Shown: piece by piece, positions 1 through 64,000 of the stretch | How the letters are laid out: every line of letters starts with the position of its first letter | Numbering within the stretch: position 1 is the first letter of the stretch | Source of the DNA: Tremella fuciformis | Lineage: Eukaryota; Basidiomycota; Tremellomycetes; Tremellales; Tremellaceae | DNA length: 64,000 nt | Direction of reading: 5' to 3' | Assembly: GCA_032768795.1 (NCBI GenBank) | Contig: CP136496.1 | Coordinates: forward strand, 1,674,001-1,738,000 | Made by a program: the position numbers and the translations under genes | Notes under the pieces: model-generated | The model's database searches: none | The model's input: the letters and a program-made list of their open reading frames with translations, nothing else | What the model was told of the DNA's origin: nothing

Positions 1-2
1 GT

Positions 3-86
3 CCCGACATCAAGCGCCTCGCTGATGTTGCGCCCCTCATGCTGGCTCAGTCGCGCGACCGGTCTATTCAAGATGGTGATCACTAG
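3..86 (+). CDS. 3' end of an unidentified protein gene (partial)
   Basis: Frame 3 is open from the window edge to a TAG at 84-86. It encodes 27 residues (start PDIKRLADVAPLML, end QDGDH) with codon choice (GAC, ATC, AAG, CGC, CTC) like the confident genes here. No family can be recognised from so short a tail. It could also be a chance open frame; only the sequence to the left would decide. Confidence 0.35.
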   Translation, partial: PDIKRLADVAPLMLAQSRDRSIQDGDH

Positions 87-885
87 CAACCGAAATTCCA
101 AGCTTCTGACGCTAAACCGAGTGATAAAGCTGTCCCTCTGCGGTAAACATACCCACGTCATTCATCTCTGGGTGTGTTTTGCTATTACGTCAGCGGAGAG
201 CCCGATGTGAAGCCCGTGCTGTGTGCTTGGCTGCGGTCTTGGCGAAAAGTGAACTCGTCGCTCTCTTATCGACACTCACCCGCTGGGGATCTACATGTAG
301 CCGCCCCTCTCCTGTGTAGACTGTACCATTGTCCTGGGATCTTCTCGAGCGCGTCTCAGAGCTACGTTGGAGCCGCGCCACCATCAGCGATCCCAACATT
401 GCCGCCGGACCGGTGTGACCGTCTCCATCGCCTCCCTTGCCTTTCGCCTCGTGTCGGTCGTCAGGTCACCTGCCCTTCATCACCCCATCGCCAGGTTAAC
501 AAGCACCGAGGAGGGGCCCATAGCCTCTACTTGTTGATCTGGTGGCCGCGCTAGTGCATTGCGCGTCGTGCGATTTGGACGCTGCGGGGACCCATCAACG
601 ACCTCGACTCTGCGGGACAGCTCAGCGAGCAAGTACGGCACATCGACCGGCCTCATACTGCTTCTTTTTCACTAGATCAACACAGCCCACCCCGCAGCGC
701 GGTACATGACGACTTCTCCTGCATCTACATCCTTTCGCTTCGCTTCCGACCAACGCTGCACAAACTCCGCCTCGACGTAAATTGACGAAGATAGCCGACC
801 TACATGATATTGAGATCTCAACCGTCCACCTCGGTCCCGCTCATCCTTTTCACTTGTACTTTGTGAACGGCAACGTCCTGGCACG
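87..885. other. intergenic region without a supportable gene
   Basis: Several short open frames overlap here on both strands, but none has recognisable composition or splice structure. The last 200 bases are presumably the promoter and leader of the antiporter that starts at 886. Confidence 0.5.
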
Positions 886-3683
886 ATGTCCTTCGACCCA
901 TTCGAGGTGAATGCGCCTCATTTGGCGTACACCTTCTTGGGTGCATTCGTCGTCATCTTTGGCATGTTCTCGTCAGTGCCTCATCGGATGATCCCCGCGA
1001 CGATGCTGATCATATAGTCTCTTCATCAAGGAGCGTCTCTACATTGGTGAAGCACCCCTAGCCACTGTGGTCGGTATCATCATCGGACCTCATGCGCTTG
1101 GCCTCTTCGATCCCTACAGCTGGGGAGGGTCCGACATCACCACCACCGACCAGATCACCCTCGAAGTGACGCGTATCATCATCGCAGTCTCGGTGTTTGC
1201 GGTCGGAGTCGAGTTGCCAAAGGTCAGTCTCCTTGTCCAAGCTCGCGACAGAGTAGCTGACGTACAGGCTTACATGGCGAGGCACTGGCGATCCCTCTTC
1301 TTCCTACTCGGGCCATGTATGATATGGGGATGGTTCGTCTCGGCCCTTCTCATCTGGGGTCTCATACCCCATCTCAACCTCCTTTCATCTCTAGTCATTG
1401 CCGCTTGCGTCACCCCGACCGACCCTATTTTGGCGCAGGCGGTGGTCGGTGGAAAGTTTGCCGACAAACATGTGCCCGCACACATTCGACATCTGCTCTC
1501 CGCAGAATCGGGAAGCAACGATGGCGCCGCATTCCCTTTCTTGTACATCGCCATCTATCTGCTGCTCGACTCTAGTCCGGGCCATGCAGTGGGCGAATGG
1601 TTCTACTCGACCTTGTCAGTCTTGCGAGGAAGATCGCGTCCATCAGCTGACATAGTAGGGCATATGAGATCATCCTTGGTACCGTGCTTGGCGCTCTTCT
1701 GGGTTGGGTCGCGCGAAAGGTCATGAAATTCGCAGAGAGCAAGAAACTCATCGATCGACAATCTTTCGTCGCCCAATATATCAGTCTAGCTGTTCTCTCC
1801 AATGGTGCGACATCCTTGCTTGGCAGCGATGACCTTTTATCCTCGTTCGCCTGCGGGTGTGCTTTCGCCTGGGACGGTTTCTTCAACAAGGCCACAGAAG
1901 ATGCCTTCTTCTCCAACGTCATCGATTTGTTGTTCAATACCGCCGCCTTCATCTACATCGGTGCACTCATCCCCTTTGGCGATTTCAACAGTCCCGATGT
2001 TCCGGTACGTTACACACTATCGGATGGCTGTGGCTGACTGGCAGATGCAAGTATGGCGTCTTGTCGTGCTGGCCATTCTCATCCTCCTTGTACGGCGTCT
2101 CCCTGCTATCATCGCAACATACAAGTTCATACCCGACATCAAGACCTTCCGCGAGGCGGTCTTCGTCGGCTGGTTTGGACCTATGGGTGTTGGCGCCATC
2201 TTCATCTCGACTCTTGCTGTACTGAGTCTGCCGGAAGGCGAAGGCGATACCGAGCAGGTCGATCGGCTCAAAGCCACGATCAGACCTCTGGTGGCATTCC
2301 TGGTCTTGTCGTCGGTCTTGACGCGTGAGCAAAACTACAAGCGTACGGAACGGTAGCTAAAACCTTGCAGATGGCTTGTCCATTCCGTTCTTCTCTCTTG
2401 GTCGCCGAGTGCACAGCATCACCTACACTTGGTCAAGGCAGCCTTCCATGGACGGACAAAGAGACGAACCTGCCTGGACCACACATGCTCGCCGTATCCT
2501 TCCCGGACAGGAGATTGTCGTCAATCGGGATGACGACGGGGAGGCGGGAGACATGGGCATCCGACACAAAGAGACGCCAAGCGACTCCTCCAACGAGAAG
2601 CAGGAGAATGACAGCGGGCGCGGCAGTTCGAGTTCTGGCGTGGTGGACGGCGCTGAGCATCACGAAATGACGGAGCAGCCGACAAGGACTGAGTCACCGA
2701 CGTCGATGTCTTCGGACGAAGCACGGTCTCCGGACGAAGGCGAAAATGAGAACAACGAGTTCAACCCTGAAGCCGGACGAAGAACGCCTCCGCTGGCAGA
2801 ATACAGGGAAGGGAACCATCTCATCCGAGAACACCGAAGAGGAACCGGTAACGAGGTCGATGTCGAGGTCATTCGAAACCACTTCTTACATGATCAGCCG
2901 TCCCAATCTTCGAGGTTCAGCCATCCGCATAGCTTGGGGGAGATGGAGCGAAGAGCGTTGTCGCGATACATGCCCAAGCTGGAGCAAGAATGGGAGCATG
3001 CCAAAGACGAGGGTCACGAGGCTATCGAACGTCTGCGACTGGCGCTGTCTCACTCTCGTGAGGATGTCGACCGATCATCCTATCTCGGAAGATCACGCAC
3101 CCCATCGCCGAATCAGTCCGAGGCATCGTTGCGGCGACGACCCTCGCCCGGACAGCACTCGCCTGAAGAGGAGGCAGAGCACCATGATACCTTTGACGAA
3201 GCGGGTCCGTCGCGCGTGTCACGTCCACCGGCCATTCGCGTCAACTCTGGCTCAGAAAGGGGGGATGGTCGGCGTCTAGGTGGATTGCGAAAGTTCTTCG
3301 GGTTGGGTGCTCCTGTCGCTCCTGCGAAGGCGCGCAAGGCGGAAGAGGGGCTTGCTGTTCCACAGCAGGACCCCGGGCTTCTTTCGCCAACTCGGTCCGC
3401 GCCGTCGCCGAGGCCGATAGACTTTGCAGCATCGTCGCACTCTCGCACGCTTTCCGCCTCGAGCGAAGCAGAAGCATCAGGCGCTTCTTCCGGTATCCCT
3501 TTGACGCGAACCATCAGTGCCCCTCGCAACACGTCGCTGCGCTTTGCGCCAGACGTACAGGCTTCCAGCGACACTGCGCCGAGCATGGGCAACTACGGCA
3601 ACTCGGCTCCGGGCTTCAAGAAGAACCCGGCGTTGGCGATGTACAGGGCGTCGAGCGTGCAGAGCCAGGATGGGGATCGGTAG
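886..3683 (+). CDS. NHA1: plasma-membrane Na+(K+)/H+ antiporter, Nha1/Sod2 type
   Basis: Exchanges cytosolic Na+ or K+ for external H+ at the plasma membrane, giving salt tolerance and pH control in fungi (known for the family). The start MSFDPFEVN is the first ATG that reads through the intron at about 970-1017. Further short introns lie near 1225-1268, 1616-1655, 2005-2043 and 2323-2370. The membrane part has many hydrophobic segments and the family hallmark CVTPTDPILAQAVVGGKFAD, then HIRHLLSAESGSNDGAAFPF, which contains the conserved Asp pair region. The last 430 residues are a hydrophilic Ser/Glu/Arg-rich cytosolic tail, as in Nha1 proteins, ending at 3683. Function is assigned by motif recognition; cation preference cannot be read from sequence. 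Confidence 0.93.
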
Positions 3684-4008
3684 GAGAGTATCTCGTCTAG
3701 TGTAGCTAGCTATCCATCACCGTGGTCTTCCGACGGTTTGTTTTTCGGGATCCAAGGAATCTCTTAGAGCATGCAGCATTACATTGTCCCTCCTCAAGCC
3801 TTGCACTGCGGCTGGATCGGCAAGCGAGGCGAGGGGGAGGTGGCGGCTGACAAAGGGAGCTCGGCGCTGATCGTCCAGATGACCTGATGTCCTGATGGGA
3901 CCTTTGTCCTCGTGATGGCTGGTGAAAATTGCATCAACGTTCTCGAGCTACAAGTATGAGCATGCATCACGAGTGGTCGCACTTCTCCCATCGTACTGTA
4001 TAATCGAG
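3684..4008. other. intergenic spacer before MFS transporter 1
   Basis: Holds the 3' flank of the antiporter and the presumed promoter of the transporter that starts at 4009. I see no gene in it. Confidence 0.5.
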
Positions 4009-6159
4009 ATGACCTCGCAGTCTTCTGACGAGACCTACCCTGACGATATCAAGACCCTCGGGTCGCTCACGCCGCCCCTCCTGCTACAGACTCCCCCTGA
4101 TGCCGGGTCTCTCGAAGCGTCTCGGCCGGAGGACCAGACGGCGGTGCTGTCCAATCCGAGGCTCGTCGTACTAGCAGCCGGCATGACAGCGATCTTCGGC
4201 CTCACCGTGCGCCCTCTTCAGAAACCGCACGGAGTCACTACGAGCTGACGTGCAGGCCGGGGGGATCCTCGAGACGGCATTCATCCTCCCGACTCTCTCG
4301 CGAGAGTTCGATATTTCCACCGCCGACGCACAATGGGTGGCGGCATCGTACATGCTCACATGGGTACGCCCCAACCCGACTCTTCTTGGGATTTAAGAGG
4401 CTGACGATGTAGGGCTGCTTCCAGCTCATCGCGGGCCGGATATGCGATACGCACGGACGACGGCGCGCATGTCTCGTCGGCCTGTCCACGTTCGTCCTCT
4501 TCAACGGGCTATCCGCTGCCATGCCCGACTTGGCCGCTCTCAATGTGTGCCGCGGTCTGACAGGTGTCAGCTGCGCGATCATGCTCCCAGCCAGTGCCGG
4601 CCTGATTGGGGCGCTGTATCCCGAAGGGAGGAAACGGACGCTGGCATTTGCAGCCATCACGGGCGGTACGTGTTCTCTCCAGACAGATCCTCCAAAGAAG
4701 ATGGGGGGCTGACGGTAGGCGGAGCGGCCGGTGCTGCTGGTGGGGATGTCTTTGCTGGCATCTTTGTGCGGTATACCAAGTGAGTCTTGCTCGCGCTTGC
4801 GAACCAGATGAATCTGGGGCGAAGCTGAGAAGAGATGGACGTGGCGCTGGTGTTTCATCTCCATTGCCATTGCCACCATCTTCCCGCTCGTCATCGTATG
4901 GTGGATCGTGCCGCCCGACACCACCGCGCCTACGCACGCATCCGTGGACTGGATCGGCGCGACGGCAATTGGCTCCGGGCTGTTCTTGCTGCTGCTCACG
5001 CTGACCATCTCCGAGACGTCCTCCAGGGGATGGAAGACCCCATGTGAGCTCCGCTTTACCAAGGCAGAAGCCAAGCTGGGAGCTGACGGGCAGACCTTCC
5101 GGCGTTGCTGGTCGGTGCTGCCCTGCTGATCGTCCTCTTCTGCCTGCGACAGCGCCACCTCATGCGCGCGCAGCTCGTGGCGGGCAACACCAGGCCGCCG
5201 CCGCTGATCCCCGCGTCGCTCCTGTGCAAGGACGCGCGCAACGTGCTGGTCATCTACCTCGCGTCGGCCCTGACGTGGGCCAACACCGACGCAAGTTTCA
5301 CACCGTACCGGTCAAGGCAAACGGGGTGGCTGACGCGCAGAGCCTCTTCGTCTTCATCGCCTACCTCTACTTTGACGTCCTCGAGCTCGACGCACTCGAC
5401 GCGGGTCTCCGGCTGGGCGTGACGTTCTTCAGCGGCACGGTCGCCGCTGCCATCGTCGCCCTGACCATCACGCGCATCCCCCCGCGTGCACTCATGTCGA
5501 TCGGCTGCCTGATCTCCACGCGCGTCCTTCCTGCCCCGAGAAGTGTCGCGGGCTGACGTAGGTCAGAGCCACGCCGATACTGTTCGCGGTCCGAGGCGTG
5601 GGGTGGGAGTACTGGCAAGGGGACCTGTGGGCGCTGCTCGTCGTCGCGTACGGCACCGACGCGTGCGTCATGGGATCTCCGGCGGTGTCGGGTAGCGGCT
5701 GATTGGCGCAGAACCATCGCGGCAGGCTCGACCATCATCTCGCAGACCGCCAAGCCGGAAGACCAATCCGTCGCCTCCGCGCTCTTCCAGACATCCTGTC
5801 GGCTCGGCTACGCGCTCGGCCTGGCTATCGCCACCCTGGTGCAGCACGCCGTGGAGCAGCACCGCCGCTCCGCCGCACATGACGCCGGGGGCGATACCGA
5901 CTCGGCAGCGCTGCTAGCCGGTCTGAGGGCGGCCTTTTGGACGTGCGCGGGGTTTATGCTTCTCTCTGCGATCGCCGTGCTGGGCGGCATGAAGGGGTGG
6001 GACATGCTCCACCGTGACAGGGATGCCCAGCATGTGAGCACGGCGACAGCGCCGGTGTCGGTGTCGGTTCCGGCGGCCGGAGAGGGCGAGGGCGGGACAA
6101 GTCCCGAGAGCAAGGGCGAGCGCAATGAGAATGGAAAGCTCGGGGAGGGGTTGGTGTAG
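4009..6159 (+). CDS. major facilitator superfamily transporter, drug:H+ antiporter-like (copy 1)
   Basis: Polytopic membrane exporter split by about eight short introns. The start MTSQSSDETYPDD follows a non-coding stretch and gives a hydrophilic N-terminus before the first helix. Visible family features are the first-helix and loop region ADAQWVAASYMLTW, the loop 2-3 signature GRICDTHGRR, NVCRGLTGVSCAIMLPASAG, and a repeated second half with SQTAKPEDQSVAS. The C-terminal tail after GWDMLHRD is hydrophilic. Introns lie after FGLT (about 4200-4255), after YMLTW (4364-4410) and at several later points with clear gctgac branch sites. It is strongly similar along its length to the transporter at 11912-14147. 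The 14-helix (DHA2) assignment is by length and pattern; the substrate is unknown. Confidence 0.85.
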
Positions 6160-6793
6160 AGGGCCAGCAGAGTACTGTATGTATATACAAATCGAAGCCA
6201 TCCAGTCATCAAGACATCATCCATCACATATCACGTCACATCTTCTGCGTGACGCTGTGACTGTGCACGCTGAGGCCCTCTTTCCCCTCTGACTCTGATT
6301 AATTTTCTGAGGACACCTCGGGCTCGCAGTCGAAAGGACCTGTTCGCTCCTTTATCCTACGGTCCTCTCTCCTCTCTGGACAATGTGCGGGAAGGAGATT
6401 GGTGTCAGTGTGGCGAGGACAATCGACTCGACATTGCCCTTCCTCCCTCCTCGCATCGCTTCTCGTCTCGCTTCGCGCTTCGGACTGACCCCGAAGTGAG
6501 TGTGCGGGCGGACAGACAGACAGACAGCGACGACGCAGTGCTCCGGCAACGCCGAAGCCTTGCAGCAAGGCGGCAAGGCGGCGACACTGCCCTCCCTTCT
6601 CCCCGTCCGCGAAGGGGAAGCCCGCGGCGCGGTGCGGTGCGGCGTGGCCGAGCCTCACCTGCCCTCTGACGTATACTGAAGTTCTCACTGTGTCTCATTC
6701 ATCTCTGACCATCCACTCGCCACTCACACTCACGCTCATACATACTCAGTACTAAGTCACACGACCGCCCATCCACTCAATAGACACCTGACG
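6160..6793. other. intergenic region with a short GACA microsatellite
   Basis: No gene seen. A (GACA)4 run lies at 6511-6526. The stretch just before 6794 is pyrimidine-rich, like a leader. Confidence 0.5.
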
Positions 6794-7119
6794 ATGGCTT
6801 GCGACTCCCCTTGTGACAGCTATGGCGACTACGCCGACGCCGACGCCGAGCGCGTCTTCTCGCCACCCACCAAGCCCAACGTGCTTGGTATGGAAGACCT
6901 CTGGCGCAAGCCGCAGACGCAGCGGCCGTACGGACCTTGTGCCGTGGATCGTATTTGCCCGGGCACGAAGAGCGGCGCGAACAGGAACAGTGAGCCCGCT
7001 TGTCCCACTGGCATTGTCCATGAAGCTCCTTCGCTTCCGCTGACGACTTAGAGAAATGTTCCTTCTCCCGCGACACGTGTGGCCATGTCAACTGCGAATA
7101 CTGCGGTCGGGCGCCATGA
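6794..7119 (+). CDS. small cysteine-rich protein, unknown function
   Basis: I do not recognise this gene. Two exons, 6794-6989 and 7052-7119, join across an intron with gtgagc at the donor and ctgac near the acceptor. They give an 87-residue protein that begins MACDSPCDSYGDYADAD and ends CEYCGRAP. Exon 2 supplies a Cys-rich C-terminus (CSFSRDTCGHVNCEYC) whose spacing could bind a metal. Seven to nine Cys in 87 residues and no hydrophobic signal peptide argue against a classical secreted effector, although short Cys-rich fungal proteins are diverse. The reading-frame join is exact, which supports a real gene. Confidence 0.6.
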
Positions 7120-7420
7120 GCTTGAGCGGTGACACGAACCAAGTCTAGTCTGGTCGCGCATGTCCTGTCGGATCGTTGTCGTTCACGTTCAGCTAGTCAC
7201 TGTCGGCTCCAAAGAGTTGTACATGATACACATGGCCCGTATCCCAGTCTATGTCGTTACAGCCCGACTCGTATTGTGTACAAGAGACGCCTGACTACAT
7301 GAACTGAGTTTCCATCGTCCAGAAAGCAGAAAGCGGGTACGCCAAGGATGCTCCAAGAGGTCACGACCAGTACTGCCAAGCTTGACGCCAGTCGAGGACC
7401 TTCAGACTCTCATCTCCGCC
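7120..7420. other. convergent intergenic spacer
   Basis: Lies between the stop of the Cys-rich protein (+) and the stop of the MADS factor (-). It should hold both 3' untranslated regions; nothing else is seen. Confidence 0.5.
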
Positions 7421-8872
7421 TCACATTGGCATTCCCATGCCGGGCCTTTGCTCCATCATGATGCCCCGGCCATCCCTGCGCGCCGAGTCGCCCGTCGCGC
7501 CGTAGACCGGCTGCCCACCTGGACCGTGCGCGGGCGCCATCATGTACTGCGGATGGCCCATGCCGCCGTAGTATGCGCCATAGTTGTCTTGGCCGGCAGG
7601 AGGGTAAAACCCAGGTTGCTGATGTTGTTGATAATCTGGCGACAGGTGATACCCCGCCGACATGGGCGAGACCATCATGCCCGGGGGAGGTTGAGCTGCG
7701 GCTGTTCCGGCGGCGGCAGCCGCCGCCTGATGAGGAGAAGGCTGACGGTGAATGTCGGGGATGGAGGGAACAGGCGGGACGTCTGCGGGCGGCTGAGGTG
7801 TGGGCTGTTTCTTCGCTTTTCCGGATGGCAGACGTTTCTTTGGCCTAGACGATGAGGGAGTACCTTGCCCAATGGTAGCGGGATCCGAGGAGTGATCGGC
7901 GTGATTACCGCCTGAAGTCGCATGCGCGGAAGCCTGCGCCGAGGCAGCCATGGCAGCGGTGGCGGCGGGAGTGAGCTTGTGGGGTCGGATGGCGAGCCCG
8001 CCATTTTTCGCCTTCGTCGCCGAGACAGGTCCGGTCAAGGGTTGACCATCCGGCCCGTAGCCATCTGGAGCATTGAGACACGCCTTCGTGTCAGCTTGAC
8101 CCTCCCATCACAAGCATGACCAACCTGGATCAGATTCTTGCCTTCGGCTTTCTGCACGAGCGGCTGCAATTTGGATGTTGTGAAGGTGTAGACCAATCCG
8201 GTCTCGGAAACGACTAAAAGAAGGACTTGAGTACCCGTCAGGATGGACAGTTCGTAAGCCTTTCGATGAGCGTCAAAATCATCGCGCCATGACCGAGACT
8301 GACCTTCTTCATGATGCCGGCTTTGCGTTTGGAGAAGGTGATATGGCGTCTGGCCTTGTCGCCGATGTACTCGATGCGGATCTTTCGACGGCCTGGCTCG
8401 CCGTCCTTGTCGACGTATTCGAACCCGCCGGGCAGCTGACCGCCTCGAGCCCTCTTGCTCCCAGTGGGCATGTCGGCAGAATCTGTGGGTTTGAGCGACC
8501 GAAGCACAGCCAAGTCTAGTGCCTTACCATCATCATCATCTTCCTCCTCATCCAAGCCAGTCTCCGTTTGGAACATGTCATCGACATTGGCGCCTGCCAT
8601 TGAAGGAGGCATCGAATCGCCTGTCGACGGTCCAGCGTCAGGTGGCATCGCAAGTTCTGGGTCTGGCTCATCAGTATGTTTGTCGCCACTTTGAGGATTT
8701 CGTTGAGAGGGCACTGACCAATTGCGTCCTTGCTGTCCTCGGCCGGGTGCACGTTGAAGTCCCGCATGTCGACGCCCACGCCCTCGCCGAAGTCATGCAT
8801 CATATCCATATCATCGAGATCGCCGACCAGCCCGTTCTCCCGGTGTTGTGGGTCGGTCCCGTATTCCTCCAT
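7421..8872 (-). CDS. MCM1: MADS-box transcription factor, Mcm1/SRF type
   Basis: DNA-binding regulator of the SRF-like MADS class, which in fungi binds CArG-like sites with cofactors to control mating, cell-cycle and metabolic genes. The protein starts MEEYGTDPQHRENG. After an acidic, disordered leader (DEEEDDDDG) comes the MADS domain: GRRKIRIEYIGDKARRHITF, SKRKAGIMKK, then across an intron AYELSILTGTQVLLLVVSE and TGLVYTFTTSKLQPLV. The rest is Gln/Pro/Gly/Met-rich, typical of activation tails. Introns lie near 8661-8716, 8259-8304 and 8064-8124. An optional in-frame 45-nt intron (about 8480-8524) in the acidic stretch is possible. The 2 kb upstream holds no other gene, so its regulatory region may be long. 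Confidence 0.92.
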
Positions 8873-10951
8873 GATGGAGCGGTTAAACGAATGAAAGACA
8901 ACGCGGTGCGGTTCGTGGGTGTGATAGCGAGTTCTTGGCGAGTCAGCTGTGTGGTCAAGACGACACATGACGACGCATCCAAGCGGGGAGGAGACGCAAC
9001 ACGACATCGGCACGCAGAACAGTCAGATCATACTCGACGAGACACAGCGCATTGTTTTCCAGGGTCCTCGGTCTATGCCGGAGGTCAGGGGGACGCAACT
9101 GGTGGGAGTCCGTCAAACAGTCCCTCTATTTTAGCGGCCCTCAATGATCAGACGTGAGGGCAGGGGGCGAGGAACCCGGTAGGTTCACGCATGCAAGGGC
9201 CCGCTCCAAGACTTCGGTGAAAGGCAGGGGAGGGTTCGAAAGTGGCCGTGAGACAGATCCCAATCCGGTCGAGGGTGGAGGGAGTCGACGATTCCATCAA
9301 GAGGAATGAGGCTTAGCTCGCCGGCTTGCCGGATGACAGGGCAGAACACGCCTTCCCAGCGAGTTGGTACGGCCGCGAGACCGCGGAGGACTCGGCGCAA
9401 AAACAGGTGCCGAGCACAAGACCGCCTTTGGGGTTCGTCGAGGAAAACACATGTGTCGACCGGCCCAGGGCTGCCCGTATTCCTGACCCAAATAGGGCGG
9501 CAAGGATGGGCACAGATCAAGTCTTCTCGCTCTAGAGCCGGACACGTGTAGCGTCTAGCTCTAGCAGGCCAATCCACCACAGGAAAGGAGCTTGATGCGG
9601 ACGGAACGGGCGCGACTTACAAATCTCTCCCACAGAATCTGCAGGGACCTCAATCAGGATACTGCGATAGTGCGGCGGGCGCTGTGATCGTCCGATACTG
9701 GCGGCCCAAGGTGGAATGTCAAGCTATCAGAAGAGGTCGGGGGCGAGAAAGCGGCAAATCGAGAGCTTTTCGATTCTGAGAGGGGTAGGAGGGCTTTTAT
9801 CCAAACGAGGGAAGAACTGCTCGAGTCGACCCCAATTGGCGACGAGGTATATATGCCCCATGAAGCGATGGCGTTTGTGAGTACGTGAGGCCGTTCCACA
9901 TTGGGTGAGGCGATTGACGCATTGGCGAGATTGCCCAAGTGAGAAGGGTGTGAGACACGAACATAACGTACAGTTCGAGCATTCGAGGTGGCGAGTCACG
10001 ATGGAGCGGGCCATGTCCATGACGCGATGCAAGGGCCCAGGCCAGTGCGAAATGTGTGCGAAGGGGGGCAGAGGGTGGGTCGTGCGAGACCGTGCGGGAC
10101 CGGCGGCACCATCCGTGGAGTCGTCCAGATGTCCAGATGGGATGTCATAGGAGAAGGGTGGCGAGTGGGTGGAGCAAGGATCGAGCAGACGTAGCAGGTA
10201 TAGTCAGATGAGCGGTGTTGGAGAGGCGTAGCGTCAGCGTCAAGCTCTGCTCAGATATGTGACATCTCTATCCGACACCACGACACGCAGCATCTGCAGC
10301 CAGCCACCAAACAATATCGACAGGGGAGCTGGAAGGACGAGGAGAGCATCCTGGAAGATGACTCGGGCAGCGGGATGCTGCATGCATGATGCATGCGTGC
10401 TGCCGTGCATGCTTGCACCACCGAGGGGGGGAGGGGTGGTGTTGGCGTTGTAGTTGGAGGTGGTGGTTGTAACCTGACACATGGCGTTGTTTCCCCTTGT
10501 GGTATACTTCCACAATGGGCAACCCCGTTACCATCCTGCCCCTTTGCTCCGGACAACGCCATCATAAGACACAGACCGAAAGACCGGCAGGCAGGCATGT
10601 CGAAAAGAAATCACTCACGTATACCCTCACGCAATGTTGGGTCTCGTCGACGTAGCAGGAGGATGTCTGGTAGTGATGAGCAGAAAGAGCAGGGGTAGGA
10701 CGGTGGCAAGGTTGACAGAGGCGATGGGAGCCTTGTTTACGCCCTCGGCTCTGTGAATTGCCGAATGTGGCAAGTCCGAGCTTGAAAGCGAACGACGCCG
10801 CGTCACGTGATGCATTCCTCTCTCTATATATGCTATGGACGCGGTGCTATAGATGGTCCACTGGACCACACCTTGCCCTCTTTGTCTCCATCTATCAGCA
10901 TCTTGCCCAATCTGTATCCTCAGCGCGCGGAACTGCAGCTCGTCGGCCCGC
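8873..10951. other. 2.1-kb region with no supportable coding gene
   Basis: Many short open frames occur on both strands, but none gives a recognisable protein or joins by clean introns. It separates two minus-strand genes (MADS factor and cupin). It contains a cluster of alternating GCATGC/TGCATG palindromes at about 10375-10416. It may be the extended promoter or leader of the MADS gene or a non-coding RNA locus; the sequence does not decide. Confidence 0.5.
10375..10416. repeat. cluster of GCATGC / TGCATG palindromes
   Basis: Within 42 bases the hexamers GCATGC and TGCATG recur and overlap (around 10379, 10388, 10406). Such self-complementary repeats may be protein-binding sites or form a hairpin. 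Function unknown. Confidence 0.5.
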
Positions 10952-11599
10952 TCACAACGGGTAGACACACACGTCCATCTCTTTGCGCTCTCCGCCCATC
11001 AGATAGGTCATGCCCTCCCGGCCACTGCACATGTTGTGCGCCCACCGCGACGAGTTCAGTCCACTCTGCAGGCCCACAAAGTCTCCTGGACCCAAAGGGA
11101 TCTCCTGCACGCGACCCTCTAGCTCCTCTGCCGTAGCGTCTCGTGTATTGGTTGAAGGCAGTAGATCACGCGGCCGCGCATCAAGTAGCTGAAGTGTACC
11201 CGTGCCTGATAAGATGTATAGCCACTCCGACTCGTGCAGGTGATAGTGCATGGTCTGTGATCAGCTCTGGCGTGACAGCAGCGAAGGAGCAAGCACGGTT
11301 GATGGTGTATTGGGATCCAGCCGGACAAAATGGACGCCCAGCCCCGTCATGCCCGCTGCGCATCAGCAGCGCTCGGATACGAGGTCACTGAATATGCCAT
11401 TAGGCGATGAGACCGGAGATCATCGAGTCAGGAGAGGGTCTCGGAGAGGGGGACAGCACTGACCCATGTCGGAGAGGCAAGCTTGTATCCTCACAGCATC
11501 CTTGTTAAGCGGATGCTGCTTCGGCTGTAGACTCGCCTGTATTGCTTCGGCACGGACGACAGGGAGTTTGATAGCTTCATGGTCGCCATCAGCCATCAT
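10952..11599 (-). CDS. small cupin-domain protein
   Basis: Single-domain cupin of about 180 residues. Three exons join cleanly. The first begins MMADGDHEAIKLPVVRAEA and ends SDM. The second, after an intron near 11354-11460, reads AGMTGLGVHFVRLDPNTPST. The third, after a 45-nt intron near 11255-11299, reads TMHYHLHESEWLYILSGTG. The HxH then E then G spacing is cupin motif 1, and IPLGPGDFVGL leads into motif 2, where the usual His is part of WAHNM. It could be a metal-dependent isomerase or dioxygenase-like protein or a small-ligand binder; the substrate is not readable. It is divergent from the MFS gene at 11912, with which it may share regulation. Confidence 0.75.
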
Positions 11600-11911
11600 G
11601 CATGGGCAAAAAACACGAGCGGTCACATCTACTCGCTCTATCTCGGCTGGAGATTGTCATTCGGCGTTACGTCATTTCCTGCAGAGTAGAGCGACAGCCC
11701 GACGCCGATTCCATCTTCCTCATCCATCAACTGATGTCTTATTGCCATCAGCAGAGAGGCTCGAGACTGTCTGCCCGTGCTGCTGCTCTTCGTCTGCTAA
11801 TCTTCAGCGGCGATCATCTGTGGGAAAATTTGCATGGGTCTGACCATAATAAAGGAGTCTCTAACTGACGCGGCGAACCTGCTTGACCCACAAGCAAATA
11901 TCTGATTCAGG
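11600..11911. promoter_or_regulatory. divergent promoter region between cupin and MFS copy 2
   Basis: 312 bases between two divergent start codons. No motif is assigned with confidence. The close head-to-head arrangement suggests shared control (inference). Confidence 0.4.
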
Positions 11912-14147
11912 ATGACCGCAGAAGTTATAGACGTAAAGTCAAGCACGAGTGTGGACAAGATAGTCGCTCAGCAAGATGCCGACCTCGATCCTCAGACGCA
12001 GACACTGCCCAGCCAGCCTATTGAAGAAGCAACTCTGTCCAACGGAAAACTGATCCTCCTCGGTACAGGTATCGCCGCGCTTTGGGGTTCAACTGTCCGT
12101 CTCACTTCACGCGAATGGCCCTAGTCGTGGCTGACGACAGCAGTCCGCGGCGATCCTACAGACATGTTTCGTACTACCGACGATCAGCGCCGAGCTGCAC
12201 CTTAGCGACACCCAGGCGCAATGGATAGCAGCGAGCTTCATGCTGGTCTGGGGATGCTCGCAAGTCATCGCAGGCAGGCTGTGCGATACCTACGGCCGCA
12301 AGAGGGGCTTGATGCTCGGCGGTGTCATCTACATCGTCTTCAACGCTGTATCAGCGTTCATGCCGGTAAGCCTTACCAACCCCATAAGGGGGACTGAGGA
12401 TGATGAGGTTTGCAGAACCTCGCTTCGTTGAATGTTTGCCGGGGCTTCGTGGGGTTGAGCTGCGCTCTCTGTCTGCCTGCGAGCGCGGGCATGGTCGGTA
12501 CGCTCTATCCGCCAGGCAAGAAACGCACATGGGCTTTTGTGGCCATCTCGTGTGGTGAGTCTCCTCTCCCTCGTCCTCTTCGCGCACGTACATTGTTCAA
12601 ACAGCAGGCGGCACGGCTGGCGCGGCCTTCGGTCAGCTGGTAGGAGGGGTCTTCATCGAGTACACCAAGTGCGTCCGCTCCCTTGGCAGCTATCCCTATT
12701 GAAGTGCTCAAGGACGGAAGATGGACCTGGCGCGCATGCTTCATGTCGCTCGCGATCTTCACCATCTATCCTCTCGGTATCATCGCATGGCTCGTCCCGC
12801 CGGATCCGCCGCTTGTTCGCCGCTCGCTCGACATCGACTGGCTCGGCTCCGCACTGATCAGCGTCGGCCTCTTCCTTGTCCTCTTGGCCCTCACGCTATC
12901 TGATACTTCCCACTCGGGCTGGTCGGCGCCATGTGAGCTCGCTTAATCGTTGTCAGACGAACCGTATGCCATAATAGACTTACGTTCAGACGTGCCCGTC
13001 ATCCTGGCGTGTGGCCTGATGCTGCTCGGTGGCTTTGCATTGCGGCAGCGATACCTTATGCGCGCCGAGCGTATGCTGCGTGCCGAAGGATGCGGTCAGG
13101 GGTTTTGCAAGCACCCTCCGCCTCTGATTCCCTCGGCGCTGCTCTCGCCCAAAGCGCGCAACGTCTTGATGATCTATCTCGCGTCAGGGTGTACGTGGGC
13201 ACATACCGACGTACGTCTTGCCAACCCCCTTCAGACACCCACTGCGCTGCCTGTAAACTTCAGCGACAGAAGCTTCCGACTCATGAGCAGTCCTTCTGGA
13301 CATTCGCCTCGTACTACTACTTTGACGTGCTCCAGCTCAGTCCCTTCAACGCCGGTCTCCGACTGAGCGTGACCGTATTCAGCGGGACACTAGCTGCGGT
13401 GAGCCACAAAGCAAGCTCCATCAACTCAGAGCTGACTCCAGCTCGTTGTAGCTACGACCATCTCAAGGGTACCTCCGCGCGCAATCATGGCAGCAGGATG
13501 CACCATCTCAACGTCTGCCCAATCCCTATCGCTCACGCGACGCATGACTGACGGTGCAGGCTATCGCCCATCTTGTTCGCGCTCAAAGGCCGGGACCGCA
13601 GTTTCTACAAATACGACCTCTGGGCGATCCTCTTCGTGCTATACGGCACCGACTCGTCAGGCCCTCTTTACGCCACTGGGGATGGCTGACGAGAAGGACA
13701 ATCGCAGCTGGATCGACGATCATCTCCCAGACCGCCTCCAAAGAGGACCAAAGCGTCGCATCAGGTCAGCAACGCCAAGTGAGAAGGATGAGCTGAAGAA
13801 GCAAGGGCTGTTCCAGACTTCGTGCAGGCTCGGCTTTGCCGTCGGCCTGGCCATCTGCACACTTGTGCGCAATGCCGTGGAGCGTGCGCAGACGAGGTCG
13901 CACGGGAAGACGGTAGGCCTGCTGAGAGGGCTCCAAGCGGCGTTCTGGACGTGCGCTGCGTGGATGGTCTGCGGTGTGTCCCTTCTCTCGCCCATATTCT
14001 ACAGCCTCGCTCATCCCAGCGGTCTTGCTTGTGACCTTTGGTATGCGCGGGTGGCATCGACTGGACAAGATGGGCGAGGAGCATGCCGTCGAGAGCTACC
14101 CAAGAGGCGAGACGGAAAAAGGCTTCGAGCATCCTGGAAGGGCATAG
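11912..14147 (+). CDS. major facilitator superfamily transporter, drug:H+ antiporter-like (copy 2)
   Basis: Paralogue of the transporter at 4009-6159. Starts MTAEVIDVKSSTSVDK. The body shows TQAQWIAASFMLVWGCSQV, GRLCDTYGRKRG, NVCRGFVGLSCALCLPASAG, and a second half with SYYYFDVLQLSPFNAGLRLS and SQTASKEDQSVAS. At least eight short introns are inferred. The last joins VC to AVLLVTFGMRGWH and the frame ends at TAG 14145-14147 after FEHPGRA. Several introns fall at the same protein positions as in copy 1, so the two genes descend from one duplicated, intron-bearing gene. Substrate unknown. Some middle exon edges are uncertain by a few codons. Confidence 0.83.
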
Positions 14148-14207
14148 CCCTCGCACATCTCTTCACAGATTACAGTCCATGCATCAGGGTGGCGTAAAGT
14201 CGTCTTG

Positions 14208-17200
14208 TCAGCTCGCAGGAGGCTGGCCTCCTGCCCCTCCTGCTGCTGCCCCGTCTCCACCACTTGCAGGAGGCGCACCACCTGACCCAGCCCCCGCACC
14301 CGCTTGACCACCTTGACCACCCTGCCCACTTGGCCGTCTCAGTGTCCCTCGTCCACGCCCGGTGGTCCCTCTCGGTCGCTTGATCTGCCGCCCGGTTCCG
14401 CCCAGTCCCCCTTGTATACGCTGCAAGATGTCTGGAGCTCCTTCTGTCGTTGTGGAGCCGGTACCAGTGTTGCCGGAATCTGCGATCTCTCCATCTTCCG
14501 GCAACGGTCTCTTTGCTCCTGTCGGTGACGTTACGCCTGCCGCACCTCCTGGTGCGGATTCCGCAGCCGAGGCAAGCGTTGCGTTCACGGCCGAGAGCAC
14601 GGCATTCGCCCGGCCCGGCGCCCCGCCGCGTGCACGCACTGCTCGACCCCGGACTGAAGCGCCTCGTATCGGGGCGCTCGAGCTCGACGCCGCATTTCCT
14701 GATGTGCTGGGCGCAGCAGCAGCCGGGGCACCCGTCGAGCCTGCAGCCGTTTCCGCCGACGGTTTGAACTCACTCGCAGCGGGTGAAAGACCTGCTGCAT
14801 TGGCCGGCACAGCTGCTGCTACGGCAGTGGAAGGGCCCGGCGTGCTCGGTGCCGGCGAGCCGGGTACTGCAGCCGCGTCGCCGCCCTCAAGCTTCTTCAG
14901 CTTGGCCTCGGCTTCGGTCTTCTGTCGTTCCATTGTTTTCCGAGCAATCTCGCCTGTCCGTAATTGTCGCTCGAGTGTCTTGACCTTGGCCTGCAGCTCC
15001 TCGATCTGAAACTTCAGAGCGGCCTCGCTCTCAGCCACTTTGCTGGACACTGCCTCGTTGACCCGCGTATCGAAGCTCGCATTCAGTTCGGCTTCCTTCG
15101 CGGCGACGGCGGCCTGCACGGTCTCCGGGGCAGCAGCCGCCCCGGCAGTCTGACCACCTTGCGCCTCCTGCAGTGCTTTTGTGTGTTCGGCTTGCAGCTC
15201 CGCTTCCCGGGCAGCGACCGCTGCTTTGACCGCTTCCTCCACATTCTGTCCTTGACCCAAGGACTGAGGTGCGGAAGCTGGTGGGTTCGCACGAAGATCG
15301 GTCAACTCCTTCTCAAGCTCGGCAATGCGGGTGTTTGCTGAAGCAATCTGGTTCTCCAGTTCCGTGATGCGGGACTTGAGCGTCATATTGACACGATTGA
15401 CCTTAGTCACGTTGAGATCGTAACGTTGATCCGCGGCCTCGATATCTTTCTGCAGCGACTCGACTTTGGCTTGAAGGTCCTTGTTCTCGCCATCCGCGGT
15501 ACCAGTCGTAACAGGCAAGTCGGCGGTGGTCGTGGCCGCGGACGTCTTTGCCGCTTCGAGATCCTTCTCAACTTCGCTGAGTTTCTGCTGGAGTTGATCT
15601 CTTTCGGCTTTGACGGCGTTCTGGGATGAATCAGCCTTCGCCTTCAAATATGCTCAGATCTCACGAGAGCAGCAACATCCTGTCCGGTAGCCGGCGGTGG
15701 TGCGGCCTTGGCTGATAATTCGGTCTGCAAGCGCTGAACCGTTCCATCCTTGAGCTCATTGGCTCTTTGTGCATCGGCGAGCTTCTTCTCCGTCTCGGCC
15801 AGCTTAGTCTTGGTGTTCTCCAGCTCGCCATTGAGGGAGGCCAACCGCTCTTTGATTTCGGTGATCTCCTTGTCCTTAGACTCCATCTCTGCTTGCAAGC
15901 CTTTACGCTCCTCAGTAAGGGTATCAGTCCGGCGTTTCCAGTTGATGCCGATTCTGTATCGATTCTCCGATTCCTGCTTCACCTTCTCGAGTTCCGCTTT
16001 GAGCGTGCTCAGTTCGGCTTCGGCAGCATCTTTCTCGCCACGAACAGCGGTGGTTGCGGCAGCAAGACGAGCATCAAAGTCCGCTATCTGAGCTTCGGCT
16101 GCCCGTGTCGCCTCTCGAGCCTGCTCGATCTGGGTCCGCAAACCGGTTCTGAACTCAGCGGTCGCGTTCATACGGCCTTGAAATGCTCACGTTTCCCGTT
16201 GCAAATCCTCGATACGACGCTCCAGGCCCACGCGCTCCTCCACTCGACTTCGTTCGTTTTCTGCGCTGACGTTGTTGAGATTGTCGATGAGCTGCTGGAG
16301 CTTCGTCCTCTCGGATTGCACGGTCCTAAAGTCGGCTTGGAGGCGAGCTTCGGTACTCTTATTGCATCAGCAGCGTGCCACAGTGAACAGAATCGGACAC
16401 TCACTTGCCACAAGTCCTTTTCTGCGCGCATGTTGGCCGCTTCAGTTCGTAATCGATCGGCTTCAGCCTGTCTCGATGCCACTTCCTCCAGGGCCTGGCT
16501 GTCAGCACCAGCTCCGACGTTAAATAGTCAAAAACGAACAGCTCGTCGTTCAGTCGTAGCCTGTGCAACACTTGCAGACAGTTGCCGCAGTTGTGAATCC
16601 AGGCTCGAAACTTCCTGCTTTTGCAGATTACTCGCCTCCTGTAACATACGGAGTTGCTCTTCCAGCAAAGTAGCTTTGGCTTGGGCTCGAGTCTTCTCGA
16701 TTTCGACAGCACCGACTTCCTCGGTTTTCGTCCTGAGCTGCAATCGCACCTCGGCAACATCTGATTCGGCTCGAGCTTTGACAATGTCAATCTCTGCCTG
16801 CAAGGTCGAAATGGTCTCCTCGTGGGGTGCCAGGCCGTCTTCAAGAGGACCTCCCGTGCTGAGTCCATTCGAGCCGGACCATTTCAGGCCCTCGCCGCGG
16901 GCAAGCAGTTTGCTGAAGAAGTCTCGCTCCCTTGTTGCGTCCACGATCTTCTTTTGCGCGTCCAAAAGTTGCGAGTGCAGCTTCTTGATCGTCTCTGCAG
17001 CCTGGTCAAGCGAAGTTCCAGTGTCCAGATCCTCTTGATCAGCCGTAGTCCGCTGGATTTCGTGTTGCTCGAGCTTGGCCATGAGACCCCTCGTGAGCTT
17101 AAGGAGTTTCTGGTTCTGCTCCTGCAGTGAACGGATTGAGCGAAACTCGAGCAGGTGATCCGTAACGATGTCGCCAGTTTCAGTGACGACTGCAGACCCG

Positions 17201-18959
17201 TCCAGCGTGATGGAAGCCAATGCAGGATCATCCCGTATGGCTATCTGACGGGTGAGACCCTGTAGTTGCCGCGACAAGTCATCGATGGTCGCGTGTAAGG
17301 AACCGACTTCCTCGGCTTGATAAGCTGCGGAGGCTTGTAGCGATTTGACTTTGCCTTCATAGGCATCTCTGGAGGACATCGTGGAAGATAGCTCGGCGGC
17401 CAGGGCCGTGGATCGTTCGATGGCTCGGTCATGCTCCAGCTTCTGGTCATCAAGAATCGGTTTCTGATGGTCAGGATCCTTTTTCTACTCAAGACGACGA
17501 GCTGACCCTTTCTGCGATCTCCTGAGTAACCTCGGTCAAGACCGCCTCAAGCCTGGCCACCTCTTCTTCCTTTTCGCGCAACTTTTGTTCTTGTATTGTG
17601 TAATCCGTGAAGAACTGAGTGTACGATTTGCCGCTCTGTCGGATCTCGCTTGCCAGCAGGGCCGTGGGGCTCACATCGGTGCCCTCTCCTCCTGCCAGAG
17701 CTAGTCGCTCGACAACGACCTTGAGATCTGCGGACCGCTTCTCCGCCTCCCGTCGAAGCCGCTCCTCCTTCTTGCACCGCTCCGACCATTCACGCTCCTG
17801 CTCATCGGTTTGCTGAGAGAGTCTCTCTAACTCAGCTTCTCGGTCGGCGATGACTGCGCGAGCATCGTCCCCTCTCTTCTCTAACAATCGGTTCTCCTCC
17901 ATCAAGCGCTGCAATTCCATGGATGTCGAAGCCTTCTTCTCTGCTGCCGCTGCGGTCAGATTTGCAATGTTGGCATGCGCCTCGGCGAGCCGGCGTGATT
18001 GATCGTTATATGTTCGTTGCAAGGCATTATAGTTGTTCTCAAGAGATGTGAGGCGCGCGACGACGCTCGTGTGCTCGAGTTCAAGTCGAGAGCTTTCCGC
18101 TTGCTGCCACATCAACCCATGATAGCTCATGCCCAGAGGCTAACTCACCTTCTCTGCTCGATACTTCCCAAATCGTTCCTCTACATCAGACAGAGCCTTG
18201 TTGAGATTCAGAATTTCGGCTCGAGCACCTTGAAGCGCCTGAACACCTCGTTGTTCGTTGAACTGGGCGTTTAGACTCCCTTGTAGAATGGAAATACACG
18301 ACGTACCTTGGCAGACTCGGCCGCCATCTTCAGCTCAGATACCTCGACATCGAGGTGGGCGATCTTTTGCGACGCATCGGCCTTCTGGGATCGCAGGGTG
18401 TACAAGTCCTCTGCGATTGTCAGCGTCATTCCGATGGACGGCCTCAGACGAACGAGTGTTCCTGCTAAGACGCTGCTGCAATCTTTCTGTCTCTTCCAGC
18501 AGTTCCCGCTTCTCCTTCTCGGCTACCTAATCGATTGTAAGCTTGCGCTCCAGTGCGATCATTCATGAGACCCACCTCTATGCGTGTCTGCAGTACAGAT
18601 AGCTCCGACGACGATTTGTGGAAGGATGACTGTAAGGCCGACAATTGTGTTCGAAGCTGGTCAGTTGATCCAGCTACACCAATAAGCATACGTTCATCAG
18701 AGCCGCCAGTCTGCTCACTGGAAGCCTGCCTTTCCGTTTCGAGGGCCTTTTTCTCCTTCTTCAGAGTCTCGAGCTCTGCTTGCACGTCCAATAGCCTTCT
18801 CTGTGTATCTGCAAGAGCCTGCTCCTGCTCGACTTGCCGTCTGATATCGTCGGTGGACGAGCCGGCGAGGGGAGCTGCCTGCTCGGCCGAAGATAGAACA
18901 GTCTCCCCCATCGCGACGTCGGCTGTCGGAGGGTCCTCCTGAGGCTGCTCGGAAGCCAT
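14208..18959 (-). CDS. MLP1: Mlp1/TPR-type nuclear basket coiled-coil protein
   Basis: Filament protein of the nuclear pore basket, which anchors mRNA surveillance and spindle-checkpoint factors at the nuclear face of the pore (known for the family). Starts MASEQPQEDPPTADVAMG. At least six exons encode roughly 1,400-1,500 residues of almost unbroken heptad coiled coil (for example EEVARLEAVLTEVTQEIAER and DLEAAKTSAATTTADLPV). The C-terminal 300 residues are Ala/Ser/Pro/Gly-rich with an acidic PLPEDGEIAD patch and a GRGRGTLRR basic stretch, the usual TPR/Mlp1 tail. Other long coiled-coil proteins are possible, but the conserved middle region and tail fit TPR best. Convergent with the MFS gene, only 60 bp between stops. 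A Helitron-like element ends 78 bp upstream of its start. Confidence 0.8.
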
Positions 18960-19036
18960 GAGTACTGCGCCGACAGTGGCCCTCTCCTAGAATGATGATG
19001 TATCGAACCGCCTCTTCTCCGTCAATCACGCGCTCA

Positions 19037-19728
19037 CTAGGTAGATCGTGCAGGAAAGTGCGCGATAGGGCGTAGCTCGTTATTTCAATTCTTTTTTAGC
19101 TCTGAATTTCTAATCAGGTATTCAAGTTATTGGTTCTCAGGCAATTTGGAAAACCTAATGCAATTCCTTGTTCTTTGGTTCCGTTAGACATGGGGGGGTG
19201 GGGACACCCCCCCCAAGGGACCCCCCCTTGCGCCTAGCGGCGCAGCCATCGCAGCCCTTACGGGTCAAAGCATCCGGCAAAGCCGGATGTACTGTAGAAC
19301 ATTGATTAGTTGCCAAGCTAAAGCACTTCATCAAGAGATGCGCAAGTGCTTGTTGGGCATGCTAGGCTGATCAGATGATCATAGGCATGCCAAGCTGGTC
19401 ACAGGGGGCTATGTCACAGCTGCCACCCTGGCAAGCCTATTGCAGTCTTGTCAGACTTGCGCTATTGTAACCATTTTGGTGCCAATGATAGGGCAGGGTA
19501 TGGCAGTAGCTATGTAGGCGATTGGTTCTGCTACAGAGATCATTCCATGCATCAGCCTCATGCATAGATCTTTATTCTCTGATGAAAGGCAATTTGGCAA
19601 GGACACAATGCATATTAGGATTGTGCTGATGAAATCAGAATGGCCGGAATTTTCTTATTTAATTCCCCCATTTACCGTTTTCGTTCCAGGGACACCCGCA
19701 GAAATTCGCCCCGTAAGAGCTACGCTGA
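19037..19728 (-). mobile_element. non-autonomous Helitron-like element, copy 1
   Basis: Near-identical inverted partner of 34817-35499. Read on the minus strand it begins TCAGCGTAGCTC, just after a host A. It ends with an imperfect hairpin (19046-19065, 7-bp arms, 6-nt loop), TCTAC and CTAG, just before a host T. TC start, 3' hairpin about 10 nt from a CTRR end, and insertion between A and T are the Helitron signature. Homology to the second copy stops exactly at these ends. No Rep/helicase is present, so it is non-autonomous. Other internal palindromes include CATCCGG/CCGGATG and a G7/C8 run. 692 bp. Confidence 0.82.
19046..19065 (-). repeat. 3' terminal hairpin of Helitron-like copy 1
   Basis: Arms TCGTGCA and TGCGCGA pair at six of seven positions around a 6-nt loop, nine bases from the element end. 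In Helitrons such a hairpin acts as the termination signal. Confidence 0.7.
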
Positions 19729-19835
19729 TGAGCTTCCAGCTAAAGGTTCACGTGATCCCCCCACTTAAGCCAGTGGTTCTGCGTGCAGACAGGCATTCGT
19801 TCTGCAAACGTCATCATTGTCTTCTCAGCCCAAAA

Positions 19836-21992
19836 ATGCCATTGCCAGCCGAGGACAGCGTCCCGGAGTCGGCACCAGCGGCATCCTCGAATACAGAGGC
19901 TCCTCCCTCTGAAGTCACTACGCAGGAGCTGCTCGAGAAGTTCCGTCGATTGGGCGAAGACGCAGCGGCCGAGGACGAGGAAGACGACGATGAAGTGGAG
20001 GATGAGCTAGGAGACGGTTCTGCCGTCGTCGACGGGCCCGGTGCCAACGGCGATGGGGAGGGAAAGAAAAAGAAAAAGAAGAAGAAGAAGGGCAAGGCGA
20101 GCAAGGCCGTCGCGAAGCTCAAGTCAGTCCACCGCGTAACCTCTTTCTGACCGCTCATCATCTCCAGGGAGATCGCCTCCGGATCTGCCCCTCAGGAACT
20201 GATCGATGTGGTGAGGAAAGAGATGGACCCAGCGGACAGTCAGATGGCTACAGATGGTAAGCTTATACCGCCGAGCATGTTCCATAAGCTGACGAGACAG
20301 ACGATATCAAAAAAGCATTGAAGGCCACCAATCTTCTCAAGATGCTGGATGGGCAGCTAGCTCTGGGCAACAAATCTGGCACCAAAGCCCTCGGGGAACA
20401 TAAGGTGAGCAAGAAGTTGCGTATGATGCGGTGCTGATTTGCAGTTCTGGAAGACTCAGCCCGTCCCGCAGATCGGGAGCTCGTCGGCTGGAGAAGACGA
20501 GGGTCCGATAGATCCTGTCAAAACTGTGGCGGAGGTCAAGCAAGAGCCCGGGGCGTTGCCCAGTGGCTTTGAGTGGTGTCTCATCGACATCAAAGATGAA
20601 GTCCAGGTGCGCCCAGTCATTATCATTGCGCCGTCCATCTGAGTCGCAGTGCAAAGAAGTGTACGAGCTGTTGTCGGAAAACTACGTCGAGGATGATGAC
20701 GCGATGTTCCGCTTCAACTACTCTAAAGAGTTCCTCTTGTGGTCAGTATCCGGCATTGCACGTGCAGGAGATCCTGATCAGCTAGGGCTCTCACAGCGCC
20801 GGGCTATTTCCCGGACTGGCACATTGGCGTCAGGGTCACGAAGACTGGCAAGCTCATTGCGTTTATCTCTGGTATCCGCATCGAGATCCGTGTCCGGTCA
20901 AAGTGAGGAATCACTTGTTCTGTCGGAGTCAAGCTGACCCACATAGAACCTTTGAGTCTGCCGAGATCAATTTCCTATGCGTGCACAAGAAGCTGCGCTC
21001 CAAACGACTAGCACCGGTATTGATCAAAGAGGTCACTCGGAGAGTGAACCTGCAGGGAATTTGGCAAGCGATCTACACGGCGGGTGTTGTGTTGCCTACG
21101 CCGATAGGCACTTGCCGCTATTTCCACCGCAACCTCAACCCTGCAAAACTGGTCGACGTCGGTTTCGCAGCTGTTCCACGAGCATCGACTGTCGCGCGCA
21201 TGGTCCGTCAATATGCTGTGCCTCAATTGCCGAAGATCCCGGGTTTCCGAGAAATGGTGCACGCGGATGTTCCTCAAGTTGCCGCTCTGCTCAGACGGTA
21301 TCTTGCACGCTTCGAGGTGTTCCAGACCTTTGCCAGGGACGACGAAGTCGAGCATTGGTTCTTGTCCGGGCAGGGTAGAGGCGAAGGTGACGGAGTTCGA
21401 AGGCCTGAACAGGTCGTCTGGGCATATGTGGTGGAGGTGAGCATGTGTGGGCTGACATGCGTTTGGCTGAACCTCAGGACCCGACCACCCATCTCATCAC
21501 CGACATGGTCTCGTTCTACTCCCTCCCTTCGACCATAATGAAGCATGCCAAACACAACATGCTCAATGCGGCATACCTGTTCTACTATGCCAGCGATGTC
21601 ATATTCTCTCCAGGCGGCTCGGCGGACGACGCCGAGACCCACGCGATCCGCGTACGGGCCAAGCTGGGCGAGCGCCTGAACGCCTTGGTCAATGATGTCA
21701 TGGTCATCGCGCACAAGGTTTGTCAACGCGTGCGACGAAGCCCCACAGGCGCTGACTTCAGGCCGGCTTTGACGTCTTGAATGCCCTGACATGCCTCGAC
21801 AACAACATGTTCTTGGCCGAACAAAAGTTCGGGGCTGGCGACGGATACCTGAACTGTGAGTCTCTGATTCGCTGCCTGGCGAGCGCTAAGACCGTAGTCT
21901 ATTTGTACAACTGGCGCTGTGCGCCCGTCGATGGCGGTGCCCGAGGCCAGACATCGAAGCAGAGCTCCGGCATCGGCGTCGTCATGCTGTAA
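19836..21992 (+). CDS. NMT1: glycylpeptide N-tetradecanoyltransferase (N-myristoyltransferase)
   Basis: Transfers myristate from myristoyl-CoA to N-terminal Gly of proteins; cytosolic and ribosome-associated in fungi. Starts [15 protein letters not shown], followed by an acidic stretch and a Lys-rich tract (nine Lys) like the ribosome-binding N-terminus of the family. Nine or so short introns are inferred. Conserved catalytic-domain blocks follow in order: [36 protein letters not shown] (acyl-CoA site region), [40 protein letters not shown], and the C-terminus GIGVVML, whose final carboxylate is the catalytic base in known NMTs. The intergenic space upstream is largely Helitron, so its promoter overlaps the element. 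Confidence 0.95.
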
Positions 21993-22122
21993 AATAGGCC
22001 CCCAATACTACTTCTCACGACATGATAACGAGGATACCCTGCATCCCACGTCCTTGCATATAGAGCAGGCATACTATTACATGCACCACACGTCAATGTC
22101 TTAAATTTTCTGTACGCGCAAG

Positions 22123-24567
22123 TCAGGCTGGTATGAGCAGCAAGAAGACGACGAGAACAGCGACGAGTTCGTAGGCCAGCCGGTGGCCGTGTTGTCGGAG
22201 TGCTCCGGGCTGGAGAGCCTATCATCAGCAAAAAGGGCAGTTTGAACGCAAGTATGCTCACAGGCGGTAGACGCGGAGCGAATGGGAGGTCGCGGAATAC
22301 TTTGTCAACAAATGGCGTTATTGGCGGTGTATCCACATCTCTGTCCGCAGGAGCAGTGAGAACGCTTGAATCTGGAGCATTTTGCGACCAACTGTCAGCA
22401 TCTTGAGAATGTTGAGGCGGATTGTGCATGATTTTCGTATCTGAAAGCCTTGAAACTTTGTCCCCACCGACAGCAGAGTCGGAGTCATATTCGGATTCAC
22501 TGACGTCCGTGCGTGCTGGTGAAGTTGGAGGGGAGCTGTATGCATCTTCTATTGCATCTTTCTCGTCCTCCGATACCGCTCTCGTAGGCACAGGCGACGT
22601 CGGAATCGTCCCGGTCAACCGTGCAGTAGGGGACAATGGCGAGTCCTGGGCGCTAGCAAGATCGATTTGTTCGCGTGTAGCCGAAGGCAGGAGATCGTCT
22701 AGCGAGAAGCTCGAGTCGCGATCGCTGGCTGTACTTGCCGTCTGTGAGATGTGCTGTGCTTCGTTCTCTTCGTGCCACTTGGTCTCTTCTCCTGGCGATT
22801 GCCCTCCTCGATCGAGCAATCTCGGGTCCTGCATTCCCTCTGGGCCCTCAGGGCTGCCGAACGGCTCCACATGAGGACCTGGATAGTCGTCGTCGTCGAC
22901 CACAAGCCTGCGAGTAGGAGGCGGTGTCGAAGATCGCGGGGCTTGTGCCCTATCCGCGAGGAAGCGAGGAGACGGGAGGGGCGAAGTGTAATGCGCCAAC
23001 TGCGGCGCCCGACCCAAGCTAGCCGGCGGCCAGATGTCGTGCACCTCAGGTCTCGCCAGAGGTGCTTGAGCGAACCTTTCCTCAGCACGGTCCCAATTGG
23101 CCCCCTCCACGCTGTTGGGCTCCGGTTCACGCTTCGCCTCTTCTGAGTCTGGATATGACGGATGGTGGACCTCGATAGCTTCGTCGGCATTGTATGCCGG
23201 CTGCAACTCTTCAAAGCCTTGCCCGTCATGAGTACCGGACGAAGAGGATGATTCGCGTACTTCCAACTCGAACTTGTCGTCTGATGAAGAGCTCGAATCT
23301 GGGAGGTCCAGATTCACGACGAGTCCAGCTGGTTGAATGATCTCAACTTGAGGAGGTCGGCCTCTGGCTGATTCTTGCAGCTGCGGAGACCAATTGTCTG
23401 TGGAGACTCGATTAGGGGCGGCAACGGGCGCCAGCGCTTCCGACTCCCATCTCGGTGAGATATCGGGAGTGAGCAATGATGAAGGGCTGTCTGGAGGACC
23501 GCTTTGTGGCGGCCTTTCCACCTCAAGACTGACATCGTCCACTCGAGGCATTTCGATGGCGAAAGGGTCGGCGACGTCGGCAGGCGAGAGCAAGTCGACC
23601 ATGTCGAACTCGAAAGCATCGACAGGAGATTGAGCCGCATATCTTGTTGGGCCATCTGCGTCCTCGTCTAGATTGACGCCCTGTTTGAGATCGAATCTGG
23701 CGGCTTGGGCAGGACTCGGAAGACCGACCATATTTCGATCCTCGTTGACTTCAGGATTTATGTCAATTGGAGCAGAGGCAGCTCTCATGTCTGCTGTGAG
23801 ATGTCGTTGCGGGCTGACCGATCCGTAGGGTTCAAGAGGCGCAGAAAAGTCGACTTGGTCATAGTGGCTGTTGAGCCCAGCAGATACTGCTTGCTTTGCC
23901 GCTGGCGTGAAGGGAGTATTTTGGTCTGCGGCTCCTTGTTCTTGATCTCGCGCTGCAATGTCCCCCGCCACGCGATCTTCAGAAGGCTCGCTAACAGCGA
24001 CGTTTGCGATGTCCTCCCTAGTGACTCTTCCGTTCTCAGACATAGCACCAGTCAGAGCCGATGTGTCAGGCGGAATTACACTCGGTCCTGGGGTTGGCTC
24101 CGTCTTTGGAGCATCTTGAGCGGCTACAGCTTTCAAACGATCGCCCAATCCAACTTTTGATTGGCGAGACGCGATGGGATGAGGAATTAGAGGTGGCAGT
24201 TTGGCAAGCTTCGGCACAGACGACGGGCGTTCGGTCAGCGCCAACTCCTCGAAGACAATCCAAAATTCGACATTGCCACCGCGGTGCAAGTCCCTGATCG
24301 TAACCTTGCGTGGCTTGTCAAAGAGCGAGTCTGCCAGAGGCTCGATGATGGCTTTCAGCCGTGCTGCTTCCAGAGCACCGGGTGAAAGTGAGAGATTCGT
24401 CTCGACTTGAGAGACAGACAAGGCCTGCAACACCCGTCAATAGGGACTGTAAATGTGAACGGACTTACGGGTGCACCGAACAGTAGTGATGGTCGGGGGC
24501 TGTTGTCGATCATGCACAAGAGCTCGGCGAGAACTTCTCCATCCGTAGCCATTGTGGTCGCGGCCAT
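22123..24567 (-). CDS. disordered acidic protein with a C-terminal tail anchor, unknown function
   Basis: I do not recognise a named family. Exon 1 (24567-24469) reads MAATTMATDGEVLAEL and ends LLFGAP. A 44-nt intron (24425-24468) joins it to ALSVSQVETNLSLSPG. The first 110 residues look folded (DSLFDKPRKVTIRDLHRGGN, FWIVFEEL). About 600 residues of Ser/Asp/Glu/Pro-rich disorder follow. A second intron (22219-22261, gtgagc donor, ttgctgatgatag acceptor) leads to a 31-residue exon ending in a hydrophobic helix, YELVAVLVVFLLLIPA, then stop. Without this intron the frame would run on into the neighbouring NMT gene on the other strand. The ending predicts a tail-anchored ER or mitochondrial membrane protein. 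Confidence 0.72.
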
Positions 24568-24748
24568 CCATGGGACCGACCCCCTCCCGATGGACGAAAT
24601 CCTCAGTCAGTCTTGACCTCTCGATGCGGTTTTCGCCTTCAGCGCCGTCCTTTCATAGCCCAGAAACAAAGGACGGTCAGTGCTGAGACAAGCAGGGCTG
24701 CGGTAAGGCTTGACCGACTGGAACAGCACCGCAAGACTTGCATCATCG

Positions 24749-25853
24749 TCATCTCGCTAAAGCACGACGCCGTCTCTTCTTTGCAACTGCCTTGACTAAA
24801 GCTTTGACTTTTGGGTATACGTTCTGCTCAGGCGTAATGTCCATTATCGTCCCTAAAGACGGCATGACCCCTAAACATAAGCCACCATACACGACCGTGC
24901 GGCCGTGCCACTCACCTTTCTCGTGCACGAAATACTCGACGAGATCCATTGCGCCTTTCCGCATAGCCATCTCGACAAACCGCGGCTCTATCACACTGCT
25001 GGACAGCCGCCGTCTCTTCTTCCCTTTCTCGGGTGACCCTTGCGGATCGTCGGACAGCGTGTTTCGATCGAGGAGCGAACGGACGATGCTTAGGTCTCGT
25101 GTCGAGATGGCGATTTCGAGGGCGAAGGAGTTCTTGATAGTCGGATCGGCCCCCTTATTCAGTAGAAAGCGGATGAGAGGCATATGTCGGGCGAGGATGG
25201 CGCGACATAAAAGATAGCCTTTGTGGGAGTTGGCAGATGGGGAATACGTGTCGAATAGGTGAATCAGAAGCGGGTTAAGGGGAGAGGTCTCGACGATGCT
25301 GGTGCTCAGAGGAAGAGTTGGCGGTCTGAACAGTCGCCGGGGGACTTCGCAGCAGGTCAACCTGGCTCTTTGCACCTGAGGCGGTCTATCCTCATCGCCA
25401 ACTTCTTCGCGGGGAAACGATTGCTCGGGAGACCGACTGTGTATTCTTCGTCGACAAGAAGAATTTGGCTGGTCTGGACGATCGCAGAGCACTTCAGCAG
25501 CCGTCTTCCGCCGAGTCGATGGTCCTGCTTCCCCGGCTTGCGGGACACCTCGCCGCCTGTCCCACAGCCTTCGGATCTCTCTGGCCACATCTACCGAGCA
25601 TATCGGATGTCGTACGCTCCGCACAAGCACATCGTCGGCGCCATAGTCCGCATACAGCTCTAGCAGATAGCTGGCGACGAACGTCGGACCCGAGTGACGG
25701 AGTAATGAGTACACGAGCCTGTTGCTTTGCGGGAAGAACGGGTTGAGAGCCAGCAGATGGATCTCCTGGAGGACCTAGCGTGATCAGCTTCCACAATGTC
25801 TTGAAAGCTGGATCACGCACTTCTTCGGGTAGGTCTAGAAGTCCAACACTCAT
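24749..25853 (-). CDS. F-box-like protein with ankyrin-type repeats
   Basis: Exon 1 encodes MSVGLLDLPEE, and a 45-nt intron with gctgatcac branch joins it to VLQEIHLLALNPFF. The combined LLDLPEEVLQEI resembles the start of an F-box. Later there are ankyrin-like helices: CRAILARHMPLIRFLLNKGA then DPTIKNSFALEIAISTRDLS, and AMRKGAMDLVEYFVHEKGEW. The C-terminus is Lys/Arg-rich (AKKRRRRALAR). F-box plus ankyrin proteins can act as substrate adaptors of SCF ubiquitin ligases, but the F-box match here is weak. An additional short intron in the Arg-rich middle (about 25380-25560) is possible because that segment is less convincing. Divergent from MSS51, 203 bp apart. Confidence 0.65.
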
Positions 25854-26056
25854 TCTGGTCGTCTTATTCCCCCCAACCTCTCGTGATGCAGTTGATAGCA
25901 AGCAAGTCTCCAGGCTGGGTCGGCTACCAAAATCTCATTCTATCCTTGCCACCCGGCTCAGCGGAGCGGAACCAAATATTCCCATGCCAAAGTCAGCCGT
26001 ATCGAAGCTTTCTAGGTCGTACCTCCCCTACGACTGCAGCATCGCAGCAAAGCATC

Positions 26057-27762
26057 ATGTTACGGCCTCCAACAGCGGCCGTGCGGTCGTGCAAGGGAGT
26101 GAGGTTGCATGCCGCCTCATCCTCCAGCAGACCACGATCAGCGAGACTGGCGACGATCTTGCCGACAGCGTCGACATCCCGGCCGTTCTTCTCAATCTTC
26201 AAACGCAGCCCGAAGGCGTCCGGCAGTACACCATTCTCCAGTCCTCAGCAGTCGGCGAGGGCGCTCGAGCCCGACGATCTCTTCCATCCCTTCTCTCAAT
26301 CCCCATTTCCAGCTCTCAGAGAAAAGGCCGACCGGGTCAAGGCGGCTTCGCTGTGCCCCGTGTCGTACGAGCGGTATGGCGAGCGCATACACCCGGCCTT
26401 TGACTGCCCCGACTGCGGCTGGCCGACGCATGCGAGTGAACAGCGGTGGCAAGAGGGGAGAGCGGAACACGGGCAGTACTGCGGGAGATTGCGAGAGGTC
26501 AACGAGGACGAGCACGATATCCGTAGCGGGCGGCCGATGAAGGAGTTTGAGAATATGCCTGGTGAGTTGTGCTGGGCATTGCGTTGCAAGGCTGAGGGCC
26601 AGATTGGCAGCCATATGAGGCTGCTGTCAATTTCACCTCGTGGGACACGTTCTTTTTCACCCGAAACTTCCCCTCGATGAACTCGGATCGGGCGATCCGG
26701 CACGTATCGAAAGTCCTCACGTACCCCATCACCATTGCCTCCGTGCTGCACCAGAACGGCCCCTTCACTCCCGGAAACTCACGTATCACCCGCGAAGGCC
26801 AAAGATCGATGGCTGCCATCCACTCGATCTTGCATCTGCCCAGAGGGTCCACAGGCGAATCGGCACCGGCCGCCACGAACCGCCCTCAACCTCCGTTCCG
26901 TATCTTCCTCTTGGGCGCGCGCGCCGAATCGACTCTGCCTCCTGATCTGTGGTCGCAGCTCACCTACGTTTTCCCTCGGACGAACATCCAGATCTACTTT
27001 ATCGGCCCCGAAGTCGGCTTGCCGTTGCTGGACAAAGAGTCGCCGAGACGGAAGATGGGGTACGAGTTCACCGAGGACGGCGGATGGGGCGTCCCATCGT
27101 ACACGATTGCCGTCTCGGGGCAGCTCACTCTGACTTCGCTCAAAGCCAACTACGAAGAGCTGCATTCGCAACTGGGCCCGTTCGACCCCTACACCGATGT
27201 CTTCTTCGCCTTCTCGCCTGGACTGGGCTTTCCCCACCAAGCCGGCCCGGAGGCCGCAACACCCGCAGTGGGAGAGAGCACCGAGAGCAGCTCTCCGGCG
27301 GTAGACGCAGAGGCGCTGGCAGAAAATGCTGAGGAGCTGAGCACCTCCCCGGTCGAATCGAGTCTGCCACCCCAGCCGCTCGTGCAGGCGCAGACGACGT
27401 GGAAACGCCCGTTACAGCAGATCCTCACGACCAAATGCGCCCTCTTCTTCACCGCCTTCTCGCCACTAGATCTGCAGAGAGACGTCTCGGCTCTGCTCGG
27501 GACACAGCCGCCGTCCGCCCTTCCCGCCTCGTCCGGCGGACCCAGAGAGTTTCCGGAATACGTCAACCTGCCTACCCGACCTATCGACCGTATTGAGGGC
27601 GTCACACATGAGTTCGAGGTGGTGTTGACGCCGGGTATGAACCCGTTTGGAAGTGCCAAGTGGGAGATTGCCGAGTGGGATGTGCGCGTGGGAGTCAAGA
27701 CGAATTGGGGAGTGTGGGGTATTCGAGGGAGAAGGTACGAGGTGGTGGAGGGGGAAGAATGA
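26057..27762 (+). CDS. MSS51: Mss51-like mitochondrial translation activator
   Basis: Mss51 activates translation of mitochondrial COX1 mRNA and couples it to cytochrome oxidase assembly (known from yeast). The start MLRPPTAAVRSCKGVRLHAA gives a basic, Ser/Arg-rich mitochondrial presequence. A zinc-finger-like segment follows, CPVSYERYGERIHPAF then DCPDCGWPTHAS. Then, across an intron at 26562-26602, comes the core DWQPYEAAVNFTSWDTFFF, TRNFPSMNSDRAIRHVSK, VLTYPITIASVLHQNGPFT. The C-terminal domain runs to the TGA at 27760-27762 and ends GIRGRRYEVVEGEE. The second Cys of the first CxxC pair is Ser here. Assignment rests on the zf-Mss51 and NFPSM/LTYPITI signatures. Confidence 0.85.
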
Positions 27763-27894
27763 GTAGGACGTTGGTTGTGCACAGTGCACAACGCACAGTT
27801 TGTCACCCCTCAGCTTGACGGCGGTCAGCGGCAACAGATAACATCAGTCGATCGGTCATGCATGCATGTCCAGTCTAGACATCATCGGGATACG

Positions 27895-29433
27895 CTATGT
27901 TAAGTCTAGTAGTTGGCCCAACGTCCTACCAGAGTCTCGCGACACGAGCCCGTCGAGCAAGCGCACAAAGGCCCCTTCGACCCACTTAACACCGTCCCTA
28001 TCGACCGCACTGCCCTCCCGCCAACTCGTTATGACCCTCAGTCCCCCACGGTGGCCCAGCACGCTCACGCCAAATACAGGCCCGAACACACTCGGGTCCA
28101 CACCCCAGACCATATCGTCCGCACTGTCCGGCAGGGCGTACATGCCGAGATTCGAGACGTTGACGGTGGACCGGAACGGCCGCGGCCCCCTGGCTTGCGC
28201 GAGGAAGTATTCTTCCCACCGCGTTGCACCCACGCCGCCATTGCTCGACGTGCCGTCGAGCTGGCCGTCCGGGAGGTAATTGAGCATGTGCATCTGCCAC
28301 CGCGCCTTTTGTATCTCTTTCGGATCGACGAGCTTGGCCGCCATCCCCGAAGCGCGGTGCCAGAAGTCGTCTGTGGGCTCGAAAGACATGTCGACCTCGT
28401 ACGAGCTCGTGTAGTTGCCCGTACATCTTGGATGCCCCAGCTGCTCTGGCTGTCGCTCGGACCGCGGCGTGTTACCTCTTATTGTTGGCTCCTGCCCCTC
28501 GATATCCTTTAATGAGTTCGAGCGACGTGCGTGCGCCCAGATAGAGGCCATATATGCTACTTTGAGCACGGGGTGCAGTGTCCGTACGCCTTCTTCCCGC
28601 GCTGCGACTTTGAGCCGAGCGACCGTTTCGGACGGGATGGATAGGACTGAGACGCCGAAGTCGACGTCGACTGGCGCTGCAGCGACTGGCTGAGTGGGCC
28701 ACGGGCGGACGACGGGGAAGTAACCCTGTATCCATTTCGGTAGTAGAGGCCGTATGACCTCACGGAAGATGAGGCCGCCGAGGTACGCCCAGGAGGGCTT
28801 GGTCGGGATGGTCTCTGCGACCGTCGGGAGGTGAAGGTCTTCCACGGGTAGGCCACGAACTCCTGACTCTGGCGCAAGGAGGTAAGTGAGCAGCTGGAGT
28901 GCGCCGCGACCGTCGACGAGCTCGTGCTGCGCCGACAAGGCCAGGTAGGCTGCCTCCTCCTTCTCGTTGAGCTCGTTCGAGCTTGTTGACGCAGCGAAGA
29001 GGCGGGAGACCTGCCACATGGGCCGGGTGGTGGGATCTTGTCCGTTCATCCGCCGTATCTCGGCCTCCAGCACCTGTCCGATATCCTGCGCTATATCGTA
29101 AGTGGCATCTCGCAAGATGTCCTCGGGAGGCCATGGGTCTCGCACCGCCCAGTAGGGCTTGGTAGTGTTTCCATCCCGTACGACAGCATGCAGGAGTGGG
29201 AAGTGGTCCTGTAACAGTGCTATGCGGTCGAGGAGATCTGCTGTTCTCGGTAGGGATGATGGACTGGGATAGCGCAGGAGGAAGACGATGGAAGGTGGAT
29301 GGCCGACATTCCTGCGACAGACAAAGAAGCGGTCGTGCGGCGTCACTGGGGTCAGACTTGGCAGAGCTTGAAGGGCAGACGTACGAGGTCTGGTGCCCGC
29401 GGGGTACAACGATGAGCTCCAGAACATGCCCAT
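27895..29433 (-). CDS. alcohol O-acetyltransferase / condensation-like acyltransferase
   Basis: Single-exon protein of 512 residues starting MGMFWSSSLYPAG. It has the HxxxDG catalytic motif of CoA-dependent acyltransferases in LSAQHELVDGRGALQLL (about residue 190), the His being the general base. The C-terminal half carries FRSTVNVSNLGMYALP and FGVSVLGHRGGLRVITSW, resembling the conserved second half of the AATase/condensation superfamily. Such enzymes form acetate esters from alcohols or acylate small molecules. Substrate not predictable. Absence of introns contrasts with its neighbours and could mean an old retrocopy or gene transfer, although this is weak evidence. Convergent with MSS51. 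Confidence 0.72.
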   Translation of the reverse strand: MGMFWSSSLYPAGTRPRTSALQALPSLTPVTPHDRFFVCRRNVGHPPSIVFLLRYPSPSSLPRTADLLDRIALLQDHFPLLHAVVRDGNTTKPYWAVRDPWPPEDILRDATYDIAQDIGQVLEAEIRRMNGQDPTTRPMWQVSRLFAASTSSNELNEKEEAAYLALSAQHELVDGRGALQLLTYLLAPESGVRGLPVEDLHLPTVAETIPTKPSWAYLGGLIFREVIRPLLPKWIQGYFPVVRPWPTQPVAAAPVDVDFGVSVLSIPSETVARLKVAAREEGVRTLHPVLKVAYMASIWAHARRSNSLKDIEGQEPTIRGNTPRSERQPEQLGHPRCTGNYTSSYEVDMSFEPTDDFWHRASGMAAKLVDPKEIQKARWQMHMLNYLPDGQLDGTSSNGGVGATRWEEYFLAQARGPRPFRSTVNVSNLGMYALPDSADDMVWGVDPSVFGPVFGVSVLGHRGGLRVITSWREGSAVDRDGVKWVEGAFVRLLDGLVSRDSGRTLGQLLDLT

Positions 29434-30305
29434 CTTGATCTGCTATGCTACATCATAGATCAGTGATCAGTGACGGTCGTCCATCTCATCTCGTCATCGC
29501 CGTCCTCCGTCTCCACCTCTCGTGCCTCGGTTCATCCCCGCCTCGAGCAACCAACGAACGAAGACGAGGCCGATGGGAGATCGTCACAGGTCCGAGATCT
29601 TCGTCGGGGCATTCTGAGCATGTATAGCTGCATGGCAGGGGTGAGAGACGCAGGAGCATACATATGTCAGATGCCGTCAACGATTCCAGCGATTCATGCC
29701 ATCGCTGGCCGGTGGTGGTGACGACGAGAGGAGAGCCAAGCTGTTAAACCCTCAGGCACAAAAGGGTCGGTCCCCCGCTGACCACCCCCGCTCATGCCCA
29801 CTGCTCCCCTAAACTCTGTTGCTCATACACTATACAGTAGTCGAGCGGAAGAGACGAGCATCGCATTCTCCTCGACTCTTGACTCTTGATCCATCTTCTT
29901 CTACGTCTGATTGTATTGGTGTTGTTGTCGGTGTCAAAGGAAGGGTTTGTGCGTTGCGCTCGGACATTGGCCAACCCTTTCGAGAAGACCTTGTCTTCAC
30001 GGTCCATTGATCTCCGTCTTTCGTCATCAATCATCCATCCGTCCATCCGCATCGCACTCGACACATCTCCTCCCTCTTCGACATACATACCCACATCTAC
30101 ATACCGGCCCGCTCGGCACGTGCACGAGAACCCGCCTGGCGTCCACACGAGCCGTCCGTCGGCGGAGGCGCCAGAAGTCACGGTCCATATCCTTTCCATC
30201 CGCCTGACCAACCCCCGCCCCGAGCTCAATTGAAACCACATCTCCCTCTGGATCGCCGCGGGCGTCGTTCATCACGCCCGGCAATCGCCCCGTCGCGCCG
30301 CCGCC
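29434..30305. promoter_or_regulatory. divergent intergenic region (acyltransferase / kinase)
   Basis: 872 bases between divergent start codons. A TATA-like ACTATACAG lies near 29829. The last 300 bases are pyrimidine-rich and read like a long kinase leader. No additional gene is supportable. Confidence 0.45.
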
Positions 30306-33300
30306 ATGGCGGCCTCCATGCCCCGGACGAGGCAGAATCATGCCTTTCTCTCCAACACGTCCAACACCCGCTCCGCGCAGCTCTCCACGGCCTACCAGGA
30401 CCTCGCCAAGGAGCTCTCGAGCGAGCGCATGAAGGTCGTCGGAGGCTATACGCTCGGCAGGGTCATTGGCGAGGGCACCTTTGGGTTGGTCCACCTGGCG
30501 ACCCACCGTCTGACCGGCACTCGCTGTGCCATCAAGAAGGTCCCCAAAGCCGCCACGGCGCAGTTGACCAGGGAGATACACCATCATCGCCAGCTGCACC
30601 ATCCGAACATTGTCCACCTGCACGAGATCATCGCCACGGAGAACCACATCTGGCTTGTGACGGAGCTATGCTCTGGAGGCGAGCTCTTCGACTACCTCGT
30701 GGAGAAGGGCCGCATGCTGGAGGGAGAAGCTAGGAGGTTGTTTGGCGAACTGTGTGTGGCCGTTGGCTGGATGCACCGTAAAGGTGTGGTGCACAGGGAT
30801 CTCAAGCTGGAGAACGTGTTGCTGGACGGCGAGCTGAGGGTGAAGCTGGGGGATCTTGGCTTTGCCCGAGAGTGGCAGAAGGGCAGACTGTGAGCTATTC
30901 ATAGCCGGGACCCCTCGTGGGCTGACAACCAGGATGGACACATTCTGTGGTACAACAGGTCCGTCACTTCACCACCCTGATTAGCGAACTGACGAGTAGG
31001 ATATGCGAGTCCCGAGATGCTGTCTGGCCGCAAATACCTCGGAGAGGAGACTGATATCTGGTCCTTGGGAATCATCCTCTACGCTCTGCTCTGCGGAGGG
31101 CTTCCTTTCGACCACGACGATGAGCGGGAGATGAAGTCACTCATACTCAAGGGGGAGTACGAAGAGCCGGAATGGCTCAGCAATGGCTAGTATCCCTCAT
31201 CCCCTTGATTCGTTTCTGATGCTGTAGAAGCCAAGTCCCTTATCCACGGCATGCTCAAGCTGGAGCCTTCTCAGAGGTTGTCCATCGAAGGCATCCTTTC
31301 ACACCCGTGGTTCAAGATGACCCTGGTCGATCACCTGCCTCAACACGAGCACTCCGTCCCCGCATCTCCTGCTGCTTCGCCCAACTCACAGCTTCCTGCA
31401 CCTCCCTCTGGCTACTTTGCCGAGCCCTTCAAGCCCGGTGGGCCGTCCCGCTACCTGTCTCCGCCGGTCGCATCCCCTCTCTCTGGCGAACCCGTCAACG
31501 CCGGTCCTCACCCTCCGCAATCCGAGTCCGAACCCTCGGAAACTTCGTTCGAGTTTGCCGACAGCGAACATGGAAGAGCCGACACTGGCGTCACCACCCC
31601 CACGACTGCAGAGAGCGAGGACCATGAGCACGCCCATCGGCCACCGCTGCCTCGAACCCACAGCGGAGAAGAGAGCTATACGGAAAAGGCGCTTGAGTTG
31701 CTGCATTCAAATACATCGCAGACAACGATCAAGAGGGCAGGGAGCGAGTCGCCTGGTGGCACGAACGGGACAGTCAAGTCGAGAGTGGCGATCAAGTCTG
31801 CTCTTGCCGCTCTGGAGGGTCCTCAGGAGGAAGACGAAGACGCTATGGAAGACGAAGACGGAACGCCTCAGCCTCTGGAGAAACACGCTTCATTCGACGA
31901 AAACTCGCTCCACCTGCCTCTGATTGCTCAACATTCTCGGACGCCCTCGCGGACCAAGAGGCGGTCCGTATCGTCTACCTTATCCTTGGAGCGGAGGCAC
32001 TCGCATCACAGCTCCTCGGGCCAGTGGCAAACATACGCCCCAGAAGACTACGTCGCTCAGCTAAACATCGCACAGTCGCCATACTTCACCAGTTCGTCGG
32101 AGAAAGAACTGTTGAATCGCCTGATTGACCTCGGCGTTGATATCGGTCAACTCAAGCACTCGGTGGAGCGCGACGCTTGCGACAGTTCTGCGGCGACGTG
32201 GTGGATGCTGCGGCACAAGCAAGAAGAGCGAGGAGAGACCGATGAAGTGGTCGATGCTCGAAACGCTTCGGCGGCAAGGCGGCGAGAACGGGCGGCTGCC
32301 TATGCCAGGGACGAACGGCGTCGAGCGAGAGAGGGCAAGAGCCGTGATAATTCGCCGCCTGAAGTTCCGGAGAAGGACAAGTATAAGAGCGTCACCATCT
32401 CAAGAGAGGCAAATGAAGATCGCTCAGGCGTGCCCAGTGTGGTATCCATGTCGCCCGGCGGAGCTGCCTCCCCACTCGAGCTGGGCGTTCCTGTTGGGCA
32501 TGGAGAGCAGCATAAATCTTTCCCAATCGTTGGACCACCGGACCCTTCTTCGTCCACTAGCAGCCCGCCTCTGGTGCAGACCACTCCGGATATGGACAAG
32601 CCCCTTCCTGCTGCAGCGGGAGTGATTCCTGCGATTAGGCATCCAGACGCATTTGAACCTCTCAAAGCCCCTGTCACGCCGCCTCGAGATCGAGCTTTCA
32701 CAAGGGACCCCTCGAGGACTGATCTGCTGTCCTCTCCAGACGCATCGCCTTCCAGCAAAGATCGACCTTCCAAATCGAGGTCTCCCTCTATGTCGATGCT
32801 ACAACGGGCTACCTCTGTCCTGGTAGGCGGGCGCAAGACCGATGACAAGGAGAAGCCGCCTGTCGTACCGAGCATCGAGAACAGTCCACCTACTCCTGCG
32901 CACGGGCAGTCACAGCAGGACAAGCGAGCGACGTCGCCGTCAAAATTGACAAAGCCTCCGCCGAAACCAAAGGTTGCTCCGTCAACTGCCCAAATGACAA
33001 AGAGCGATTCAGGGACCACCCTGAACACTCTCTTGTCCGCCTCGATGGCTTCCCCATCGAATTCTACCATCGGGTCTCGATCACCGGCCCCGTCTGTGGC
33101 TGAAGCAGGTCCATCTCGGTCAAGGTCCCCAGTCGCGCCTGTCGGGTCGCATGCCGCGCAGCCGCCCGCTCGACCACCTGTTGTTGCGCCTGGTATGGGA
33201 GGCATTGTGGACTTGAGTCGTCCGGAAAGCCCGAAATCTTCACCCGCAGGCGCGTCGCGCGCCTCTGCTGGTCCTTCAAGCATACCTGCAAGCAAGATCA

Positions 33301-34571
33301 AAGCGTCCAAGCGCGATTCTCTCTGGAGCACCTTCCGATACATGTTTGCCGAAGACAAGCGACGCCGTAAATCCACCGAAGACGACGCCCTCCCTGGTAT
33401 CAAGGTCGGCCCGGCGCTTGTCCTTGCCAGAGGGCCTGCAGCACGAACGCCGCATGCAGGCAGGGTCGCCGTGCCTGTGTCGTCCTCTTCTCGCCGGACT
33501 TCGCTTGATGGTCGGCCTCCAATGTACTCGCGCCGATCATCCTCTGTCAACTCGCGTCGGTCGTCGATCACGTCCGCACATCTGCCAGAGGGCTTGAACG
33601 TCCAGCATGACCACCTGCCAAGCCTAGCTCGGCGGACTTCGGGCCGGTCTCACGGTTCTCAAACACCCACGTCTGATCGCGAAACGTCGAGGCCGTCGTC
33701 ACTGTACGACCTTCCGAACAGAAGGCACTCTTCTCAGTCTATGAGGTCTCCAAGTCTGACCTCGGAGGTTTCTGGTCGACTGAGGTATGGTGCAGGCCCT
33801 GGCAGTCCTCTTCACAACTACCAACGTCGCCCTACATCAGGCTCGGCCAGCAGGAGGATCAAGCATATAAAAGCTATTCCCGAAGCTCAGATGCTTCGCA
33901 GCGGCTCGGTGGCCAGCGTTGCTAGCTCCATACGCTCGGCCACATCTTCACGCGCTTCAAGCCGCGAGAGGCACCGAGATCGAGACTCGCACGATAGCGA
34001 TTATGACACGGGCGGCGAGGGTGCCTCGTTGCGGTCACTGCATAAGCGCCGCTCGATGGATTCTGGCCATCATTCGCTAAATGGTACCGGAAGACATAGC
34101 CTCGCACAGCAGATTCACCGCGCTCGCTCTCCGCTGTCTGCCTCCCAGGCGGCCCAGGCTGAAAGGGGCAGGGGCAAGAAGAAGGTGCTCCGGGATGTCT
34201 TTCAGCGCAAAGACGGCGATGACGAAGAGTGGGAAGACGAAGAGGAGGAAGACGCCTTCGCTGGCGGTCTCGGTCAGGGCCGCCATAAGACCACCTCGCA
34301 TGCGGCCAATTATGGCAAAGCCGTCCAGTCGGCCTGGGTGGGCGGTATGCGGGCTGCCCTGCACCCCAACGCCCAGGCGAGTGCACCCGTGGGCAAGGCA
34401 GGGCGTAACGGGAAGAAACACCGAGGAGGCGTCGACGAGTGGGGCGCCAAGGATCATGGCTCAGACAGCAGCGGCATGTCTGGGGGCAGTGGCAGTGGTC
34501 GGCGAAGGGGCCTGCCGAGCTTGCAGCCGAATGCCGCGAGCATCATCGAGGAGGAAGAGGAGGAAGAATAG
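30306..34571 (+). CDS. Kin4-like CAMKL serine/threonine kinase with a long disordered tail
   Basis: N-terminal kinase domain (about residues 45-330): glycine loop VIGEGTFGLV, Lys in CAIKKVP, catalytic HRDLKLENVLL, activation segment LGDLGFAREW, TFCGTTGYASPEM, DIWSLGIILYALLCGGLPFD and SHPWFK. The metal-binding triplet is DLG rather than DFG, as I recall for Kin4-type CAMKL kinases. Start MAASMPRTRQNHAF has CCGCC just before ATG. Introns: 30890-30932, 30959-30999, and 31186-31227, the last needing a GC donor. The remaining roughly 1,100 residues are Ser/Pro/Arg-rich and end in a Glu run. Related fungal kinases control the spindle-position checkpoint or septum and stress signalling; which one applies here is inference. 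Confidence 0.85.
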
Positions 34572-34816
34572 ACGTCGTCAGTCGGGATGATTGGACTTGT
34601 GATGCTGTTATCTTATTTGTATGTGGGGGCCTTGTCATGGCACAACGGACAGTCGTACACACCGTACTTATCGTATAACTCCGTACAGACGACTATAAAC
34701 GATGAACATACGATCTTGTCGCTTGCTATTTCGTCGGTGCCACATTGCCACATTGCCTCTCGGTTGAATCACGTGTTGGCTTGGTGGAGGTGTTTCAACC
34801 TTCTCTGAGATTTTGA
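34572..34816. other. 3' flank of the kinase gene
   Basis: 245 bases between the kinase stop and the Helitron-like element. No gene seen. Confidence 0.5.
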
Positions 34817-35499
34817 TCAGCGTAGCTCTTACGGGGCGAATTTCTGCGGGTGTCCCTGGAACGAAAACGGTAAATGGGGGAATTAAATAAGAAAATTCCG
34901 GCCATTCTGATTTCATCAGCACAATCCTAATATGCATTGTGTCCTTGCCAAATTGCCTTTCATCAGAGAATAAAGATCTATGCATGAGGCTGATGCATGG
35001 AATGATCTCTGTAGCAGAACCAATCGCCTACATAGCTACTGCCATACCCTGCCCTATCATTGCACCAAAATGGTTACAATAGCGCAAGTCTGACAAGACT
35101 GCAATAGGCTTGCCAGGTGGCAGCTGTGACATAGCCCCTGTGACCAGCTTGGCATGCCTATGATCATCTGATCAGCCTAGCATGCCCAACAAGCACTTGC
35201 GCATCTCTTGATGAAGTGCTTTAGCTTGCAACTAATCAATGTTCTACAGTACATCCGGCTTTGCCGGATGCTTGACCCGTAAGGGCTGCGATGGCTGCGC
35301 CGCTAGGCGCAAGGGGGGGTCTTGGGGGGGTGTCCCACCCCCCCATGTCTAACGGAACCAAAGAACAAGGAATTGCATTAGGTTTTCCAAATTGCCTGAG
35401 AACCAATAACTTGAATACCTGATTAGAAATTCAGAGCTAAAAAAGAATTGAAATAACGAGCTACGCCCTATCGCGCACTTTCCTGCACGATCTACCTAG
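34817..35499 (+). mobile_element. non-autonomous Helitron-like element, copy 2
   Basis: Begins TCAGCGTAGCTC right after host A (34816) and ends hairpin-TCTAC-CTAG right before host T (35500). 683 bp. A 9-bp inverted pair, GCGTAGCTC (34820-34828) and GAGCTACGC (35458-35466), links the two ends. It matches copy 1 throughout. The only differences I find are nine extra bases in copy 1, all lengthening short mononucleotide runs. The 3' end lies 46 bp upstream of the RRP12 start codon. Small 56-residue open frames (start MHRSLFSDERQFGKD) occur in both copies on the complementary strand, but there is no evidence they are genes. Confidence 0.82.
35471..35490 (+). repeat. 3' terminal hairpin of Helitron-like copy 2
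   Basis: Arms TCGCGCA and TGCACGA pair at six of seven positions around CTTTCC. Nine bases (TCTAC then CTAG) remain to the element end. Confidence 0.72.
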
Positions 35500-35544
35500 T
35501 TTTCGGCTTTGAACAGTGCTCTCGACTGTCTACCCCTTCGCACC

Positions 35545-38500
35545 ATGGCGTCCTCGTCAACCGGCGCCCCCGAGGCGTTCGCGACGTCGCTCGCAAATGT
35601 CAGGCGACTACAGGGATCCAACCAGGCGCACCAAGCCAAGCCCGCGCAGCTCCTGTCCGCCATCGAGTCCACCATCTCCTCGACGCTCAACTCGCCGCCG
35701 CCCCACTCGCCCACGGCCTACTTTGCCTCGCTCCTCTCGTGTCTCGAAAAGGCCGTGTCCGACGACCTCCCGCCCACATCCTCCAAACAGACCGGCAGAG
35801 CAGCAGACGAAGAGCTGGCCGAAGTGGAGAATATGGGTCAGGGGGCACCGATCCCCGCCATCCTCTACCTCCTCGCCATCGTCGTACCGGAATCCCCGTC
35901 GTCCGTGCTCAACTCGAAACTCTCCCCGCTGCTCGAATGCCTCTTGCCGCTATACACTACGGCGCACGACCACCCGCCCGCCCTGCGCTCCCTGGTGCAG
36001 ATCACCACGGCGCTCCTGAGCGCCGCCCCCTCTGCGCTGCTCGAGTCGTCGCCCCTGCTGAAGAAGGCGTGGGCGCAGCTGCTCGTGCTGAACCTGGACC
36101 CGCGTCCGAAAGTCCGGCACCTGGCACAGGAGGGCGTGCGCAAGGTCCTCACCACGCCTGTGCCGCCGCGCCTGACGGCCGGCGCGCACCCGTACTTGCC
36201 CAAGACGCGCGAGTGGGTCATGCGGACCCTGCAGGAAGAGGCGGTCAGCGGCGGGGGCAAGAAGAAGGCGCGCTTCGAGGAGGACGAGGAGGGCAAGAGG
36301 GCCATCTGGATGGTGCAGGGCTTGAGGGGTTGGGTCGCGGTGTGGGGCGAGCAGCACCTTTCCGCGCTGTGCGAGCTGCTCCTGTCCCTCCCGCCCATCC
36401 CGCACCTCACCCCGCAGATCTACTCCCTGCTCGCCCTCCTGTTGTCCACCCCGCCCACAGAGTCTTCTTCGGCCAAGCCGGCCGTGCTGGCCAATCTGCC
36501 TACGGTCCTCGACTCGCTCGTCTCGTCCCCTCCCTCGCTCACCTCTAACGCCTCCGACATCCCCACGTACCTCTCGGCGATCTCTTCGACGCTGGTCAAG
36601 CTCTCGCTGCAAGACCCGACGACCCTCCAGGCGATGCTGCCCAAGGTCTTCAAGCTCGTCTTCACCGATATCCTCCTCGCGTCGTCCTCGGGCTACGCCG
36701 TACTGGAGGCAGCGGCAAATACGATCGGATCAGAGGGTATCGTGCGGTACTGCATCTCCGACGACATGATCGTCCAGACCGTCAACTTCCTTCGGCAAGC
36801 GACCCAGCAAGCGGATGGGAGGAAGAAACAGCGCCCGCCCTTTCTCACGCGTCTCATCTCGGCCGTGGCGGAGGCGATGGAGTCGCACCCCTTGCGCCTG
36901 CCCCATCTTCTCCCCATCCTCACTGCCCTCGTCTCGCGCCTTCGACTGCATCTGACGTCGGACCGGACGGCCGAGGTCGACCCAACTGGGCGAGGAACGA
37001 CGGCAGCAGAGGAGTTGATCATGAACCTCGTCACGGATGTGGCCGACCTCCGGAGTCAGAAAGGCTTCGAGCACAAAGAAGAGCTTGACGAGCTGTTGGG
37101 CATGTCGATCGAGGTCATTGGAGTCGAAGGCGTTCTCAAGTTGCTACCGCTGAATATCGAGCCTGATCCGTGCGTCATAACATCAGTCCACTTTGGAACA
37201 AGCTTACAAGCAGGAACGGCGAGACGCCTCAACCTGGTCGTGCACACCTCTTACCACTCATCCGGACGCGGACAACAAACGACTCGCTGGCCTTCTTCGC
37301 CAGCTACTTCCGTCCACTGTCCGAGCGAGTGTTCGGACGGAAGGTCGCAGCTGAGGATGCCAACCGGGCGGCCGAAGCCAAAATTTGGGAAGTCGTCGTC
37401 GGCCAGATCTGGGACTGCTTTCCTGGTTTCTGCGAGATGCCCCGGGATCTCAAGCAGGTGAGCACACCTCCCTCAAATCCATTGAAGATGTGGTCTGACG
37501 ATTTTCGCAGGGCTTGACGACCGAGTTCCTCACTCTGATCACCAACCTTTTGTACACCCAGCCTCAGCTCCTTCCTTCCCTCTTGCGAGGCCTGTCGCAG
37601 TTGGTCGGCTCGACTCAGCGACTTGCATCTTCTGCCGCTCCGCCTGAAGAGCTCCGCAAACAGTTCGGCGTGGACCAAGAGCAGGCCAAGGCGGACTTGA
37701 CTCAGCTCAAGACACTGGCAAAGGATATGGTCTCGGTGCTCCTGAATGTGTTCAGCAAATTGCCGAGAGAATCAAGAGGGATGGTCGGGGAGGTCATTGG
37801 CGCGTGGTCGGGCATCATGACAGAGAAGGTCAGCTGACTTCTACCCCTGTCGATCTACAAGCTGACTGTCGCAGGATATCGTGGCAACTTATACGACGGT
37901 CACCACGCATCTTTCGAACAACCTCGCTTCGGACGCCCCCGCCGCTCCTGGTGCTTCCCCCATCACTCATACCATGCTCGATCTCCTCATTATCTTTGTC
38001 CCTCACCTGCCTGCGTCTCAGTCAGCCGCCCTCTTCAAAGCTACGGCTACGCCCACCATGCTCGAACATGCCGATCCAACTGTGCAGAAGAAGAGCTATC
38101 GTCTTTTGAAACGCTTGATCGAGGCAGGAAAAGCGGGCCAGGGCAATCTTGGCGAGCTCGTTGAGCAGCTCAACAACGTTGTTGGCGGCGTAGGAGCCGG
38201 CGCGCAGAGAGTGAGCTGGGTCGTGATCTTCAGGCAAGCAGCTGACAGGCAGGATCGCTTGCAGCTGCTTTCCACTCTTGTCGAGGCGTTGCCTACAGAC
38301 AGCTTGCATTTGATTCCTGAGCTGCTCTCAGAAGCTGTCCTTGGAACCAAGGAGGTGAATGAGAAAGCACGCGATGCTGGGTTCGATCTGCTTGTTGTCA
38401 TGGGCCACAAGATGGCGCAGGGCGGGTCGGTCAAGCGGTCTGCCGTCGAGGACGACGAGCAAATGGTCAGCGAAGGTGAGCATGGGTCTTTCATGCCGTG

Positions 38501-39915
38501 TCAAGGCTGATTGGCGCAGAGACGGTGGCTGCCACTGCTGAGGAGTATATCACCATGGTCGGCGCAGGTCTGACGGGCACCACCCCGCACATGATCAGTG
38601 CGAGCATCAACGCTCTTTCTCGTCTGCTCTTTGAGTTCAAAGGTGCGCCAAGAGCTCGGCGACTTCAAGGTACAGGGATTCTGACTAGTCAGATGAGATT
38701 TCCGAAGATATGATCTCTGAGCTAGTCGCTACGGTCGTCGTCTTCCTGGAATCGAAAAACCGCGAGATTGTCAAGTCCGCCCTGGGCTTTGTAAAAGTCG
38801 CCGTCGTGGCTCTGCCCGCTTCGACCATCTCGCCTCACCTCAACATCCTCGTACCGGGTCTACTGGGCTGGGTGCACGACCACAAGAACCACTTCAAGCA
38901 GAAGACGGTGCATATCTTCGAGCGGGTCATCCGGAAGTTTGGATTCGACGAGGTGTGGAAGAATGCGCCCGAGGGCGACGAGCGGAAAGTCTTGACGGGT
39001 ATCAAGCGCCGGAAAGACCGGGCCAAGCGGAAGAAGGCTGCCAATGGGGACGACGACGAGGAGCAGGACGTAGGTTGATCGCTTCATAAGGGGTTGAAGC
39101 TGACGGGCAGCGTCCCAAGACGTCATCCGGCAATGCGTTCGACGATATCCTGTACAACTCGGACTCAGACGAGGGGTCGGATGACGAGGACGACGGAGCC
39201 GGGCAGAAGCGGCCGATCAAGCCTTTGGGCAAGAAGAGCAAGCAAGGGGGCCAGTTCATCCGGACTGAAGGCGACCAGCCTATGGACCTGCTCTCGCGCT
39301 CCATCGCCGGCGGCATCTCATGTGAGCTACAGGACTGACTACACGGAGCCGCAGCTCATGCTCAGCTACCGACCCTTCTGCTCAGTCCCGCAGGCGTAAG
39401 CCAGGGCAGGAAGCCGCTAAATTCAAGACGGACAAATCGGGCAAGATGATCATCGAAGCCGAGTCGTCCCCTGAGCCCGACGCCCACGCCTTGTCGGCCG
39501 CGCGCAACATGGAGGGCAACGCCTATGTCGCCGCGCAGACCTCGGCGCATGCCGCGTCGCGCAACACGCGCGGCGACCTCAAGTTTGCGCGGAACACCAA
39601 GCGCACGCGCGAGGCCGAGCGGCAGGAGGACGCGGTGGACTTGGACGAGGTGATGGGCAGCGACAAGCCCAAGAAGAGGAAACAGCAGGTCGTCAAGCTC
39701 GGCGACGAGTTCCGGGCCAAGGTGAGCCCCCAGCAGTACGAAGGCTGTGAAGTTCCCCTTGGGCTGATGAGCAGCGCGCGGGAGGCGATATCAAGCGCCA
39801 GGGCGGGCCGGATCCGTATAGCTACATCTCGATTGATCAGGCTGCCAAGGGCAAGAAGGGGGCCAACAAGGCTCGCGTCAACCTGACCAACAAGAAAAAG
39901 GGCTCGCATCATTAG
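35545..39915 (+). CDS. RRP12: Rrp12-like ribosome export/processing factor
   Basis: HEAT-repeat protein that carries pre-ribosomal subunits through the nuclear pore and aids rRNA processing (known for Rrp12). Start MASSSTGAPEAFATSLAN in a CACC ATG context. A long first exon has repeated Leu-rich helices (LLPLYTTAHDHPPALRSLVQ, VLNLDPRPKVRHLAQEGVRK), followed by at least seven small introns. The conserved late region reads HLNILVPGLLGWVHDHKNHF and VIRKFGFDEVWKNAPEGDER. The C-terminus is Lys-rich and nuclear: RAKRAGGDIKRQGGPDPYSY then NKKKGSHH. The last intron joins FRAK to RAGG near 39721-39775, and TAG is at 39913-39915. Several internal exon edges are approximate. Confidence 0.88.
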
Positions 39916-40059
39916 TCTAATTGGTGTACAGTGTGTATAGCATGTGCATTGTGCTGGTGTTGCTGCCGCGAGTGAATGTGGGCTCTGCCCTACGTACATC
40001 GAAAGTTCTGCAAGAGAGATGTGGAAGAAGATCTACTGAGAGGATATGTTGAGAGAGAT

Positions 40060-42991
40060 TCAAGCACCCGCGCGGTCCGCCGCTTCGCGCACGCTGCGCC
40101 CCAAGTCGTCCTCGTTGGGACTCTGCGGGCCGGGCGGCGCTTCTTTTCCCCTTGATCCGGGCTTCCTCATAGGCGGCGGTAATGACCGGAACGTCTGTGT
40201 GGCTGTCAGTAAGTGTTCAAACGGTACAGACGCCGGCTTCCAAGCGCAGGGGAGGCGTGGTGGCCAGTGGAGGATGGGAGGAGGGGAGAGTAGGAGGGGA
40301 GGACTCACCGAGAGTGGCAGAGGCAGGGGCGAGTTCCGTTTCTCTTTCTTGCCTATTGTCGCACTTGGACCGAGCGGCGAGCTGTGCACGACCGGGGCGG
40401 ACGCTATGGAGGTATTGCTGCCGCTACCGCTGCCGAGCGGCGGAGGAGGCGTGATGAACGGGTACGGGAACGGCGGCTTGTGCGTCGACTTGGGCGACTC
40501 GAGCACCTCGCGTTCGTCCCGTGGCCGAAGCTACACTGTGTCAGCTCGTTCGCTCACGCGCCAAGACAAGGAGAGAGAGGGAGAACGTACGTTAGGAGGG
40601 ATCATCGCGTCCTGCGCTGCGCGCTGGGCCGCCCGCCATCCGCGGGGGTTCATCTCTGTCGCCTCGTGCACGAGGCCCATGGCCGTCTCGGGCAGGCGCA
40701 AGTGATCGGCAAGCAGGCTCCACGCATACTGGTTTCCGCGCTCCATCGCTCCTGCCCCCTTCTCCGAGTCGGTCGCGTCGCTGGCACTGCGGCTGGTGGC
40801 GGGACGGCCATCGGGCATGGACCGGCGCCCCGTCCCGGTTCCGTTCCCCAGCCCCAAGGCAGGCGAGTTGTCCGGGCGCGCAGCGGGCGACCCGGGCGGG
40901 GTGGCGAAGGGGGCGACGATGCTGCGGAGGGAATGCTGGTGCGCGCGCTCGGCGCGCCTGTCCAGGTCCCGCTGGTAAGCCTCGTCCCGCTCGCGCTCGC
41001 GCTCGAGCTTGCGCAGGCGGTCGCGCGATGCCGCGTGCCGTAGGGCGTTGACGACCGTCGTGCCGAGCGAATTGTGCGATGGGGGATTAACACCGATGTG
41101 GATGCCCGCGGCTGGCTTGCTGTCCAGGCCGGGGCCAGACAGGAGGGAGCCCGGGTCGCCGGAGCGCAGGTGCAGCGAGGCGGTCGTGTCGAATGACGGG
41201 GGGCGCGAGTCGGGTGTGTCGGGCAGGAGAGACGGCGTGTCTGATGCGGCGCGCGGCTGGTCCGGCGGGAAGAACATGTACACGGACTACACTTAGCCTC
41301 GATTGGTAAGTTTGGTGGGTTGGAGCTCACGATGATGGTCGACCCGACGAGGCCGAGTATGCCGAGCATCATGAGCAGATCTGACCTTCAGTTACCGCAT
41401 GTCTAACAGCAGAGAGGTCTGACCAGTCCCAAAAGCGTCGTGCGCGATGTCTTGATGTGGCGTGAAGCCATCGACCGACATGACCTGCCATCAGCCAAGA
41501 CAGCTTGCCGTCAAAGAAACCCTTACCATGAAACACACGACAAAGATGATACGAGAAACCATCTGCGGTCAGCGCGACTTCCAAGAAAGAAGTGTCATCA
41601 GTGCTCACGCGATACTTGGTGAGCTTGCGATGGTAGTGCAGGCGGTTGATCACGATCTGACTTCCACCTTGATCCCGTACCGACCTGATCAGTGGAGGAA
41701 ACGAGAAGATGACATAGACTGATGTCAAAGTGAATCTGGAGCACATCAGCCATCGACACCTGCCGCCTGACTCGGCGTTCTCACAGAGCACTGTACACGG
41801 TGGCCGCCAGGAAGATGTGCAGCTCCATCGCCTGCGGGTCCGAATCCCACGGGATGACCACGCCGAGGATGCTCCCAGCGCCAAGCAACGAGAAGGCCAC
41901 CCAGATCTTGAACCAGGTCGAAGCGAACCATGTGGCCGTCGTGAGGCCGCGTATCGACGCGACGAGGTGCGCCCAGAAGCACGTCTCTGGGCAGTCAGCA
42001 CCGAAAGAGAGCACCTAACGTTATCCGCTCGCCTTCTGTCTGTATCGCCCTGCGAGTCAGTGTCTGCCGGGGGCGTATGCAAGTTTGCATCCATACATGT
42101 GCGAGATGAACGCCCATGCGAGGACGTAGTACAGCGGGACCGTCGCGTCCTTGTAGGCGGGGGGCCAAAGGGCGTACGGCGTGGGCACGTCGCCGAGACC
42201 CGGGATCGTCCTTTCGTCGTCAGCTCGAGCTCATAGCCGTGCTTGTGCACGCACTGGAAGCCCACATGGTACTTCATGTACCCGAGCCCGGCGAGCCATA
42301 TCGTAAAGCAGATATTGGCTATGATCAGCGACCACTGCTCGTCAGCCACAGCGCTCTCATCTATTTAGTAGAGGGCGCACGGTGATGCCGACTTTGAAAG
42401 CTCGTCGTTTGGTCGGCACGAGCGACTGGAAGCGGTCGAAGCTGCGCCACTCAGCTCATCCCGTGCGGAGGAAGGTGGGATCGTACCTCCAGGAATGGAA
42501 GAGGAAATAGAGGAACGAGAGGATGGTGCAGCAGCACCCAAAGAGTAGGCTGGGAGTCAGTCCCGCTCTTCTGTCAGAAAAGCTGCGCTACATGGTTGGG
42601 GTCATATGCGTCATCTTGACGCGACTGTGCACCGCCCAGCGGCGACGCTCCCGCGTCTGTCAGTCGAGAGTCGACAGTCTGCGGCCCGACAGACGGCCTC
42701 GATGAGAAATATCAGAAAGAAAAGAAGGGCGAGAAGAGGGGAGATACCTTTTAGATCTGGCCTATTTGGGTTTTGCGCTGGCGGCTCTCGGTCTTGGAAC
42801 CGACAGACACCAACACACGGCCCATGCTGTCCATGCGGCCGATCTTGACGACGACGAGCAGAGGCGCCTGATCGCTGCTTTTCGAACGAGGTCTGCCCTG
42901 TTACATCGGGCTCGTTAGCGCTGATCGTCAGGTCGTCAAGCAGGCACTCGTCCCAGCGCGGGTCGCTAGCGTCCAGGTGAGACACAGACAT
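40060..42991 (-). CDS. polytopic membrane protein of unknown function
   Basis: No named family recognised. Many exons. Exon 1 begins MSVSHLDASDPRWDECLL and joins, across an intron with gtaaca donor, to APLLVVVKIGRMDSMGR. Successive exons supply hydrophobic segments LLFGCCCTILSFLYFLFHSW, WSLIIANICFTIWLAGLG (then TIPGLGDVPTPYALWPPAY), YYVLAWAFISHMYG, WFKIWVAFSLLGAGSILGVV, a segment near SVYVIFSFPPLI, and LLMMLGILGLVGSTIIV. The C-terminal 400 residues are cytosolic-looking, with a charged helix RDRLRKLERERERDEAYQRD and a Pro-rich end. It resembles fungal multispan proteins of unassigned role. Exon limits in 41400-42550 are approximate. Convergent with RRP12, 144 bp between stops. Confidence 0.6.
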
Positions 42992-43287
42992 AGTCGTCAG
43001 TGAGCATCATGCACCCCGAAAGGCAGGCGGGGGGTCAAGATGGTGCGGCGTCATGTCGGCGCCCTCGATATGCAGCTGCGACTCGGCAGCGCTACTCGTA
43101 GACTGTAAGTAATATGGGCATCCAAGACATGTATCGAGGGCGGCACACAGCTGTAGCTTCTAGCGCTGGAACGAGCATTTTTACGTAACTTCACCTCCAC
43201 TTCGAGATCTGGACGCGTCTTAATGGGTGGATGGATGACGAGGATCACCTTCTCTCTTCACAATAAATTACCTAGAGTCACTGCACG
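42992..43287. promoter_or_regulatory. divergent promoter (membrane protein / RFC3)
   Basis: 296 bases between divergent start codons. No clear TATA box or known motif is identified. Confidence 0.4.
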
Positions 43288-44851
43288 ATGTCCGCCGACA
43301 GCATGGACATCGACCCGCCCGCAGCCCCGCACAACGCCATGGCAGCCATGATGGCCGCGTCCAAAACGAAAGGCAAAGAAAAAGCGAGCAACGGGACCGG
43401 CGATACCAACCTCTCCGATGCCGAGCTCAAAGCGCTCAACGAGCGCGAGGGTCTGCCGTGGGTGGAAAAGTACCGCCCGAACACGCTGGACGAGGTGGTC
43501 TCGCACCAAGATATCACCAACACCAGTGCGCCTCTCGCCCCCGTCGCTCGATCTACACTATAGGTAGCTGATGGCTAGTTGAGAAGTTTATCGAGGCTGG
43601 GCGGTTACCCCACTTGTTGCTGTACGGCCCGCCGGGTAAGTCGTGGTGACAGTAAAGATGAGGAAGTGCTGATCATAGGCACGGGCAAGACGTCGACGGT
43701 GCTGGCGCTCGCGCGGAGGCTGTACGGGCCGCCGTACAAGAAACACATCCTCGAGCTGAACGCCTCGGACGACCGAGGCATCGACGTTGTGCGGGACCAG
43801 ATCAAGAGCTTTGCAATGACCAAAGTCCTCTTCTCGTGCGCCGATCCATCCCTGCCTCGCACCGCCGCGCGCTGTGGGGAAAGGTGGCTGAGCTGAGCTG
43901 AGCCGCAGGAAGGGGTTCAAGCTCGTCATCCTGGACGAGGCAGACATGATGACCCAAGCGGCGCAGTCGGCCCTCCGGCGGGGTCAGCTCCCACAATGTC
44001 GATGCTTGGGCCGAGCTGACGCGCAGTGATCGAGACGCACACGAAGAACGTGCGGTTCTGCATCTTGTGCAACTACGTCAACAAGATCACGCCCGCGATC
44101 CAGAGTCGGTGTACGCGCTTCCGCTTCTCGCCCCTGCCAGAGAAGGAGATTCAGAAAAAGGTGGACGAGGTCGTGCAGCGCGAAGGGTGCGTCTCCCTTT
44201 CCCCTACTTCGATCTGGACTGTGGCTGAGCGCTGCGCAGGGTGAACCTGACGGAGGACGGACGAGAAGCGCTGCTCAAGCTGTCTCGGGGCGATATGCGC
44301 CGCGCCCTCAACGTCTTGCAGGTCAGCTGGCCCCACCCCGCGGCTGGCGCCCCTGCGGAGCTGATGCCAGGCTTGTCATGCGGCATATGACACGGTGGAC
44401 GAGACGGCCGTGTACAACTGTACGGGCAATCCCCACCCGAGGGATATCGAGCGCGTGGTGCAGAGCATGATGTCCGACGAGTTCGGCACGGCCTACTCCC
44501 GTCAGCTCCTCTTCTCTCTCCTTCTCCCTGCCCAGCAGAGAGCTCAGAGCTGAGCGAATAGTGATCACGAGCTTGAAGGTCGAGAGGGGTCTTGCGCTAC
44601 AAGATCTCATTGCGGGCGCGTACGACTATATAGAGACACTGGAATTGCCGCGGCATGCGCGGATATACCTCTTGGACCATCTGGGATCGTGCGAGTGAGC
44701 CTCACCCTCCGACCCACAGATCTTGCATGGATGCGTGCTGATTTCCTCTAGGCACCGCCTCAGTCTCGGCGGGTCGGAGAAGATGCAGTTGACAGCGCTG
44801 CTCGGGGCGTTCAAGGTCGCCCTTGAGCTCGCACAAAAGCCTATCAAGTGA
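43288..44851 (+). CDS. RFC3: replication factor C subunit 3 (clamp loader, Rfc3 / human RFC5)
   Basis: AAA+ ATPase subunit of the clamp loader that places PCNA on primed DNA. Start [18 protein letters not shown] in GCACG ATG context, with a 50-residue Ala/Lys-rich leader before the family motif [18 protein letters not shown]. Then come HLLLYGPPG and, after an intron, [11 protein letters not shown] (Walker A); [40 protein letters not shown] (Walker B DEAD); and [11 protein letters not shown] (arginine-finger SRC motif). The clamp-loader C-terminal helical domain ends [16 protein letters not shown]. About eight introns, all short. Length and the KYRP, DEAD and SRC series single out Rfc3 among RFC subunits. 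Confidence 0.95.
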
Positions 44852-44935
44852 TACACCGGTGACCGGTGGGCATTGGGCATTGTACACTATACACCACGGC
44901 ATCGCATGCACTCATGCCAATCTGTCAATCTACAA

Positions 44936-47899
44936 TCAGAAAATATCGTCATCACCCTCGACCAGCCCAAAGGCACTTTCGTCCCTGATCAATCTTCCCC
45001 CGCCTCTCCGCCCACCGCGCATGGTCAGACTGCCGAAGCGCTGGCTGAGAGCGGCGAGGTCCATCTGGGAGAACTGGGCGCGCGTCATACCGCCCGCCTT
45101 GAGGCCTGCGCCGACTGAGGGGCCGAAGTCCGAAGAGGCTTCTTCGAGGTTCATCTGCGGAACCTGAGCCGAGAGCGGGGAGAGGGGCGCGGCCTCCTCG
45201 CCGGCCAGAGCAGAGAAGAGCCAGTCTTTGATCAGTGCAACGGTATTCTCCGCCTCGGTGCATCGCTGCACAGTCAGCCAAAGGGCTGCAGATGTTCGGT
45301 AGCGCAGACTCGCCTTCTTGAGCTGTTTGTTCTCCGCGGTGAGAGCACGGATATTCTCGTCCAGCCGAATGGCCCAGATGCCCTTGGTCTCCAGCTGCCG
45401 CTCGAGCTTGTCGACTCTGCCGGCCCACTCGCGTTCGACGTCTTCGCGCACTTTGCGACTTGGTTCGGCAAGATGACGCTCATAATCATCTACAACATGA
45501 GCTCGGTGTGCCAAGAGGCCTGCCAGCTCACCCGCTATCATCTTCAGCTGGCTGATTTCCGCTTGCATCTTCAAGACTGTAGCGTGCGGATCTGTGGGCC
45601 GGGCCTCCAGCTCCATTCTCAAACGAGTGATCTCTTCTTCCTGGCTCGCGAGACGCAGCTCGGCCGCGTGCATCTCTTCATGTAGCTAGAAAGATCAGCT
45701 CGCCACCGGGTAATCCTCTATGTGGAACGCACTTCAGCATGCGATTTGCCATAGTCCAATTTAGGATACTTCAGCTTTGTCGGACTCAGCGGTCGAGCTT
45801 CCGCGTCATCGCCGAGAGTTGGGGACTCCTTCACGTTGACCGAAGTCAAGATCAATGACTTGAGCTCTTCCAGACGCGCCTCCATAGCATCGTTCTTCTG
45901 CTTCTGCCATATCAGTCAATGGAATCGTGATCGACCGTGAGACGTACCTCTCCTCGCGAAGCTCGGCCAGTAGACGGCTCAGCAAAGTCCCTGTCTCGCA
46001 GCATGGCCTTGAGTTCGGCAATCTCGTTCTGGTACTGCTGGATAAGAGCTTGAGGATCGACAAGCTCTTTCTTCTCCGCGCGGAGTATGACGCGCTTGAG
46101 ACCTTGTGCAAAGGCCAGTGTGGAAATCGATTCGGCGAGATTGACCGCGGACGGCGAGACGGTGCAGATGACGGAAATGAGGGCGTCCCCGGAGAGAGAC
46201 GGTTGGAGAAGCCGGGTCCTACCTCGTCAGCTCGCTTGACAAGAAGGAACCTTCAGCTGACAACTTGGAATCTCGGTAGGGCACATGCATGACATTTCGC
46301 TTGCTCGCCATATCGGCCAGCTTCGAAATGACCAGTTTGAGAGTGAGCAGCCTGCCTATCAGCTATTTCCTTCAGCGGCCTAGGTCAGCTGACGATTGAT
46401 TGATGTGCTTGCCCTCTGCATTCCGCTCTTTTGAGCTCGTGTGCTTCTCCGATCCCGCCAGGTCTTCTCGTGAGCTTCGCCCCTATCGGGTATATCGATA
46501 AGCTCACCGATGATAGAAAGTGTACTGATGCGCGTCATCTTGTTGCCCGCAGCCTTGCGACCACCAGGAGTCGGGGCGATAACAGGGGTATCCTCGCCAC
46601 CTGGAGACCTTGCGCGAGACTCAATGACCTGTAAGTTTAGCTGTGTGGGACAACGTGGGACAGCTAGGGGAGACTGACAATACGAAACACGCAATGACTC
46701 CTCGAACTTCTTTGATTCCAGTCTGTACCCCCGACCTTCCTCCTCTCTTCTCCCTTGCGAAGGAGACGGCGAACCTCGTCTTCGGTTCTCACTGCGCATT
46801 CCGTAAGTCCATTGATGACCACTTCGCCCTTCTTCTTTCCCTCGCTCAGCGTGAGCTCCTTGGATTCGTGAGAAAGGAGATCGATGATGGTTTCGTTGTA
46901 CAGCTCGAGGTAAGATGCTCGAAGTAAGAACTCTCGGTCAGGCGTGTGACGGATCTGCGAGAAGAGGTCGGAGATGGCGAGGGGGATGATACCTGGGGCA
47001 CTGGGCGCACCGGTGAGGGTGAATGTCTTGCCCGAGGCGGTCTGGCCATACGCAAAAATGACTGCGTTGAAACCCTCCATCGATGCTGTGCGTCAGCTGT
47101 GCTCGAACGCTCCAGTCCGCCAGCTTACACCGCACATGAGCACGGGCAGACGTAGAGTACGCATCGGCGTTGGATGAGTGTGGTGGCAAGATACGATCTC
47201 CGCGTCAGCTTGCCGATGAGCCAGTAGGAATACAGCTCACCAAAGACCCATTCTCTGTCGTCTCGCTGTCCATCCCTGCCCCGAGCGAGCTTGAGCACGT
47301 TACTCTCATACTCGGGGTGATGCCAGACAGACTCGGCGTCCGTCCTCAGCTCAGCAGGATTAGGCGGTCGTACACTAGGCATCAGCTACACCACGATTCG
47401 AGGGTGTGTCAGCTGACCGAACAGTGACGAGCACATTCTCCGTTGCGCCCAACCTGGGCGGCTCCTCCTCGAAGATCGGCTGGCTGATGGCCAATCCCAT
47501 GCCTCCCCCTGCCAGACTCTCATCCGACCCAGAAGGCGTCATGCCCCTCCGCACGCCCGGCAGGGGCCGCGGCACCGACGGCAGCGGCCTGCTACCTGGC
47601 GTCAAGCCAAATGCCGGCCGGTTGCTCTTTGCCTCGGGCGTGATGGCGCTCTTCACCTTGATGCGCATCTCTGCGCCGCTGCTCATACCGAGTTGAGGAG
47701 AGAGCACAGAGTCGAATGCGGTGTTGGGGTTGAGGGGTGCCGAGAGGGGTGGGGAGCGCGGGGTGGCCAGTGCGCCCGAGGCCGATGCAGACGCAGGGTT
47801 GAGCTTGGACATGATCATGGGTGTGGTCCCTCGTTGGCGAGAAGATACTTTCGACGACGAGGCGGGCGGGAGGGACCGTGAGGCGAGGGGGGTGGACAT
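44936..47899 (-). CDS. kinesin motor protein, Kip2/kinesin-7-like
   Basis: Microtubule motor with an N-terminal Ser/Pro-rich extension (start MSTPLASRSLPPAS), then the motor: ENVLVTVR joined across an intron to VRPPNPAE, P-loop FAYGQTASGKTFTLTG, DWNQRSSRSHCVFRIV (switch I), STLSIIDLAGSEKHTSS (switch II), HINQSLLTLK and HVPYRDSKLTRLLQPSLSG. The C-terminal 400 residues are coiled coil and end FGLVEGDDDIF. Motor placement after a long leader and the coiled-coil stalk fit Kip2/Tea2-type plus-end motors, which promote microtubule growth, but a kinesin-7/CENP-E relative is also possible. An upstream in-frame ATG at 47996-47998 lies in a pyrimidine-rich leader, so I prefer 47899. Convergent with RFC3, 84 bp between stops. 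Confidence 0.85.
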
Positions 47900-48678
47900 G
47901 TTGGTGGATGTAAGGGCAGGTCGGATGTGGTAAGGATAACGAGATGAGATGCTGGAATGGAAGAAGAGAGAGGGTTGAGTGAGAGGCGAGAAGGGCATGT
48001 TTAGTCCGAGTGGCCGCGAGTGGCCGGTGCGGGGTAAATGAATACTAGGTAAGTAAATGTAACGTCGCTGACACGCCGTCTTACGGGCGTCGCACTTGAC
48101 TTGACCTCGGATGCCTATCCTTTGGATTGCCTCGCAAGCCTACCACCTCCTTGCTTTCACGCCAGGCACGCTGTCAGTTCGACCCCCCTCTCACCGTTAA
48201 CCGTGCTTCGCCCGGAACAAAAATGTGGGGAAGGCGTAAAAGAAAATCAATCGCGCTGGATGTGGCACCCAGAAGACAGAGGTGGAGGTGGTCCACCTTC
48301 AGTTGGCGGGTTTGCCACCCGGATCGCAGGCTAATGTACAACAACATGGCATGCGAGCATGTACAACGCGTACAACGGACACTTGTCTATATATGCAGCG
48401 ACACGAAACGTATGATATGACTCTCCTCATCACCAATCCCCTCCCGCAGCGACGTCTCGTCATCGAGTGACCTCCTTTCAACTCGCGCTCCAACGGGCGA
48501 AGTCCAGCTCGGACGTCAGGCAGAGCTGTCGTGTATCGAGAAGCCGCAGTCCCGCCCATCATCATTGGTCGGTTCAAGCACTACTGGCGTCCGGTCGTAT
48601 AGTCTAGAGCGAGACACCGCCCAACTGTCTCTTGTCAGATGGGACTGTTGAAATACGAGGACCGACTCACGAGCAACT
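47900..48678. other. intergenic region without a supportable gene
   Basis: Holds the kinesin promoter, with a pyrimidine-rich leader at 47900-47998, and the 3' region of the small Tyr/Pro-rich gene. No coding signal seen. Confidence 0.5.
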
Positions 48679-49068
48679 CTACGTGAACTGCCTGACCGAA
48701 ACACCCCCAAACCTGACCTGTCTCCTCGGGGCATACCCGCCCTTGGTGTTCTCTCCAGGATCCCAGACCGGCGGGGGCTTCTTGCCCCAGCCCGTCCCAG
48801 CAGAAGAAGCAGAGGGCGCAGCATAGACGGGCGGGCGCGCATAGGCGGCAGGATACTGATAGGCATACCCGCTCGAAGGGTAGTAATACGGGCGCGAGTC
48901 GTACTGCTGTCGAGAGTAGTACGAGTAAGACGGCGAGGGGCACGGGCGGGAGAGGCACAGCCACGGGGGTAGCCAGCCTGCCCGTCAGTCTCGTCCATGC
49001 GCTTCTCGACTTGATTTGAGCTCACTGCGCCGGCGGTGGGGTGTGTAGGTGGGCGCGTAGTACCCCAT
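48679..49068 (-). CDS. small Tyr/Pro-rich protein with C-terminal GG motif, paralogue 1
   Basis: Not a family I recognise. Exon 1 encodes MGYYAPTYTPHRRR. A 48-nt intron (gtgagc donor, actgacgggcag acceptor) leads to WLPPWLCLSRPCPSP and a Tyr-rich stretch (YSYYSRQQYDSRPYYYPSSG). The protein is 113 residues and ends RRQVRFGGVSVRQFT. Two paralogues at 58017 and 59749 share the ending pattern [RK]xVx[FW]GGxxV[RK]xF. A further intron in the 5' leader (from 49236 down to about 49100) is suggested by gtgagt and ggctgacagacaggcag. No signal peptide. The VRF core fits the loose PP1-docking RVxF pattern (inference only). Confidence 0.68.
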
Positions 49069-50808
49069 CGTCGTGTGTGGGCTGTGTGGTGGGTGACTGC
49101 CTGTCTGTCAGCCGTGTGATCATCGGAGATGGGTGGCAAAACACGAGGCGGATCACGTTGCTGTGTGATCCTGTGCACCTGTGATCCTGATCCGGCGAGC
49201 TGCCTCGAGGCTGAAGGAGTGGGACGGGCTACTCACCGCTCACGCGTGGGCTTCTGGGACTAGTTGGTTGGATGAGGGTACAACGATTAGATTGAAGATG
49301 GGTAAGAGTACAGATTAAGGCAGAGAGGGGGAGAAAGGGAATGTGAGAGAGTGATATGTAGTTGAGAGGGTCCCTTGCCACCGCCCGTCGCTGAAGGCTG
49401 AAGAGCAGAGGGCGGCCAAGGGAACAACGGATGCCACGTCATCTCCGTTCAGGCCGTTCACCGCGGCGGCCCCCGTTGACCTTTGTCAGATCTGACTCGC
49501 AGGCAGAGGCAAGGGAGGGGTGTGGCAGTGAGAGTCGAGCACTGCCTGCTGCTGTGGAGAGTCAATCCCGCAGATCAAGATCGCATTGTGAGAACAGAAG
49601 GAAGAGGTCAGAGCGGGATGGAGCTGTTCCTGTGGCCTATTGACCGGAGAAGCGGTGTCGGTCACAGCGAAGGGGTCCTTTGGCCTTTGGGGGCGGACGA
49701 AGCTGCAGAGACGTCCAACGAGCCTGAAGATTGTCTTGGCTCTTGAGAGCGTAAAGGCTTCAGTACGTTATGGGGTCGTCCTTGGAGTCAGTGGCCGGCA
49801 CCCTCCATACAGTCGCGTGCGAAGTGTGCTTGACCATGCATCCCGAGAACGGCTTTTAGTGTCGTAGCTGGAAGAACAAGCGAGCCGTCGTCGTCTGCGC
49901 ATAGATAGTCGGAACAAACCCAATTACGCGCGATCAGGATGACGTGAGCGGCATCGACCAGTCGCCCACGGCTCCGGGCTATGTTGTGTCTGCCTCTCTG
50001 TCCACTCACTCGACTCGATCCGTGTCATACCCAGCCCCCAAAGGCCTCACGGGAATACGGTCTCGTACACCGCGTCGTCGTCGCTACCTTTGCCTCGGCA
50101 GAGGACGGAGGAGGGTCGGAACGCCGCCGGTGCCGGGGCGATCATCCTCTGTCGGGCAGCTCCCCTCCCGACTCGTCCGACTTCTCTGCCTCTTCGCCCG
50201 TCTGACAGGACAAAATGATGGGTATGACTCATACCGATCTCCGACCAGGACGGCCCCTTCCCCTGCCGACTGCATGTCATGTCGCTTGACGAGGACGTTT
50301 CAGCTCTCCACCTTTCGCCGACGCGTATCCCAGTTCCCATTCGTCTTGCCAAATCCCGCACAGCTACGCGCCACTCGTCATGGAAGGAGGCACGACGGCA
50401 CCGGACCGCCTACCGGTCATCTCTGACCGCCCCTCCCCTCCTCAGCTAGCTCTCATCACTGCCCCCTCACTCCGAGGGGCAGTTGCCACCCGTATCAATC
50501 CCGCGCGCTCCTTTTCCGACTGCCCCGCGGGAGTCGGATCAACGGAGCCACTACCCTACGGGTCTGGCGGCGAGGCGGTAAGGAGTGTTGGTGCTGGAAT
50601 ATCTCGCATGACGCAGGCGATGCCTATAGCCAATTGCGACGCGTCAGAGGTGTCTGTCTGGCCATGCCACTCTGGACGAAGCCCGAGAGGCGAGGCGAGG
50701 CGAGGGGAGCGTTTGGCCTCTGGTGTCTCGTCTCTGATTCGCTGCTTCTGCTTATAGTGTCAGAGTGGCATAGCCTTCGCGGTCCTCTGCGACGCGCGAC
50801 GAAAGAGA
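49069..50808. other. 1.7-kb intergenic region without a supportable gene
   Basis: Before the retroelement arrived this was the left part of a head-to-head spacer between paralogues 1 and 2 of the Tyr/Pro-rich family. Open frames at 49944-50426 and 50624-50848 look like chance frames in GC-rich DNA. Confidence 0.5.
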
Positions 50809-50814
50809 TATAAA
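50809..50814 (+). promoter_or_regulatory. TATA box of the Tyr/Pro-rich gene now at 58017
   Basis: TATAAA in the context GAGATATAAACCCG, 55 bp before the retroelement insertion point. Paralogue 3 has a similar TATATAAGAGG (59269-59279) ahead of its leader, which supports the assignment. Confidence 0.55.
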
Positions 50815-50864
50815 CCCGTACTCTCTTCGAGTTCGCCACCCACCCCACTCACACTCCCAACTCC

Positions 50865-50869
50865 CAACC
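50865..50869. repeat. target-site duplication CAACC, left
   Basis: CAACC directly abuts the left LTR and recurs directly after the right LTR at 57826-57830, as expected for integrase-made 5-bp duplications. Confidence 0.9.
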
Positions 50870-51067
50870 TGTCGGGGTCGGTGAACGCGAGTTGGTATGT
50901 GAGTGACTGCCTTGCTGGTCGACTGATATGCCAGGATGAGTTACCAGGTGACAGATGAATAATACATTCTTCGAAGAAGGTATCCTCTCCTTCTCAGTCT
51001 GTATATGTAGAGTTCTCACAGGTAGTCGGCTACTACGGGCATGTCCGTGATGACGTATTCCATTACA
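50870..51067 (-). repeat. 3' LTR of the chromovirus (198 bp)
   Basis: Direct repeat of 57628-57825 with TG/CA ends; I found no difference between them. In element orientation it contains ACATATACAG (TATA-like) and, 33 nt later, the GAAGAATG start of the sequence complementary to the priming site. Confidence 0.95.
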
Positions 51068-51082
51068 GTCGCCTCCTCCTTT
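51068..51082 (-). other. polypurine tract of the chromovirus
   Basis: In element orientation AAAGGAGGAGGCGAC directly abuts the 3' LTR, the position and composition of a plus-strand primer. Confidence 0.8.
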
Positions 51083-51191
51083 GTGCTCGGGCGTCGCGAC
51101 CGAGCCTAGCGACAGGGCGTCTCCTTGACGACGGTCGTGAGGGTGTCGACATGAGAACTGCAGAGTAGGGCGTGCAGTGACGGGCGCGGTG

Positions 51192-51197
51192 ATATAT
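51192..51197 (+). promoter_or_regulatory. TATA-like box of the antisense accessory gene
   Basis: GATATATGAACC about 90 bp before the ATG at 51288, inside the retroelement, so the gene appears to bring its own promoter. Confidence 0.45.
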
Positions 51198-51287
51198 GAA
51201 CCAGCCAGGTTGGGCGCCCGTTCTTCGTCCATCTCTCTTCTTTCTTGAATCCTCGAGCGACACCCCAACTTGCCAAGTACGTTAACG

Positions 51288-52215
51288 ATGCCTGCTCGTA
51301 TCTACACCGCCGCAGACGTGTCTGTATCCCCTCCTGCCTCGTACGCCATCGTCGATGCCAACGACGATTCGACTACATACCGCATAGGCAACGGTAGAAC
51401 GTACCGAGCGCGACATGTCGGCTTTGACGGGACCCTCACTCAAGCCAAGAATCGGGCGGCGGTACGTGGCAGCTACTGAGTGGTATTCGCTGACCAGCAG
51501 GATCTCTCCAACCAGCTATCTTTAACCTTAGCGGCGATGTCGGTTGATGAAGCTGGCCGGCACCGAGCCCATGTGATGCGCACGGCCGTGGCGTTCATAG
51601 CAGCGTGGGACGGTCGGCTGAGGATCGTAAGGGCCGCCGACAGTAAGTCTATTCCGCGATTACACAGCTTATTACCAGAGTGTAATGCCTGCGAAAAGGC
51701 TGGCAAGCCTTGTGTCGTAGCCGCTATTGTACTCCAGGGAGGCGGTTCCCGCGCAGTTTCCTCGCAAGTACTGTTTCGTTCCTGCCAGCTACGCTTACCT
51801 CAGCTGCGTGCGTTGTCACTCCCAGCATGGAGTTTCTTGCGACATCCAACTCGGTCTTGCCCTAGGCAAACGTCCTCGGGGCACCGTTCGTGAAAGTGCC
51901 TGGCAGGAACTGGGCTCGACTCTGCAGGATCTACGAAGCGAGCTGTCGTCTACTGACCGCATGACCGCCCATGACAAGAAGCGATGGAAGGGGTACATCG
52001 GGCGAGCCTTGTTTGTACGTTAGCATATTCGGTCCCTTACGGTTGCTAATTGGTAGATAGTCGACGGATTCCAGGTCAAGACGGAGCACAGGTCTCCCAA
52101 AAGGCCAGTCGACTATTCCAAGTATAGAGGCCGCGGTGGCTATGCACAGGAGTCGGACCCATCCGACGACGAGCCGACCGATCAGGAGGACGCAGAGGCC
52201 GATGACGATGCGTAG
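51288..52215 (+). CDS. spliced antisense accessory gene inside the chromovirus; Cys-rich protein of unknown function
   Basis: No family recognised. Five exons (51288-51461, 51501-51642, 51679-51713, 51757-52014, 52057-52215) with four GT-AG introns of 36-43 nt join in frame to a 255-residue protein. Start MPARIYTAADVSVSPPASYA. The middle has a Cys cluster: CNACEKAGKPC, then, across an intron, KYCFVPASYAYLSCVRC HSQHGVSC, which suggests a zinc-binding module. Then comes a charged helical part (SAWQELGSTLQDLRSEL) and an acidic tail ending EADDDA. It lies between pol and the 3' LTR on the opposite strand; stops of this gene and pol are 123 bp apart. Being antisense, its introns would not be removed from genomic RNA of the element. 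Confidence 0.8.
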
Positions 52216-52338
52216 TAGGTGTTGTAGATTGGCGCTTCCTTCCTCTTCCGGGGTGTGTTGTACATGATTATGCGTCCTCTTGCATGTAAAGACCGTCGCG
52301 TAGTTGGAACAACGAGTGTGGGTTATTAACAGGTACGC

Positions 52339-55300
52339 TCACGCGTACCTGTTAGGTACGAATCTCTTTCTCCTACTCTGGCTCTCCGAGCTTGAGTAGG
52401 CGTCGTACATGGTGGTGAAGGCAGGGTCGCTTTCCACCTCTGCCGCTGGTTCCCATGTACTGTCACTGATAGGCCATCCTATCCACTTGATACGGTAGTG
52501 TTTGGAGGTAATCCCCTGTTTGTCCTTGACCATTCGTTCGTCAAGGATCGCCTCGTAGGTATAGCCGTTGTCATCTAACACTATGTCGCTGACGGGCGAC
52601 TGCGTAGGTTGTAACTGGCTAGTACTTGCTTCCTCTGAGGCGTAGAAGGGCTTCAGGTATTCCACGTTGATCACGTCGTGGATCCTGTAGGACTCGGGGA
52701 GGTGCAGCTTGTATGCGTTGTCGTTGACCTTTGCTGCCACCTTGAATGGTCCTAGCCACCGGTTATCTAGTTTGGCTGACGTCCTAGCTCCTTTGTAGTT
52801 TCGAGCAGAAAGTAAGACTAGGTCGCCCACTTTGAAAGTCTGTAACCGGCGTTTACGGTCATATTGTCGCTTGTTCTGTGCCCGTGCGTGCTTGATCTGT
52901 TCTTGAAGGTACTTGAATCTTTCAAATATCCTGCGTGTATACGTCACCCCCTCCTCGCTTTCGTGCGAGGAACTTCCCAATGGGTCTGTCATATTCTGCC
53001 TAGGGGTGTAGCCGTACCAAGCATCGTAGGGGGTCATTCTGGTGGTTCCGTGCACCGTGGTGTTGTATACGAATTCTGCTGTAGGAAGCAGCACGGACCA
53101 GTCATCCTGTTCGTAGTTGGCATATACGCGTAGGTACTGTCCCAGCCACTTGTTGACTATCTCGGTTTGCCCATCCGTTTGTGGGTGGTACGCGGTAGAG
53201 AACTTGAGGTCACAGCCCAGCTTACTGGTGACTGTGCGCCAGAAAGCTGACACGTACTGTGCTCCTCTGTCCGAGATGATACGGTCTGGTAACCCCGTTC
53301 TTGGGTAGACTTTCGTAAGAAACGCCTCTGCCAGGGTAGGGGCGTCGAGCTTGTCGATAGGTATGAAGATCGCCGCCTTCGTTAGCTGGTCTACCCAGAC
53401 GCTGATGTTGGTATAGCCCTTGGAGTCCGGTAATTTGGTGATGTAGTCGGTAGATACGGTTGACCAGGGTCGCTCCGCCACGGGTATGTCTAGCAGTAAT
53501 CCTGGTTGTAGTTGGTTGGTATGTTTGGTCTTTTGGCACGTTTCGCAATGCTTTACCCATGTTTTGACGTCTCGTCGCATCCTCGGCCACCAGAATCTTG
53601 CAAGTAGCCTGGATGTGGTCTTGGCCACCCCCGGGTGGCCAGCCGTCGGTAGGTTATGAGCCCATATGAGGACCGTGGTTCGTTGCTTCTCGGGCACGAT
53701 AGGTAGGTCGCGGTAGTAGAAGAGGCCGTCCTTGTGTTTGTATTCTTCGGGATGGCTTTCCGTAAGAGCCACGTATTTTTGTTGTTCGTGCACATCCATG
53801 GCGCCTTTAAAGTCTTCTTGAGCCATAGGGTCCTTGTATTCGACCCTAGTTGCCAGGTACTGTGCTGAAGAAAGCAACGCCTTGAAGTTGTGCGCGTTGA
53901 GTTCTGGTGACAAGGTGGTTGCTTTGGTGTCCGTAGGTCGATAGTCTGGTCGTCTGGACAGGGCATCTGGCTTGGTAGCTTGTTTGCCTGGCCTATATTG
54001 GATGACAAAGTCGAAATCGGCCATGTACTCGCTCCATCTAGCTTGCCTCCTTGTCAATTGCTTGGTGGTTAAGAAGTACTCTAGGCTTCTGTGATCGGAT
54101 AGTACGACCACTCGTACTCGGGTACCTTCGAGGTAATGTCGCCAACTCTTGAATGCGTACACGATGGCTAGGAACTCCTTGTCGTGAACTGGATAGTTGA
54201 GTTCTGCCGGATCCATCTTCCGAGAAGCATATGCGATGGGTCTGGTTGTACCATCTGGGTAGGTGTGTGACAGGATACCACCCAGAGCGTAGTCCGACGC
54301 GTCCGTTTCTAGTAATAGGGGAAGCTTTGGGTCGTAGTGGCTGAGTACGGGAGCCGTAGTCATCGCTCGCTTGAGAGAATCGAAAGCGTCCTGCTGTTTG
54401 GGTCCCCATTGGAAGGGCGTTCCCTTCTTGGTTAAGTCGTGTAAGGATTTGGCTATTACCGAAAAGTTCCTGATAAATCTGCGGTAGAAGTTGGCGAACC
54501 CTACAAATGATTGTGTCTCCTTCAAGTTCGTAGGCGTGGGCCAGTCTTGTACCGCCTCCACCTTCTTTGGGTCCATCTTGATGCCGTTTTTGTTAAGAAC
54601 GAAACCCAGGAACTCCACCTCGTTGCTGTGGAATTGGCATTTCGAGAGTTTGGCGAATAGCTTATACTCTCGTAGTCGTCGCAGGACTTCCTGTACGTGG
54701 CGGGTATGGTGTTCCAGATCTTTGGAGTACACCAATATATCGTCGAGGTATACAGCCACGTACTTGTCGAGTAGGTCGTGGAAGACGTGGTTGATAAATA
54801 GCTGGAACGAGCCTGGTGCATTGCAGAGCCCGAAGGGCATGACCAGGTACTCGTATTGTCCGAAGGGTGTGCGGAAGGCTGTCTTCCACTCATCCCCCTC
54901 CGCTATGCGGACGAGGTTGTATGCTCCCCGTAGGTCTAACTTGGTAAACACGGTCGACCCACGTATTTGGTCGATTACGTCGCCTATCAGGGGCAAAGGG
55001 TATTTGTTCTTGATTGTCATGGCGTTGAGCTTGCGGTAATCGACGCATAATCGCAGACTTCCGTCCTTCTTTTTGACGAATAGGACTGGTGCTCCTGCGG
55101 GGGATCGTGACTCTCTGATGAAGCCTTTATCCAGGTTTTCTCGCAGGTACGCCATTAGTTCTTCCCTTTCTCGTGGGCTAAGTGCGTAGATAGGCCCAGC
55201 TGGTGGTACCTTGTCCGAGCTCAGTTGGATGGCATGGTCGAATTGCCGATGTTCTGGTAGTTTATCGGCCTGTCCTTTATCGAATACGTCTTTGTAGTGT

Positions 55301-57591
55301 GTATATTCGGCAGGTAGCTCTGTCTCAGTAGGCGGTTCCGCCGTCGTAATGGCGGTGTAGAGCCACGCAGTGGCCTGGTCTGATGTCTTGTCTGTTGTGT
55401 CCCGTGGCGCTAGAGTTCTCGCGCTCCAGTCTACCACAGGCTGCACTTTGTCCAGAAAGGGCATGCCTAAGATCAAGTGTGCTATGCGTATAGGGGAGAC
55501 TATGAAGTCGGCGTGATAAGGTTCGAACCCCCTTCCCAGTAGGACTGTAAGCTGTACTCGGTGGGTTAAGAGTCCGTACTCGGATACCCTGCCGTCCGCC
55601 ATTACCAATGGCGTTGGTCGTTTGAGTTTTGTCATGGGGAGGTGATGTCGAGCCACATACTCGTCGTCGACGAAGTTGGACGTCGCTCCCGTATCTAGGA
55701 GGGCCCTAGCGGTCTCTCCAGGGATTTGTGATAGGCCAATTGGGACGTTGAACAGCCTTGTAGGCGTTTCATAATTGGCGCGTACGCCGTCCTCTTTTGA
55801 TGTTCTTTTGGACCCTTCGAGGGGTTCCGTTTTGGTTAAGTACAAGGCAGACGGATCCGCCCTGCACGTCGCCTTCCTAATGTAATTGCGTACTACGTTC
55901 TGTGTTTTAGCTACATACGTCTTCTGTTCCGCCTGTTCAGGCGTCAAATTCTTCTCGTTCCCCCCTTGAATTTCTTGATAGCCTAGATCCGGTATCACCT
56001 TGTGTAGACCTTTGTATTTGGCCATTACCCGGTTGAAACTGTCTCTCAAGTTTCTTTTCTGGGGCTCGCTTGGTGGAGTGAGTCTGACGTTCACTCTCTC
56101 TGTCGCCATCGAACCTTCTTGGCTGTTGACGTCTGCGTAATTGCCTGTTACGTGGTTCTCTGTGGTCTGATCGGTTGTGTCGGTTTGGGCTACGTTGATC
56201 CGGTGTGGCGGTAACTTGTTCTGTGGTCGAGTCCAACAGTTGTTGATCGTGTGGCCCATTTTCCCACAATAGGTGCAAGCCCCTGCCTCTATACGGGCCT
56301 TACGTTCTTCCTCCGAGAGAGGTCCTCTCGGCTGTTGCGTGAACGTCCTGCCACTTTGAGGCTTAGGGGTTGTAGACTTGTTCGTCGTGCGTGGTGGTGA
56401 CTCTCTGTTACTTGCAGTGTCCAATCCCGCTTTTGGGCGGAAATGCCCTCGTACTTGTTGACTAGGGGTGTTGAATCGGGTATTTCCTTGGTGTCGGCCC
56501 GGCGGGTTTGGTCCCTGAAATGGGTGCTTGGGGTGCAACGCACGGACTTCTCGGTCTGCGTCGTCAATAGACAGGGTACGCTCGACTAGGTCGTTGAAGT
56601 CGCTGAATGTAGGGCGTGGTCGTTGCGTCATGAGTTCGCGTTGCAGGTACTCACGCAATCCCTTATAAAAGGCCATGCACTGCGTATCCGGTGACTGATT
56701 GGTCCGTGCTAGGATAGTACGGAACTTTACTACGTACTCAGAGGCCGACATGTTGCCTTGTCTGAGTCGGTCCAGTTCGAAGTAGGCCGAGAATTCCTCA
56801 TGGTGACGGCCAAAGGTTCGTCGAAGCTCGGTCATAAACCCTACCAGGGTGGTAGGTTCTTGATTGTTGTCGACTAGGCCAGTGTACCACTGCTCCGCCT
56901 CGTCTCGTAGGTAGCCAGAAGCAAAGATCACTTTGAGCTCTTCGGTCGGGTAGATAGGTGCTGCGATTCGCAGGTATCTTTCGACTTGGTGCACAAAAGC
57001 ATCCAGCTTCAGTCGGTCTAAATCGCCTCTAAAGACATCCGGCTTCTTGATATTCTTGGCGGCCTCGGCGGCCACTTTGATGTCCACGGGTTGATTCAGC
57101 CCCGTAGTTGTCATGTACGGTTCTGTAGTCGACGTCCTCGGCTGTGTAGGTTCTCGGACAGGCTGTCTTCGTGCCTGCTCCATCTGTTGGAGCTGCATCT
57201 CGATCCTAGTTCGTTGGTCGAGTAGCTCTTGATACGTGGGACCTTGGCTAAGGTGCGGGGGATTGCCCCGCACAAAAGGGGTAACTCGGGGAATTTCTTC
57301 CTCCGCTAGTCGAGTTGATAGATAGTGCGAACCATGTACTCCGTTCGTATCCACCGTGTACGTAGTCGGTGGAGCCTCGAGTGGAGCGGTTCTCGAGTCG
57401 CTGTTGCCAGTCGTCGGCTGTTCTTCGAGTGGTTGCTCGAGGTTGGACAACGGCGACGAGCGAGTAGTAGGTGACAAAGGTTGAGGGTGTATCTGAAGGC
57501 TTGTGTCTCTGTTATCGGCAGGTAGGGCCACCTGGGCGTCGATTCCCGGCGCTCCTCCTGTTGGATTCTGTCTCGTAGGTCTTCCTGACAT
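52339..57591 (-). CDS. Gag-Pol polyprotein of the Ty3/gypsy chromovirus
   Basis: One uninterrupted frame of 1,750 residues; the start MSGRPTRQNPTGG is the first ATG after the 5' LTR and priming site. Gag (about 1-435) includes FRGDLDRLKLDAFVHQVERY and ends with a CCHC knuckle (CTYCGKMGHTINNC, about 437). Next are the aspartic protease (ALLDTGATSNF, about 632); reverse transcriptase with VYLDDILVYS (about 947); RNase H (LLLETDASDYALGG, about 1095); integrase with the HHCC finger (HNLPTAGHPG to HCETCQKTK, about 1310) and DDE residues around WVDQLTK and SDRGAQY. At 1675-1735 is a chromodomain (YRIKWIGWPISDSTWEPAAE), which directs integration to particular chromatin in this clade. No gag/pol frameshift, as in Tf1-like elements. 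Confidence 0.97.
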   Translation of the reverse strand: MSGRPTRQNPTGGAPGIDAQVALPADNRDTSLQIHPQPLSPTTRSSPLSNLEQPLEEQPTTGNSDSRTAPLEAPPTTYTVDTNGVHGSHYLSTRLAEEEIPRVTPFVRGNPPHLSQGPTYQELLDQRTRIEMQLQQMEQARRQPVREPTQPRTSTTEPYMTTTGLNQPVDIKVAAEAAKNIKKPDVFRGDLDRLKLDAFVHQVERYLRIAAPIYPTEELKVIFASGYLRDEAEQWYTGLVDNNQEPTTLVGFMTELRRTFGRHHEEFSAYFELDRLRQGNMSASEYVVKFRTILARTNQSPDTQCMAFYKGLREYLQRELMTQRPRPTFSDFNDLVERTLSIDDADREVRALHPKHPFQGPNPPGRHQGNTRFNTPSQQVRGHFRPKAGLDTASNRESPPRTTNKSTTPKPQSGRTFTQQPRGPLSEEERKARIEAGACTYCGKMGHTINNCWTRPQNKLPPHRINVAQTDTTDQTTENHVTGNYADVNSQEGSMATERVNVRLTPPSEPQKRNLRDSFNRVMAKYKGLHKVIPDLGYQEIQGGNEKNLTPEQAEQKTYVAKTQNVVRNYIRKATCRADPSALYLTKTEPLEGSKRTSKEDGVRANYETPTRLFNVPIGLSQIPGETARALLDTGATSNFVDDEYVARHHLPMTKLKRPTPLVMADGRVSEYGLLTHRVQLTVLLGRGFEPYHADFIVSPIRIAHLILGMPFLDKVQPVVDWSARTLAPRDTTDKTSDQATAWLYTAITTAEPPTETELPAEYTHYKDVFDKGQADKLPEHRQFDHAIQLSSDKVPPAGPIYALSPREREELMAYLRENLDKGFIRESRSPAGAPVLFVKKKDGSLRLCVDYRKLNAMTIKNKYPLPLIGDVIDQIRGSTVFTKLDLRGAYNLVRIAEGDEWKTAFRTPFGQYEYLVMPFGLCNAPGSFQLFINHVFHDLLDKYVAVYLDDILVYSKDLEHHTRHVQEVLRRLREYKLFAKLSKCQFHSNEVEFLGFVLNKNGIKMDPKKVEAVQDWPTPTNLKETQSFVGFANFYRRFIRNFSVIAKSLHDLTKKGTPFQWGPKQQDAFDSLKRAMTTAPVLSHYDPKLPLLLETDASDYALGGILSHTYPDGTTRPIAYASRKMDPAELNYPVHDKEFLAIVYAFKSWRHYLEGTRVRVVVLSDHRSLEYFLTTKQLTRRQARWSEYMADFDFVIQYRPGKQATKPDALSRRPDYRPTDTKATTLSPELNAHNFKALLSSAQYLATRVEYKDPMAQEDFKGAMDVHEQQKYVALTESHPEEYKHKDGLFYYRDLPIVPEKQRTTVLIWAHNLPTAGHPGVAKTTSRLLARFWWPRMRRDVKTWVKHCETCQKTKHTNQLQPGLLLDIPVAERPWSTVSTDYITKLPDSKGYTNISVWVDQLTKAAIFIPIDKLDAPTLAEAFLTKVYPRTGLPDRIISDRGAQYVSAFWRTVTSKLGCDLKFSTAYHPQTDGQTEIVNKWLGQYLRVYANYEQDDWSVLLPTAEFVYNTTVHGTTRMTPYDAWYGYTPRQNMTDPLGSSSHESEEGVTYTRRIFERFKYLQEQIKHARAQNKRQYDRKRRLQTFKVGDLVLLSARNYKGARTSAKLDNRWLGPFKVAAKVNDNAYKLHLPESYRIHDVINVEYLKPFYASEEASTSQLQPTQSPVSDIVLDDNGYTYEAILDERMVKDKQGITSKHYRIKWIGWPISDSTWEPAAEVESDPAFTTMYDAYSSSESQSRRKRFVPNRYA

Positions 57592-57612
57592 ACCTGTCGT
57601 CCACAAGTATGG

Positions 57613-57625
57613 GAAGAATGTATTA
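57613..57625 (-). other. self-priming primer-binding site
   Basis: In element orientation TAATACATTCTTC lies two bases after the 5' LTR. It is complementary over 13 nt to GAAGAATGTATTA inside the LTR (plus-strand 57718-57730), which sits 33 nt after a TATA box and so would be the 5' end of the RNA. This is the Tf1-type self-priming layout. No TGG tRNA-type site is present. Confidence 0.75.
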
Positions 57626-57627
57626 AC

Positions 57628-57825
57628 TGTCGGGGTCGGTGAACGCGAGTTGGTATGTGAGTGACTGCCTTGCTGGTCGACTGATATGCCAGGATGAGTT
57701 ACCAGGTGACAGATGAATAATACATTCTTCGAAGAAGGTATCCTCTCCTTCTCAGTCTGTATATGTAGAGTTCTCACAGGTAGTCGGCTACTACGGGCAT
57801 GTCCGTGATGACGTATTCCATTACA
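57628..57825 (-). repeat. 5' LTR of the chromovirus (198 bp)
   Basis: Identical partner of 50870-51067; begins and ends TG/CA. Carries the promoter for the element RNA. Confidence 0.95.
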
Positions 57826-57830
57826 CAACC
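57826..57830. repeat. target-site duplication CAACC, right
   Basis: Matches 50865-50869. Confidence 0.9.
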
Positions 57831-57836
57831 CATACT

Positions 57837-57863
57837 CACAACTCACAACTCACAACTCACTCG
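57837..57863. repeat. short CTCACAA tandem repeat in the leader of paralogue 2
   Basis: Three or more CTCACAA units follow the insertion point, in what was the 5' leader of the Tyr/Pro-rich gene. Confidence 0.5.
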
Positions 57864-57956
57864 CCACTCACCAAGCAGCACTCACCCTCGCCCATCGGTG
57901 ATCGTCGATCACCTGCACAGCAGCCCATCACATCGTCCATCACACCGGATCACCTG

Positions 57957-58010
57957 GTGAGTATCTCGCCTCGCCTCGTGGCGAAGACCCATGTGCTGAG
58001 CCTCCTGCAG
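57957..58010 (+). other. intron in the 5' leader of Tyr/Pro-rich paralogue 2
   Basis: Donor gtgagt, branch gctgag, acceptor ctgcag, six bases before the start codon at 58017. All three paralogues seem to have a leader intron. Confidence 0.65.
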
Positions 58011-58016
58011 ATCGCC

Positions 58017-58328
58017 ATGGGCTACCGCGCGCAATACACCTACCCCGCCCAGCAGCAGCGTGGCTGGATGCCATTCTGGCGGCCATACGGTGCACCGCCG
58101 CAGCAGTACTACTATGCCTCCCAGCAGGCATACTACCCAACGCGGGCGCCCGCGTACCAGCCCCCGGCGCCCACGTACCATTGGGCCCAGCACAGGCAGC
58201 CGGCCGTGTGGAATCCCGCCGCCAACGCGCGCCAGTACGCGCCCGCCCCCACCGCCGTGCCCGCTACCGGCGACAAGAAGAAGAAGGTCCGATGGGGCGG
58301 TGTGCACGTCAAGCGATTCTACACCTGA
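58017..58328 (+). CDS. small Tyr/Pro-rich protein with C-terminal GG motif, paralogue 2
   Basis: Single coding exon of 103 residues, start MGYRAQYTYPAQQQRG just after the leader intron. Rich in Tyr, Pro, Ala and Gln (YYYASQQAYYPTRAPAYQPP). The C-terminus KKKVRWGGVHVKRFYT matches the motif of paralogues 1 (48679-49068) and 3 (59749-60120). No signal peptide or membrane segment. Function unknown. Its promoter TATA lies at 50809, now separated from the gene by the 7-kb chromovirus, so expression may be lost or driven from the element. Confidence 0.72.
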   Translation: MGYRAQYTYPAQQQRGWMPFWRPYGAPPQQYYYASQQAYYPTRAPAYQPPAPTYHWAQHRQPAVWNPAANARQYAPAPTAVPATGDKKKKVRWGGVHVKRFYT

Positions 58329-59270
58329 CCCCCACCCCCGACCTGTCTATCGCTCGTCGTCTCCCCGCCTTTCAACTTGGTAACTCGATAATTCGATGAC
58401 TCGACAATGGCATATCGGCAGTCGCGGCCTCGCGGGATCCACGAAGCGATCGATCCAGCGTCCAAGCGATCAACGACCACACCTTTTCACACCACACCAG
58501 CCCGTCCACCAACGCACTTGCACGCACCATCCACCAGCCACCAGCCCACCCCCTCCGGCGCGCGGTCACCCCGAAAGGTCGACCCCAGATTCAGATCGGT
58601 TGGTCGTGGGAGACGAGCTAGACTAGTCGTGTGACCGATGTCGATGTCCATATTCAGGAGCGAGATCTGATCAACGTAGATGGAGATGGAGATGGAAGGT
58701 ACTCGAGTATCGTACGGTCGCTGCGCAGGTGGGAAGTCCTCGGTCAGCGGAAGGGATACGATCATGCGGATGGGGGAAAGATGTACTCACATGGATGGGA
58801 TAGACCCGGATCACTCACTCGCTGTGCATCACGTCCCACCTGCTAGCCAACCAAGTTGCTGCTGCTGCACCGTGGGACTGGGTCTGGCCGTGTACGAGCC
58901 CACCCTCGGATCAGCCTCCCCCGGGCGGTGTAACCGTAACGAGTAGTCTAGCGAGTGGGTGATGGTGATGGGCGTGATGGTGATGGTGATGGACGCCCCT
59001 GAAACGCACGATCCTCCCAGTGTGTTCAGGGGATACACAGCACTGAGCACGGCACTCCCGGTCACACCGGCGTCCAGGCTATTCTGGCCACCCAATCCCC
59101 TCTCCCCGTTAACACAAAAGACAACAGCACCATAGGCGATAGACAGTGACTAAACCCCTGCACAGCTCGTAGAACACCCGAGTTGTTCCAGCACTCTGCA
59201 CCGCTCCTTTGTGTGCGTATCCACGACACTCCTCGGTGGACAGAGACAGTGACGCAGCAGGGTATACATA
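58329..59270. other. intergenic region between paralogues 2 and 3
   Basis: No gene supportable. A GTGATG microsatellite occupies about 58959-58992. Confidence 0.5.
58959..58992. repeat. GTGATG microsatellite
   Basis: Imperfect repeats of GTGATG/GTGATGG, five to six units. Confidence 0.6.
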
Positions 59271-59276
59271 TATAAG
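59271..59276 (+). promoter_or_regulatory. TATA box of Tyr/Pro-rich paralogue 3
   Basis: TATATAAGAGG context; about 215 bp before the leader intron that begins at 59488. Confidence 0.6.
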
Positions 59277-59487
59277 AGGACCCCGGGTCGGCGACGCCAC
59301 CAACACCACCCAACCCTCTTCATCATCGTCTTGACTACCAACCGGTCCTACTCTGCTCGACGACCACTCGCCCGAGGCAATACATAAACCCCTCGCCCCT
59401 CATTCCACCCCGACACCAACACCCACCACTTGCTCACCACATACCGCTTGGTCTCATCGCAGCAACCACACACGTCCGAGCATCACG

Positions 59488-59746
59488 GTGAGTCCCATCA
59501 TCCAGCACGAGGCGAGGCATCAGGCCTCGCCACCCGCCGCCCACATCCCTCTTCCTCATCACATGCCCGCTGGCAGGTGTCAGCTGGCAGGTGTCAGCTG
59601 GCACATGTCAGCTGGTCACTAGCGCCAGTCCATGGTGGTCAGGTCGGACGACCTGCCGTTTGCCACCCGCCCCTACGCCTACCCTCCATACCCTTGCCAC
59701 CCAAGCAGTGCGAGATGATAGCGACCGGCAAAGACTGACATCGCAG
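59488..59746 (+). other. 259-nt intron in the 5' leader of paralogue 3, with tandem repeats
   Basis: Donor gtgagt, branch actgaca, acceptor atcgcag two bases before the ATG at 59749. Far longer than other introns here. It holds a 14-bp unit GCTGGCAGGTGTCA repeated 3.3 times at 59569-59619, with CAGCTG/CAGGTG E-box cores. Confidence 0.65.
59569..59619. repeat. 14-bp tandem repeat inside a leader intron
   Basis: Units at 59569-59582, 59583-59596 and 59597-59610 (the third with two changes), then a partial copy. Contains CAGCTG and CAGGTG hexamers. Confidence 0.7.
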
Positions 59747-59748
59747 AA

Positions 59749-60120
59749 ATGCCATACTACGCATCCTACAACTCGCCCCAGCGCAAACCAAACCTCCTCG
59801 CATCCCTCTTCTGCCGCCCCGACCCGACCCCCTCCCCCTCCCCCGCCTACACCCAAGCATACTACACGCCGGCACATGCGCATGTGCAGCCGCAGATGTA
59901 CAACTACAACGTCTACTCGTCGCAGGGGTACGCGCCGCCCATGTACGCCGGGCCCCCCGGGGCATACGGCGGGAAGCGCAAGTATGCCCCGGCCGTCTAT
60001 CTCGGCAATACCGGCAGCGGGACTTATCGCACGTATGCGCGGGCGCCGGCCCCACCGCCGGCGACGGCGACGACGGGCAAGAGCGTCTCGTGGGGCGGGG
60101 CGAGCGTGAGGCGGTTCTAG
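59749..60120 (+). CDS. small Tyr/Pro-rich protein with C-terminal GG motif, paralogue 3
   Basis: Single coding exon of 123 residues, start MPYYASYNSPQRKPNLL directly after the leader intron. Tyr/Pro/Ala-rich middle (YTQAYYTPAHAHVQPQMYNY), ending TGKSVSWGGASVRRF. The final 13 residues share the motif of paralogues 1 and 2 while the middles diverge, so the ending is the constrained part. No signal peptide or membrane helix. Function unknown. Confidence 0.7.
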   Translation: MPYYASYNSPQRKPNLLASLFCRPDPTPSPSPAYTQAYYTPAHAHVQPQMYNYNVYSSQGYAPPMYAGPPGAYGGKRKYAPAVYLGNTGSGTYRTYARAPAPPPATATTGKSVSWGGASVRRF

Positions 60121-60704
60121 GCGCCTGACTCGCATTTCCATTGATATGAGCGAGAGATGAGAAGAAGGAGGACGGGTGGTGCGTTGCCTCTCCTCTGCTG
60201 TGGTCTGGTGCATAGCTGATCGGCAGGAGACCGGGCTCGCCGCGTCCTCTCATATTCTACCATATCGTCGCGTCTCGGTCAATTTGGCCCGCCAACGATC
60301 ATTCGACAAGTACGATACTTGCCACGTCTTACGTCTCCCACGACACCAGAGCAACTCGATTCATCGAGTCGGGCCAAGGACACCGTTCTCATACGATAGC
60401 ATTGTAATCTAGTCGTGTCGCAGTCGCAGTCACAGTCACACCTGTCACACGTATCATACGGACGATCAGTACCATAGAGCCCAGTACCGCCCATCTGTCT
60501 CACCCCGCCACGACATCACGAACAGTCAAGCATATGCATTAAGGTGTTCGGCTCTACGCAGACATTACGTGTTTCCTCTTCGTGCGCGTGTCCAGGTGGA
60601 CGATGCGGTCGTAGCGGTCGTCGGGGTCGTCATTCTCAAAAAGACATATACAAGTGCTGGGTATAGCGATGCGGGTGATCAGGAAGATACGGCAAGATGA
60701 CTTA
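60121..60704. other. convergent intergenic spacer
   Basis: Between paralogue 3 (+) and the disordered protein (-). A run of CAGTCGCAGTCACAG-type repeats lies near 60420-60440. No gene seen. Confidence 0.5.
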
Positions 60705-63700
60705 TCATTCTTCGTCATGTTCGTCTTCATCGGTCTTGGCGCCCTTCTCAGCGACAATTGTGCGCGCCGGCGTGGGCGGAAGCGGGATCTCCTCGGGCGT
60801 CCTGCTGCGTGTCTCAGCGGCTGCGGGGGTGGCTGGTGATGCTACCTCTTCGTGCATCTCGGCCTCACTGGGTGCGATGTCTTGGGCAGCGGTTTCAATT
60901 GTGATCGTCTCTTCGGTGGGAAGAGCGCCGGGAATGTCCAGTTCAGGCTGATCCAGATGGCTTTGAATCGCTGAGCTGTCCACACTGTCCCCGATCGAGG
61001 CATCTTTAGCAGCAGGCTCGGCGTCGTTCGGGTCGACCGGATCAGCAATTGTGAGACTCTCGGCGTCTTGCTTGGGACCATCCAATGGGGACTTGTCATC
61101 GGTCATGGCTGCTGTATGTTCTGTCTCGGTTGGCGGTGGATTCGACGGGAACGAGGCCGCCGTACGTGCAGGTGAATGGGTGTCAGAGGTGATCGCCTCC
61201 TCTTCGGGTATAGCATGCTCTTCGAGGGCTCCTTGAGCATCCGAGATCGCTTTCGCCTCGACGTCATGGCGCGCTTCGCCCTCGATCGCTTGCCCAGATG
61301 TTGAGGAGCCAACAGGCGTTGAGTTCGAAAGCGGCGTGAACCCATGCTCGTCTTGTCGCTCGAGCATCCCAAGTTGATCGCTTTGTGCACTGGGATCGGG
61401 TTGGCCTTCAGCCGAAGTGATCGGTTGAGGCTGAATCAAAGGCTCAGGCAGAGGAGCCACGATTTCATCAGCCTGGTGCCCCGATTGTGGCTCGACAGCA
61501 TTTCCTCGTTCGGGTGTCTCGACCTCTGCCCTGTGAATGTCAATCTCACTCGGCTCCGCAGCAGCCTTGCGAGTCTCGATCAAGCCGTGGGGATCCGCTG
61601 TCTCGATAGGAGACGATACGTCTGCCTCCGGTACGGGTTGAGGGGACGGCTCGAGCCCTGAAGTGTGTGCGTCGAGCGGGGACGCAGGCTCGATTGCAGG
61701 CTCTTCCCGGGGTTCCGTGGGAAGCTCGGCGCTTTTATCGGTCTCTTGAGGCTGTGCCTCGTCTACCAGGAGGAACGTATCAGTGTTTGGCTGGACTGGT
61801 GCTCCTTTGCTGGCATCGACTTCCGGTACATCGTTCTGACCGGCTCCACTCGCGTCCAGTGGAACCGCAGCCTCATCTGCTGCGCTAGTCCCCAGAGTAC
61901 CGGTCGTTTCGTGCCCCTGTTCCACCTCGATATCAGGAGTGATTTCGTCTGAGGCAGTCGCTGGTTCGGCCATGGATCCGGCTTCGTCATCCACCGCAGA
62001 TGGGAACCCCTCGATCGGGGCAGGAGCCGCGATGTCGACCGGGTCACCCAATACAGGGGCTTCCGATTGAGGCTTGAACGCTTCTACGTCCGTAGCTGAC
62101 AGATCGACCGGCTCGGTACGCATCAAGACCGGCTCGCTTGGAGGAGCAGGAGGGGCAACGGCCTCTTCGAGCGAAGAAGCTGGTGCGTTTCCGACCGGTA
62201 CAGATTCGGCATCTTCTCCAGAGGCGGCGATCGTCTCCTCGAGCTGGGCGTAAGGCGTAGTCGAGACTTCGTCCATCTGCTGCACCACGCGCTCCTCGTA
62301 CGACTCGCCTGTCGAGCGTGAGATCGAGGAGGAACCTGGACTGATCTTCCCGTCTGCCGCTGTGACATCCAAGGGAGGGTCCGAAGGGATGTCGAAAGGT
62401 GTCTCAGCAGGTGTCTCGAATGGCGTCTTGCTTGGGGTATCCAGGAACGCCTGCGACGGCATAGAAGGCGTCTCAAGCGCAGAAACGTCGACAGCGGTTC
62501 TTGCCTCCTCGACCGGGGCTTCTTCCAAAGCTTCTAGCGATGATTCTGAGCCAGACGCCTCGGTCGCAGGGACCGCGTCATGCCTGCCCGAGTCCGGACG
62601 CCCTTCAGACGGGAACTCTGCGCTGATTGGTTCTGGCAGCGGCACGGCTGGTACTGCGGAGACGCCAGAGACAGCAGCGCTGTCCTCCGAGCTCGCGGTC
62701 GTGGCAGGCTTCTCCTCCAAGGGTTCTCCTGCATTTTGCTGCTCTGGCTCATCGAAGCCGGCTTGTTCGCTTGTCGGATCCACCTCGGCGACTGACTTCT
62801 CGGTATCGGCTGCCGCCGACTTCTCTTCAGTAGGGGCATCGAGCGCTGGCACAGCGATGCCAGCCACAACACCGCCGATAATGGGTAGGGACGCGGTAGC
62901 AGCCACGGCGGCTTCGACAAGACCAGCGTGACTGGACCCGTCCTCGGTCTCGGCCGGGGCCATAGGCTGGTCGTCGGCGGCTCCAAGGGTCTCGACATGT
63001 TGTGAGGCTGTCACTTCGTCTGACAGCGCAGATCCCCCAGCAGCGGGCAAAGTGATCGATGCGTGTAATTGCTCAACATCTTGCGCAGCGTGCTCCTCGG
63101 CCGACTCAGGCTCGACCGTCGGGTCCGGCAGAGTCATCGGCGGCGGTGGCGCGAACATGAGTGTGGCAGCCAAAGGAGAGGACGGAGAAGTAGCTCTGCC
63201 CTCCATCTCATCCAGGACCATATCGAGAGGTACGGGCTCTCCAAAAGTGTGATCCGAGACGGGATCATAGCCCATCTCCGAGACGTCGTCCGGGTTGACA
63301 GGCTCGAAAGGCGTCTCAGATCGACTGGGCACTTCGTCCTCCTCGGGTCGGAGGAAGACTATCGACGACGGACGACGGGGAGTCGCCGGTCTTGATGGAG
63401 GATGGTATGGTACTTCGAGACTGGGCACTGTAGGCGGTTCGAGAGACTCTTTCTGATTTGCGGCCTGCGATTAGAGCTTGCTCCATTCTAGACGCGCTAG
63501 CTCACATTTTTCCGTAGGGGTTCTTCTTCCTCAGCTTGAGCACTCTCCAGTGGCTTGCTCTCAGTCAACTCGATTGGAAGGGCGGCAGGCTTTGGAGACG
63601 GAGAGGGAGCGAAGCTTCGCCTGCTTCTGACTACAGAGACTTCGTCCCCGTCCACGACTTTTGCCGGAGCATCGTGCTCTCGAACGAGGAGATCTTTGCC

Positions 63701-64000
63701 GAAAGTGGCAGCGCTGGGCGAATCTTGTTTATCGGTCAATACCTCCTCATCACCACGGCCTCGAGCTTTTGTGGGCGACAAAGCCAGAGCATCATTGAGG
63801 GAAAGGCGTTCTCCCACTGGTGTTGGGAGAATGTCGGTCTGGATGCTGCCCTCTTCGGTAGCGGCATAAATTGCCCGGGTAGACGTATTCGTCGAGACCG
63901 CCCCAAGCGTACGAGGTTTCCGCTTCGGCGTAACGTCAGAGATGGTCTCCGTTTCAACGACCGCGGGCAAGTCGTCGTGGATCGGCTGACAAGGCGGAAT
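60705..64000 (-). CDS. large disordered acidic protein, 5' part outside the window
   Basis: No family recognised. Two exons are visible. The C-terminal one, about 63467-60705, joins across an intron (gtgagctag donor, aatcgcag acceptor, about 63468-63508) to an upstream exon that reaches the window edge; a further acceptor may lie near 63985. Over 1,000 residues are almost entirely Glu/Ala/Pro/Ser/Thr-rich disorder, with clustered TP sites (LDTPSKTPFETPAETPFDIP) that could be phosphorylated by proline-directed kinases. One short hydrophobic stretch (LPIIGGVVAGIAVPAL) might be a membrane segment. The frame ends DEDEHDEE. A cytoskeletal or scaffold role is conceivable but unsupported. Confidence 0.65.

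Follow-up and report, generated by a model that had tools for sequence, protein, structure and literature searches.

An intron-bearing antisense gene under purifying selection between pol and the 3' LTR of a Tremella fuciformis chromovirus

Introduction

Reverse transcription is usually thought to remove introns from retroelement cargo. How, then, could an LTR retrotransposon hold a gene that is interrupted several times? The question is raised by a locus in the stretch of Tremella fuciformis DNA analysed here (64,000 nucleotides, hereafter the window), in which five exons at 51288-52215 on the plus strand lie between the end of pol and the 3' LTR of a chromovirus, on the strand opposite to gag-pol. 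The original prediction had read this chain as a full host-style gene with its own promoter, carried through the RNA cycle by an element in which antisense splice sites are out of reach.

Other elements are already on record with an antisense gene in the interval from pol to the 3' LTR, namely the plant elements Grande, RIRE2 and Retand and Boty/brtn of Botrytis (PMC7264820), and the idea is therefore not new as a kind; the antisense gene brtn is also the subject for which PMC8365987 cites Zhao et al. 2011. A literature search at title and abstract level, in which subscription journals were thinly covered, recognised no fungal LTR retrotransposon with an antisense gene of several introns. The accessible portions of PMC3248453 and PMC7175516 describe no antisense gene of the present kind, and PMC2864245 labels, in a figure legend, an extra ORF without a known function. 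The present case is set apart by a multi-exon structure kept in all copies, by measured selection on its reading frame and by a similar gene in a second, diverged family.

Results

The element that carries the gene is a complete chromovirus (a Ty3-type LTR retrotransposon) of 6956 bp on the minus strand (50870-57825), whose family we call F1. It is flanked by the target duplication CAACC (50865-50869 and 57826-57830), and its 3' LTR (50870-51067, minus strand, 198 bp) is identical to its 5' LTR (57628-57825, minus strand, 198 bp). A single frame of 1750 codons, counted from the chosen Met (52339-57591, minus strand), encodes gag, protease, reverse transcriptase, RNase H, integrase and a C-terminal chromodomain; with these domains, the LTRs and the target duplication, the element is a chromovirus. 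Judging by its sequence, the element is young. Among the 120 gag-pol matches listed, the nearest named fungal relatives were from Trichosporon asahii (60%) and Tremellales sp. Uapishka_1 (58%), and the viral contigs scanned with gag-pol gave no relatives. The primer-binding site (57613-57625, minus strand) is formed by 13 nt complementary to the inside of the element's own LTR; in the second family described below (F2, copy L040) the corresponding complementarity covers 15 nt, and in the one copy compared per family the site lies 2 nt from the LTR. By this LTR complementarity the F1 and F2 primer sites are candidates for the self-priming type known from Tf1.

Two further observations concern the element and its surroundings. 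A protein identical to its gag-pol (100% over the queried residues 900-1400) is encoded on a 6.7-kb contig from another source, and thus the same element is present in other sequence data. In the window, the element is bordered by three short reading frames rich in Tyr and Pro (48679-48984 on the minus strand; 58017-58328 and 59749-60120 on the plus strand), which share similar end motifs (VRFGGVSVRQF, VRWGGVHVKRF and VSWGGASVRRF); they are apparently a related host gene cluster, with the chromovirus sitting among its members.

With identical LTRs and a minus-strand gag-pol that ends in a chromodomain, the claim of a five-exon antisense gene inside an intact chromovirus was borne out, one intron needing correction. 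The gene has the position by which aORF-3R genes are defined, being antisense to gag-pol and within the interval between pol and the 3' LTR. Exon 1 (51288-51461) opens with an ATG at 51288, 220 nt inside the LTR edge, and is followed by intron 1 (51462-51500; 39 nt, GT-AG, phase 0), which has a branch-like CTGAC motif. Exon 2 (51501-51642) is separated by intron 2 (51643-51678; 36 nt, GT-AG, phase 1) from exon 3 (51679-51763, its extent modelled from substitution phases), which encodes the first Cys motif, CNACEKAGKPC. In the best model, which is provisional, intron 3 (51764-51803; 40 nt, GC-AG, phase 2) precedes exon 4 (51804-52014), where the second Cys motif, CVRCHSQHGVSC, is found. Intron 4 (52015-52056; 42 nt, GT-AG, phase 0) leads into exon 5 (52057-52215), which encodes an acidic C-terminal tail and ends with a stop codon at 52213-52215. 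All these features are on the plus strand. Of the four GT-AG introns of 36-43 nt that had been proposed, introns 1, 2 and 4 thus stand and intron 3 does not. As to a promoter of its own, the TATA-like sequence ATATATGA was indeed found upstream of the gene (51192-51199, plus strand) and is a candidate promoter element that is invariant in 19 copies, only the adjacent base 51191 varying; no such motif was seen upstream of the antisense gene of a second family (F2, below), which weakens the promoter claim.

The correction of intron 3 came from variation among those 19 copies. Intron 3 had been placed at 51714-51756 (43 nt), giving 255 residues. Within 51679-51767 the copies vary at 51698, 51719, 51728, 51737, 51746 and 51764, all six of which are third positions of the exon-3 frame and four of which fall inside the proposed intron; since every variant is a third-position one, this stretch of the intron reads as coding. 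Twelve in-frame joins were considered, 11 of them GT-AG joins that keep the frame in the window copy and the remaining one the GC-AG join 51764-51803. Six, including 51714-51756, put a stop in copy L034, and the other six keep the frame open in 19 of 19 copies. The join first proposed, which leaves one copy in 19 with a stop, is therefore contradicted by copy variation, and the 255-residue product was wrong in detail, the best model giving 256 residues.

Among the six joins that leave every frame open, three lose a splice dinucleotide in a single copy (GC-AG 51764-51803 in L025, 51773-51803 in L034 and 51808-51865 in L023). The other three, 51768-51825 (58 nt), 51756-51825 (70 nt) and 51778-51832 (55 nt), keep GT and AG in all 19, which, together with the absence of the GC donor from L025, counts against the GC-AG model. 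The GT-AG join 51768-51825 fits the substitutions equally well and would give 250 residues without the second CxxC. We nevertheless regard the 40-nt GC-AG intron, with its 256-residue product, as the probable structure, because its length fits those of the other introns, a branch-like CTTAC motif stops 5 nt short of the intron's end, the second CxxC is kept, and the F2 gene offers a parallel in the form of a same-phase intron directly before the corresponding CxxC. Having helped to select the model, this parallel is not independent support for homology.

The copies came from a DNA search of the genome (28.1 Mb, 11 contigs) with the antisense region, which returned 19 copies, each full length; the count covers elements that carry the gene. 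Every copy is accompanied by an LTR at the expected distance and, past the gene, by the end of gag-pol, so that the gene sits in the same slot throughout. Both LTRs lay inside the fetched stretch in 15 of the 19, with an identical LTR pair in all 15 and a perfect 5-bp duplication in 12. The copies form two subfamilies, A (12 copies, including the window copy, L017) and B (seven copies), about 3.5% apart in the antisense region; L029, a B copy, is 2.6% from the window copy. Under the GC-AG model the frame is open over 256 codons in 19/19 copies, and all eight splice dinucleotides are kept in 18. No copy has lost an intron, which is what one expects when gene and genomic RNA run in opposite directions. 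The gene is thus a fixed part of the element, and the proposal that introns escape removal in antisense agrees with what the copies show.

In four copies (L023, L030, L033 and L034) the second LTR was not reached within the fetched 9.7 kb, and none of the four has a broken antisense frame. Whole-genome matches suggest that the rest of their gag-pol is farther away, as is the second LTR, the two LTRs being 12-21 kb apart, which would mean that other DNA has been inserted in them. A separate observation concerns the window copy: its antisense region shows 1-6 differences per 1286 bases from L018-L026 and 12 from L027, and its gag-pol differs by 0.8-0.95% from the A copies where full length. L017 is perhaps a mosaic produced by template switching.

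Selection on the antisense frame was measured between copies. L017 (A) and L033 (B) differ at 23 coding positions, 19 of them synonymous and four non-synonymous (dN/dS 0.065), and dN/dS ranged from 0.055 to 0.087 over five comparisons, four of them A versus B. When the same base changes were re-placed at random in the coding sequence in 5000 trials, the mean number of non-synonymous changes for L017/L033 was 16.5 and no trial gave as few as four; three other B copies likewise gave 0/5000, and for the closest pair (L028, six differences) the fraction was 0.028. Against a dN of 0.007, the introns differ at 12 of 157 bases. For gag-pol, dN/dS was 0.125-0.145 across the A/B split (three comparisons), and 0.077 and 0.139 within A (two comparisons). 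The antisense frame, present in every copy found, is accordingly at least as conserved across that split as gag-pol is, the kind of conservation by which aORF-3R genes are also recognised.

To these pairwise values we can add the distribution of variants. Those in the antisense gene number 4:21 (non-synonymous to synonymous) when shared by copies and 6:6 when confined to a single copy (one-sided Fisher P 0.039), and gag-pol variants in 12 copies behave similarly, at 29:83 when shared and 21:12 in single copies. This contrast suggests that constraint acts while the lineage transposes and relaxes after insertion; the antisense gene seems in this respect to behave like gag-pol. Two of the outcomes that the original prediction had named as refuting it, a lack of other element copies with the gene and a reading frame that is not conserved among copies, were thus not observed: the frame is open throughout and under purifying selection.

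The refined product has six Cys arranged as Cx2Cx6C-x16-Cx2Cx7C. It is basic save for the last 41 residues, which are acidic (computed pI 4.1) and are preceded by a K/R/G-rich stretch. Neither the refined F1 protein nor the F2 product matched a family in Pfam. With the model of the fungal Zn(2)-Cys(6) cluster (PF00172) the first protein model scored 11.6 bits against a cut-off of 21 and the refined model gave no match; the linker of the Zn(2)-Cys(6) motif is shorter than the x16 of the F1 protein. As the curated Pfam cut-off was not reached, we rejected membership of the Zn2Cys6 class. In NCBIfam three models were matched, none of them near its cut-off (the best with E 0.01 and 15.9 bits where 75 are required), the top two being ferredoxin and cytochrome models, and PDB gave no match better than E 0.41. 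No bZIP domain, the hallmark of HBZ, was matched by Pfam in the refined product. A word-based search of a protein database with the first model, limited in reach, gave one match at E <= 1, an unspliced fragment of the same gene. The six-Cys cluster is probably zinc-binding.

A gag-pol search, in which 26 of 745 candidates were scored, led to a second chromovirus family, F2, whose pol is 48% identical to that of F1. The three copies fetched (L038-L040) each have an identical 313-bp LTR pair, and between pol and the 3' LTR, in the same slot as in F1, they hold an antisense gene for 514 residues with three predicted introns (43, 43 and 49 nt; phases 0, 2 and 0). The 514 codons are read at the same columns in the F2 copies compared. 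All three intron motifs are matched in L039 and L040, and two of three in L038, where the third has one differing base. The F2 ATG is 219 nt from the LTR edge (220 in F1), and the product contains the motifs CxxC and CxxC-x6-C (CAAC ... CLGCMLKSKHC). Its second intron, of phase 2, stands just before the second CxxC and its last intron is of phase 0, as in F1. Exon 2 of this gene was found at 17 places in the genome, with the surrounding element seen in three. On 13-17 differences among three copies, dN/dS was 0.15-0.29, higher than in F1.

In the one pair compared, the F1 and F2 products are weakly similar, with 20/66 residues of the Cys region identical and a BLASTP E of 0.077, and a common origin of the two antisense genes is likely. 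Against the protein database the F2 protein gave no match at E <= 10 among 7994 candidates scored, its single exons being below the length limit. In the part of a further family, L041, that was covered (C8:133000-135800), no similar antisense Cys gene appeared among unspliced ORFs of at least 50 aa. The comparison thus spans two families and part of a third out of many Ty3 families, RNase H domain matches numbering at least 150 (212 candidates).

Two further places bear sequence like the F2 gene. At C10:743182-743869 there is a fragment resembling antisense exon 2 (60% over 42 aa), about 320 bp from an Argonaute-like fragment. At C10:634933-635501 a diverged relative (44-51%) contains stops and has no RNase H within 45 kb among the matches listed; it may be an old relic or a third family.

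Finally, we searched the genome for relatives of the F1 product. Outside the 19 copies the refined protein gave one match (E 0.56), and the first protein model gave two, at E 0.005 and E 0.14, the latter of which reads as a Zn2Cys6-type protein. Also in this genome, matches to Argonaute (Piwi domain) and to RdRP exceed the curated cut-offs.

Discussion

We propose, with a probability of roughly 0.6, that the chromovirus has a genuine third gene, namely a spliced accessory gene in antisense whose product most likely is nuclear and acts on element expression or cDNA handling. Antisense transcription would begin in the 3' LTR or close to it and proceed toward the end of pol, and the RNA would be spliced by the host. 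The resulting message would yield the 256-residue protein, with a probably zinc-binding six-Cys cluster, basic flanks and an acidic tail. The introns would stay in the genomic RNA because that RNA is the opposite strand, and the orientation would allow the protein to be made only from integrated double-stranded copies. In the nucleus the protein may then work on the element's own expression or on the handling of its cDNA, by analogy with HBZ/APH of HTLV or GENE23 of Grande. Given the host's Argonaute and RdRP matches, an effect of double-stranded RNA may add to the role of the protein.

Several other readings of the locus can be weighed against this one, beginning with whether it is a gene at all. 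The splice sites had been picked by eye, and one of the four introns was misplaced, which is what a chance reading of non-coding DNA might produce. Such a reading does not account for the codon-position pattern, for the failure of any of 5000 randomisations to reproduce it or for the lack of a broken frame in 19 copies; moreover, the three other-strand frames hold 7-13 stops, with 19.5-27 non-synonymous against 8-15.5 synonymous differences. We give it next to no credence, and as far as sequence allows it is excluded. It would also be conceivable that the antisense transcript is itself active, pairing with genomic RNA and feeding RNAi or blocking reverse transcription, with the frame secondary. 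Such a transcript could pair with the 3' portion of any genomic RNA, to which it would be antisense, the Argonaute and RdRP matches noted above are present in the genome, and antisense RNAs inhibit Ty1 and have been proposed to restrain Tf2 (PMC7175516). What makes this account quite improbable is that selection is on codons (19 synonymous against four non-synonymous differences), a pattern that a purely RNA role would not predict; an RNA role may exist in addition to that of the protein. Harder to set aside, though still unlikely in our estimate, is the view that the protein is real but acts in the cDNA or integration step, as a chaperone, in nuclear import or in target choice, and not in the regulation of transcription. 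Its basic character, its Cys cluster and the K/R/G-rich stretch before its acidic tail would suit such work, and PMC7264820 discusses transport of the pre-integration complex for proteins of this sort; on the other hand, a protein translated from the antisense message of an integrated element would presumably not be packaged with gag-pol by default, and the present data suit this view and the regulatory one alike.

The remaining question is where the gene came from. A host gene captured recently and riding as cargo could explain why the introns are of spliceosome type and near in length to candidate introns in a neighbouring kinesin gene (43-50 nt with CTGAC/CTGAT, pattern matches only). Yet neither protein model found a host paralog in 28.1 Mb beyond the weak matches given above, the protein database returned only the unspliced fragment of the same gene although it includes named fungal gag-pol relatives, and a similar gene sits in a family with 48% pol identity. 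We rejected recent capture on the lack of a paralog and hold it to be highly improbable. The notion of a host-style gene that came from the host is accordingly weakened: with no host paralog beyond those weak matches, and with the same kind of gene in F2, the antisense gene looks like an old element gene. Whether one can go further and call this intron-bearing accessory gene an ancestral third gene of a chromovirus lineage, the gene and some of its introns predating the split of F1 and F2, is to our mind an even bet. If so, the introns would have passed countless RNA cycles thanks to antisense placement, and dependence on splicing would serve as a switch, with expression only from integrated DNA and never from genomic RNA.

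Returning to the third gene as an accessory factor, several known systems resemble it in part. Botrytis is an ascomycete, and the likeness of its Boty element to F1 is one of placement, which does not show shared ancestry. Boty of Botrytis cinerea is a fungal element with an additional antisense gene (brtn) between pol and the 3' LTR (PMC7264820). In maize Grande, gene23, an aORF-3R, is transcribed from a promoter upstream of it and its product is nuclear; Grande is a plant element, compared here by description, and introns are not mentioned for gene23 in the accessible text of PMC7264820. RIRE2 and Retand also have antisense ORFs in the interval between pol and the 3' LTR, and TRP28 of Retand is possibly DNA-binding (PMC7264820, PMC11963269). 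All Retand clusters contain antisense coding regions (PMC11963269); Retand, however, belongs to a plant lineage outside the chromoviruses, introns go unmentioned in the accessible text of PMC11963269, and neither the F1 nor the F2 product has a match in Pfam.

HTLV-1 HBZ/APH are likewise antisense, spliced, encoded at the 3' end of a retroelement and nuclear, and they repress viral transcription (PMC3185765). HBZ is a bZIP factor with its ATG in an LTR exon, whereas the F1 gene encodes a Cys cluster, has its ATG 220 nt inside the LTR edge and contains four predicted introns. The ORF3s of bdelloid rotifer LTR retrotransposons are also additional genes in separate transcription units with spliced messages (PMC5408684); they encode other proteins, and antisense orientation is not stated for them in the accessible text of that source.

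An intron-bearing antisense gene is apparently common to two diverged families of this fungus. There appear to be four spliceosome-type introns in a stable, selected gene of an RNA-borne element, and the corresponding gene of F2 has introns at equivalent positions. This makes it testable whether antisense placement generally lets retroelements, as in the case of HTLV and HBZ, retain regulators that contain introns. With its many near-identical young copies and its RNAi genes, Tremella fuciformis offers a fungal system for asking what the antisense genes of LTR retrotransposons, long without an explanation, do.
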